Shown here: one piece after another, positions 1 through 43,943 of the stretch
Position numbering within the stretch: position 1 is the first letter of the stretch
How the letters are laid out: each line of letters opens with the position of its first letter
Source: Thermoleophilia bacterium
Lineage (GTDB): Bacteria; Actinomycetota; Thermoleophilia; Gaiellales; Gaiellaceae
NCBI GenBank assembly: GCA_009694305.1
Contig: SHVL01000019.1
Location: 1 to 43,943 of the forward strand
Reading direction: 5' to 3'
DNA length: 43,943 nucleotides
Notes under the pieces: generated by a model
What the model saw: the letters and a program-made list of their open reading frames with translations, nothing else
Told to the model about the DNA's origin: nothing
Database searches by the model: none
Position numbers and translations under genes: made by a program

Positions 1-150
1 GATGGCGTCATGCACCTCGATCTCGATGTGACTCGCTATCACGGCTGCGCTCGCAGGCGGGCAGCCGCGCGAGGTGAGGGTCTCGAAGCGATCCCTCAGG
101 AGTCCTTCTACCTCTTCTGCGTCAAGGGTCTCGAACTGTGCTGCAGTCAC
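1..150 (-). CDS. Small hypothetical protein, N-terminal part (runs off window)
   Basis: The minus strand carries an open frame from a GTG at 150 to the left edge, 50 codons, preceded by a clear Shine-Dalgarno GAGGAG (158-163) seven bases before the start. The visible protein begins MTAAQFETLDAEEVEGLLRD and is acidic with likely helices. It later has a Cys-Pro-Pro turn and a segment ending HIEIEVHDAI. I do not recognise a family with certainty; it has the look of a small conserved cytosolic protein. The function is unknown. The ribosome site and steady codon use make me fairly sure it is a real gene. Confidence 0.6.
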   Translation of the reverse strand, partial: MTAAQFETLDAEEVEGLLRDRFETLTSRGCPPASAAVIASHIEIEVHDAI

Positions 151-316
151 GATCGTTCTCCTCGGGGTGGGTGGGTACCACTCGAACAGAACACCTATCG
201 GCAGGATCTCGATGCACCTGAAGGCGAAGGCCTTCGATCCCCGGTGGCAGACGAGCAGTCGGCTCCCGTCATTCTTGTCCGGGTTCCTCCCGGGACCGAG
301 GTCGTTGGTGCGACGA

Positions 317-1359
317 TTACACGGCCTGGACAGGGGGATCCCGGCGCAGCAGCAGGTAGAGCATTGCGCCCAGAAGCACTCCGACGATGTCTCCGAGTCC
401 GCCGCCACCGAGGACATCGCGCGAAACCCAGCCAGAGATCAGCGCAAACCCGAGGACGAAGCAGCGTGCCGCCCAGCGCGTTCCGGCGGCACAAGTCTCA
501 TTTTGATTCGAGTTCTAAAGGCGTTGAAGCCATTTACCGCCGCCAGTGACGTTCCCAGCATGATCAGCGCAACGGTTGCCGTCCCGCCCCCACCAAGCAG
601 CGATCCAACGCGACCATCGGATTATCCAGCGCAGCACTGGTAGACGTCCATGCCCCGAGTCCGCCGAGCAGCAGCAGCGCCGTGATGCCGAGAAAGACGC
701 CGGCAAACACCTTCCGCGGCGAAATTGTGGCAGGCAGGGTGCGTGAAACGTCGGAGGCTTGGACGGACCGTGAGATCGTGAGGGCCAGACCCAGCATTAT
801 CGCCACGAGTACCTGCGGGACAGGCACGCCGCTGCTGTCTTGCGGAGCCGGTGCGGCGGGCAATCCAGCCGCGCCGATGATCAGGAAGATGACGATCACG
901 AACATCACGCCGGTGACCAGGTAGCCGATCTTCTCCATCAGAGCGACACCGATGCAGACGATCGTTATCTCGAGCCCAGTGACTGCGAAAAGCGCTGCAC
1001 TGAAGGGGACGTCCAGCGCGTTGGCCAGGGCGTTGACTGCAAACAGATCGTGGAGGCAGTTGTAGGCGATCGAGCTGAGAATCAGGAACATCTGGGGGAT
1101 GAAGTTGAGGCGGCCGAACGAGAGCCCACCCAACGGCATTTGCGCCATTCCGGTACGCGGCCGGGACCCGCAGTGCCGCCGGCGGCAACCAGGCCGACGA
1201 TGAACGTTCCCGGTACCAGCATCATGCCACCCCAGAGCGTCCCAGCGAAAAGGTCGAACCGCTTCGTTCATCCTCCGGTAGCCGCTTGCTTTCCGAGCGA
1301 GCAGACGAAAAATTGGTCTCGAGTTCCGAAATGACTTCCTCTTGGTCATCGCCTCCGGA
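317..1359 (-). pseudogene. NCS1-family (purine/cytosine permease-like) transporter, frameshifted and internally deleted
   Basis: Pieces of one membrane transporter lie in three minus-strand frames. An N-terminal piece with LPEDER ends near 1265. It is followed by FDLFAGTLWGGMM and a hydrophobic stretch in a second frame (about 1255-1190). The longest piece (about 1170-605) carries PRTGMAQMPLGGLSFGR and several membrane helices such as LEITIVCIGVALMEKIGYL. The last pieces (about 600-317) switch frame twice and end YLLLRRDPPVQAV before a TAA at 317-319. The GPRTG-like motif followed by a SFGR-type segment is typical of the nucleobase/cation NCS1 family. At least four frame changes and a shortened region between the first helix and the PRTG motif show that it is dead. 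The exact 5' end cannot be fixed. Confidence 0.75.
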
Positions 1360-1614
1360 GAACCGTCTTCGGTGACCGACGACTCGGGCACGGCGTACCC
1401 CATCGAGGCGCTTTACGTTCGTACCCCGTGCCTCCAGTACACCCGTGCAGCCGGCCGGTCGTTGATGGCGACGTGAGGGGAGCGAGAGGCCCCGCATCCC
1501 ACTCCGCGGGGCAGTCAGGCACGCACAGCAGCCGGTCAGTGCCGCAGTGAGCCACCCATCCACGCGTGCGTCCAAGCCGCTCAACGGTGGCAGCATTGAC
1601 TGGCAGTGGGGCCC
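1360..1614. other. Gap without a recognisable gene
   Basis: No frame here looks like protein. The minus-strand frames that cross it are arginine-rich shadows leading into the dead permease. The only structure seen is a short inverted repeat, CCCCGC and GCGGGG, at about 1494-1515, without a T tract. It is probably the decayed upstream region of the permease. Confidence 0.4.
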
Positions 1615-2604
1615 CTAGAGCCAGCGTTTGAGGCGGAAGAAACCGAACATGCCGATGATCGTCGCCAGCATGAATCCGAGCACGATCCAGAATGCGATCG
1701 TCGAGCCCGCTCCGGGGAAGGCGACGTTCATCCCGAAGATGCCGGAGATCAGGGTGAGCGGCAGCACGAGCACGCTGAAGATGGTGAGCACCCGTAGGAC
1801 ATCGTTCTGGCGGTGCGAGATCACCGACTCGTTCGTTGACTCGAGGCCGTCCACAACCTCCTTGTAGTTGTCGAGCTGATCCCAGATTCTCTCGGCCGAA
1901 TCGACGATGTCGTCGAAGTAGAGATCGAGTTCCTCGGACAGGAACTTGTCCACGCGCCGCTCGAGCGCCCGGAGTGTCGACCGGCCCGGCTTGATGACCT
2001 TGCGGTACGAGATGATCTCCTGCTTGACGTTCGAGATGTCGCGTACGACATCCTCGGCATAGCCCTCGAACATGTCGTCCTCGATGGAATCGAGCTTGTG
2101 CCCGATCTTGTCGAGGATCGGGAAGCAGTAGTCGAACAGGTCGTCGAGCACCTCGTAGAGCAGCCGCCCCGTGCCCTTGGCAAACAGTCCCTCACGGAGG
2201 GAAGCGTCGTGCTCGCAGCGGGCAAAGAGCCGCGTCACAGGCAGGAGCTCTCGGTTGGGGATCGTGACGAGGTAGTCGGGTCCGATGAAGACGTCGATCT
2301 CGGCGGCATTCAGCCGTTGGACCGCCTTGTCGTAGACCGGGAAGTGGAGGACGATGAACAGATAGCCGTCATCCTCGTAGTCGTCTACCTTCGGGCGCTG
2401 GCGCTTCGAGACGATGTCCTCGACGTCGAGGGGATGCCAACCGAAGCGCTCCGCAAGCAGGGTGGCCGTCTCGACGTCGGGCCCGACGACGTTGACCCAG
2501 GTGAGGCCGCTAGCGTCGAGCTGACGGGCAGGGGCGGGGCGTGCAACGACCTCCGCTGTGGCGTGGCTGCGCGTTCTGCGTGTGATCCGGGGCAGGCTCG
2601 GCAT
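1615..2604 (-). CDS. corA: CorA-family magnesium/cobalt transporter
   Basis: This 329-residue protein has the layout of the CorA channel family: a soluble alpha/beta N-terminal domain (about 1-180), a long helical stalk with many charged residues (180-265), and two C-terminal membrane helices (about 268-288 and 300-322). The signature Gly-Met-Asn is at 291-293, between the helices, within SGIFGMNVAFPG. The chain ends with the basic tail RLKRWL expected on the cytosolic side. Family members form pentamers that carry Mg2+, sometimes Co2+ or Ni2+, into the cell. The gene lies 99 bases downstream of the GST-like gene on the same strand but has its own perfect -10 TATAAT at 2645-2650, so it is probably transcribed separately. 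Confidence 0.93.
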   Translation of the reverse strand: MPSLPRITRRTRSHATAEVVARPAPARQLDASGLTWVNVVGPDVETATLLAERFGWHPLDVEDIVSKRQRPKVDDYEDDGYLFIVLHFPVYDKAVQRLNAAEIDVFIGPDYLVTIPNRELLPVTRLFARCEHDASLREGLFAKGTGRLLYEVLDDLFDYCFPILDKIGHKLDSIEDDMFEGYAEDVVRDISNVKQEIISYRKVIKPGRSTLRALERRVDKFLSEELDLYFDDIVDSAERIWDQLDNYKEVVDGLESTNESVISHRQNDVLRVLTIFSVLVLPLTLISGIFGMNVAFPGAGSTIAFWIVLGFMLATIIGMFGFFRLKRWL

Positions 2605-2644
2605 CGATACTGAGAGGGTCGTCTATCTCGAGTTCCACTCTGCC

Positions 2645-2650
2645 ATTATA
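2645..2650 (-). promoter_or_regulatory. -10 element for corA
   Basis: The minus strand reads TATAAT here, 40 bases before the corA ATG. This is a perfect -10 match, but no good -35 lies 16-18 bases upstream. Confidence 0.5.
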
Positions 2651-2703
2651 CCCTTTATGCCAGCAAATGGGAGGATTCTCTCGCCGCGACCGGGGAACCC
2701 CGA

Positions 2704-3330
2704 TCAGGTGACGGGATCGGCCTCGGCAAACGAAGGCCGTGCTAGCAGCGTCTCACGCCAGCGCGCGAGATTGTCGTAGCGCTCGAGGTCGAGACCGGTC
2801 TTCGTGGTGCGGAACAGGATCGGCGCGGCAGCGACGTCGGCGATCGTGAATCGGCCGAGCGCGAAACCGGATGGGCCGACCACGCTGTTCAGCAGCTCCA
2901 TCGTGGAGGCGATAGCTGCGGCGACCTGCTCGAGCTCGTCCGGGCGCGGCGGGCCGCCCAGCATGCCCTTGCCGAGGACGAATCCGAGCGCGGGCGATTC
3001 GTACCGGAAGAAGGCGGGGCGAAAGGTCAGGGCAAAGCGGTCGAGGAACTCGTCCACCGCTGCTCTGCCCCGCAGGTCGGCCGGGTAGAGGTCGTCACGT
3101 TGCTCGCGGCCTGCGAGGTAGCGCAGGATTGCATTCGACTCCGCTAGCACGACACCGTCGTCGGCGAGCGCCGGAATGCCTCCGACCGGGTTCACCGCCA
3201 CATACCACTCGGGCCGGGGAAGGTCGAACGGCACCGTCCGCCGCTCGTAGGGCAGGCTGAGCTCGGCAAGCAGGAAACGCACCTTGAGGGCATTGGACGA
3301 CAGCGGGTTGTCGTAGAGCACGAGAGCCAT
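2704..3330 (-). CDS. Glutathione S-transferase-like protein
   Basis: 208 residues with the two-domain GST layout. Residues 1-78 form a thioredoxin-like fold beginning MALVLYDNPLSSNALKV, with the cis-proline loop in VGGIPALADDG and the ESNAILRYL segment that binds the gamma-glutamyl part of glutathione. Residues 90-205 form the all-helical domain. The Ser-Ser pair near position 11 could be the thiol-activating residue, but this is an inference. Actinobacteria mostly use mycothiol rather than glutathione, so the true thiol is open. The ATG at 3330 sits six bases after a minus-strand TAGGGT (3342-3337), which suggests a leaderless mRNA. The gene is divergent from the tRNA-Arg gene. Confidence 0.85.
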   Translation of the reverse strand: MALVLYDNPLSSNALKVRFLLAELSLPYERRTVPFDLPRPEWYVAVNPVGGIPALADDGVVLAESNAILRYLAGREQRDDLYPADLRGRAAVDEFLDRFALTFRPAFFRYESPALGFVLGKGMLGGPPRPDELEQVAAAIASTMELLNSVVGPSGFALGRFTIADVAAAPILFRTTKTGLDLERYDNLARWRETLLARPSFAEADPVT

Positions 3331-3354
3331 CGCTCGACCCTACCCGACCGTCAG

Positions 3355-3360
3355 TACACT
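3355..3360 (+). promoter_or_regulatory. -10 element for tRNA-Arg
   Basis: TACACT lies ten bases before the first tRNA base, the right spacing for a start near 3367. A weak -35, CTCGAC, lies at 3333-3338. Confidence 0.5.
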
Positions 3361-3370
3361 GGCTGCTCGA

Positions 3371-3443
3371 GCGCCCGTAGCTCAGGGGATAGAGCGCGCG
3401 CCTCCGGAGCGCGAGGTCGAAGGTTCGAATCCTTCCGGGCGCA
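3371..3443 (+). tRNA. tRNA-Arg (anticodon CCG)
   Basis: A 73-base cloverleaf. Acceptor strand GCGCCCG (3371-3377) pairs with CGGGCGC (3436-3442), with discriminator A at 3443. The D arm GCTC/GAGC follows. The anticodon stem CGCGC/GCGCG encloses the loop CTCCGGA, giving anticodon CCG (reads CGG arginine codons). The T arm contains GGTTCGAATCC. The 3' CCA is not encoded, so it must be added afterwards; a CCA-adding-enzyme relative is encoded at 29796-31166. Confidence 0.97.
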
Positions 3444-3487
3444 TCACGTTGTCTCGCGGTTCCCGCATGCTCGGGATCAGCAAGACG

Positions 3488-3493
3488 TACTAT
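3488..3493 (+). promoter_or_regulatory. -10 element, probable leaderless promoter
   Basis: TACTAT ends six bases before the ATG at 3500 of the epimerase gene. No ribosome binding site lies between, which points to a leaderless message and decides this start over the in-frame ATG at 3449. Confidence 0.45.
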
Positions 3494-3499
3494 TGCCCG

Positions 3500-4504
3500 A
3501 TGGAGATTCACGCCGACGTCGTCAGGCTGCAACTGGCCGAGACGTTCACGATCGCGCGGGAATCGAATGACTGGGATGACGTCGTGCAGGTCGAGATCCG
3601 GCGCGGCGACCACGTTGGACGGGGCGAAGCAGCCCCGATCGAGCGCTACGAGGAGACGCCTACTTCCGCACTCGCGTTCATCGAAGAGCACGGAGCGCTC
3701 GTTGGCGACGACCCGTTCGACCTCGAGCAGATCGGCGCTCGACTGGCCGAGTTCCCGGGTGAGCACGCAGCCAAGGCGGCGCTCGACGGCGCCCTCCACG
3801 ATCTCCAGGGCAAGATCCTCGGGGTTCCGGTCTGGCGCCTCCTCGGTCTGCCGCGGGTCGGGCCGCCGACGTCGTGGACGATCTGGCTCGGAGACCCGGA
3901 CGACATGGCCCGCCGAACAGAGAAGGTCACGGGCAGGTTCAGGCGATTGAAGTTGAAGCTCGGGGGCGCCGACGGCCTCGATGTCGAGCGCGTCCGTGCT
4001 GTCCGTTCCCGCACCGACCTTCCCCTCCAGGTTGATGTCAACGAGTGGTGGTCGCTTGCCGAGGCGCTCGATGCCATTCCACAGCTTGCCGAGCTCGGTG
4101 TCTCCTACGTCGAGCAGCCGTTGCCGGCGGGAGATCCGGGGGCAGAGGAGCTGAAGGCGCGCTCGCCGCTCCCGATCTACGTGGACGAGGACTGCCACAC
4201 CTTGTCCGATGTCGTGCGATGCGCCGACATCGCAGACGGAATCACCATCAAGCTTGCCAAGTCCGGAGGGATCCGCGAGGGCATCAGAATGGCCCACGCC
4301 GCGCGCGCCCTCGGCCTCGGAGTGATGGTGGGATGCATGGTCGAATCGGGGATCGGGATCGCAGCCGGCTGTGTCATCGCCCCGCTCTGCGACCACGTAG
4401 ACCTCGACGGCAACCTGCTTCTGGCCGAGGATCCTTGCCCCGGCGTGCTGTTCGCCGACGGTTTTCAGGTTCCGTCAGATGGGCCAGGCCTCGGTGTCGG
4501 GTAG
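3500..4504 (+). CDS. dgcA: Enolase-superfamily epimerase/racemase (dipeptide epimerase or N-acetyl-D-Glu racemase DgcA type)
   Basis: A 334-residue mandelate-racemase/muconate-lactonizing-type enzyme. The N-terminal capping domain (1-115) ends in a helix rich in AKAALDGALHDL. The barrel then carries the catalytic set: KLKLGG with lysines 151 and 153, metal ligands Asp179 (VDVNEWW), Glu205 (VEQPLP) and Asp229 (VDEDC), and the opposite base in IKLAKSGG (Lys251 or Lys254). The layout matches L-Ala-D/L-Glu epimerases and the closely related DgcA. DgcA racemises N-acetyl-D-glutamate in a D-glutamate catabolic route. The overlapping DUF1611 gene downstream, the DgcN family, favours DgcA. Substrate choice between dipeptide and N-acetyl-Glu cannot be proven from sequence. 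Confidence 0.82.
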   Translation: MEIHADVVRLQLAETFTIARESNDWDDVVQVEIRRGDHVGRGEAAPIERYEETPTSALAFIEEHGALVGDDPFDLEQIGARLAEFPGEHAAKAALDGALHDLQGKILGVPVWRLLGLPRVGPPTSWTIWLGDPDDMARRTEKVTGRFRRLKLKLGGADGLDVERVRAVRSRTDLPLQVDVNEWWSLAEALDAIPQLAELGVSYVEQPLPAGDPGAEELKARSPLPIYVDEDCHTLSDVVRCADIADGITIKLAKSGGIREGIRMAHAARALGLGVMVGCMVESGIGIAAGCVIAPLCDHVDLDGNLLLAEDPCPGVLFADGFQVPSDGPGLGVG

Positions 4505-5546
4505 CTCCCCGCGACGACTGATGATTCTCGCCGAGGGCTACTCCGGGGATCCACACTGGGCGAAGACGATGAACGGCGTGCTGCGCTACGGGCAGGACGA
4601 GGTCGTTGCGATCCTCGACTCGACGCGTGTGGGAGAGCAGGAGCGGGGGGTGCCGATCGTGGGCGACGTCGCTTCGGTGCTTCCGTTCCGTCCGGAGGCG
4701 GCGCTCGTCGGCGTCGCGACGGTCGGTGGACGGTTTCCGCCCTCCTGGAGAGAGCTTCTGCGGGAGTGCATCCTGCAGGGGATCGGGATCGACAACGGCC
4801 TCCACGAGTTCATCGAGGACGACCCCGAGCTTGCCACTCTCGCGGCCGCATCCGGTGCGACGCTGCGTGACCTGCGGCGGCCGCCCGCCGGTCTCGAGGT
4901 GGCGACAGGTGCCAATCTCGACGTACCCGGCGATATCGTCCTCACGGTCGGCTCCGACTGTGCGATCGGCAAGATGACCGTCTCGCTCGAGCTCGCCCGT
5001 GAGGCCGAGGAGCGTGGGATCTCCGCCCGGTTCGTGCCGACCGGGCAGACCGGTATCGCGATCGCGGGCTGGGGTATTTCCGTGGACGCCGTCGTTGCGG
5101 ACTTCATTGCCGGTGCTGCCGAGCAGCTCGTGATCGAAGGAGGCCGGCGCGGGGGAGATCTGCTTCTCGTCGAGGGCCAGGGCTCGCTTTCACATCCCGG
5201 GTATTCCGGTGTCACACTCGGCCTCATCCACGGTGCCGCTCCGCACGCGTTCGTCCTGTGTCACATGGCAGGCGCAACCGAGATTGATGGCTACCCCGGT
5301 CACCCTCTACTCCCGCTGGCCGAGCTTGTGGAACTGCACGAGCGGGTCTCGCTGCCCTGTCGGCGCGCTTCGGTCGCGTGCATCGCGCTCAACACAAGCA
5401 ACCTCGACGACCACGGCGCTCGGGCGGCAGTCGCAGCTGCCGAGGCCGAGACGGGCCTCGTCGCAGACGACCCGCGCCGGTTCGGCTCCTCCCGGTTACT
5501 CGACGCGCTGATCGAACATCTCGCGTGCCTGCCGGGACGCCGTTAG
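4479..5546 (+). CDS. dgcN: DUF1611 family protein, DgcN-like
   Basis: 355 residues from an ATG that overlaps the upstream gene by 26 bases; GTG 4494 and ATG 4521 are possible later starts. An N-terminal Rossmann-like domain (about 14-125) precedes a P-loop NTPase-like domain with a Walker-A-type segment GSDCAIGKMT (lysine 165), a Walker-B-like stretch LLLVEGQGSL, and the YPGHPLLPL segment. This is the DUF1611 layout. Members named DgcN acetylate D-glutamate, and the product is then racemised by DgcA to N-acetyl-L-glutamate. The overlap with the epimerase gene implies translational coupling and shared function. The assignment rests on family and neighbour, not on a proven substrate. Confidence 0.78.
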   Translation: MGQASVSGSSPRRLMILAEGYSGDPHWAKTMNGVLRYGQDEVVAILDSTRVGEQERGVPIVGDVASVLPFRPEAALVGVATVGGRFPPSWRELLRECILQGIGIDNGLHEFIEDDPELATLAAASGATLRDLRRPPAGLEVATGANLDVPGDIVLTVGSDCAIGKMTVSLELAREAEERGISARFVPTGQTGIAIAGWGISVDAVVADFIAGAAEQLVIEGGRRGGDLLLVEGQGSLSHPGYSGVTLGLIHGAAPHAFVLCHMAGATEIDGYPGHPLLPLAELVELHERVSLPCRRASVACIALNTSNLDDHGARAAVAAAEAETGLVADDPRRFGSSRLLDALIEHLACLPGRR

Positions 5547-5549
5547 AAT
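5544..5549 (+). promoter_or_regulatory. -10 element upstream of the glycosidase-like gene
   Basis: TAGAAT lies at the very end of the DUF1611 gene. A start near 5556 would give a 45-base leader containing the GGAGG ribosome site at 5591-5595. Confidence 0.35.
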
Positions 5550-5601
5550 GCCTCCTGCCCGGCTGGGGTTCAGGCGGGATGTGCGTCACTGGAGGGGTCG
5601 G

Positions 5602-7071
5602 GTGCGGAGAGCGGTGGCAGTGTCATTTGCTTTGGCGGCGCTCACGGGAGTGGCTCTCGCGGTAGCGCGAGCAGCGCCTGCCGCCGACATCGGCGCAAAT
5701 GACGACACCGGAAAATGGGCGGCCGACTCGGGGGCCATGTTCTTCTCCCGGATGGTAGGGCTCGGCCTCCGGCAGTCGGTGATGACCGTCAGGTGGACGC
5801 CGAGCGACCCTCTGTCGATCCCGGATGAGGATGCTCTTGGCCTGGCGATACAGACCGCGGAGCTGGCCGGACTGCGTGTCGTGCTCGCGGTCTACCCCTA
5901 CCCAACCCGGGAGGTAGAGGCAGGCCTTGCCCGCCCTGCCGCCTTTGCTGCCTGGCTCACCGGAGTTGCGAACCGGTACCCGACCGTGAAGCAGTACGCA
6001 GTCATGAACGAGCCGAACCAGCCGGCATTCCTGCGGCCACAGTTTCGGCGCGATGGCTCGAACGCGTCGGCCGCCATCGCGGGTGCCTTCCTCGCCGCCG
6101 GCTACGACGCGCTGAAGGCCGTGGACCCGACGATCCTCGTGGTCGGCATCGGCCTCTCGCCGCGAGGCAACGACCGACCGAACGCACCGAACAACATCTC
6201 GACCTCGCCCGTGCGTTTTCTCGCCGCCCTCGGAACCTGGTACCGCGCGAGCGGCCGTCAGCTCCCCCTCATGGACGGGCTCAGCTTCCATTCCTACCCC
6301 GATCGCCCGACCGACCCACTGACCCGTGGTTCTGCCTGGCCAAACGCCGGCTTCGCAGATCTCGGACGGATCAAGCAGGCAATCTGGGACGCATTCCGGG
6401 ACACACCACAACCGACCACCGTGAACGGTCTCCGGCTCTATCTCGACGAGGTCGGCTGGCAGGTCGCCACGGTTGGACTGCCCGGCTATGCCGGGGAGGA
6501 GAACGTTGCGGTCACCAGCGAGGAGACGCAGGCGGGGATCTATGCGTCGCTCGTCCGGAGCGTTGCGTGCGACCCCCAGGTGGCGGAGTTGAACTTCTTC
6601 GGGTTCTACGACGATGCCGAGCGCGGAGGGTTCCAGGCGGCACTCCACCAGGTAGACGGCACGCCGCGGCTCTCTGCCGCAGCCGTGCAGGCCGCCATCA
6701 CCGAGACGGCCACCGGGTGCGCGGACTCGGTGGCGCCGTGGTTTCCCGCAAGGAGGGTGATTGGTGCGGTCGCCCCGGCCTGGGTCGTCACGGAGCGTCG
6801 GACGATCCGCTTCTCTGCCAAGGCCCTGGAGGGCGCAACCGTCGTTGCTTGCCTGTTCCCCGGGCGTCTCCGGGCCCCTGCGGCCGCGGCAGCGATGGAG
6901 ACACGTACGGCCGCGAGCACTGGCTGCCATGGAGCAACGGCGCTGCCACATCGGCCGGTGGCATTCGCCTTCCGCAGGGTGGGGCGCCTCGCGCCAGCCA
7001 CGATAGCCGTGCGTTTCGTGGCCGAGTCGAGCGACCGTCGATCGAGGACATTCTCGCGCACGCTCGGGTAA
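5602..7071 (+). CDS. Secreted glycoside hydrolase-like protein (cellulase/clan A fold)
   Basis: I choose the GTG at 5602 because GGAGGGG (5591-5597) sits just before it and the protein then opens with a textbook signal peptide, RRAVAVSFALAALTGVALA, cut near AAPA. The in-frame ATG at 5548 has no ribosome site. The 489-residue product has a (beta/alpha)8-like region with VMNEPN (Glu137, probable acid/base) and YLDEVGW (Glu283, probable nucleophile), the arrangement of clan GH-A enzymes. A beta-rich C-terminal tail (about 390-489) with paired cysteines may be an accessory domain. It should act outside the membrane on a polysaccharide; the substrate is unknown. The adjacent SOS gene overlaps its terminator region, and no rho-independent stop is visible. 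Confidence 0.75.
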   Translation: MRRAVAVSFALAALTGVALAVARAAPAADIGANDDTGKWAADSGAMFFSRMVGLGLRQSVMTVRWTPSDPLSIPDEDALGLAIQTAELAGLRVVLAVYPYPTREVEAGLARPAAFAAWLTGVANRYPTVKQYAVMNEPNQPAFLRPQFRRDGSNASAAIAGAFLAAGYDALKAVDPTILVVGIGLSPRGNDRPNAPNNISTSPVRFLAALGTWYRASGRQLPLMDGLSFHSYPDRPTDPLTRGSAWPNAGFADLGRIKQAIWDAFRDTPQPTTVNGLRLYLDEVGWQVATVGLPGYAGEENVAVTSEETQAGIYASLVRSVACDPQVAELNFFGFYDDAERGGFQAALHQVDGTPRLSAAAVQAAITETATGCADSVAPWFPARRVIGAVAPAWVVTERRTIRFSAKALEGATVVACLFPGRLRAPAAAAAMETRTAASTGCHGATALPHRPVAFAFRRVGRLAPATIAVRFVAESSDRRSRTFSRTLG

Positions 7072-7084
7072 TCTGGCACAGCAC

Positions 7085-7113
7085 TTGACACCGAACATAT
7101 GTTCGTGCATACT
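7085..7113 (+). promoter_or_regulatory. SOS promoter (-35 TTGACA, -10 CATACT)
   Basis: A perfect -35 TTGACA (7085-7090) is followed after exactly 17 bases by CATACT (7108-7113). The start would fall near 7120, making the ATG at 7123 almost the first codon of the message. One LexA box lies between the two elements and a second covers the start region. Confidence 0.75.
7092..7105 (+). promoter_or_regulatory. LexA box 1
   Basis: CGAACATATGTTCG is a perfect palindrome and a full match to the Gram-positive LexA operator CGAAC-N4-GTTCG. It sits in the spacer between -35 and -10, so bound LexA would block RNA polymerase. Confidence 0.88.
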
Positions 7114-7115
7114 AT

Positions 7116-7129
7116 CGAACATATGTTCG
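7116..7129 (+). promoter_or_regulatory. LexA box 2, overlapping the start codon
   Basis: A second identical palindrome CGAACATATGTTCG, centred 24 bases (about two helical turns plus) after the first. The ATG at 7123 is the centre of this operator. Identical paired sites suggest cooperative, tight repression. Confidence 0.88.
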
Positions 7130-7362
7130 GTCGTCTTCTTCTCGTTCTCGCCGTTGCCGTCGCTGCCTGGGCGCTCATCGCACGCGATTCGGACGCCGGA
7201 GCCTCGGCAAGGTCATACCGCGTGCAGTCCGGCGACACCCTCTGGTCGATCGCGACCACCGCGTACGGTGGCGACCCGCGAGACGGTGTCTGGAAGCTTC
7301 GTGATCTGAATCACCTATCGGGCACGACCATCGAGGCGGGTCAGATACTCAAGCTCCCCTAG
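7123..7362 (+). CDS. SOS-regulated small LysM membrane protein, YneA-like division inhibitor candidate
   Basis: 79 residues: one N-terminal membrane helix (about 3-20, LLLVLAVAVAAWALIA) followed directly by a LysM domain (about 31-79) with YRVQSGDTLWSIATTAYG and the closing AGQILKLP. In Bacillus the SOS cell-division inhibitor YneA has exactly this design, and actinobacteria have the LexA-controlled equivalents ChiZ/Rv2719c and DivS. The two LexA boxes over its promoter are the main evidence for the role. The start at 7123 is chosen because an upstream in-frame ATG (7099) lies before the -10. LexA itself is not encoded nearby. That it halts division after DNA damage is an inference; the domain layout and SOS control are seen. 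Confidence 0.82.
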   Translation: MFGRLLLVLAVAVAAWALIARDSDAGASARSYRVQSGDTLWSIATTAYGGDPRDGVWKLRDLNHLSGTTIEAGQILKLP

Positions 7363-7426
7363 CGGTGCCGAAGGCCAAATCGCCCGCTCTGGCCGGTCGC
7401 GAATCCGGGTCGGCCTCTGACCCCGG

Positions 7427-7432
7427 TAGACT
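7427..7432 (+). promoter_or_regulatory. -10 element for rnz, probable leaderless promoter
   Basis: TAGACT ends eight bases before the GTG at 7441 and no ribosome site intervenes. Confidence 0.45.
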
Positions 7433-7440
7433 CCCCGACT

Positions 7441-8427
7441 GTGGACCTCGATGTCGTGTTCCTCGGGACGTCGGGTTCGGCTCCCACAGCCCGCCGGGCT
7501 ACGTCGGCCACGCTCGTGCGCCGTGGGGGTGACCGCCTGTTGATCGACTGTGGCGAGGGTACCCAGCGGCAGTTGCTCCGTTCCGACGTGGGCCTCGTGG
7601 ATCTCGAGGAGGTGTTTCTCACCCATCTGCACGCCGATCACTATCTCGGCCTTCCCGGGATGCTCAAGACGTTCGCGTTGCGCGGGCGCGAGGTGCCTTT
7701 GACCGTCTACGGCCCGAGCGGGCTTCGCGACCTCCTCGGCGCACTCCGCCGCGTCTTCGGGAAGGTGACATACCCGATCGAGACGGTAGAGATCGGACCC
7801 GGAGACGTACTCCCTCGCTCCGGCTACGAGATCCGTGCTTTTGCCGTTGACCACCGCACCGAGGCCATCGGCTACCTGATTGCGGAGGCCGCACGGCCAG
7901 GCCGCTTCGACGTCGCGATCGCCGCCGACCTCGGCGTGCCGCCCGGGCGGGAGCGCGGGGCCCTGCAGCGGGGCGAGACCGTGACCCTCGCCGGGGGCGA
8001 GACAGTGCACCCCGATCAGATTCTCGGGCCCGAGAGGCCGGGCCGCTCGGTCGCTCTGAGCGGCGATACGGCGCCTGCTGCCACGGTCGTCGCCGCCGCA
8101 GAAGGAGCCGACCTGCTCGTCCACGAGGCGACCTTTTGTGCCGACGAGCTACAGCGAGCACGTGAGACCGGCCATTCAACCGCAGGTGAAGCTGCGCTCG
8201 TCGCCCGGGAAGCGGGAGTGCGCATGCTCGCACTGACGCACGTCTCGAGCCGCTACTTCGGCGGCGAGGCCGGCGAGGAGGCGAGGCAACTCTTTCCCAA
8301 CTCGGTCGTACCGGCAGATTTCGACGTCATCGAGATTCCGTTTGCGGAGCGCGGAGAGCCGACACTCGTGCATCGGGGTGCGCGCCGGGGTCGCTCGCCG
8401 GCGGCCCGGGGAGAGCCGCAGTCGTGA
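7441..8427 (+). CDS. rnz: Ribonuclease Z
   Basis: A 328-residue metallo-beta-lactamase-fold nuclease that trims the 3' trailer from tRNA precursors, needed before CCA addition when CCA is not encoded, as for the tRNA here. The zinc-binding motif is HLHADH (His62, His64, Asp66, His67); FLGTSGSAPT opens the fold. Later ligands are in VDHRTEAIGY, LSGDTAP and LTHVSSRY. The GHSTAGEAALVA segment is typical of RNase Z. The last 20 residues are a basic tail. The start is GTG. The gene ends in a GTGA overlap with the methyltransferase gene, so the two are co-translated. Confidence 0.93.
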   Translation: MDLDVVFLGTSGSAPTARRATSATLVRRGGDRLLIDCGEGTQRQLLRSDVGLVDLEEVFLTHLHADHYLGLPGMLKTFALRGREVPLTVYGPSGLRDLLGALRRVFGKVTYPIETVEIGPGDVLPRSGYEIRAFAVDHRTEAIGYLIAEAARPGRFDVAIAADLGVPPGRERGALQRGETVTLAGGETVHPDQILGPERPGRSVALSGDTAPAATVVAAAEGADLLVHEATFCADELQRARETGHSTAGEAALVAREAGVRMLALTHVSSRYFGGEAGEEARQLFPNSVVPADFDVIEIPFAERGEPTLVHRGARRGRSPAARGEPQS

Positions 8428-9182
8428 CCGCGCCGGCGCGCCCCGACTTCGACGCTCGCGCCCGCAGCTATGACACGCTTCGTCCGACCGACGCGAGCTG
8501 GTGGGAGGCATTCGCAGCCCTGGTTGAGCTGGGTGATCTGCGCGGCCGGCGCGTTCTCGACGTCGGTTGCGGCACCGGCCGGCTCGCGGCTGCGTTGGTC
8601 GACGAAGCGGGTGCGAAGGTGTGGGGCATCGACCCGAGCGACGAGATGGTCGCCGTCGCCCGCGCGACTCTCCCGGCAGGTGTTGGCGTACGCCGGGGAA
8701 ATGCGGAGCAGCTTCCGTTCCGGGACGGCTGGTTCGACCGGGTGACAATGTCACTCGTCCTCCACCTCGTGGACCGTCCCCGCGCACTCGCCGAAGCGCG
8801 GCGAGTCGTTCCGGCCGACGGCCGGATCGCGATCAGCACCTTCCATCCACAGCACTTCGAGTCGTACTGGCTCAATCCGTATTTCCCGTCTATCCGGGAG
8901 ATAGACGAGACCAGATTCCCGACTCCCGAGGCGATGCGACTCGAACTCGCGCAGGCCGGGTTCGTGCGCTACGAGGAACGACTGCTTACAACCGCGGGGA
9001 CAATCAGCCGCGAGGCGGCGCTGGACCGGATTCGCGGTCGGCACATCTCTACGTTCGATCTTCTGACCACGGAGGAGGTTGCGGAGGGGACGAAGCGCGC
9101 CGAGCGCGAACTCCCCGACAGCGTCCAGCAGCGGCTCGTCCGACTCGTCGTCGTCGGCCGCGCAGGTCGAGCTACATTCTGA
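8424..9182 (+). CDS. Class I SAM-dependent methyltransferase
   Basis: 252 residues starting at a GTG that shares bases with the rnz stop (GTGA). Motif I is VLDVGCGTGR (about 44-53), followed by the acidic residue that binds the ribose in GIDPSDEM and the motif-III-like EARRVVPADGRIAIS. This is a UbiE/type-11 style fold with no substrate-binding insert I can name. The substrate is unknown; coupling to rnz hints at an RNA or small-molecule target but does not show it. The 3' end overlaps the convergent glycosyltransferase gene by 11 bases. Confidence 0.85.
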   Translation: MTAPARPDFDARARSYDTLRPTDASWWEAFAALVELGDLRGRRVLDVGCGTGRLAAALVDEAGAKVWGIDPSDEMVAVARATLPAGVGVRRGNAEQLPFRDGWFDRVTMSLVLHLVDRPRALAEARRVVPADGRIAISTFHPQHFESYWLNPYFPSIREIDETRFPTPEAMRLELAQAGFVRYEERLLTTAGTISREAALDRIRGRHISTFDLLTTEEVAEGTKRAERELPDSVQQRLVRLVVVGRAGRATF

Positions 9183-11190
9183 CGAACGCGACCCTGGTCG
9201 ATCCGACCAGGCCGGCGCTCCGGATCTCAAACGTGCATCTTCCTGCGCCGTTCGCGTTTTTCGGTGCCGGGACAGAGCCGCTCCAGACCTCTTCTGATGC
9301 AAGCGGTATCCGCATAACCCGGGTGCCATCCACCGCGATCACGACCGGCGTGCCCTGCTTTCCCAACAACGTGAGTTCGAGGCGTCCCTTCGCGCACCCG
9401 TAGACGTAGACGCGCACCGGCTCGACTATGTCGCCGTTCGGTTTCAGGCCTATCGTCCAGGTCGAAAGTCGCGGCGACCCGGGCGTACGCCAGATCCGCA
9501 ACCCCGCCTGATCGAGATCCACTTGCGCGATCTCGGCCAACGGCTCGCCAAAGAACGTGACGGCGGTCGACGCAACGATCTCGCGGCCTCGGAGCGGACC
9601 ACCTTGGTCCGTGAAGAGAACGCCGTCGTACCTTGGCGACGCTATGGCTGCAGAAAGGAACCCAGGTGCCGGTCCGGGAAGACGCGCAACCCGCTGGATG
9701 CGGTCGTTCCAGAACGCTGTCTTCCAGACCCCGTTCCAGTAGCTGCTGCCGCCGTAGAGGTACGTGACCGGTTCGGTCGCAACGTCGTTCACCCATGTCC
9801 TTGCGGCCGTCCCGAAAAATCGGTCATTGTCGATACGCGCCAGTTTCGTGATCTCGGACGACGCGAGCACCGACGCGCCGGCAAGGCCGAAGCCAATGAG
9901 GATCGGAACCAGTGCGGCGGCGCGCCGAGGCAGTATCACCGCAACGGCGACGAGTGATACGGAGAAAATCATCCACGCGAATTCGAGAAAGTGGCCAGAT
10001 GTGGCCTCCAGAAGGCGGTCGAGCGGCACCGTCATGAACGCGTCCGGCGTCGCGAAGGGCGTGACGAAGGTCCGAATCGGGAGCACCACCGCGGGGACTG
10101 CGACCGCGAAGGCGATCATCGAAGTCGCCGGCTGAGGGCGAGGGAGCCCGCGTGCCAGCCAGACGCAGAGACAGGCGAAGAGCGGAGGCGCGGCCACGAT
10201 CAGGTCGCGCTCCGCGAGCTGCCCGACATATCGGGAAGCGAACGCCCCGACCTGAATCGTCAGCCACAGCGACGTGGACAGCGAAACGGCAACCAGAGCG
10301 CGTACGCCGGGGTCACTCTCGCGACCCCGAACAGCGCCATACGCGAGCACACCGAGTGCTACGAGTGGGATGCCGAGCACGACGAGAAACAGGTCGCCGA
10401 CGTGGTAGAGAACCCAGCGAGCGACCTTGCCGGTGTCATAGGCCGTGCTGACCGTGTCGCTGTAGGCGCCGAGCACCCCTGTGATGCTGCCGTCAGCGGC
10501 GAGCCGGAACCCAACCCAGAGTACGCCGACTGCGGCGATCGCGATCCACGTCGGGGCGAGGCGAACCATGACCCGTCGGTCGCGGGCGAACCACGCATCG
10601 AGAAGAGCTGCGGTCACGAGGATGGGGATCAGGATCGCCCCCTGGAGCCGTGCCGCGATCGCGAGTCCGAGCGCAACGACGAGCACGATCTGGCTTGCCG
10701 GCGATGGCCGCACGATGGCGCGTGCCACGAACCACAAGGCGAGCGTGGCGGCTGGCAGGAACGCGGCCTCGCTCATCAGAAGACCGCTGTAGGCGAGTGA
10801 CGGCAGGCACGCGGTGAGGGCGGCGGCGACGAGCGCCCAGGTATTCCCTGCCAGCGGTCGAACCCAGGCCCAGACGACGGCCGCAGCGAGTGACATCAGG
10901 ATTGCCTGGCCCAACTGGATCGCCGTGACGCCGGCGGCGGGGCCTAGTACGTGAAGCGGGAGGCCGACGAGGAGTGGGTATCCCCCGTAAAATGGCCCCG
11001 TCGCGCCGATCAACGTGCCGTGGCCCGTGTCCCACAGCGAGCGGCCGAGCAGGCCGTAGATCATCTCGTCCGGCGCGATCCACGGCGCCGCGAGCGATCT
11101 CGAGGCCGCAAAGCGCAGCCCGGCCGATGCGGCGACGAGGACCACGATAGGCAGGGCGGGCCACATCCACAGCCTCGCGACGCGATTCAT
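9172..11190 (-). CDS. Large membrane glycosyltransferase, GT-C (PMT/ArnT-like) fold
   Basis: 672 residues with about ten to twelve hydrophobic helices over the first 440 residues, and a soluble beta-rich C-terminal region (about 450-672). The first outside loop has the acidic motif APDEMIYGLLGRSLW, the position of the catalytic/metal aspartate in GT-C enzymes that use polyprenyl-phosphate sugars. The helix after GATGPFYGGYPLLVGLP is typical of this group. It probably moves a sugar from a lipid carrier onto a wall or surface glycan outside the membrane. The acceptor is unknown. It starts at an ATG divergent from the pyr operon, and its 3' end overlaps the methyltransferase gene. Confidence 0.75.
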   Translation of the reverse strand: MNRVARLWMWPALPIVVLVAASAGLRFAASRSLAAPWIAPDEMIYGLLGRSLWDTGHGTLIGATGPFYGGYPLLVGLPLHVLGPAAGVTAIQLGQAILMSLAAAVVWAWVRPLAGNTWALVAAALTACLPSLAYSGLLMSEAAFLPAATLALWFVARAIVRPSPASQIVLVVALGLAIAARLQGAILIPILVTAALLDAWFARDRRVMVRLAPTWIAIAAVGVLWVGFRLAADGSITGVLGAYSDTVSTAYDTGKVARWVLYHVGDLFLVVLGIPLVALGVLAYGAVRGRESDPGVRALVAVSLSTSLWLTIQVGAFASRYVGQLAERDLIVAAPPLFACLCVWLARGLPRPQPATSMIAFAVAVPAVVLPIRTFVTPFATPDAFMTVPLDRLLEATSGHFLEFAWMIFSVSLVAVAVILPRRAAALVPILIGFGLAGASVLASSEITKLARIDNDRFFGTAARTWVNDVATEPVTYLYGGSSYWNGVWKTAFWNDRIQRVARLPGPAPGFLSAAIASPRYDGVLFTDQGGPLRGREIVASTAVTFFGEPLAEIAQVDLDQAGLRIWRTPGSPRLSTWTIGLKPNGDIVEPVRVYVYGCAKGRLELTLLGKQGTPVVIAVDGTRVMRIPLASEEVWSGSVPAPKNANGAGRCTFEIRSAGLVGSTRVAFVRM

Positions 11191-11291
11191 TTCTCGGCGA
11201 TCTCCGTCACAGGCACACCCGTTTCCTTTCGATTCGTCAGCGGCGACAGGGATAAGCGTACCCTTGATTCGGCGTCGTCAGATTCATGCCG

Positions 11292-11297
11292 TATACT
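11292..11297 (+). promoter_or_regulatory. -10 element of the pyr operon
   Basis: TATACT, close to consensus. A start near 11304 gives a 41-base leader made almost wholly of the PyrR element and ribosome site. No -35 at normal spacing is seen. Confidence 0.5.
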
Positions 11298-11310
11298 TCC
11301 CTGTGAACCT

Positions 11311-11340
11311 TTAAACCGGCCCGGAGAGGCCGGAAAGGAG
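11311..11340 (+). promoter_or_regulatory. PyrR RNA-binding element abutting the pyrR ribosome site
   Basis: The leader reads TTAAA, then the stem CCGGCC (11316-11321), loop CGGAGA, and stem GGCCGG (11328-11333). It continues directly into AAAGGAG, the ribosome site of pyrR. The loop-plus-flank CCCGGAGAGGCCGG fits the known PyrR binding-loop consensus with the conserved GNGAGG core. Because the hairpin touches the Shine-Dalgarno sequence and no terminator hairpin follows, PyrR-UMP binding should repress translation, as reported for mycobacteria, rather than cause Bacillus-style attenuation. Confidence 0.8.
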
Positions 11341-11344
11341 CACG

Positions 11345-11929
11345 TTGGGAAAGCACGCCCCGGGCCAGTCGGCACCGAAGATTCTGCTCGACTCCGCTGC
11401 AATCGCACGGACGCTCTCGCGGATAGCGCATGAGCTGATCGAGCGCAACGCCGACCTCGAGAACCTTGCGCTCGTCGGCATCCACACGCGTGGTGTGCCG
11501 ATCGCCGGCCGCCTGCAAGCGCTCGTCGCCGAGCGATCCGGCGTTCTCGTCGATATCGGGGCCGTGGACATCACCTTCCACCGTGACGACGTACTCGCCC
11601 GCGGCGGCGGCTCGCCGCTCCATGCCCAGCCCGTCGTCCGCGGCACCGAGCTCGACTTCCCGCTCGAGGGAAAGACGGTCGTGCTCGTGGACGACGTCCT
11701 CTACACCGGCCGCACGATCCGGGCGGCAATCGATGCCCTGCTCGAGTACGGCCGCCCCGCACGGGTGCAGCTGGCAGTCCTCGTAGACCGGGGGCATCGT
11801 GAGCTCCCGATTCGCCCCGACTACGTCGGCAAGAACGTCCCGACCGCGAGCAGCGAGCGAGTGAGCGTCGAGCTCGGCGAGACCGACGGCCACGATCGTG
11901 TCCTGCTGGCCGGGAGCCCCGATGACTGA
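11345..11929 (+). CDS. pyrR: Pyrimidine operon regulator PyrR / uracil phosphoribosyltransferase
   Basis: 194 residues from a TTG start five bases after AAAGGAG. The phosphoribosyltransferase fold includes the PRPP loop [14 protein letters not shown] (Asp116-Asp117), and the family-typical [14 protein letters not shown] near 45 and [12 protein letters not shown] near 160. PyrR binds pyr mRNA when UMP is high; many also make UMP from uracil and PRPP. It is the first gene of a seven-gene operon and most likely controls its own translation through the hairpin just upstream. Its stop overlaps the pyrB start by eight bases. Confidence 0.96.
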
Positions 11930-12917
11930 GGCGGCGTCCGTGCGGCTACCCGTCGTCCGGCAGGATGACGATGCTCGACCGCGCAGGCACCTGCTCGGTA
12001 TCTCCGACCTCGACCGGGACGACATCGAGCGACTTCTCGGCACTGCTGCGACGATCTCGCGCTCACTCGACCGTGAGGTCAAGAAGCTGCCGGTGCTCCG
12101 CGGCCGCCTCATCATCAACGTCTTCTACGAGTCGTCTACGCGCACACTTTCCAGCTTCGACCTCGCAGCCAAGCGCCTCTCGGCCGACACGATGGCCGTC
12201 AGGTCGTCGGGCTCCTCGGCCGACAAGGGCGAGTCGCTGAAGGACACCGCTTTGACGCTCGCGGAGTACGACCCCGACGTGATCGTGATCCGGCACCCGC
12301 ACATCGGCGCCCCCGATCTCGTTGCGAGGGCAACGCGCGCCCACGTCGTCAACGCAGGCGACGGAAAACATCAGCATCCCACGCAGGCACTTCTCGACCT
12401 CTACACGATGCGCGAGGCACTCGGCCGACTCGAGGGTCTCCACGTCGCGATCGTTGGCGACGTGCTCCACTCACGGGTCGCCCGTTCGCTGATCGAGGCC
12501 CTCACGCTCGTCGGCGCGAGGACGACGCTCGTCGGCCCGCCGACACTCATCCCGCGGGGTATCGAGCAGATGGGCTGCGAGGTGTCCACCGCGATCGGTG
12601 ACATCGAGGCCGCCGATGTCGTCTACGTGCTTCGTATGCAGCAGGAGCGGATGAGCGCGGGCGCTGCGTACGTCCCCTCGCTGCGCGAGTACGCCGCCGA
12701 GTGGGGCGTCACACCGGGGCGGCTGCGTCCGGGGCAGATCGTCATGCACCCGGGCCCGATGAACCGCGGTGTCGAGATCGATCCTCGCGTGGCCGACTCC
12801 GACGTCTCTCTGATCAGCACGCAGGTGCGCTTTGGCCTCGTCGTGCGGATGGCCGTTCTCTACGACCTGCTCGCCGGCGGCCCGACCGGCGACGGACTCC
12901 CTCTTGAGGTTGCATGA
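11922..12917 (+). CDS. pyrB: Aspartate carbamoyltransferase catalytic chain
   Basis: 331 residues; ATG at 11922 overlaps pyrR. It condenses carbamoyl phosphate with aspartate, the first committed step of pyrimidine synthesis. The carbamoyl-phosphate site is SSTRT (71-75), with the 80s-loop KGESLKDT, then [13 protein letters not shown], and the aspartate-side GPMNRG near the C-terminus. A 20-residue leader precedes the core [17 protein letters not shown]. No pyrI regulatory chain is present; next comes the dihydroorotase gene, in a four-base ATGA overlap, as in many bacteria where PyrB and PyrC form a joint complex. Confidence 0.97.
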
Positions 12918-14197
12918 CGCTCTTCTGGCCTGACAGGCCGGGCGACAGCCTGGCGATCCGCAGCGCGCGTGTCCTCGATCCCGCAACGGGAATCGACGGC
13001 GCCTTCGACGTCACGATCGAGGATGGCGTCATCACGTCGCTCGTGGCAGCGGCCGAGCCGGCCCACGGTCTCCTGCTTGCGCCCGCCTTTGTTGACCCAC
13101 ACGTGCATCTCCGTGTACCCGGCCGTGAAGATGAGGAGACGATCGCGACGGGCACGGCAGCCGCAGCAGCGGGCGGCTACTGCGCCATCCTCGCGATGCC
13201 GAACACCGATCCGGTCGTGGACTCGGCTGCGGTGCTCGGTGCGTTGATCGAGCTGGCGCGCGAGGACGCCGTCATCCCGACCGGCTTCATGGCGTCGATC
13301 TCGAAGGGCCAGAGGGGAGAGGAGTTGACCGAGATGGTCGAGCTCGCGCGTCTCGGCGCGGCCGGTTTCACCGACGACGGCTTTCCGGTGGTCTCGGCCG
13401 GCCTCATGCAACGCGCCCTCCAGTACAGCGCTGTCGCCGGGAGGCTGCTGACGCTCCACGAGGAGGAGCCGACGCTCTCCAGGGACGGACAGATGAACGA
13501 GGGCCCGGTGTCAGCGGCACTCGGCCTCGCCGGCTGGCCGTCGGTGGCCGAGTCCGTGATGATCGAGCGCGACTGCTCTATTGCCGCATATCTGCAACGC
13601 CCTCTGCATATAATGCATTTGACAGCGCGGGAGTCCGTCTCCGCGGTACGTGCCGCCCAGGCCCGTGGCGTTGCCGTGACCGCCGAGGTCTCCCCGCATC
13701 ACCTCTGCCTGACCGACGAAACAGTGCGCACTCTCGACACCAACTACAAGATGAATCCGCCGCTTCGCTCGGAGGATGACCGGCAGGCGCTCATCGAGGG
13801 CCTCCGGGACGGCACGATCGCCTGCATCGCGACCGACCACGCGCCGCACGCCCGGCACGAGAAGGAGACGCCGTTCGAGGAGGCGGCCTTCGGTGTCACG
13901 GGCCTCGAGACGTCGTTCGCTGCGATCTACACCTTCCTCGTCGAGACCGGTGAGCTCGATCTCGACCTCGTGCTCGAGCGAATGTCTACCGGCCCGGCGC
14001 GCGTGTTCGGCCTGCCCGTGCCCCGGATCGCCGTCGGTGAGCGCGCGAACCTCGCCCTGATCGACCTCGATGCCGACTGGCGCGTGACCGAGGACGGCTT
14101 CCGGTCGAGGTCAGCGAACTCCTGGCTCCTCGGCGAGACGCTCCACGGCGCGATCGTGAAGACGATCGCGAACGGCAGAGTGGTGCACGCGGCATGA
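12914..14197 (+). CDS. pyrC: Dihydroorotase
   Basis: 427 residues, type I (amidohydrolase) dihydroorotase that closes carbamoyl-aspartate to dihydroorotate. Metal ligands are seen in DPHVHLR (His63, His65), HIMHLTA, AEVSPHHL and CIATDHAPH (Asp308). The GRED segment follows the first motif as in the family. It starts in an ATGA overlap with pyrB and ends in an ATGA overlap with carA, so its translation is tied to both. All catalytic positions I can check are intact, so this is not the inactive PyrX-type subunit. Confidence 0.96.
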   Translation: MTLFWPDRPGDSLAIRSARVLDPATGIDGAFDVTIEDGVITSLVAAAEPAHGLLLAPAFVDPHVHLRVPGREDEETIATGTAAAAAGGYCAILAMPNTDPVVDSAAVLGALIELAREDAVIPTGFMASISKGQRGEELTEMVELARLGAAGFTDDGFPVVSAGLMQRALQYSAVAGRLLTLHEEEPTLSRDGQMNEGPVSAALGLAGWPSVAESVMIERDCSIAAYLQRPLHIMHLTARESVSAVRAAQARGVAVTAEVSPHHLCLTDETVRTLDTNYKMNPPLRSEDDRQALIEGLRDGTIACIATDHAPHARHEKETPFEEAAFGVTGLETSFAAIYTFLVETGELDLDLVLERMSTGPARVFGLPVPRIAVGERANLALIDLDADWRVTEDGFRSRSANSWLLGETLHGAIVKTIANGRVVHAA

Positions 14198-15237
14198 GCA
14201 GCGGCTACATCGCGCTCGAGGATGGCACTGTGCTCGCCGGCCGGTCGGTCGCCGCGCCAGGTATCGCATTCGGAGAGGCGGTTTTCACCACCGCGATGAC
14301 CGGCTATCAGGAGACGGTCACCGATCCGAGTTTCGCCGGCCAGCTCGTCACTTTCACGGCACCGATGATCGGCAACTACGGGGTGGCCGACGGGCGTCTC
14401 GAGTCTCCGCAGCCCTGGGTCAAGGGAGTGCTGATGCGCCGGTGTGGCGGCGTGGCGTGGGCCGAGTGGCTCGCAACGCACGGCGTCGTCGCCCTCGAGG
14501 ATGTAGACACGCGCATGCTCGTGCTCCGGATCAGGGAGGCGGGTGCCATGCGGGCAGCGGTTGTCGGCGACGAGGGTGAGCTGAACGCGGCCGCGGCGAT
14601 CGACCTGATCAGGCAACAGCCCTCGATGGAGGGGCAGGCGCTCGTCTCGACCGTCTCGTCTGTCGCACCCAGGCGATTCAACGACAACGGCCGCGTACGC
14701 GTAGCTGTCGTGGACTACGGCGCGAAGGCGTCGATCATGCGCCGTCTGCAGCGCGCGGGAGCGTCGGTCACGGTGGTTCCCCATGCTGCCTCGGCGGATG
14801 ACCTCGCCGGCTACGACGGCGTGCTGCTCTCGAATGGGCCCGGTGACCCGGAGCCGCTCGTAGACGAGGTTGCGGCCATCCGCGATCTCCTCGGACGCAC
14901 GAGCGTCCTCGGCATCTGCCTGGGACACCAGTTGCTCGGGCTCGCCACCGGGCACGAGACGTACAAGCTCCCGTTCGGCCATCGGGGTACGAACCATCCG
15001 GTACTCGAGCGCGCCACGGGCCGTGTTCTCGTCACGAGCCAGAACCACGGGTTCGCCGTTGCCGCGACCGGCGACCGCGAGGCGACCTACGTCTCGCTCT
15101 ACGACGGCACCGTCGAGGGGTTCGACTACCCGGAACTGAACGCCCGTTCCGTCCAGTTCCATCCCGAGGCAGGCCCGGGCACGCATGACGCATGGCCGAT
15201 TCTCGAGCGCTGGGTCGAAGGGCTGCAACCCGCCTGA
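14194..15237 (+). CDS. carA: Carbamoyl-phosphate synthase small (glutaminase) subunit
   Basis: 347 residues. The N-terminal CPSase-specific domain (1-160) opens [16 protein letters not shown]. The C-terminal class I glutaminase (165-347) has the triad Cys242 ([10 protein letters not shown]), His323 and Glu325 (FHPEAG). It releases ammonia from glutamine for the CarB subunit. The stop and the carB start share one base (TGATG at 15235-15239), ensuring balanced synthesis of the two subunits. Confidence 0.97.
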
Positions 15238-18200
15238 TGCCACGCCGCACCGATATTTCGTCGATCTGCCTGATCGGCTCCGGCCCGATCGTGATCGGAC
15301 AGGCCTGCGAGTTCGACTACGCGGGGTGCCAGGCGCTGAAGGTGCTGCGCGAGGACGGATTTCGCACGATCGTCATCAACTCGAACCCCGCCACGATCAT
15401 GACCGACCCGGGCTTCGCCGACCGCACGTATATCGAGCCGCTGGACGTGGCGGGCGTCACCGACGTCCTCCGTCGCGAGCGTCCCGATGCGCTCCTGCCG
15501 ACGCTCGGAGGGCAGACCGCGCTCAATCTTGCGATCGAACTGGCAGAGGCGGGAGTTCTCGACGAGCTCGGTGTCGAGCTGATCGGCGCCCGGGTGGACG
15601 TGATCCGAAGGGCCGAGGATCGCTCGCTCTTCCGCGACGCGGTCGAGAGTTGCGGCCTGCGCACACCCCGCTCACAGATCGTCACCTCTCTCGACCAGCT
15701 CGGCGAAATCCCCGCCCCGGCGGTGGTACGGCCCGCATTCACCCTGGGCGGGCACGGCGGTGGCTTTGCGGAGACGGAGGAGGAGTTGCAGGCGGTGGTG
15801 GAGCGGGGGCTGCGAGAAAGTCCGATCACGCAGGTTCTGGTCGAGGAGTCGATCCGGGGCTGGGACGAGTACGAGCTCGAGGTGATTCGCGACCTCAACG
15901 ACAACGTGGTGATCGTGTGTTCGATCGAGAACCTCGACCCGATGGGCGTGCACACGGGAGACTCGGTCACGGTCGCCCCGCAGATGACGCTCTCCGACGA
16001 GGCCTACCAGGAGCTGCGTGACGCCTCGGTAGCGATCATCAGAGCGGTCGGGGTCGAAACCGGCGGCTCCAACATCCAGTTTGCCCGGCATCGCGAGACC
16101 GGCGACGTCCGTGTGATCGAGATGAATCCGCGCGTGTCGCGGTCGTCCGCGCTCGCCTCGAAGGCGACCGGCTACCCGATCGCCAAGGTGGCGGCGAAAC
16201 TGGCCGTCGGCTACACCCTGGACGAGATCCCGAACGACCTCACGAAGACGACGCCGGCGAGCTTCGAGCCGACCCTGGACTACGTCGTCGTCAAGTTCCC
16301 AAGGTTCGCGTTCGAGAAGTTTCCGGGCGCCGACACGACACTCGGCACCCAGATGAAGTCGGTCGGTGAGGCGATGGGGATCGGCCGTACCTTCACGGAG
16401 GCGTTCCTCAAGGCGTTCGGCTCCCGCGAGCTCGATCCCGGCTCTGCCACCCCCTGGGCGACGTTCGACGACATTCCCGACGGCGTGCATCCCTGGTTCA
16501 AGGAACAACTTGCCCAAGCACGGCGGGAGCTGTCGTCGCTCGACATCCTCCGCGCCAAGCGTGCGGGCTGGGGTGACGACTCGATCGGTGCAGCGTGGGG
16601 CACGAGCGGCGACGACGTGCGGCGCGTGCGGAAAGCGAAGGGCATCAGGCCCTCGTACCGGCGCGTGGACTCGTGCGCGGGAGAGGTAGATGCGGGGTCG
16701 AACTACTACTACTCAACCTGGGGTGAGGAGGACGAGGCGCTCCCCGCGGCGACGAAGCCGCGTGTCGTGATCATCGGCTCGGGCCCGAACCGGATCGGCC
16801 AGGGAATCGAGTTCGACTACTGCTGTGTTCACGCAGTGCAGACGTTCCGCTCGCTCGGCTACGAGGCGGTGATGATCAACTGCAACCCGGAGACGGTGTC
16901 CACGGACTACGACACCTCCGACCGGCTGTACTTCGAGCCGCTCTCGCCCGAGGAGGTGCTCGCCGTCCTCGACCGGGAGCTTCCCGAAGGCGTCATCACG
17001 CAGTTTGGAGGCCAGACGCCGCTGCGCCTCGCACGTCACATCGAGGCCGCGGGATACAGGATCATGGGAACGCCGCTGACGGCGATCGATCTGGCCGAGG
17101 ATCGTGAGCTGTTCGGGGCGCTCGCCGAGAAGCTGGGTATCCGCTGTCCTCCGTGGGCCACGGTAGAAGGGGCAGACGACGCTCTCGCCGCTGCCACCGA
17201 GATCGGCTATCCGGTCCTTGTCCGCCCGTCGTACGTGCTCGGCGGCCGTTCGATGCGGGTCTGTTACGACGACGCACAACTCCGTAGCGCGATGAGCGCC
17301 GTCTCGGGCTCTGTCCTGGTCGATCGGTTTGTCGAGAACGCGGTCGAGATCGACGTCGATGCACTCTGTGACGGTGAGGACGTCTATATCGCCGCCGTCA
17401 TGCAGCACGTGGAGGAGGCGGGCGTCCACTCCGGTGACTCCTCGTGTGTGCTGCCTGCCCCGTCGCTCACCCTCGCAAAGACGCTCGAGGTGGAGCACAT
17501 TGTCAAGCGCCTGGCACCCGCACTCGGTGTCGTTGGCCTCCTGAACATCCAGCTTGCGATCGCCGACTCCACCGTCTACGTGCTCGAGGCGAACCCGCGC
17601 GCGTCGCGCACCGTTCCGTTTGCGTCCAAGGCAATCGGCATCAACCTCGTCGAAGCTGCGTGCAAGCTTGCTGCGGGGGAGAAGCTTTCCGACCTCAACC
17701 TCCCTCCACCCAGGCCCCAGCAGGTGAGCGTGAAGGCGGCCGTTCTGCCCTTTGCCCGGTTCCCGGGCGCCGATGCCGTGCTCGGGCCCGAGATGCGTTC
17801 CACGGGCGAGGTGATGGCGAGCGCCTCGGATCTGCCCACTGCGTTCGCAAAGGCCGAACGAGCCGCGGGACGGCCGCTCCCGGCAACAGGAACCGCGTTC
17901 CTCTCCGTCAACGACAACGACAAGTCGAGCGTCGTCTCGATCGCAGCAGCGCTCGCGGGCCTCGGATTCGAGCTCATGGCAACAGACGGCACTGCGGGCA
18001 CTCTGCGTGCGGCAGGCCTCGAAGTGGGGGAGGTGGCAAAAGTCGCAGAGGCGGCCGCAGACGAACAGACGGTCGTAGATCTCATTGCCGAGGGCCGGTG
18101 CGACCTGATCATCAACACGCCGCAGGGTTCGGGGGCCCGGGCCGACGGGTACAGGATTCGCGAGGCCGCGCTCGGTGCTCGGGTGCCGTGCATCACGACC

Positions 18201-18293
18201 ATCGCAGGAGCGGCAGCGGCCGTGCACGCGATCGCGAACGCCAGGGCCGAGACGGCACTTTCGCTGCAGGAGCGCATCGGGACGGTGGCATGA
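15237..18293 (+). CDS. carB: Carbamoyl-phosphate synthase large subunit
   Basis: 1018 residues, two homologous ATP-grasp halves plus an MGS-like allosteric domain. The first half begins [17 protein letters not shown] and the second [17 protein letters not shown], the duplicated signature of CarB. Metal-binding [14 protein letters not shown] and [14 protein letters not shown] mark the two ATP sites. The C-terminal domain (about 880-1018) has the UMP/IMP-binding [13 protein letters not shown]. It makes carbamoyl phosphate for both pyrimidines and arginine. The ATG at 15237 is chosen because it overlaps the carA stop; an earlier in-frame ATG at 15192 lies inside carA. Confidence 0.98.
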
Positions 18294-18973
18294 CCGGTCC
18301 CGTCACCGGCGCGACCGGGGAAGCAGCCCGGGTCACGGGAAAGGAGACGATCGGTCCCTACACGTTGCTGCGGGTCGCAGCCGGAACGATCGAGGCCGGC
18401 GTTCCCGGACAGTTCTTCATGCTGCACCCGCCCGGTCACGTTCTGCCACGGCCGATGTCCCTCTGCTTCGCGGAGGCCGGCGAGCTCTGTTTCCTGATCG
18501 ACCCGATCGGGCCCGGGACGCGGACGCTCTGCGACCTCTCGGCCGGCGATGCCCTGCACGTGCTCGGCCCGCTCGGCAATGGCTTCGACCTCACGGTGGC
18601 GCACCCACTCATCGTCGGAGGTGGCATCGGCGTTGCCCCGTTTCCTTTTGTTGCCCGCGCCCTCGGTGGCCCTCCCGCGATACTCGGTTTCCGCTCCGCG
18701 CACCACGCCGAGGCTGCAGCCCTCGTGCCCGGCGCCGAGGTGGTGCTCGATCCCGTGCTCGTGACCTCGCTGTTGCCGGATGACCCGATGGACGTTCTTG
18801 CCTGTGGCCCGGAGCCGATGCTCGAGGCGGTGCGACGGCGCGTGCCCCGTGCCCAGCTCGCCTGGGAGGCGCCGATGGGGTGTGGCTACGGCGCCTGCTA
18901 CGGCTGCGTCGTCGAGGTAGACGGGCGGCTGCAGCGCCTCTGCGTTGCGGGGCCGGTGCTTCGCGCGGCGTGA
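18290..18973 (+). CDS. pyrK: Dihydroorotate dehydrogenase electron-transfer subunit
   Basis: 227 residues. A ferredoxin-reductase-like fold with an FAD-binding beta-barrel (RPMSLCFAE), an NAD-binding region ([20 protein letters not shown]) and a C-terminal [2Fe-2S] cluster with cysteines 198, 203, 206 and 218. It passes electrons from PyrD to NAD+. It overlaps carB (ATGA) and pyrD (GTGA), so all three are made together. Presence of PyrK shows that the next gene encodes the class 1B enzyme, unlike the quinone-linked class 2 PyrD common in Streptomyces. Confidence 0.95.
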
Positions 18974-19818
18974 CGGTCATGCTCGTCAACGGGAGCGGGT
19001 GCCTCGATGCCCTGGCGGCACCGGGCGTTGCAGCCCAGCTCGACGCGTTCGTGACGAAGACGATCACCCCCGAGCCTCGTGAGGGGAGCCCGCCCGTCAG
19101 GATCGCGGAGACAGAGGCCGGAATGCTCAACTCGATCGGACTGCAGGGGCCGGGGATCGACGCGTTCCTCGCGGACACGTTGCCGGCGCTCGCAGCACAG
19201 GGCCTGCGCATCTGGGTGTCCGTCGGAGGGTTTTCTGCGCCCGACTATGCCGGTATCTGCGAGCGTCTCGACGGACGGCCCGAGGTCGAGGTGATCGAAC
19301 TGAACCTCTCGTGCCCGAACGTCGAGGAGGCGCCCGAGTCGTCCGCCCAGATCGTGGCGGCCTGTCGCTCACGGACGACCCGGCCTCTCTATGCCAAGCT
19401 GTCTCCGGCAACCTCGGATATTGCCGAGTCGGCCCGGGCTGTAGTCGCAGCCGGAGCGGACGGTCTGACCCTCGTGAACACCCTCCGCGGGATGGCTCTC
19501 GACCCGCTCACGCTGAGGCCGAAGCTCGCCCGGGGCTTCGGCGGCTACTCGGGGCCTGCGCTCCGACCGATTGCGCTCGCCTGTGTGTCGGCATGCGCTC
19601 GGGCGGTAGACGTTCCTATCGTCGGGCTCGGCGGCGTCGCGTCCGGGCAGCACGCGCTCGAGCTTGTCGCAGCGGGAGCGAGCGTTGTCTCACTGGGCAC
19701 CGTGCTGTTCTCAGATCCGAGCGCACCCGAGTCGATTCGCAGGGGCCTCCGGCACGAGTCCACGGTGCGGGGATACACCGATTCGCTGGCCGCACGCGGA
19801 GTTGCCAATAGTATCTGA
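18970..19818 (+). CDS. pyrD: Dihydroorotate dehydrogenase, class 1B catalytic subunit
   Basis: 282 residues from a GTG overlapping the pyrK stop; an ATG three codons later is an alternative. FMN-binding barrel that oxidises dihydroorotate to orotate. Visible sites are TKTITPEPREG, the active-site loop NLSCPNV with catalytic Cys115 (class 1 type), YAKLSP, and the phosphate-binding VGLGGVASGQHALE and VSLGTVLF. It is slightly shorter than many PyrDB chains (about 300). It is the last gene of the operon: the OMP decarboxylase gene pyrF, which often follows, is absent. Confidence 0.95.
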   Translation: MTVMLVNGSGCLDALAAPGVAAQLDAFVTKTITPEPREGSPPVRIAETEAGMLNSIGLQGPGIDAFLADTLPALAAQGLRIWVSVGGFSAPDYAGICERLDGRPEVEVIELNLSCPNVEEAPESSAQIVAACRSRTTRPLYAKLSPATSDIAESARAVVAAGADGLTLVNTLRGMALDPLTLRPKLARGFGGYSGPALRPIALACVSACARAVDVPIVGLGGVASGQHALELVAAGASVVSLGTVLFSDPSAPESIRRGLRHESTVRGYTDSLAARGVANSI

Positions 19819-19854
19819 TGTATTTCTGCTGCAAATGGGCGAAAATACTTCTAC

Positions 19855-19883
19855 TTGACCGCTGACCTCAGATTGCCTAGACT
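19855..19883 (+). promoter_or_regulatory. Promoter of the mIHF gene (TTGACC, 17 bases, TAGACT)
   Basis: -35 TTGACC (19855-19860) and -10 TAGACT (19878-19883) at the optimal 17-base spacing. The start would be about 19890, three bases before the ATG, with no ribosome site, so the mRNA is probably leaderless. Confidence 0.72.
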
Positions 19884-19892
19884 CGTTCGCTC

Positions 19893-20222
19893 ATGGTTGA
19901 GACAAAGATTCAGGTGCAGGCTCCCGCACGGTCACTCGACCAGAGGATGGAAGCACTCAAGCGCGCAAACGACATTCGTATTCGGCGAGCGCGACTGAAG
20001 AAGGATCTCAAGGACGGCACCGTCCAGATCGAGGGTGTTCTCCTCGATCCCCCCGAGTACGTATCGACCGCAAAGGTGTTCGACATGCTCATGGCGGTGC
20101 CGAAGTTCGGCCGTGTCAAGGCCGCACGTCTCCTGAACCAGTGCAGGATCAGCCAGTCGAAGACGGTCGGCGGCCTCTCGGAGCGTCAGCGCGCCGAACT
20201 CGTGTCGCTGTTCAATCGATAG
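19893..20222 (+). CDS. mihF: Integration host factor, actinobacterial type (mIHF)
   Basis: 109 residues, rich in Lys and Arg. The N-terminal helix SLDQRMEALKRANDIRIRRA leads into a helix-two-turns-helix domain with PEYVSTAKVFDMLMAVPKFG and KAARLLNQCRIS. This matches the small nucleoid protein of mycobacteria and streptomycetes, which binds and bends DNA and is unrelated in sequence to Proteobacterial IHF. Position next to gmk and rpoZ is the conserved actinobacterial order. It has its own strong promoter separate from the pyr operon. Confidence 0.95.
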   Translation: MVETKIQVQAPARSLDQRMEALKRANDIRIRRARLKKDLKDGTVQIEGVLLDPPEYVSTAKVFDMLMAVPKFGRVKAARLLNQCRISQSKTVGGLSERQRAELVSLFNR

Positions 20223-20239
20223 CGCCTGCGGCTCGCCGC

Positions 20240-20824
20240 GTGAGTCCCGCTCCCGTCTTCGTCGTCACTGGCCCGTCGGGGGCCGGCAAGGGAACGCTGA
20301 TCAGGATGCTCGTCGAGCGGATTCCGGTGCTCGAGGTGGCGATCTCGGCCACGACGCGTCCACTGCGGCCCGGTGAGCGAGACGGGGTCGAATATCACTT
20401 CCTCGACGAGGAGGACTTCGGTGGGAGAATCGAGGAGGGTGCTTTCCTCGAGCACGTGGAGTACGTCTCCGGCAAGCGATACGGGACGTTGCGATCCGAG
20501 ATCGACCGGGTTGCAGACGACGGGCGGATCTGTGTTCTCGAGCTCGAGCTCGACGGTGCGCTGCGGGTGCAGCAAGACGTGCCCGGGAGCGTGACCCTCT
20601 TCATCGCCGCACCGGTCGAGGAGCTCGAGCGTCGGCTGCGCGAGCGCGCTACCGAGTCCACGGGTGAGATCGGCGACCGCATCGACCTTGCTCGCAGGCA
20701 ACTCGAGCAGGCTCACAGGTTCCGCTACATGGTGCGCAACGATGACGTCGCCCGTGCTACGGGATCGTTGTGTGCCATCGTGGAGCGGGAGCTTGCGTTC
20801 GCAGCTACACTGTCACCCTCGTGA
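20240..20824 (+). CDS. gmk: Guanylate kinase
   Basis: 194 residues from a GTG at 20240, 17 bases after the mIHF stop. Converts GMP to GDP with ATP. P-loop GPSGAGKGT at 11-19, GMP-binding SATTRPLRPGERDGVEYHF, the FLEHVEYVSGKRYGT segment, and the lid-region RLRERATES. Arginines and glycine positions match the family. It ends in a GTGA overlap with rpoZ. Confidence 0.96.
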   Translation: MSPAPVFVVTGPSGAGKGTLIRMLVERIPVLEVAISATTRPLRPGERDGVEYHFLDEEDFGGRIEEGAFLEHVEYVSGKRYGTLRSEIDRVADDGRICVLELELDGALRVQQDVPGSVTLFIAAPVEELERRLRERATESTGEIGDRIDLARRQLEQAHRFRYMVRNDDVARATGSLCAIVERELAFAATLSPS

Positions 20825-21057
20825 TCGAACCTCGCATAGATGACCTCCTGGAGCATGTCGATTCGCGCTACGCGCTCGTCATCGTCGCCGCCAAGCGGGC
20901 ACGGCAGATCAACAACTATCACCACCAGCTCGGTGAGGGCATGGGCTTCGACGGAGCCCCGCCGCCGTTGATCGAGTCGAGGTCGAAGAACTACCTCACG
21001 ATGGCGATGGAAGAGGTTGCTCAAGGGAAGATCCGCTACACCTCGCCCGCCTCCTAG
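20821..21057 (+). CDS. rpoZ: RNA polymerase omega subunit
   Basis: 78 residues from a GTG that overlaps the gmk stop. Conserved omega features: DDLLEHVDSRYALVIVAAKRARQIN near the N-terminus, then SKNYLTMAMEEVAQGKIRY. Omega helps fold beta-prime and complete the core enzyme. The gmk-rpoZ order is conserved in actinobacteria; there, coaBC usually follows at once. Here a decayed gene and an M19 peptidase gene, both on the other strand, come between. Confidence 0.95.
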   Translation: MIEPRIDDLLEHVDSRYALVIVAAKRARQINNYHHQLGEGMGFDGAPPPLIESRSKNYLTMAMEEVAQGKIRYTSPAS

Positions 21058-21138
21058 AGGGTCGCCCTACACCCGAAATCGGGAACGATGCGCGCCCGGG
21101 AACAACGGGAAGTTGTGCGCTGATCTCGGTACCGGTTC

Positions 21139-21569
21139 CTAGGACATCCAACCGCGGGTGAGGACGTAGTTCACGTTCGCCGTGCACCTGTCCACGCCGC
21201 CGACGCTATTGGCTCTCAGGGTGAGCCGTATCGTTCCGCGGTCGTTGGAGTTGAGCTGTCCGCGCAGTGAAGCTGTACGTGAAGCGGTTGAGCGAGAGCG
21301 CATGCCGGACGGTGCTGGTGGAGGAGAAAATTCGCTCGTTGGCCTCGTTGTTGGCCGTGTCCACACACGACATGATGGTCTGAATGCTGTTCACCTTCAC
21401 CTTGCCACTACTGACCGACAGCCGGATCGTGCCCCAGAGAGGGACTCCGTCAGCGGTGACCCGGTGCGAGACCGTTCCACCCCACAGGACAGTGGGGGAC
21501 GCAACAGCGCCTGGTACCAGAGCACCGAGGGCGGCAAGAAGAACAGTGCACCGTGGCTATACGAAGCAT
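21139..21569 (-). pseudogene. Secreted hypothetical protein, two frameshifts
   Basis: An ATG at 21569 begins MLRIATV. After a one-base shift the next frame reads a signal-peptide-like TVLLAALGALVPGAVASP, then a coherent beta-rich, Ser/Thr-rich domain: GGTVSHRVTADGVPLWGTI, then a cysteine in MSCVDTANNEANERI, and LNRFTYSFTA. Near 21270 the frame shifts again and continues LRGQLNSNDRGTIRLTLRA to CTANVNYVLTRGWMS before TAG at 21139-21141. Joined, these make a secreted protein of about 140 residues with two cysteines that could pair. No family is recognised. The frames fit together so well that decay (or two assembly errors) is more likely than chance. Confidence 0.65.
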
Positions 21570-21622
21570 GTCAGAGCTTGCACCACAGCCGTCGGCTGCC
21601 CGCCGCCTGGCCCGGAACGGGC

Positions 21623-22630
21623 CTAGGTAGCCGGCAGCGCGGTGCGCAGGAAGCGAAGCAGGTTGCCACTGCCGACGGCTGTGATGTCGGCCTCACTCCA
21701 CCCCCGCGCGTCCATTCGTGCGAGGAGCGCCGGGTAGTCCTCCGGTCCCTTCAGGTTCTCGATGCCGGCCCCCGGCTCGAGGCCCTTCGGCATCAGGCCG
21801 TCCGCAGGCTTCGACATCGGCGGCAAGACCTTGCTGAGCCGTGTCGTGAAGTCGCTGCCGAAGCAGACCCGGTCGCTGCCCATCACGTTCACGGCGTGCT
21901 CGAGGTGGTCAACGACACGGTCGAGGGTTGGCGCCTCGTGCCCTATCGCGAGTGGATGCAGCATGAGGCCGAGGAGCCCGCCGGCGTCGGCGAGTGCTCG
22001 AAGCTGGTCGTCTGTGAGGTTGCGTGGGTGATCGTTGAGCGCCCTGCAGGCTGCGTGGGAGCAGATCATCGGAACGCCCCCGGCCCGCGCAATGATGTCG
22101 GCGAAGGTCGTCGGCGAGGCGTGGGCGAGATCGACGATCACTCCGAGCTCGACAAACCTGTCCACGAGTGCGCGCCCGAGCCGAGAAAGCCCGCCACCCT
22201 CTTCGGCAGCACCGTCGGCGTAGGGGTTCCGGCGATTCCAGGTCAACCCTGCCATCCGCATGCCGAGCTCCCAGAACGTCTCGGCGGGCCAGAGCTCGTA
22301 GCCGAACTGCTCGACGCCTTCGAGGGACAGCATCAGACCGATTCGCTCTCCCCGTTCGACGGCATCGAGGTCGGCCGCCGTCCGAACCCCCACGATGCGG
22401 TCGGAGCTCTCGCGCACGGCGCGGGCAAGGCACGCCGCCTGGCCGAGCGCCTCCCTCAGAGTTCCCTCCGGCTGCCGCTCTAGCTCGACGAACACGGGGC
22501 AGACCTGGAGTCCGACGCCGCCGGCTTCGAGCAGCGGCTGCCACGTACGGGCGAAGGAGCCGGTCTCACCGAAGCGGAGTTCGCGATACCCGAGCTCGCA
22601 GAGAAGGTCGAGATGCGCGTCTGCGATCAC
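21623..22630 (-). CDS. Membrane dipeptidase (peptidase M19, renal dipeptidase family)
   Basis: 335 residues from the GTG at 22630, chosen because a minus-strand TATAGT ends six bases upstream; an ATG at 22687 would add 19 unlikely residues. Zinc ligands are seen in the first DAHLDLL, in LEGVEQFG (metal-bridging Glu), HASPTTF, ICSHAACRAL and the FGSDF segment. M19 enzymes split dipeptides, often with a D-residue at the C-terminal side, and may recycle wall peptides. No signal peptide is seen, so it likely acts in the cytosol. It is divergent from coaBC. Confidence 0.92.
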   Translation of the reverse strand: MIADAHLDLLCELGYRELRFGETGSFARTWQPLLEAGGVGLQVCPVFVELERQPEGTLREALGQAACLARAVRESSDRIVGVRTAADLDAVERGERIGLMLSLEGVEQFGYELWPAETFWELGMRMAGLTWNRRNPYADGAAEEGGGLSRLGRALVDRFVELGVIVDLAHASPTTFADIIARAGGVPMICSHAACRALNDHPRNLTDDQLRALADAGGLLGLMLHPLAIGHEAPTLDRVVDHLEHAVNVMGSDRVCFGSDFTTRLSKVLPPMSKPADGLMPKGLEPGAGIENLKGPEDYPALLARMDARGWSEADITAVGSGNLLRFLRTALPAT

Positions 22631-22636
22631 GGCGGA

Positions 22637-22642
22637 ACTATA
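22637..22642 (-). promoter_or_regulatory. -10 element for the M19 dipeptidase gene
   Basis: The minus strand reads TATAGT, six bases before the GTG at 22630, consistent with a leaderless message. Confidence 0.45.
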
Positions 22643-22706
22643 CGGCTCCCCCGGCGGGACACGGTCTCTTGCCGGCCGCGCACCCACTTCGTCCGCGGAT
22701 TACCGG

Positions 22707-22712
22707 CACACT
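22707..22712 (+). promoter_or_regulatory. Possible -10 element for coaBC
   Basis: CACACT ends six bases before the coaBC GTG at 22719. No ribosome site is present; weaker match than the others. Confidence 0.3.
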
Positions 22713-22718
22713 ACGCCA

Positions 22719-23876
22719 GTGGCGCGGATCATTCTGGGAATCACCGGCGGGATTGCCGCCTACAAGGCGTGCGAGGTCATCCGCCTTCTGATCGGCGCCG
22801 GCCACGAGGTGCTACCTCTGCCGACCCGCGGTGCCGAGAGGTTCGTGGCCGCCGAGACGTTCGCCGCGCTTGCGCGCACGCCGCTCACGACCGACCTCTA
22901 CCCGCACCTCACGCGCGCCGACCTCATCGTGGTCGCGCCGCTGACCGCGCACACGATGGCCCGGCTCGCACACGGCCTCGCCGACGACGTCCTCACCGAG
23001 ACCGTCCTCGCGCACGACGGCCCGATCCTCGTTGCTCCGGCAATGAACACGCGGATGTGGGAGCACCCGGCCACACGGGCGAATCTCGCTCTGCTGCAGG
23101 CCCGAGGGGTAGGGGTCGTCGGGCCCACGAGCGGCGACCTCGCCGAAGGCGAGGTCGGGGTCGGTCGCATGGCCGAGCCGGCCGAGATCGTGGCGCGCGC
23201 CGAGGCACTCCTTCGGCCGCCGAGCACGCTCGACGGCCTCGATGTCGTCGTGACGGCAGGGGGAACGCGCGAGCCGATCGACTCGATTCGCTTCATCGGC
23301 AACCGCTCCTCGGGGCGGATGGGAATCGCCATCGCCGCCGAGGCGCGCCGACGGGGCGCTCGCGTCACGCTCCTTGCGGCAAACGTCACCGTGCCGCTGC
23401 CGGTGGGCGTGGAGGTGATCGAGATCGCGACGGCCGCCGACCTCGAGCGTGAGGCGCTGGCCCACGGTAGCGCCGACGTGATCGTGATGGCCGCAGCCGT
23501 GGGAGACTATCGCGCCGAGGAGCCGATAGACGGGAAGCGCGCGAAGGACGGTGCGGTCTGGAACGTTGCTCTCACGCCGACCCCGGACATCGCGGAGGCA
23601 CTCGGCAAGCGGCGCTCTGCCGCACAGGTCTTCGTCGCGTTCGGAGCCGAGCACGGGACTGCGGGCCTCGAGCGCAAGCGAACCATGCTCGTCGAAAAGA
23701 ACGTGAATCTCGTCGTCTACAACGACGTTGGGGGTGACGGTATCGGCTTCGACGCGGCCGACAACGAGGTCACGCTCGTCACCGCAACGGGAGACCGCCA
23801 CGTGCCGCGTGCCCCGAAGGCACTGATTGCGATGGCCGTTCTCGACGAGGTCGAACGGCTGCTGGCAGAGCGCTGA
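22719..23876 (+). CDS. coaBC: Bifunctional phosphopantothenoylcysteine decarboxylase/synthase
   Basis: 385 residues from GTG at 22719, beginning VARIILGITGGIAAYKACEV. The CoaC flavoprotein half (1-165) has PAMNTRMWEHPATRAN, the substrate-binding PxMNxxMW motif. The CoaB half (about 172-385) begins VVVTAGGTREPIDSIRFIGNRSSG, then VMAAAVGDYR and KRAKDG. Together they join cysteine to phosphopantothenate and decarboxylate it, two steps to coenzyme A. At the position of the CoaC catalytic cysteine in E. coli (LACG), this protein has LAEGEVGVGRM with Glu143; the mycobacterial enzyme also lacks cysteine here by my recollection. Confidence 0.95.
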   Translation: MARIILGITGGIAAYKACEVIRLLIGAGHEVLPLPTRGAERFVAAETFAALARTPLTTDLYPHLTRADLIVVAPLTAHTMARLAHGLADDVLTETVLAHDGPILVAPAMNTRMWEHPATRANLALLQARGVGVVGPTSGDLAEGEVGVGRMAEPAEIVARAEALLRPPSTLDGLDVVVTAGGTREPIDSIRFIGNRSSGRMGIAIAAEARRRGARVTLLAANVTVPLPVGVEVIEIATAADLEREALAHGSADVIVMAAAVGDYRAEEPIDGKRAKDGAVWNVALTPTPDIAEALGKRRSAAQVFVAFGAEHGTAGLERKRTMLVEKNVNLVVYNDVGGDGIGFDAADNEVTLVTATGDRHVPRAPKALIAMAVLDEVERLLAER

Positions 23877-23959
23877 GAAGGCGCACAGCGAGGCGCCTCC
23901 AGGGCATCCTCACGAGAGGATCGCTCCGCCGCTGACGAGCTGACTGGCACCATGCGTGC

Positions 23960-24307
23960 GTGAGCGAAGCGTACGACCTCTACCAGCTTGGCCGGGCGAG
24001 ACTCCGCGACGGAGAGGCAGCACAGGCGACCGTCCCCCTCGAGAGGGCCCGCCGCCTCGAGCCGGAGAAGGCCTCGATCCGCGAGGCACTCGGCATCGCC
24101 TACTTCCGGATCGCGCACTGGCCTGCCGCCGAGGCCGAGTTCCGCAAGCTTCTCGAGCTCTCGCCGGTGGACGAGTATGCCCATTACGCTCTCGGGCGCT
24201 CGCTCACGCAACAGGGGCTGCCCGAGGAGGCGGCAATGCATCTCAAGCTCGCCCACTGCCTGCGGCCGCGTGGGACAGACGAGTTGTCGGTCGAGCGCAG
24301 CAGCTAA
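23960..24307 (+). CDS. TPR-repeat protein
   Basis: 115 residues from a GTG. Three tetratricopeptide-like helical pairs: YQLGRARLRDGEAAQATVPL, then REALGIAYFRIAHWPAAEAEF, then AHYALGRSLTQQGLPEEAAM. Such repeats are scaffolds for protein binding. No partner is named by the context: coaBC lies 83 bases upstream and a convergent unknown gene follows. No signal peptide, so it is cytosolic. Confidence 0.82.
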   Translation: MSEAYDLYQLGRARLRDGEAAQATVPLERARRLEPEKASIREALGIAYFRIAHWPAAEAEFRKLLELSPVDEYAHYALGRSLTQQGLPEEAAMHLKLAHCLRPRGTDELSVERSS

Positions 24308-24317
24308 TCCTGACGCA

Positions 24318-24644
24318 CTACTCTCCGCCGAGGTCTGCGAGCAGCGTCGCGTAGCGGCGGAAGCCCCGGGTGGCCTGTCGCGTGAACTCGCTTGCGTACG
24401 CGGTGGCGGCATCGTCGTCGAGTGACCGTGCGTAGCTCTCGCGGATGTCGAGCAGCCTGTCGGCGATCGCGTCCACCACGAGCTGATAGTCGCCGTAGGC
24501 ATCCTCGGCCGACGCCGCCGAGGCCGAGTTCCACGCGGACTCCGCCTCGACCGCTTCGGCGAGCAGGTTGGCGTCGTCTTCGCGAAACAGGTCGAGTTGG
24601 CGCTCCACGAGGTCGTGAAAGCGCCTGCGGCGGCGGAGCCTCAC
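24318..24644 (-). CDS. Hypothetical helical protein coupled to glycosyltransferase
   Basis: 108 residues from a GTG that shares bases with the stop of the glycosyltransferase gene (GTGA on the minus strand). It opens with a very basic stretch (RLRRRRRFHDLVERQL) and is otherwise acidic and alanine-rich, probably all helix; no signal, membrane span or known motif is seen. The tight overlap implies co-translation with the glycosyltransferase. Function unknown. Confidence 0.7.
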   Translation of the reverse strand: MRLRRRRRFHDLVERQLDLFREDDANLLAEAVEAESAWNSASAASAEDAYGDYQLVVDAIADRLLDIRESYARSLDDDAATAYASEFTRQATRGFRRYATLLADLGGE

Positions 24645-25693
24645 GCGACCTCCTCGTAGAGCGCGAGGTGGGCCGCGGCGGCTTTATCCCACGTGAGGGC
24701 GTCGCGCGCCCGGGCAGCGCCGGCGCGCGCCTGGGCGAGCTCGTCGGGATCCCGGAGCAACAGGCGAATGGCCGCCGACAGGCCGGCTACATCGCCCGGC
24801 GGCACGACGCAACCGGCACCGAATGTGCCGACGATCTCACCGAGGCCCCCGACGTCGTACACGACTGCGGGTACACCTGCGCCGAGCGCCTGCAGGAGCG
24901 CCCCCGACTGGTCGATCTCTGCGCTGTACGGGAATGCGGCGATCGTTGCCGCCCCGAGAGCCACTTCGATCTCGGTCTCGCTCAGGTACCCGAGCCGCCA
25001 TTCCGCTCGACTGCCCGCTGCGGCACGGAGTCCGTCGAGAGGGATGCGCGCGTCCCCTGCGACGAGAAGCTGCGCTCCCGCGACGGCGAGCACGGCCTCG
25101 ACGGCATCCGGAAGGCCCTTGTATGGCCGGATCACGCCGAGCGCCAGCACCGTCCGGCCGTCGTCTGTCCGGGACGGGTCGCTCCGGAAGACCGGGTGGG
25201 GGATGACGCGCAACTTTTCCTCGGGTACGCCGAAAGCGGCGAGCGTGCGGCGGCCGCTTTGGCTGTGCACGACGATGCGATCGAAGCGATGGAACAGGCG
25301 GCTCCAGGTGTGCGTGTGGTGGGCCGTCCGACGGGGCAACAGGTCGTGGGCCGTGAACACGAGCGGCGCTCGTGTTCGTAGGAGCCACGCGTCGGCGTCC
25401 GGCGAAGCAACCCACTGCAGATGAACGACGTCGCACGAGGACAGTCCCAGACGGGTCAGCGCAAGCGGATGCTCGAGGGCCTTGACGGCAAGGCGCGGGC
25501 GCGTGCGGCCGATCCCGGTCGAGAGGCGGTAGAGGCTGTCGTCGATCGTGTAGCCCGTGGCGGACGGCACGGCGCCGTACCTGAAGCGAGAGGTGAGGAG
25601 ATGCACGTCGGCCCCCAGACGCGACAACGCCTCCGAGAGTGCGTGGTCGTACGGTGGCGTGTAGGCGGGCGGATCGGCGATGACGACGCGCAT
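24641..25693 (-). CDS. GT4-like glycosyltransferase
   Basis: 350 residues from the ATG at 25693, with a ribosome-site-like GAGGTGG just before it and TACGGT upstream. The N-terminal Rossmann domain opens MRVVIADPPAYTPPYDHALS with DVVHLQWV and VFTAHDLLP. The C-terminal domain has RTVLALGVIRPYKGLPDAV and the nucleotide-sugar-binding SGALLQALGAGVPAVVYDVGG. This is the GT-B fold of retaining family 4 enzymes. It adds a sugar to a lipid, protein or small molecule; the acceptor is unknown. It is divergent from the class V aminotransferase gene. Confidence 0.88.
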   Translation of the reverse strand: MRVVIADPPAYTPPYDHALSEALSRLGADVHLLTSRFRYGAVPSATGYTIDDSLYRLSTGIGRTRPRLAVKALEHPLALTRLGLSSCDVVHLQWVASPDADAWLLRTRAPLVFTAHDLLPRRTAHHTHTWSRLFHRFDRIVVHSQSGRRTLAAFGVPEEKLRVIPHPVFRSDPSRTDDGRTVLALGVIRPYKGLPDAVEAVLAVAGAQLLVAGDARIPLDGLRAAAGSRAEWRLGYLSETEIEVALGAATIAAFPYSAEIDQSGALLQALGAGVPAVVYDVGGLGEIVGTFGAGCVVPPGDVAGLSAAIRLLLRDPDELAQARAGAARARDALTWDKAAAAHLALYEEVA

Positions 25694-25796
25694 ACCACCT
25701 CTACCGTAGAGAAGCCGGCGGGTGTCCCGTCGCTCTCTGAGTGGCAAGCGGCAACTGTGGGCTACGTTCGGCACTGTCTTTGTGCAGAATGAGGGC

Positions 25797-26894
25797 GTGG
25801 CCCCACTGCTTGCCGGCACTGACGAGGTGCCCACCGGTTTCGCCGAGGCGCGAGAGCAGTTTCCGGCGCTCGAGCGGATCGCGTACCTCAACGCGGGCAC
25901 GTTCGGACCGCTCTCCCGTGTAACCGCGGACGCCATGCAGGGTGCGCTCGAGCGCGACTTCACCGAGGGCCGTAGCGGCATGCCGTACTTCGAAAGCGTT
26001 CTCGAGCTTCGCGCGACCGTCCGGGCTGTCATGGCCTCTCTCGTCGGCGTCGAGACACACCACGTTGCCCTCACGGCGAGCACGACCGACGGGTGCAACA
26101 TCGTGGTCGCGGGCCTCGACCTTGGCCCCGGCGACGAGGTCGTGACGACGGCAGAGGAGCATTTCGGGCTTCTCGGCCCGCTCGGGGTGTCGGGCGCGCG
26201 CGTGGTCGTAGCAGCCCCCGATCCCGACGCGATCCTTGCAGCGGTTACCCCGCGAACGAAGCTTCTGGCCCTTTCGCAGGTGCTCTGGACAACGGGGCGC
26301 ACCTTGCCCGTCCGCGCACTGCGCGAGGCGAGCGGTGTTCCCGTACTGGTAGACGGAGCCCAGTCGGTCGGGGCGATCCCCGTCGATGCCACCGGCCTCG
26401 ACTTCCTCACCATCTCGGGGCAGAAGTGGCTGTGCGGCCCCGACTCGACCGGCGCCCTCGTCGTGGCCGACCCCGACCGGCTGCGCGTTGCCTCGCCGAG
26501 CTACTTCTCACAGACCGGGCACAAGAGCGACGGGACGTTCGTGCGCCGCCCCGGTGCAGCACGGTTCGACCCGAACTGGTCGTCGCCGTCCTCGCTCGCG
26601 GGCCTTGTTGCAGCAATCGGAACGCGACCGGCCTGGGCGTTCGATCATGCGGCTGCCATGGCTGAGCGATGCCGCAAGCGACTCGGCGAGGTCGTCGAGG
26701 TGGTAACGCCTCCCGACCCCTCCACCATCGTGTCGTTCAGGGTCCTACGCGAGCCCGCGGAGGTCGTCCGGGAGCTGTACCTTGCGGGAGTGCACGTGCG
26801 CGAGATCCCGGGAGCTGGCCTCGTTCGGGCCTCCTGCGGCTGGTGGACGTCGAACGACGACATCGACCGTCTCGTTACTGCTCTGACTCCGTGA
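25797..26894 (+). CDS. Class V aminotransferase / cysteine desulfurase-like PLP enzyme
   Basis: 365 residues from GTG at 25797, with CAGAAT ending six bases upstream; ATG 25722 is an alternative start. The fold-type I layout includes IAYLNAGTFGPLS, LTASTTDGCNIVV, the aspartate of VLVDGAQSVGA, and the PLP lysine 210 in SGQKWLCGPDSTGAL. The family holds cysteine desulfurases, isopenicillin-N epimerase-like and ergothioneine-type C-S lyases. No conserved sulfur-accepting Cys loop is evident near the C-terminus, so desulfurase activity is doubtful. The next gene overlaps by four bases. Confidence 0.85.
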   Translation: MAPLLAGTDEVPTGFAEAREQFPALERIAYLNAGTFGPLSRVTADAMQGALERDFTEGRSGMPYFESVLELRATVRAVMASLVGVETHHVALTASTTDGCNIVVAGLDLGPGDEVVTTAEEHFGLLGPLGVSGARVVVAAPDPDAILAAVTPRTKLLALSQVLWTTGRTLPVRALREASGVPVLVDGAQSVGAIPVDATGLDFLTISGQKWLCGPDSTGALVVADPDRLRVASPSYFSQTGHKSDGTFVRRPGAARFDPNWSSPSSLAGLVAAIGTRPAWAFDHAAAMAERCRKRLGEVVEVVTPPDPSTIVSFRVLREPAEVVRELYLAGVHVREIPGAGLVRASCGWWTSNDDIDRLVTALTP

Positions 26895-27316
26895 GGGAGG
26901 GGGCGTGCCCGTGCCGGGCCGTCTCCTACGCGGCCGGAGGCCCGGTGCGCGATCTACTCGTCTGTCACTGCAACGCCTGCGTCGAGGCAACCGGCGGCCC
27001 CTGGGCGGCGTCCGCCGTGGCACGCTCGCATCTCGGTGTCACCGGAGACATGGCTCTTGACTGGGAACGAGCGCCCGTCTCGCAGCACGAGGCGAGCCGG
27101 GGACGCTGTCGTGGGTGCGGGACGGTGGTCTTCTGGGATGCGCCCGGGCTCGCAACGGTGTCGTTTGCTGCAGCCACGCTGTCGGATGCGTCCGGGCTCG
27201 AGGTTGCCGGGCACATCTGGGTAGACGAGGACGCCACGTTCGCGGTTGCGGGCGCTCTCGGCGTCTCCTACCCCGGTGGCCTGCCTGCTTCGGTCGTCGT
27301 GCCCTGGAGGAGCTGA
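26891..27316 (+). CDS. GFA/CENP-V-fold zinc protein
   Basis: 141 residues from a GTG sharing bases with the aminotransferase stop (GTGA). The zinc-binding layout is CPCRAVSY, CHCNAC and CRGCGTVVFW, typical of the glutathione-dependent formaldehyde-activating (GFA) superfamily. The overlap suggests joint function with the PLP enzyme, maybe in handling a thiol adduct, but the substrate is unknown. A late segment HIWVDEDATF resembles the family's C-terminal strand. Confidence 0.85.
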   Translation: MREGACPCRAVSYAAGGPVRDLLVCHCNACVEATGGPWAASAVARSHLGVTGDMALDWERAPVSQHEASRGRCRGCGTVVFWDAPGLATVSFAAATLSDASGLEVAGHIWVDEDATFAVAGALGVSYPGGLPASVVVPWRS

Positions 27317-27351
27317 CCGGCCCGAGCCTGAATCCACTCTCGTCCGCGGGT

Positions 27352-27921
27352 CTATCCCGTGGGAACAGGCAGCCCGAGCGTTCCGGCGATCGGACGGAGG
27401 GCTGCAACGACGTTTGTGATGTGCTCGTCGAGCTCGAGGCCGAGCAGTTCGGCACCCGCGTAGACCTCGTCACGATGCACGCCCGCCGCAAACGAGGGCT
27501 GCTTCAGCTTCTTGCGCACGGATTTCGGTTCCAGCCCCTCGAGGCCCTTGGGCCGCACGAGACCGCAGGCGTGGATGAAGCCGGAGAGCTCGTCACACGC
27601 GAAGAGCGTTCGTTTGAGCGGCGTATCCCGGGGCATCGCGAGGTGCTCGGCGTGCGACAGCACGGCCTCGATCACGATCTCCGGGTACCCCTCCTCCCGG
27701 AGGATCGGCGCGCCGTCCTGCGGATGCTTGTCGAGCGTGGGGTGCACCTCGTAGTCGAAATCGTGGAGCAGAGCAGTGCAACCCCAAAGTTCCTCGTCCT
27801 CACCGAAGTATCTCGCGTACCACCGCGTCGATGCTTCCACGGCCAGTCCATGCCGGAGCAGGGACTCGCTCTTCGTATATCGCGTCAGGGTCGCCCATGC
27901 ATCGTCTCGGGTCACATCCAC
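27352..27921 (-). CDS. HD-domain phosphohydrolase-like protein
   Basis: 189 residues from a GTG at 27921, placed nine bases after a minus-strand TATCGT; ATG at 27942 is the longer alternative. The HD signature is ALLHDFDYEVHP near residue 55, preceded by LLRHGLAVEASTRW (first His) and followed by VLSHAEH. This matches HDIG-type metal-dependent hydrolases that often cut nucleotides. It is divergent from murA and shares overlapping promoter sequence with it. The substrate is unknown. Confidence 0.85.
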   Translation of the reverse strand: MDVTRDDAWATLTRYTKSESLLRHGLAVEASTRWYARYFGEDEELWGCTALLHDFDYEVHPTLDKHPQDGAPILREEGYPEIVIEAVLSHAEHLAMPRDTPLKRTLFACDELSGFIHACGLVRPKGLEGLEPKSVRKKLKQPSFAAGVHRDEVYAGAELLGLELDEHITNVVAALRPIAGTLGLPVPTG

Positions 27922-27929
27922 GGCACGGG

Positions 27930-27936
27930 TACGATA
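27930..27936. promoter_or_regulatory. Overlapping divergent -10 elements of murA and the HD gene
   Basis: The top strand has TACGAT (27930-27935) and the bottom strand TATCGT (27936-27931), six of seven bases shared. Either orientation would place a start a few bases before the murA ATG at 27948 or the HD-gene GTG at 27921. Confidence 0.5.
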
Positions 27937-27947
27937 GCTCACGCCTC

Positions 27948-29228
27948 ATGCAGTCGTTTGTGATCCAGGGCGGTCGCCCGCTTTCCGGCACGATCCGTGC
28001 GTCCGGAAACAAGAACGGCGCCCTGCCGATCCTTGCGGCGACCGTGCTCGCCTCGGAGGTGGTCGAACTGTCCAACGTGCCGCGGATTCGTGACGTGGAG
28101 GTGATGGTCGAGCTCCTCGTCGATCTCGGTGCCGATGCCGTCTGGACGGGGCCGAACAAGGTGCGCGTTGACAGCTCCGGCATCTCGAAGACCGACCTCG
28201 ACCCCGACCTCTGCCGCGAGATCCGCGCCTCCTTCCTTCTTGCCGGGCCGCTGCTCGCACGGTTTGGCCGTGCTGCCGTGCCGCCACCGGGCGGCGATGT
28301 GATCGGGCGCCGTCGGCTCGACACCCACATTCATGCGTTTACCGAGCTGGGAGTCACGGTGGAGGTCAACGGGGCCTACGACCTGCGCGCCGAGCGTCTC
28401 GTCGGCAAGCGGATCTACCTCGACGAGGCCTCGGTGATGGGAACGGAGAACGCCGTCATGGCGGCCGTGCTGGCAGAGGGCGAGACGATCGTTGGCCATG
28501 CTGCGTGCGAGCCTCACATCCAGGATCTGTGTCGGTTTCTCGTCGGCCTCGGGGCACAGATCGAAGGTATCGGCTCCAACATCCTCCGGATTCAGGGGGT
28601 CGAGCGGCTCGGCGGCGGCTCCTACCGCATCGGGCCCGAGCACATCGAGGTCGCCAGCTTCGCCGTGCTCGCCGCGGTCACGGGCGGTGATCTCACGATC
28701 GAGGACATCGAGCCCGACGATCTCATCGCGATCGTGCCGGCATTTCGGAAGCTCGGTGTCGAGTTCGAGGTCGGAACCTCGACGCTGCGGGTGCGCCCCG
28801 ACCAGCGGCTCACCGTGATCGACGACCTCGGAGGTCAGATCCCGAAGATCGAGAGTGGCATCTGGCCCGCATTCCCGGCCGACCTCACCTCGATCGCGGT
28901 CGTCGCCGCGACGCAGGCGGCAGGCACCGTGCTCGTCTTCGAGAAGATGTTCGAGAGCCGACTCTTCTTCGTGGACAAGCTCGTCTCGATGGGGGCGCGC
29001 ATCATTCTCTGCGATCCGCATCGCGCGGTCGTCACCGGGCCGGCCAGCCTCTTCGGCCAGCGGCTCGAGAGCCCGGACATCCGTGCCGGCATGGCGATGG
29101 TGATCGCCGCACTCTGCGCCGAGGGAGAGTCGAGCATCGGCAACATCCGGCAGATCGATCGTGGCTACGAGCGAATCGACGAGCGGCTCCGTGCACTCGG
29201 GGCCGACATCGTGCGCGCCGACCAGTGA
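27948..29228 (+). CDS. murA: UDP-N-acetylglucosamine 1-carboxyvinyltransferase (Asp117 form)
   Basis: 426 residues from the ATG at 27948; it adds enolpyruvate to UDP-GlcNAc, the first committed step of peptidoglycan precursor synthesis. Family signs are SGNKNGALPILAATVL (Lys/Asn pair near 22), RASFLLAGPLLARFG, FPADLTS (catalytic Asp) and LVSMGARI. The loop cysteine, normally at position 115-117 in PGGC, is replaced by Asp117 in PGGDVIGRRRLDTH, as in mycobacteria, so fosfomycin should not block it. A shared -10 region lies just upstream; the gene is followed by ridA after 141 bases. Confidence 0.95.
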   Translation: MQSFVIQGGRPLSGTIRASGNKNGALPILAATVLASEVVELSNVPRIRDVEVMVELLVDLGADAVWTGPNKVRVDSSGISKTDLDPDLCREIRASFLLAGPLLARFGRAAVPPPGGDVIGRRRLDTHIHAFTELGVTVEVNGAYDLRAERLVGKRIYLDEASVMGTENAVMAAVLAEGETIVGHAACEPHIQDLCRFLVGLGAQIEGIGSNILRIQGVERLGGGSYRIGPEHIEVASFAVLAAVTGGDLTIEDIEPDDLIAIVPAFRKLGVEFEVGTSTLRVRPDQRLTVIDDLGGQIPKIESGIWPAFPADLTSIAVVAATQAAGTVLVFEKMFESRLFFVDKLVSMGARIILCDPHRAVVTGPASLFGQRLESPDIRAGMAMVIAALCAEGESSIGNIRQIDRGYERIDERLRALGADIVRADQ

Positions 29229-29369
29229 GCGCAACCCTGGCCTGACCCGGAGATGGGCCTGCTCGGCGTTGCGACGGGTTCACCACGGATAGGGTGCCGG
29301 TGTATCTCTCACCTGTCCAGGCGCGGCGCTCGCCGACGCTCTCACCACCGAAAGGCTGAAGATCTCATC

Positions 29370-29753
29370 ATGGAGAAAACCGTCATCCATACCGAAAACG
29401 CGCCCGCCCCGTTCCAGGGAGCGCCGTACAGCCAGGCGATCCGGGTCGGCGACCTCGTGTTCGTCGCAGGGCAAATCGGCATCAGGCCGGGCGAGTCGTC
29501 GATCGAGGGTGACATCGCCGCCCAGACCGAGCAGGTCTTGCGCAACCTCTCGGCGATCCTCGAGGCAGCAGGGAGCTCGCTCGCGAACCTCGTCAAGACG
29601 AGTGTTTTCCTGCAGGATCTCGGCGATTTTGCGGCGATGAACGAGGTCTACGCACGCCATGTCGGAGGCCGCCCGCCGGCGCGCTCGACGTTCGAGGTGG
29701 CAAAGCTGCCCTCCGGAGCGGTCGTCGAGATCGAGGCCGTGGCCCACCTGTAG
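29370..29753 (+). CDS. ridA: RidA family enamine/imine deaminase
   Basis: 127 residues. Reactive enamine intermediates made by PLP enzymes are hydrolysed by RidA. The key Arg105 is present in ARSTFEVAKLPSGAVVEIEA, and PYSQAIRVGDLVFVAGQI and NEVYARHV are the other family blocks. The start at 29370 is chosen to match the family N-terminus; the upstream extension from 29253 is unlike it. An AAAGG at 29351-29355 lies rather far from the ATG. The class V aminotransferase a few genes upstream is a possible source of enamines. Confidence 0.95.
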   Translation: MEKTVIHTENAPAPFQGAPYSQAIRVGDLVFVAGQIGIRPGESSIEGDIAAQTEQVLRNLSAILEAAGSSLANLVKTSVFLQDLGDFAAMNEVYARHVGGRPPARSTFEVAKLPSGAVVEIEAVAHL

Positions 29754-29782
29754 GGGCACGACGCGCCGACCACCGTCCAGCG

Positions 29783-29788
29783 CAGAAT
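29783..29788 (+). promoter_or_regulatory. -10 element for the CCA-adding-enzyme gene
   Basis: CAGAAT ends seven bases before the ATG at 29796, with no ribosome site in between. Confidence 0.4.
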
Positions 29789-29795
29789 CAACGCT

Positions 29796-31166
29796 ATGCC
29801 CTCGGAGATTCGCTCCTACATCCGCTCGCTCGCGATCGACGCGTACGTCGTTGGCGGTGCCGTGCGCGACGAGTTGCTCGAGCTGCCCTACCGGGACGAG
29901 GATTTTGTCGTTCCCGGTGTCGATCAGGCCGGCTTGCGCGCGCTCCTCGAGCCGCACGGACGGGTCGAGGACATGGATGTCCACGGGCAGCTCGTCGGAG
30001 TGCGCCTTCACCCACGTGACCGTTCGATTCGTGCCCTGGCGCCCGCCGGTATCGAACTGACACCGCCACGCGCCGAGCGTTCGACCGGCCCCGGCCACCG
30101 TGACTTCGTGATCGTCAGCGACGCCTCGATCACGCTCGACGAGGACATGGCACGCAGGGACTTCACGATCAACGCAATTGCGCGGCGGCTCGAGGACGGC
30201 ACTCTCGTCGATCCGTTCGATGGGCAGGCCGACCTCGCGCTCCGTCAGATTCGCACCGTGGGCCCTACGAGCTTCGCCGAGGATCCGCTGCGACTCCTAC
30301 GGGGGCTGCGCTTCGTCTCGCAACTCGGCTTCGACCTCGCTCCCGGCACGCTCACAGAGATGAGAAACGAAGCATCGGGCCTCGCTCACGTCTCTGCCGA
30401 GCGCATCGGTGGAGGCATCGAGGCCGACGGTATGGGCGAGCTCTCGAAGCTTCTCCTCGGTCGCTCGCCGCAGAAGGCGCTTCTCCTTGCGCGCGACACG
30501 GGCGTGCTCGAACAGATGATCCCCGAGTTCACGCCTGCGCTCGGCTACGCCCTCACAACAGACCGCCGCCGGCAACCCCTCGAGGAGCACATCTTTGCCG
30601 TCGTCCAGAGTGCCGCCGATGGGGGCGCACGACTCGTGGTGCGGCTCGCCTGCCTGCTCCACGACCTTGGCAAGGTGGATGCCGCCGCGAGCAGCCTGAG
30701 CCACGCGGCCGTCGGCGCCCGCCTTGCCGGCACCATTCTCTTGCGGCTGCGCTACCCGACGGACGTGCAGCTTGCTGTTGCCCGCATCGTGGCCGGTCAC
30801 GGCTTCGGGCTCGACGGCCAGATCGACGCGCTCCATGCGCGGCGGTTCCTCGCCGGAAACGGTGACGTGCTCGCATTCGACCTGATCAGCCACAAGCACG
30901 CCGACCTGAATGCGAAACCGGAAGCCGGCGTGAAGGGTGAGCGCGAAGCGCTGGCACGCTTCGAGCAGCTCGTACGACAGGAGCGCGAACAACCGCATCG
31001 CATCGCAGACCTCGCGGTGACCGGTGACGACCTCATCTCGGCGGGCTTCGGAGAAGGCCCGCGGATCGGTGCCGTCCTCGCGCTCCTCCTCGACGCCGTC
31101 GTCACCGATCCTGCGAGAAACGACTCCGCCTGGTTGCTCGAGCGCGCCCGCGAGGAGCTCGCGTGA
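29796..31166 (+). CDS. cca: tRNA nucleotidyltransferase / poly(A) polymerase family protein with HD domain
   Basis: 456 residues. The class II head has VVGGAVRDELL and the metal-binding Asp34-Glu-Asp36, then DEDMARRDFTINAIA and the RGLRFVSQLGF block for nucleotide and RNA binding. A C-terminal HD domain (LACLLHDLGKVDAAAS) follows from about residue 265. These features mark a CCA-adding enzyme, consistent with the CCA-less tRNA in this window; a poly(A) polymerase or a single-step C- or A-adding role cannot be excluded. It ends in a GTGA overlap with the YggS gene. Confidence 0.9.
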   Translation: MPSEIRSYIRSLAIDAYVVGGAVRDELLELPYRDEDFVVPGVDQAGLRALLEPHGRVEDMDVHGQLVGVRLHPRDRSIRALAPAGIELTPPRAERSTGPGHRDFVIVSDASITLDEDMARRDFTINAIARRLEDGTLVDPFDGQADLALRQIRTVGPTSFAEDPLRLLRGLRFVSQLGFDLAPGTLTEMRNEASGLAHVSAERIGGGIEADGMGELSKLLLGRSPQKALLLARDTGVLEQMIPEFTPALGYALTTDRRRQPLEEHIFAVVQSAADGGARLVVRLACLLHDLGKVDAAASSLSHAAVGARLAGTILLRLRYPTDVQLAVARIVAGHGFGLDGQIDALHARRFLAGNGDVLAFDLISHKHADLNAKPEAGVKGEREALARFEQLVRQEREQPHRIADLAVTGDDLISAGFGEGPRIGAVLALLLDAVVTDPARNDSAWLLERAREELA

Positions 31167-31756
31167 ACGTCGAGGCGATCGCCGGGGCCTACAGGGCCGT
31201 CTGTGACGAAGCGGGATCCGGGGTCACCGTTGTCGCTGCCACCAAGTACGTCGCCGCCGGAGACATGGGCCTGCTCGCCGACGCGGGCATCGAGGTCGTC
31301 GGGGAGAACAGGGTGCAGGACATGCAGCGGAAACATGAGCTGCACCGCGACCGTTTTCGCTGGCACTTCATCGGCGCGCTGCAGTCCAACAAGGCGCGCG
31401 TGGTCGATTCGATCTGCGAGCTCGTTCACGCCGTCGAGTCCGACTCCGCAGCCCGGCGCCTGACGATACCGGCGCTGCTCGAGGTCAACCTCTCCGGTGA
31501 GGCATCGAAGAGTGGGGTGGACGAGCGCGAGATCGAGGGTTTCCTGTCGCGGCATGCTGGCCTCTGCGGGCTGATGACGATGCCGCCGTTTGCCGACGAC
31601 CCCGAGGCGAGTCGTCCCGCGTTTCGGCGGCTTGCGGAGCTCGCACGGCAGTACGGACTCGAGCAGCTGTCGATGGGCACCTCGCAGGATTGGCGGATTG
31701 CGGTCGAAGAAGGCGCAACGCTGATCCGCGTCGGCAGCACCCTGTTCCACGGCTGA
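31163..31756 (+). CDS. YggS/PLPBP pyridoxal-phosphate homeostasis protein
   Basis: 197 residues from GTG at 31163, overlapping the preceding stop. PLP lysine is Lys28 in ATKYVAA; GENRVQDM, WHFIGALQSNK and LSMGTSQDW are the family blocks. The chain is shorter than many members (about 230) because the segment between EVNLSGEASKSG and GLMTMP is compact. The protein binds PLP and buffers its level; no catalysis is known. Next to sepF, the common place in Gram-positive division clusters. Confidence 0.95.
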   Translation: MNVEAIAGAYRAVCDEAGSGVTVVAATKYVAAGDMGLLADAGIEVVGENRVQDMQRKHELHRDRFRWHFIGALQSNKARVVDSICELVHAVESDSAARRLTIPALLEVNLSGEASKSGVDEREIEGFLSRHAGLCGLMTMPPFADDPEASRPAFRRLAELARQYGLEQLSMGTSQDWRIAVEEGATLIRVGSTLFHG

Positions 31757-31782
31757 GCCCCGCCGGGATCCGACATCTGGGA

Positions 31783-31788
31783 TACCAT
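31783..31788 (+). promoter_or_regulatory. -10 element for sepF
   Basis: TACCAT ends ten bases before the sepF ATG at 31799. Confidence 0.35.
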
Positions 31789-31798
31789 CTTGCCCGTC

Positions 31799-32341
31799 AT
31801 GGGCTTCTCGGACTTCTGGAATCGGACGCTGGTCTACTTCGGCATCGCCGAAGACGAGGAGTGGGACGAGGACGGTGCCGGGACACAGGAGGAGCTCGAC
31901 CGCGAGTATCGCTCCCGATCGACACGGCAAAACGTCCGACGCCTACCGCGTCGGCGTGAGCCCGACGGATGGACGGACGACAGCACGAGCGTCGAGTCGG
32001 CTGCCCCGTCCTCGTCACGGTCTCAGCGCCCGGCGAGACTGCGATCGGCCGATACCGGTAAGGCAAGCGTGCACCTCGTGCTCCCGCGCAGCTTCAACGA
32101 CGCCCAGCAGATCGCCGACAAGTTCAAGGACTCTGTCCCGGTCATTCTCAACCTGCAGAGCGCCGACAACGAGCTCTCCAAGCGGCTGATCGACTTCGCG
32201 AGCGGCCTCACCTACGCGCTCAACGGCAGCATGCAGCGGGTGGCCGACAAGGTCTTCCTGTTGACACCCCGAAATGTCGAGGTGTCGGCCGAGGAACGTG
32301 CCCGCATGCTCGACAAGGGCGGTTTCTTCAATCAGGCATAA
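31799..32341 (+). CDS. sepF: Cell division protein SepF
   Basis: 180 residues from the ATG at 31799; a TTG at 31790 is less likely. An N-terminal amphipathic segment GFSDFWNRTLVYFGI can anchor it to the membrane. A charged linker (20-80) follows, then the SepF core (90-175): VHLVLPRSFNDAQQIADKF, VILNLQSADNELSKRLIDF, FASGLTYALNGSMQRVADK and VFLLTPRNVEVS. SepF links FtsZ to the membrane. No ftsZ gene is in this window. Confidence 0.95.
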   Translation: MGFSDFWNRTLVYFGIAEDEEWDEDGAGTQEELDREYRSRSTRQNVRRLPRRREPDGWTDDSTSVESAAPSSSRSQRPARLRSADTGKASVHLVLPRSFNDAQQIADKFKDSVPVILNLQSADNELSKRLIDFASGLTYALNGSMQRVADKVFLLTPRNVEVSAEERARMLDKGGFFNQA

Positions 32342-32430
32342 CCTCGGGCAGGGCTTCGGCCGCACCCGGACCGGGGCGCTCCTCACACGGCGTTAGCAGG
32401 AATCGGGACTGCCACGCCGAACGTCGGCCT

Positions 32431-32736
32431 GTGGGCTTCGCCGACACCATGCTTTCGCTTGCACTGATCGCACCGACTCTGCTGCGGTTCGTGGACGTCT
32501 TTTTCACCGTCTACATCCTGTTGATCCTCGCCTACGTCCTCACCTCGTGGATCACGATGCCCTCAGCTCTCCGACTCGTGCAGCGGTTTCTCGACGACGT
32601 CTGCGAACCCTACATCCGCATCTTTCGCCGTGTGCTGCCATCGCTTGGCCCGCTCGACCTCTCGCCGATGGTCGCTGTGATCTCGCTCGTTCTCGCCCAG
32701 CGCCTGCTGGTCGGCCTCATCGGCCGGCTGCTCTAG
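32431..32736 (+). CDS. YggT family membrane protein
   Basis: 101 residues from GTG at 32431; ATG at 32449 is an alternative. Two or three hydrophobic helices (about 22-42 and 72-100), with the conserved middle loop FLDDVCEPYIRIFRRVLPSL-like block preceding DLSPMVA. YggT proteins sit next to sepF in many Gram-positives; they are implicated in osmotic response and membrane-complex integrity but their mechanism is unknown. Confidence 0.9.
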   Translation: MGFADTMLSLALIAPTLLRFVDVFFTVYILLILAYVLTSWITMPSALRLVQRFLDDVCEPYIRIFRRVLPSLGPLDLSPMVAVISLVLAQRLLVGLIGRLL

Positions 32737-32746
32737 AAAAGGAGGA
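32737..32746 (+). promoter_or_regulatory. Strong ribosome binding site for divIVA
   Basis: AAAAGGAGGA lies seven bases before the ATG at 32754 and decides this start over the upstream in-frame ATG at 32547, which lies inside the YggT gene. Confidence 0.8.
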
Positions 32747-32753
32747 AGACGTC

Positions 32754-33320
32754 ATGCCCTTGACCCCCGTGGAGATCAGACACATTCAGCTCAAGCGTGG
32801 CCTGTTCGGATACCGAAAGCCTGCCGTCCACCGGATGATGGAGGACATCGCCGAAAGCTTCGAGGCCGTCTGGCGTGACCGCGCGCAGGTCAGCGAGCGG
32901 GCGGAGGAACTCGAAACCGAAGTGGCGCGTCATCTCGAACTGGAGAGCCTACTGCGCTCGACGCTTGTCTCGGCCGAGAGCGCCTCAAAGGATATCAAGG
33001 AGCATGCGCGACGAGAGGCCGACATGATCGTGACCGAGGCCAATGCCGAAGCACGGAAGGTGCTCCGCGACGCGGTGGCGGAGAAGGAGCAGCTCATGGG
33101 GGATGTGCGTCGGGTGCAGGCTCTGCTGCGGTCGGCACTCGCCGTGGTGGACGAGTCGCACCCGGCTCCGACCTTGACGATCGATGTCTCCGAGAGCCCG
33201 TCAGGGGACGGCCCGATGGCGGTGCCCGAGTGGGCCCCTGGGCCCCCTGTAACGCATCCACGGCCTGTTTCACTGCCCACACGCCTCGAAACCGACGATG
33301 TCAGGAAGCTCGCGGGGTAG
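32754..33320 (+). CDS. DivIVA-domain coiled-coil protein
   Basis: 188 residues. The N-terminal DivIVA membrane-curvature domain reads MPLTPVEIRHIQLKRGLFGYRK-like, with the Lys/Phe/Gly positions of the family. A long coiled coil (about 25-125) with SERAEELETEVARHLELES and EARKVLRDAVAEKEQL follows. The C-terminal 60 residues are proline-rich and disordered. DivIVA/Wag31 directs polar or septal growth. It lies next to sepF and yggT, as in other actinobacteria. Confidence 0.9.
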   Translation: MPLTPVEIRHIQLKRGLFGYRKPAVHRMMEDIAESFEAVWRDRAQVSERAEELETEVARHLELESLLRSTLVSAESASKDIKEHARREADMIVTEANAEARKVLRDAVAEKEQLMGDVRRVQALLRSALAVVDESHPAPTLTIDVSESPSGDGPMAVPEWAPGPPVTHPRPVSLPTRLETDDVRKLAG

Positions 33321-33327
33321 GCGTGAC

Positions 33328-33333
33328 TATCCT
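33328..33333 (+). promoter_or_regulatory. -10 element for the DUF167 gene
   Basis: TATCCT ends eight bases before the ATG at 33342, again without a ribosome site. Confidence 0.35.
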
Positions 33334-33341
33334 GTGGGGCG

Positions 33342-33644
33342 ATGTGTCCCGGCGTCGTGTCCAGCACCATCCGTCTTAACCTTCGGGTTTCACCCGGAGG
33401 TGTCAGGTCGGCCGTCGTGGGCCGTCACGGTGACGCATGGAAGCTCCGCGTCGTCGCAGCCCCGGAACGTGGACGCGCCAACGACTCAGTCGTGGAACTG
33501 CTCGCGTCCACCCTCGGCCTCGGTCGTCGCGACGTGAGGATCGTCAGTGGTACCACGTCGAGGAACAAGATCGTGGAGATCGTCGGGCTCACGCTAGACG
33601 AGACAGAGAGCCTCCTCGCCCGCGCCCGGGAAGGCACGGCATGA
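33342..33644 (+). CDS. DUF167 (YggU-like) protein
   Basis: 100 residues. The family core is LRVSPGGVRSAVVG, then WKLRVVAAPERGRANDSVVELLA and VRIVSGTTSRNKIVEIVG. It is a small alpha/beta fold of unknown function, often near yggT and lspA. No signal or membrane span. The lspA gene follows after 46 bases. Confidence 0.9.
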   Translation: MCPGVVSSTIRLNLRVSPGGVRSAVVGRHGDAWKLRVVAAPERGRANDSVVELLASTLGLGRRDVRIVSGTTSRNKIVEIVGLTLDETESLLARAREGTA

Positions 33645-33690
33645 CGAACGGCCCCGGATGCGGACACGCTGCGCGCAGTCAGAGGCGGAG

Positions 33691-34284
33691 ATGAGCGAGC
33701 CCTCGCGCACCGCTCCACCCCGACGGACAGATGTCCGGATAGGGTCGTCCACGAACGCCTTGCAACCGATCTCCGGCGTCGAGAGAAGCCGCCATGCCGG
33801 TAGCGCCCAGTGGCTCGCCCTGCTCATGATCGCGGGAGCAGCGATCCTTGCCGACCAGCTGACAAAGGCGCTCGTCTCCCGACGGCTCCCGATCGGCGAG
33901 GTGGTCGCGGCGATCGGACCGTTCAGCATTCACCACATCCAGAACACCGGGATCGCCTTCGGGCTCTTTGCCAACTCGACGACGGCCGTGATCGTGCTCA
34001 CGGGTGTGGCGGTAGGAGCCATGCTCCTGGTTTTTTCGAGGACGGCCCGGCGACACCCTCTCGTGCCCGTCGCCCTCGGCCTCGTGATCGGTGGCAGCAT
34101 CGCGAACCTTCTCGATCGCGTTCGTCTCGGTCACGTCACCGACTTTCTCGATTTCGCCTACTGGCCGGCATTCAATCTCGCTGATACCTTCATCGTCGTC
34201 GGCGTCGGGCTGCTCTTTGCCTCGTTCGTCGCGGCCGACCGGGCAAGCGCGCGCGTTGGCACAGCTCCTCTTTCACGTTCCTGA
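33691..34284 (+). CDS. lspA: Lipoprotein signal peptidase
   Basis: 197 residues from the ATG at 33691, preceded by GAGGCGGAG. Cuts lipid-modified prolipoproteins in the membrane. Four helices are visible, starting LALLMIAGAAILADQLTKAL. The catalytic pair lies in NLLDRVRLGHVTDFLDF and NLADTFIVVGV. The cytosolic N-terminal tail of about 45 residues is longer than in E. coli. Its 3' end overlaps the RluD-type gene by 29 bases. Confidence 0.95.
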   Translation: MSEPSRTAPPRRTDVRIGSSTNALQPISGVERSRHAGSAQWLALLMIAGAAILADQLTKALVSRRLPIGEVVAAIGPFSIHHIQNTGIAFGLFANSTTAVIVLTGVAVGAMLLVFSRTARRHPLVPVALGLVIGGSIANLLDRVRLGHVTDFLDFAYWPAFNLADTFIVVGVGLLFASFVAADRASARVGTAPLSRS

Positions 34285-35152
34285 GCATCAGGCCGGGGCG
34301 CGGCTCGATCGCGTCCTCGCCGAGTGCCGGGAGATTCACTCGAGAGCGCTTGCCGAGCGCCTGATTGCAGCGGGGCTTGTGCTCGTCAACGGTAAGCCGC
34401 GCGCGAAGAGCTTCCGCCTCGAAGGAGGAGACGAGATAGCGGCAGACATTCCCGATGCGCAGCCGCTGAAGGGCGAGGCGCTCGACATCCCGATCGTCTG
34501 GGAGGACGAGCACCTTCTCGTCGTGGACAAGCCCGCCGGACTCGTCGTGCATCCGGCCGGATCGACGCGGACGGGAACGCTCGTCCAGGGCCTGCTCCGG
34601 CACGGAGCCGAGGGGGGCGACGACGACGACCGGCCGGGGATCGTGCATCGGCTCGACCGAGACACCTCCGGGCTCCTCGTGGTCGCGCGCTCGTCGGAGG
34701 CGTACGACCTCCTGCAGGAGATGATTCGCAAGCGCGAAGTGGAGCGAACCTATGCAGCCCTTGTACGCGGCAGGCCGCAGTCGGCCTCGGGGCGCATCGA
34801 AGCACCGGTCGGGCGCGACCGTCGCGACCGCACCCGGCACTCTCTCGACACGCCCACGCCCCGTGATGCGGTGACGTGGTTCGAGATCCGAGAGGAGATG
34901 GGCGACCACACGTTGCTCGACGTGAAGCTCGAGACCGGCCGCACCCACCAGATCCGGGTGCATCTCGAGGCCATAGGGCTGCCTGTGAGCGGAGATCCGG
35001 TCTACGGTGTCGCCGGCGACCTGGGGCTCGAACGCCAGTTTCTCCATGCCCGGCGACTCGTGTTCACGCACCCGCTGACCGGGGCCGGGATCGACATCTC
35101 GTCAGAACTCCCGGCCGACCTTTCGGACGCGCTCCACCTCGCGCGAGCCTGA
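34256..35152 (+). CDS. rluD: RluD-type 23S rRNA pseudouridine synthase
   Basis: 298 residues from a TTG at 34256, the only plausible start before the conserved FHVPEHQAGARLDRVLAE. An S4 RNA-binding domain (about 10-75) precedes the catalytic domain with HRLDRDTSG (Asp136 is the catalytic residue), LQEMIRKREVERTYAALV, and RTHQIRVHL. RluA/RluD-family enzymes modify 23S rRNA or tRNA. Following lspA is the standard place for this gene in Gram-positives. Confidence 0.93.
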   Translation: MAQLLFHVPEHQAGARLDRVLAECREIHSRALAERLIAAGLVLVNGKPRAKSFRLEGGDEIAADIPDAQPLKGEALDIPIVWEDEHLLVVDKPAGLVVHPAGSTRTGTLVQGLLRHGAEGGDDDDRPGIVHRLDRDTSGLLVVARSSEAYDLLQEMIRKREVERTYAALVRGRPQSASGRIEAPVGRDRRDRTRHSLDTPTPRDAVTWFEIREEMGDHTLLDVKLETGRTHQIRVHLEAIGLPVSGDPVYGVAGDLGLERQFLHARRLVFTHPLTGAGIDISSELPADLSDALHLARA

Positions 35153-35185
35153 GACGCCTACGCGAGAAGAAGTGCCACTCTCGGG

Positions 35186-35191
35186 TACAAT
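35186..35191 (+). promoter_or_regulatory. -10 element of the rpsB operon
   Basis: TACAAT, one mismatch from consensus, 136 bases before the rpsB ATG. No good -35 is seen. Confidence 0.55.
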
Positions 35192-35197
35192 CGGATG

Positions 35198-35326
35198 TTC
35201 ACGTTCCAACTACCCGACGATCAGTGTCAGGGCGGTGGTGCCGCGGCTCCGCGATCGGAGCCCGGTTCCGTCAGGACCCGTCGGAGCTCGACTTCTGAAA
35301 CCACACTGAAAAGGGGCTGGTCCCAC
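35198..35326 (+). promoter_or_regulatory. rpsB leader, possible r-protein regulatory RNA
   Basis: A leader of about 130 bases ends in the ribosome site AAAAGGGG (35310-35317). GC-rich inverted segments (CGGAGCCCGGTTCCG region around 35258-35272) could fold. rpsB leaders elsewhere bind S2 to lower translation; that this one does is inference only. Confidence 0.35.
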
Positions 35327-36553
35327 ATGGCAGTCATCTCCATGAAGGAGCTACTGGAGGCCGGAGTGCACTTCGGCCACCAAACACGTCGCTGGAACCC
35401 GAAGATGAAGCGATTCATCTTCAGCGAGCGCGGCGGCATCTACATCATCGACCTGCAGCAGACGCAGCAGCTCGTCGAGGACGCATACGACTTTGCCCGC
35501 AACATTGCGGAGCGTGGGGGCACGATTCTCTTCGTCGGCACCAAGAAGCAGGCCCAGGACGCTGTGCGCACCGAGGCCACTCGCGTCGGCATGCCGTTTG
35601 TCTGCAACCGCTGGCTGGGCGGCCTGCTAACGAACTGGGGCACCATTTCCAACCGGATCGCGTACCTGCACGACCTGCGGAGGCTCAAGAACGACGGCCA
35701 GCTTGTACTTCTGCCTGCCAAGGAGCGCATCACGATGGAGGCCGAGCTCGAGAAGCTCGAAGCCAACCTCGGCGGCGTGGCCGACATGAAGCGCCCGCCC
35801 GACGCGATCTTCATCGTAGATCTCAAGAAGGAGGCGCTCGCGGTCCGTGAGGCACAGCGCCTGCACCTGCCCGTGATTGCAATCGTTGACACGAACTGCG
35901 ATCCCGACGAGGCGCAGTTCGTGATCCCCGGGAACGACGACGCGATCCGCTCGTGCTCGCTCATCGTCAGGGCGCTCGCCGACGGTATTGCGGCGGGCCA
36001 GGCCAAGGTCTCCGAGAAGGACTTCGCTGCGAAGGCGGCAGCAGCCGAGACAGCAGCCGCCGAGGCCGCAGCAGCGGAGGTAGCGGCAGCCGCCGAGGCC
36101 GCAGCGGCACCGACAGAAGCTCCGGTCGAGGAGTCTGCTCCCGCGAGTACCGGTGACATCGTGGAGATCGAGGGAATCGGCCCGGCCTACGCAGACAAGT
36201 TGCGGGCGGCGGGGGTCGCGACAATCGACACACTGCTCGAGAAGGGCGCGATGCCCGAGGGTCGGGCAACGCTCGTCGAGGAGACCGGCATCGACGCAAC
36301 GCGCATCCTTCGCTGGGTCAACCACGCCGACCTCCTCCGTGTCTCCGGTGTCGGCCCCGACATCGCAGAGTTGCTCGAGGCCGCCGGCGTGGACTCCGTC
36401 CCCGAGCTTGCACAGCGGAATGTGGAGAACCTCGTCACGGGGCTGACCGAGACGAACGAAGCCCGAAGCCTCGTGAGTCGCGTTCCGAGTGCGGACGAGG
36501 TAGCCGACTGGATCGAGCAGGCGAAAGCGCTTCCGCGTATCGTCGCCCACTGA
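35327..36553 (+). CDS. rpsB: Ribosomal protein S2 fused to a DUF4332-like helix-hairpin-helix domain
   Basis: 408 residues against about 230-260 for a usual S2. Residues 1-223 are a full S2: [51 protein letters not shown] and the VDTNCDP block. An alanine/glutamate-rich linker follows (about 224-274). Residues 275-408 form a second domain with two helix-hairpin-helix motifs, [17 protein letters not shown] and [17 protein letters not shown], plus [13 protein letters not shown] and RRVPS-like [17 protein letters not shown], matching DUF4332. Such domains bind nucleic acid. Start at 35327 matches the S2 N-terminus; an in-frame ATG at 35195 precedes the message start. The fusion is read through without frame change. 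Confidence 0.94.
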
Positions 36554-36564
36554 AAGGAGACACG

Positions 36565-37368
36565 GTGACAGAGATCAGTGCAGGCCTCGTCAAGGAGCTC
36601 CGTGAGCTCACGGGCGCGGGCATGATGGATTGTAAGCGGGCGCTCCAGGAGACGGAAGGCGACCTCGAAGCCGCCCGTATCCTGCTCCGCGAGAAGGGCA
36701 TGGCGCAGGCCGGGAAGCGTGCAGGGCGCGAGACGACAGAGGGTCTTGTCGGCGTGGTCGTCGAGGACGGAGCCGGCTCGATCGTCGGGGTCGGTTGCGA
36801 GACGGAGCCGGTGTCGAAGAACGACGAGTTCCGGTCGTTCGCCGAACGCGTGTTGCGCGCGGTCCACGCCGACGGTGTCGCTGCGGCCGATGGCTTCGAC
36901 GAGGAGCGGCTCGGTCTGATGGGCAAGCTGGGCGAGAACATCGTCGTCGTCGGAGCAGAGCGGTACGACACGGGCTCCACGATCGTGGCCTACGTGCACC
37001 CGCCTGCCAACAAGATAGGCGTGCTCGTGGAGCTCGACGGTGGTGACGTGGCTCTCGCTCGCCAGCTTGCGATGCACATTTCGTTTGCGGCCCCGGAGTG
37101 GGCGACGCGCGAGGAGGTTCCTGCCGAGACGATCGAGGCGGAGCGGCGGGTGTATCTCAACTCGGACGAACTGCTCGCCAAGCCGGAGGCTGCGCGTGAC
37201 AAGATCGTGGACGGCATGTTGCGCAAGCGTTTCTTTGCAGCGTCTCCGGGAGGCGTGCTGGCCGACCAGGCCTGGATTCACGATCAGTCAACGTCCGTCG
37301 GCACGGCGCTCGCCGCCGCGGGTGCGACGTTGCTCGCCTTCAAGCGGATCTCGGTCGCCGGGTCGTGA
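36565..37368 (+). CDS. tsf: Elongation factor Ts
   Basis: 267 residues from GTG at 36565, with AAAGGAGA just upstream. EF-Ts recycles GDP from EF-Tu. The N-terminal UBA-like domain reads [20 protein letters not shown], with the Thr-Gly-Ala-Gly-Met motif. [11 protein letters not shown] and [17 protein letters not shown] belong to the core subdomains. It follows rpsB after 11 bases, the near-universal order, and overlaps pyrH in a GTGA. Confidence 0.97.
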
Positions 37369-38135
37369 GCGCGCAGGCAGACGACGCGGTGGTTCGGTCT
37401 CCTTCCGGTGCCGCCTCGCGCTTTGGCCGCGTCATCCTGAAGCTGTCGGGCGAGAGTCTCATGGGAGACAGGGAGTACGGTGTCGATCCGAACACGTTGG
37501 CTTCCATCGCCCGTGAGATCGTCGAGGTTCGCGCGGCCGGAACGGAGGTTGCGATCGTCGTCGGTGGCGGCAACTTCTACCGTGGCATGGCCGCCGCGGC
37601 CGAGGGAATGGATCGGGCTACAGCCGACTACGCCGGAATGCTGGCGACGTTGCTGAATGCGCTTGCACTCCAGGATGCCCTCGAGAGGGTCGGAGTCCAG
37701 ACGCGCGTGCAGTCCGCGATAGGCGTCTCCGAGATCGCCGAGCCATACATCCGTCGGCGTGCGATCCGCCATCTCGAGAAGGATCGGGTCGTCATCTTCG
37801 CGGCCGGCACGGGCAATCCGTTCTTCACGACCGATACCGCGGCGGCGCTCCGTGCCCTCGAGATCGGTGCCGAGGCGATCCTGATGGCCAAGAACGGTGT
37901 GGAGGGTGTCTACGACGGCGACCCCCACACCGACCCGAACGCCCAGCTACTCCGCGAGATAACGCACCTCGAGGCGATCGAGCGCGGCCTCCGCGTGATG
38001 GACACAACCGCGCTGTCGCTGTGCATGGACAACGACGTTCCACTCCACGTCTTCGAGCTCGCGGAGGGCAACATCGTCCGCGTCTCGGCGGGGGAGCGGA
38101 TAGGCACGATCGTCTCGACGCGAAAGGCGGAGTGA
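37365..38135 (+). CDS. pyrH: UMP kinase
   Basis: 256 residues from a GTG overlapping the tsf stop. Phosphorylates UMP to UDP. The amino-acid-kinase fold opens [19 protein letters not shown], then VGGGNFYRG (UMP site) and [17 protein letters not shown] (GTP/ATP site), with [14 protein letters not shown] as the family's conserved segment. A 22-residue N-terminal extension precedes the core. It uses the UMP made by the pyr enzymes encoded upstream in the window. Confidence 0.97.
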
Positions 38136-38136
38136 A

Positions 38137-38700
38137 GTGACTGCGATCGAAAATTTCCTGATCGACTGTGAGCTGCGAATGGACAAGTCGATCGGTGCTA
38201 CCCGCATCGAGTTCAACAGCGTGCGCACGGGCCGCGCGTCGGCTGCACTGCTCGACCGGATCACGATCGACTACTACGGTACGCCGACACCGCTCAACAA
38301 CATCGCCACGATCTCCTCGCCCGAGGCCCGGCTTCTCTCGGTCCAGCCGTATGACGCGACGCAGATCAGGGCGATCGAGAAGGCGATCCAGGAGTCCGAT
38401 CTCGGACTGATGCCGTCGAATGACGGCAAGCTGATCCGGCTGCCGATTCCGTCCCTCACCGAGGAGCGGCGCAGGGATCTCGTCAAGGTTGTCCGTCGCT
38501 ACGCCGAAGAGGGCAAGATCGCGATCCGGAATGTCAGGCGCGACGTGATGAAGCATCTCGAGGAACTCGTCCATGACGGTGCCGTCGGAGACGACGAGGA
38601 GCGCCGGGCCGAAGCACAGGTGCAAAAGCTCACGGACGAGCACGTGAAGAAGCTCGACGACCTCCTGAAACACAAAGAGGCCGAGATCATGGAGGTCTAG
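38137..38700 (+). CDS. frr: Ribosome recycling factor
   Basis: 187 residues from a GTG one base after the pyrH stop. The tRNA-like two-domain protein frees ribosomes after termination with EF-G. Conserved blocks are FNSVRTGRASAALLDRITIDYYG, PEARLLSVQPYDATQIRAIEKAI, IRLPIPSLTEERRRDLVKVV and NVRRDVMKHL. The C-terminal helix ends KHKEAEIMEV. Confidence 0.97.
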   Translation: MTAIENFLIDCELRMDKSIGATRIEFNSVRTGRASAALLDRITIDYYGTPTPLNNIATISSPEARLLSVQPYDATQIRAIEKAIQESDLGLMPSNDGKLIRLPIPSLTEERRRDLVKVVRRYAEEGKIAIRNVRRDVMKHLEELVHDGAVGDDEERRAEAQVQKLTDEHVKKLDDLLKHKEAEIMEV

Positions 38701-38751
38701 TGCGGGCCTCCTCGTCACCGTGAGCGGAGCCAAGAAGATCCACAACCAAAC

Positions 38752-38756
38752 GGAGG
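38752..38756 (+). promoter_or_regulatory. Ribosome binding site deciding the uppS start
   Basis: GGAGG lies eight bases before GTG 38765. The upstream in-frame GTG at 38720 has no such site. Confidence 0.6.
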
Positions 38757-38764
38757 TGGGCGTC

Positions 38765-39451
38765 GTGGCTCCACCGCAGACCGTTGCGATCATCATGGAC
38801 GGGAACGGTCGCTGGGCGGCCGGCAGGAACCTGCCGGTCGGGGACGGGCACCGGGAGGGGACACGTGCCCTGCGGCGGACAGTCGAAGCGGCGATCGACC
38901 AGGGCATCGCCGTACTGGTCGTCTACGCCTTTTCGACGGAGAACTGGGAGCGCCCTCCCGCCGAGGTCGCGACGCTCATGGAGATCCTCGGAGAGACGAT
39001 CGATCGTGAGTTGCCGGATCTCGCACTCCAGGGAGTACGAACCCGTTTTCTTGGCCGCCGTGACCGGGTGCCATCCCACCTGAGCGAGGCGATGGGAGAG
39101 CTCGAACGTTCCACGGCGCACCTCGAGACGCTCTGCCTCTGGATCGCGTTCGACCACGGCGGCCGCGACGAGATCGTTGACGCAGCCCGGCGGCTCATCG
39201 AGGATGGTCTCGCATCCGAGGAGGTTGACGAGGCGGCGATCGCGGCGAGGCTGAACGCGCCCGAGTTGCCCGAGATAGATCTGTTGATCCGGACGTCTGG
39301 AGAGTTCAGGATCTCGAACTTCATGATCTGGGAGACCGCGTACGCCGAGTTCGTCTTCACCGACACGCTCTGGCCCGATTTCGACTCCGAGGATCTCCGC
39401 TCCGCGCTCCAGGCGTTCGCCGCGCGCGACCGGAGGTTTGGAGGCCGATGA
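38765..39451 (+). CDS. uppS: Isoprenyl transferase (undecaprenyl diphosphate synthase type)
   Basis: 228 residues from GTG 38765. It adds isopentenyl units in cis to build the wall carrier lipid. Catalytic Asp12 is in IIMDGNGRWA, followed by GHREGTRALRRTVEAA, YAFSTENWERP, LLIRTSGEFRISNFMIWE and ETAYAEFVFTDTLWPDF, the five family blocks. The usual Gly in RTSGExRxSNF is present. Chain length (C50/C55 or longer) cannot be read from sequence. Overlaps cdsA in an ATGA. Confidence 0.95.
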   Translation: MAPPQTVAIIMDGNGRWAAGRNLPVGDGHREGTRALRRTVEAAIDQGIAVLVVYAFSTENWERPPAEVATLMEILGETIDRELPDLALQGVRTRFLGRRDRVPSHLSEAMGELERSTAHLETLCLWIAFDHGGRDEIVDAARRLIEDGLASEEVDEAAIAARLNAPELPEIDLLIRTSGEFRISNFMIWETAYAEFVFTDTLWPDFDSEDLRSALQAFAARDRRFGGR

Positions 39452-40239
39452 GCGCGTTCTGGTCGCGGATCGGGATAGCTCTCGTGCTGCTGCCGCTCGT
39501 CCTCGGCCTCGTCTGGATCGGTGGGTGGTGGCTCTTCGCTTTCGCCGTCCTCGGTGGCCTGACCGCGCTGCACGAGCTGTACATCATGGGGCGCGGCCTG
39601 CGGCCCATCGTGCTCGGCGGCTACGTGGGTTTGATCCTGACGCTCGTCGGGGCCGAGACGGGGAGCATCGTCTGGATGGTCGGTGGTCTGTTCTCGACTG
39701 TCCTCGTCGCGTTTGTGGTCTTCGGGTTCTCCGACGCTCGCCCGTCCGCGACCGCAGCGATCTCGCTGACCCTGCTCGGAGTCGTCTGGATCGGTGGAGG
39801 GATCGCCTCACTGCTCCTCCTCCGCGACATTCCCGGGAACGGCCGGCTCGCCATCTTCACCGTGCTGATCGCGGTGTTCGCCGACGACACCGTCGCCTAC
39901 GTCGTCGGCCGGTCGGTCGGGCGCCACAGGATGGCTCCGACGATCTCACCCGGAAAATCCTGGGAGGGGTTCGTGGGTGGCACGGTGGCCGCAATGGCCG
40001 TCGCCTTCTTCGCCATGTACGACCAGGGGTTCCTCACCGATCTCGAGGCACTCGTACTCGGCGCGGCCATTGCCCTTGCCTCGACGCTCGGAGACCTCTT
40101 CGAGTCTGCGATCAAGCGCGACCTCGGCGTGAAAGACTCCGGCCGCGTTCTGGCCGGCCACGGAGGTGTGCTCGACCGCCTGGACTCACTGCTCTGGGCC
40201 GGTCCCGTTGCCTTCTACGTCGTCCTTGCCCTTACATGA
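39448..40239 (+). CDS. cdsA: Phosphatidate cytidylyltransferase (CDP-diglyceride synthase)
   Basis: 263 residues with about eight membrane helices. The signature STLGDLFESAIKRDLGVKDS, then RVLAGHGGVLDRLDSL, near the C-terminus is the family's catalytic block with metal-binding aspartates. It makes CDP-diacylglycerol from phosphatidic acid and CTP. The order uppS-cdsA-dxr is conserved in many bacteria. Confidence 0.96.
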   Translation: MSAFWSRIGIALVLLPLVLGLVWIGGWWLFAFAVLGGLTALHELYIMGRGLRPIVLGGYVGLILTLVGAETGSIVWMVGGLFSTVLVAFVVFGFSDARPSATAAISLTLLGVVWIGGGIASLLLLRDIPGNGRLAIFTVLIAVFADDTVAYVVGRSVGRHRMAPTISPGKSWEGFVGGTVAAMAVAFFAMYDQGFLTDLEALVLGAAIALASTLGDLFESAIKRDLGVKDSGRVLAGHGGVLDRLDSLLWAGPVAFYVVLALT

Positions 40240-40261
40240 CATGCTGCCCGACAGGCAGGGT

Positions 40262-41344
40262 ATGTCCCTGAAACGGGTAGCCCTCCTCGGCGCCACCGGC
40301 TCGATCGGCCGTCAGGCGATCGAGATCATCTCGGCCCGGGATGACCTCGATCTCTGCGGCCTGATGTCCGGCTCACGGCCGCTCGATGCGCTCGGGGCGG
40401 CAAACGGCACCGCGCACACGCAGATAGGGGGGTCGGCCGTCTCCCTGCTCGAGGCCTGCGAACCGGACATCGTGCTCAACGCGATCGTCGGGTTCGCGGG
40501 TGTCGAGGCGACCCTGTGGGCGCTCGAGCAGGGCGTCACCCTTGCGCTGGCGAACAAGGAGAGCCTCGTTGCCGCCGGCGAGCTTGCCGTCGCTGCGCAT
40601 CGGCGGGGCGGAGGGCTGCTGCTACCGGTAGACAGCGAGCATTCGGCACTCTTCCAGTGTCTCGAGGGACGGGACCCGCAGACGGTCGAGGCGCTCGTCC
40701 TCACGGCCTCGGGAGGCCCATTTCGGGGGCGCTCCCGCGGTGATCTCGCCCACGTCACGGTCGCCGAGGCGCTTGCTCATCCAACGTGGTCGATGGGGCA
40801 GAAGATCAGCGTGGACTCGGCAACTCTCGCCAACAAGGGCCTCGAGTTGATCGAGGCTCACTGGTTGTTTGGCATTCCCTACGCGCAGATCGAGGTCGTC
40901 GTGCATCCCGGGTCGATCGTGCACTCACTCGTCCGTTTCCGTGACGGAGCGCTGCTCGCGCATCTCGGAATCCCTGACATGCGCGTGCCGATCTCTTTTG
41001 CCCTTGGATATCCCGACCGGCCTGCCCTGGCGGTCGAGCCGCTCGACCTGTCCGGCGGGCTCGACCTCCGGTTCGAGGCCGTGGACGGCGAAACCTTCCC
41101 GCTGTTGCCTCTTGCGCGGGCAGCGGGAGAGCGCGGAGGCACCGCCCCGTGTGCGTACAACGCGGCCAACGAGGTGGCCGTGGCGGCATTCCTCGAAGGG
41201 CGCGCGGGCTTCCTCGCCATCGCCGATACGGTTGCCGCGGCTCTCGACGAGGTGGACTGCTCCCCGGCCCGGGATCTCGATGATCTCGTCGCAGCAGATG
41301 CAGGGGCGCGTCGGGCCGCGGAACGGAGGGTTGTTCTCGGATGA
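40262..41344 (+). CDS. dxr: 1-deoxy-D-xylulose 5-phosphate reductoisomerase
   Basis: 360 residues from ATG 40262 (ATG 40241 would add seven). Makes MEP, the second step of the non-mevalonate isoprenoid pathway. NADPH site VALLGATGSIGRQAIEI; ALANKESLVAAGE; the metal/substrate block LPVDSEHSALFQCL, LTASGGPFRG and HPTWSMGQKISVDSATLANK; and NAANEVAVAAFL at the C-terminal helix bundle. Fosmidomycin is the known inhibitor of this family. Its GTG/ATG overlap with rseP and the nearby ispG join two pathway genes. Confidence 0.96.
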   Translation: MSLKRVALLGATGSIGRQAIEIISARDDLDLCGLMSGSRPLDALGAANGTAHTQIGGSAVSLLEACEPDIVLNAIVGFAGVEATLWALEQGVTLALANKESLVAAGELAVAAHRRGGGLLLPVDSEHSALFQCLEGRDPQTVEALVLTASGGPFRGRSRGDLAHVTVAEALAHPTWSMGQKISVDSATLANKGLELIEAHWLFGIPYAQIEVVVHPGSIVHSLVRFRDGALLAHLGIPDMRVPISFALGYPDRPALAVEPLDLSGGLDLRFEAVDGETFPLLPLARAAGERGGTAPCAYNAANEVAVAAFLEGRAGFLAIADTVAAALDEVDCSPARDLDDLVAADAGARRAAERRVVLG

Positions 41345-42549
41345 CGATCCTGATCTCGATCGTCGGCCTCGGATTGCTCATCTTCATCCATGAGCTCGGT
41401 CATTTCTCGGCGTCACTCGCTCTCAGAATGCGGCCGCGCAAGTTCTACATCGGTTTCCCGCCGGCGGTCGTCAAACACACTCGTAAAGGCATCGAGTACG
41501 GCATCGGGATGATCCCGCTCGGGGGTTTCGTGAAGATTCCGGGAATGCACCGTCCGGCTGCCGCCGATGTCAACCAGGCATTTGGCCGGGCAGTCGAGGA
41601 GGCCCCGGAGCTCGCGGGATCCGCAGACCGCCTGCGGCACGCACTCGCCGCCGGTGACCACGAGACGGCGAGAGAAGAGCTTCCCACTTTCGCCGGGCTT
41701 GCAGCGCGAAGTCACCTCACGGAGGCCGCCGCCCGTGAGGTCGAAAAGGGTGTGACCGACATCGGAGACGCGCTCGGGCCCGACGCCTACTGGCGCGCGG
41801 CGACGTGGCGGCGCGTCCTCGTCATCTTCGCGGGCCCGGCCGCAAACATCCTGTTCGCGATCGTGATCTTCACGGCGCTCTACATGACCGCAGGAGGCCA
41901 GGCGACAACGACAGTTGAAGGCGTGCGCCCTGGCAGTGTCGCCGCCGCAATCGGGATGCAGTCGGGCGACCGGATAGCCGCGATCAACGGTGTGCCGATG
42001 ACGGGACTCACGATCGCGCGTGCGATCGACTCGTCGGGAGGGAGGCCGCTGACCCTCGCCGTGGTGCGCGACGGTTCGCGGCTGACGCTCGGGCCCCGCT
42101 CGGCTGCGAAGGACAGGGGGATCTACCGGCTCGGTTTCGTTCTGGCCGGCGAGGGCCTTTCGGCACCGGCAGCAGCCGGTGAGTCGCTCCGGGTCACGGG
42201 GAGGATCTCACAGGACGTCCTCGCGTCTCTCGGCCAACTCGTCACGGGCGACGGCCGGAAGGACATCTCGAGCCCCGTCGGCATCGTTCAGGGGTCCTCC
42301 GACGCCGCGAAGGACGGCGCAGACAGCTTTCTCTGGGTGCTCGGGCTGATCTCGCTCTCGATCGCGCTGCTCAACCTTCTGCCGCTTCTGCCGCTCGACG
42401 GCGGCCACATCGTCTTCGCCATCATCGAGGGAGTCACGGGGCGGGCCGTCGCACGTGGCGTCTACGAACGCGTGTCGATTGTAGGCATCGGGCTCGTCTT
42501 GCTGCTCTTCGCGATCGGGCTGACAAACGACATCGGCCGGCTGTCGTAG
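41341..42549 (+). CDS. rseP: Site-2 protease RseP/M50 family
   Basis: 402 residues. Zinc motif HELGH at 17-21 lies in the first membrane helix, and LPLDGGH near residue 356 gives the third ligand. A central PDZ domain (about 190-270) reads VRPGSVAAAIGMQSGDRIAAINGVPM. The region between residues 70 and 145 is an unusual charged alpha-helical insert with no recognised motif. The enzyme cuts membrane-bound anti-sigma factors or leftover signal peptides. The next gene, the decayed aat, converges on it. Confidence 0.93.
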   Translation: MTILISIVGLGLLIFIHELGHFSASLALRMRPRKFYIGFPPAVVKHTRKGIEYGIGMIPLGGFVKIPGMHRPAAADVNQAFGRAVEEAPELAGSADRLRHALAAGDHETAREELPTFAGLAARSHLTEAAAREVEKGVTDIGDALGPDAYWRAATWRRVLVIFAGPAANILFAIVIFTALYMTAGGQATTTVEGVRPGSVAAAIGMQSGDRIAAINGVPMTGLTIARAIDSSGGRPLTLAVVRDGSRLTLGPRSAAKDRGIYRLGFVLAGEGLSAPAAAGESLRVTGRISQDVLASLGQLVTGDGRKDISSPVGIVQGSSDAAKDGADSFLWVLGLISLSIALLNLLPLLPLDGGHIVFAIIEGVTGRAVARGVYERVSIVGIGLVLLLFAIGLTNDIGRLS

Positions 42550-42583
42550 CCTGAAATCGTCGGCCGTTCGCCCGCCACGCGGC

Positions 42584-43112
42584 CTACGACACGAACGCAT
42601 CGGGCAGCAGCAGGGCGGCGTCGAGCAGCCGGTCGATACTCGCCCCGTTCGACCTCGACCGCTCCGAGCGTACGTCGGTGCGGTGTCGCCCACTGCACGT
42701 CGAGAAGCCACGTCCCTCCGGCGGCCTCCGGATGGAGGATGAGCGCTAGGAGAGCAGCCTGCGAGGCACCTGTGCGCCGATGCACCCTCGACTCCGCGGC
42801 GAACAGGTCACCGATCCCGTACAACCCGCCAGCGAACCCGTCGCCGAAGGCCGTGTCGATCCTGACCTCGTACCCGCGCGCTGCCCTGCGCAGCGAACGG
42901 GATGCGGCGAACCCGGCTACCGGAATCATGGCCCGCAGGGGCGGAGACCACCAGACGAGGTTGGCATCGACCCGCATCGGGAACGTCCCGCGCCGGTACG
43001 CGGCCAGGAGCGTTCCGGGCTCGAGATCGGCACCGAGCGCCCACACGTCATGCGGATCATCTGCAGGGTGGGCGCGAGAGCGACCAGGGGGTGGGAGGGG
43101 GCCGATCGGCAT
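42584..43112 (-). pseudogene. aat: Leucyl/phenylalanyl-tRNA-protein transferase, degenerate
   Basis: The minus-strand ATG at 43112 opens a clear Aat start: VWALGADLEPGTLLAAYRRG, TFPMRVDANLVWWSPPLRA and the RIDTAFGD strand. The next expected block (the WI..AY..LH..G.AHSVE.W region, about 40 residues) is missing. The chain jumps straight to FAGGLYGIGDLFAAESRVH, where the usual GESMF is AESRV. Near 42641 an extra C shifts the frame. In the original frame the end reads RLLDAALLLPDAFVS with TAG at 42584-42586; as written, the frame runs on into rseP antisense. A deletion plus a frameshift make a working enzyme unlikely. Confidence 0.78.
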
Positions 43113-43117
43113 GTCTC

Positions 43118-43123
43118 TACACT
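43118..43123 (+). promoter_or_regulatory. -10 element for ispG, probable leaderless promoter
   Basis: TACACT ends eight bases before the ATG at 43132, with only GGGTGGGG between. Confidence 0.45.
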
Positions 43124-43131
43124 GGGTGGGG

Positions 43132-43943
43132 ATGGGCAGTCTCGCGCAGATCCGGGTTGGCGGTGTCACGATCGGTGGCGGGGCTCCCGTCGTCGTTCAG
43201 TCGATGACCTTGACGAAGACACACGACGTCGAGGCGACGATCGCCCAGATCGCAGCCCTCGCTTCCGCCGGGTGTGAGGTCGTGCGCTGCGCGGTGCCGA
43301 AGATCGAGGATGCAGACGCCCTTGCAAGGATCGTCCGCCTCTCGCCGATCCCCGTGATCGCCGACATTCATTTCAACGCGTCACTCGCGCTTCGAGCGAT
43401 CGAGGCGGGTGTCGCAGCCGTGCGGATCAACCCGGGCAACATCGGTGGGCCCGACAAAGTCGAGCTCGTCGTGAAGGCCGCGAAGAAGGCGGGCGTGGCG
43501 ATGCGGATCGGAGCCAACTCCGGCTCGCTGCCGGCACACCTCACGGCGCTTGCGCAGCAGGATCAGGCAGAGGCGCTCGTTGCCGCCGCCCTCGAGGAGG
43601 TGACCATCCTGGAACGGCTCGACTACCGTGATTTCAAGATCTCCGTGAAGGCCACCCACGTGCCGACGATGATCCGTGCCTACCGGATGCTCGCGGCGAA
43701 GGTTCCCTATCCGCTCCACCTCGGGGTGACCGAGGCAGGAACACCGTTTGCCGGCACGATCAAGAGTGCGATCGGGATCGGTTCCCTCCTCGCCGACGGG
43801 ATCGGCGATACGTTCCGCGTCTCCCTGACCGCCGACCCGGTGAAGGAGGTCGAGGTCGCCTGGGAGATCCTCAAGGCGCTCGGCCTGCGCGAGCGCGGCC
43901 CCGTGATGATCGCCTGTCCGTCCTGCGGACGCGACAACGTCGG
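43132..43943 (+). CDS. ispG: (E)-4-hydroxy-3-methylbut-2-enyl-diphosphate synthase, N-terminal part (runs off window)
   Basis: 270 codons from ATG 43132 to the right edge with no stop. It begins MGSLAQIRVGGVTIGGGAPV and includes VQSMTLTKTHDVEATIAQI, EVVRCAVPKIEDADAL, IPVIADIHFNASLALRAIEAG, VRINPGNIGGPDKVEL, LHLGVTEAGTPFAGTIKSAIG and GIGDTFRVSLTADP. The last residues CPSCGRDNV supply two of the three cysteines of the [4Fe-4S] cluster. IspG (GcpE) makes HMBPP, the sixth step of the same MEP pathway that contains dxr upstream. The missing C-terminus should hold the third cysteine. Confidence 0.95.
   Translation, partial: MGSLAQIRVGGVTIGGGAPVVVQSMTLTKTHDVEATIAQIAALASAGCEVVRCAVPKIEDADALARIVRLSPIPVIADIHFNASLALRAIEAGVAAVRINPGNIGGPDKVELVVKAAKKAGVAMRIGANSGSLPAHLTALAQQDQAEALVAAALEEVTILERLDYRDFKISVKATHVPTMIRAYRMLAAKVPYPLHLGVTEAGTPFAGTIKSAIGIGSLLADGIGDTFRVSLTADPVKEVEVAWEILKALGLRERGPVMIACPSCGRDNV

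Follow-up and report, generated by a model that had tools for sequence, protein, structure and literature searches.

The window, a stretch of 43,943 nucleotides, belongs to a Gaiellales (Thermoleophilia) MAG of 2.47 Mb in 98 contigs that is 97% complete. The gene under study (7123..7362, + strand), assigned using its ORF, Pfam, NCBIfam and AlphaFold2, encodes a putative SOS-controlled LysM membrane protein of 79 residues of the YneA/ChiZ-like kind. It is preceded on the same strand by an ORF (5548..7071) that keeps this position in many relatives, and followed, also on the + strand, by ribonuclease Z (rnz, 7441..8427), a frequent downstream neighbour in relatives that falls outside the SOS unit. 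Both neighbours had been named in a first-pass annotation of the sequence. The name of rnz stands, as the gene passes the NCBIfam cut-off, but the upstream ORF, there called glycosidase-like, gave no Pfam match at E 1e-3; the label is kept below as a handle.

Promoter, operators and product of the LysM gene

TTGACA (−35, 7085..7090, + strand) and CATACT (−10, 7108..7113, + strand) form a sigma-70-like promoter with 17-bp spacing and 10 of 12 matches, where 0.1 would be expected in shuffled sequence; TTGAC is kept in most orthologs. The palindrome CGAACATATGTTCG occurs twice on the + strand in identical form, once within the 17-bp spacer (operator 1, 7092..7105) and once (operator 2, 7116..7129) across the start codon and the predicted start of transcription, with the ATG (7123–7125) at the centre of the box. 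Two perfect palindromes, one between −35 and −10 and the other centred on the start codon, were thus found exactly where the first-pass annotation had put them. When the window was searched for CGAACATATGTTCG with up to two mismatches, these two sites were the only matches (shuffles gave a mean of 0.11 and never two). A terminator-like match at 7114–7131 was rejected, being the operator palindrome itself.

In the window 9 bases separate the −10 hexamer from the ATG, and in most orthologs about as many, which leaves no space for a ribosome-binding site, and the mRNA is therefore probably leaderless or nearly so. A second in-frame ATG at 7099, inside operator 1, would give a protein of 87 residues; it was rejected as a start because, with the −10 downstream of it, it would be left out of transcripts from the TTGACA/CATACT promoter. 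No paper was found in which a LexA operator covers the start codon of a leaderless mRNA, a result that, with partial literature coverage, is weak evidence of absence.

As first read from the letters, the product combines one transmembrane (TM) helix with LysM. The helix is predicted at residues 2–20 (7126..7182, + strand) from the AlphaFold2 model and hydropathy, with a presumed N-in/C-out topology, and the LysM domain (PF01476, residues 32–79, 7216..7359, + strand), found by profile and by sequence and fold matches, scores 47.8 bits against a Pfam gathering threshold of 20.9 (E 1.4e-12). In the AlphaFold2 model (mean pLDDT 83.7), a helix at 2–20 is followed by a LysM fold at 30–78, and LysM domains head its PDB matches (rmsd about 1.6 Å). 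The protein is thus predicted to carry a single TM helix and an extracellular C-terminal LysM domain, as do proteins of the YneA/ChiZ kind. LexA-type operators before a gene whose product has a small hydrophobic helix at its N-terminus would also suit an SOS-induced membrane toxin that, like TisB, depolarises the membrane and slows growth; the part that is conserved, however, is LysM (D38 and T39 are nearly invariant in orthologs, and W41, N63 and G73 are also kept), and a toxin of this type is highly unlikely. The locus gave no match when a defence-system reading was checked with PADLOC.

The SOS regulon and conservation of the operators

Genome-wide, the CGAACATATGTTCG 14-mer is present in four copies, two at the LysM locus, one before the sole lexA and one before an imuB-like Y-family polymerase gene, where it lies between TTGACA and a −10-like TATAGA; a reversed control pattern gave no match in the whole genome. 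Exact CGAACNNNNGTTCG boxes precede uvrA, uvrB and a DnaQ/GIY-YIG/UVR gene, and recA has a box with one mismatch. Since boxes of this type precede classic SOS genes (lexA, recA, uvrA, uvrB and the imuB-like gene), those at the LysM gene are, with high probability, LexA operators of the local SOS regulon. Among these SOS genes, the LysM gene alone has two perfect boxes. Most other exact CGAACNNNNGTTCG sites (L005, L006, L008, L009, L011–L013) fall within ORFs and were left out of the regulon. The DnaQ/GIY-YIG/UVR gene (L007:1501-3013) encodes a fusion of a DnaQ-type exonuclease with GIY-YIG and UVR parts, and an ORF adjoining the imuB-like gene was named photolyase-like by eye.

An ortholog of the LysM protein was found in 53 of the 61 genomes searched (window genome included), and upstream DNA was compared for 50 orthologs, the window's among them. 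Every one of the 50 has a LexA box centred on its start codon, which is ATG in 47 and GTG in 3. A matching second box is present 22–25 bp upstream in 44, between −35 and −10 where those are visible, and is missing in the other 6, while the columns upstream of −35 hold almost no information. Codon 2 is TTC (Phe) in 50/50 orthologs and codon 3 starts with G in 49/50, as required by the operator sequence; a single 14-bp sequence thus acts as the operator while also supplying the start codon and the codons just after it. Chance placement was rejected: a central ATG gives ATGTTC in one of three frames, yet the box is in frame in every ortholog, and its recurrence at the start codon in 50/50 excludes chance.

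The claim of LexA control made in the first-pass annotation is thus strongly supported by the operator shared with the sole lexA and other SOS genes and by its conservation across the order. That LexA binds these boxes is something we infer, which leaves room for another repressor, or for boxes without function; given the same type of box before lexA, recA, uvrA, uvrB and the imuB-like gene, and its presence in 50/50 orthologs, the chance of either is next to negligible.

A further element was observed in some of these promoters. GTCCG(A), followed after ~9–10 bases by a −10-like TAnnnT, occurs in many recA promoters (L185:1413-1495; recA upstreams in L226–L254), and the same combination takes the place of the upstream LexA box in the six single-box LysM promoters (L049, L058, L061–L064). 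We take the GTCCG(A)/TAnnnT element to resemble the mycobacterial PafBC (RecA-NDp) promoter. WYL domains were present in every genome tested; in the window genome, one long frame (G000:C45:17824-19071) holds two tandem WYL domains, like a fused PafBC, and most of the other tested genomes have a similar tandem pair.

Linkage to lexA in related lineages

In the window genome, the LysM gene stands alone, as had been claimed, and is not adjacent to lexA. To survey other lineages independently of the protein sequence, a pattern made of promoter features alone (TTGAC, two boxes, RTG at the centre) was scanned against 84,980 species, and at least 118 stretches matched. Most of the matches listed belong to one of two groups. 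In Thermoleophilia they mark the LysM gene, which often has DUF1611, the glycosidase-like ORF and/or rnz close by; in Acidimicrobiia and other taxa they mark lexA loci. Among the matches listed, a LysM ORF was detected at 22 lexA loci (mostly Acidimicrobiia), and in 22 of 22 it lies upstream of lexA on the opposite strand; for 21 of these ORFs the end is at most ~240 bp from the start of lexA as aligned, and the other (L113) is 1.3 kb away.

A profile search of 299 Thermoleophilia genomes at E 1e-10 detected the LysM protein in nearly all genomes of families f1–f3 (Gaiellales) and in genomes of f6, whereas f4, f5 and f7–f12 gave no match. In f6 (G062, G067; loci L302, L307), a double-LexA-box promoter of the same build as the LysM promoter is followed, on a single strand, by lexA, then a short ORF and then the LysM gene, an arrangement that is probably an operon; the short ORF carries cysteine. 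Linkage to lexA in sister lineages, together with the gene's own operators in Gaiellales, points to membership in the SOS response by descent, and of the sequence evidence for such membership this linkage is the strongest.

Comparison with known SOS division inhibitors

SOS division inhibitors of Gram-positive bacteria are commonly lexA neighbours with one TM helix (PMC6851548). YneA (Bacillus subtilis, Listeria; NF010723 / PRK14125) is alike in its LexA control, predicted here, its small size, N-terminal TM helix and C-terminal extracellular LysM domain with GDT, and yneA and sosA are divergent from lexA, as is the LysM gene in the 22 lexA loci listed. The Gaiellales protein differs in being actinobacterial, and its gene in lying away from lexA, with an operator over the start codon and a probably leaderless mRNA. 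Against the YneA model NF010723, the 79-residue protein scores 40 bits where the curated cut-off is 60, aligning residues 5–79 to 9–85 of 87, and the model matches 28 of 28 aligned family members at E 1e-5 or better. Because 40 bits is below the 60-bit equivalog cut-off, the protein cannot be filed as YneA, and the curated model misses the Gaiellales gene; since a generic LysM model scores the protein as well as the YneA model does, homology to YneA is supported no further than LysM. In YneA of B. subtilis, genetics point to docking of the TM helix on TM7 of FtsW, and binding of LysM to peptidoglycan is needed to stop septal synthesis, D46 and T47 being essential (PMC13396833). This GDT pair corresponds to D38 and T39 of the 79-residue protein, as matched by the shared GDT motif.

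ChiZ (Rv2719c, Mycobacterium tuberculosis) is alike by description, being actinobacterial, induced by DNA damage and built of a TM helix and LysM, and the lexA-divergent LysM proteins of the 22 loci resemble it in layout. It is about twice as long as the 79-residue protein, and its gene sits by lexA, whereas the Gaiellales gene does not. Features reported for ChiZ that set it apart are wall hydrolase activity and partnership with FtsI and FtsQ, with LysM reportedly dispensable for function (PMC3989709); mechanisms within the group therefore differ. DivS (Corynebacterium glutamicum), a LexA-controlled small membrane suppressor of division encoded beside lexA, and SosA (Staphylococcus aureus), a 77-residue single-TM SOS inhibitor with an extracellular C-terminus encoded divergently from lexA, both lack LysM (PMC6851548), and DivS is a functional analogue only. 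The TM-plus-LysM design that the first-pass annotation had ascribed to YneA and to ChiZ/DivS therefore holds for YneA and ChiZ but not for DivS.

The TM helix and LysM domain, the full-length if sub-cut-off match to the YneA model and the lexA linkage in sister lineages make a checkpoint of the YneA/ChiZ type the best inference: the LysM gene is likely the SOS division inhibitor of Gaiellales, moved to a site beside rnz and expressed as a leaderless mRNA. LexA dimers on operator 1, in the −35/−10 spacer, and on operator 2, where transcription and translation begin, would hold a strong promoter off. Upon DNA damage, RecA would trigger self-cleavage of LexA, the leaderless or nearly leaderless mRNA would be made, and the 79-residue protein would insert N-in/C-out by its one TM helix. 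By analogy with YneA, the protein would attach through this helix to the septal synthase, which in B. subtilis is FtsW, and through LysM to nascent peptidoglycan, such that septum synthesis would stall until repair is done and LexA returns.

A different role for an SOS-induced LysM protein would be to remodel or protect peptidoglycan after damage, with no dedicated division inhibitor involved. LysM is a generic wall-binding domain, the best sequence and fold matches of the 79-residue protein are LysM domains of wall enzymes, and ChiZ has been reported as a hydrolase (PMC3989709). However, 79 residues are too few for a catalytic domain, the protein is built like YneA, and the double operator and lexA linkage suit a dose-sensitive inhibitor, making a role in the wall alone unlikely. 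A LexA-regulated division block could also work through targets other than FtsW, such as FtsQ/FtsI, a variant that overlaps the checkpoint reading and makes up its share without FtsW as target. The interaction of ChiZ with FtsI and FtsQ (PMC3989709) speaks for such a route, which is a real if minority possibility; against it, genetics indicate TM7 of FtsW (PMC13396833), evidence that comes from YneA. Judged by analogy, FtsW is most likely the target of the LysM protein, ahead of FtsI/FtsQ.

If true, the YneA/ChiZ-type reading would provide a soil order whose members are mostly uncultured with its DNA-damage division checkpoint. Streptomyces are said to have no clear homologs of known inhibitors (PMC9380542). 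With partial literature coverage, and hence as weak evidence of absence, no paper assigning an SOS division inhibitor to Thermoleophilia was found, in keeping with the earlier description of a lineage in which none had been assigned.

Possible effectors in other Thermoleophilia families

In f5 (L216–L224 except L222; e.g., L220:1982-2400), two LexA boxes flank GTCCGA before a gene for an undescribed small protein of ~105–115 residues, which has two hydrophobic stretches (two-TM) and is without a Pfam match. No LysM ortholog was found in these f5 genomes. The two-TM gene lies divergent to mraZ where the cluster of division and wall genes begins, and its product may be a non-homologous SOS division regulator; if true, it would represent a new class. 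Tentatively, and at somewhat less than even weight, Thermoleophilia may swap both the SOS checkpoint effector and its place, with a free-standing leaderless LysM gene in Gaiellales, a LysM gene behind lexA in f6 and the two-TM protein in f5. The class offers a natural series (in a lexA operon, lexA-divergent, relocated, replaced) for studying movement and turnover of checkpoint effectors.
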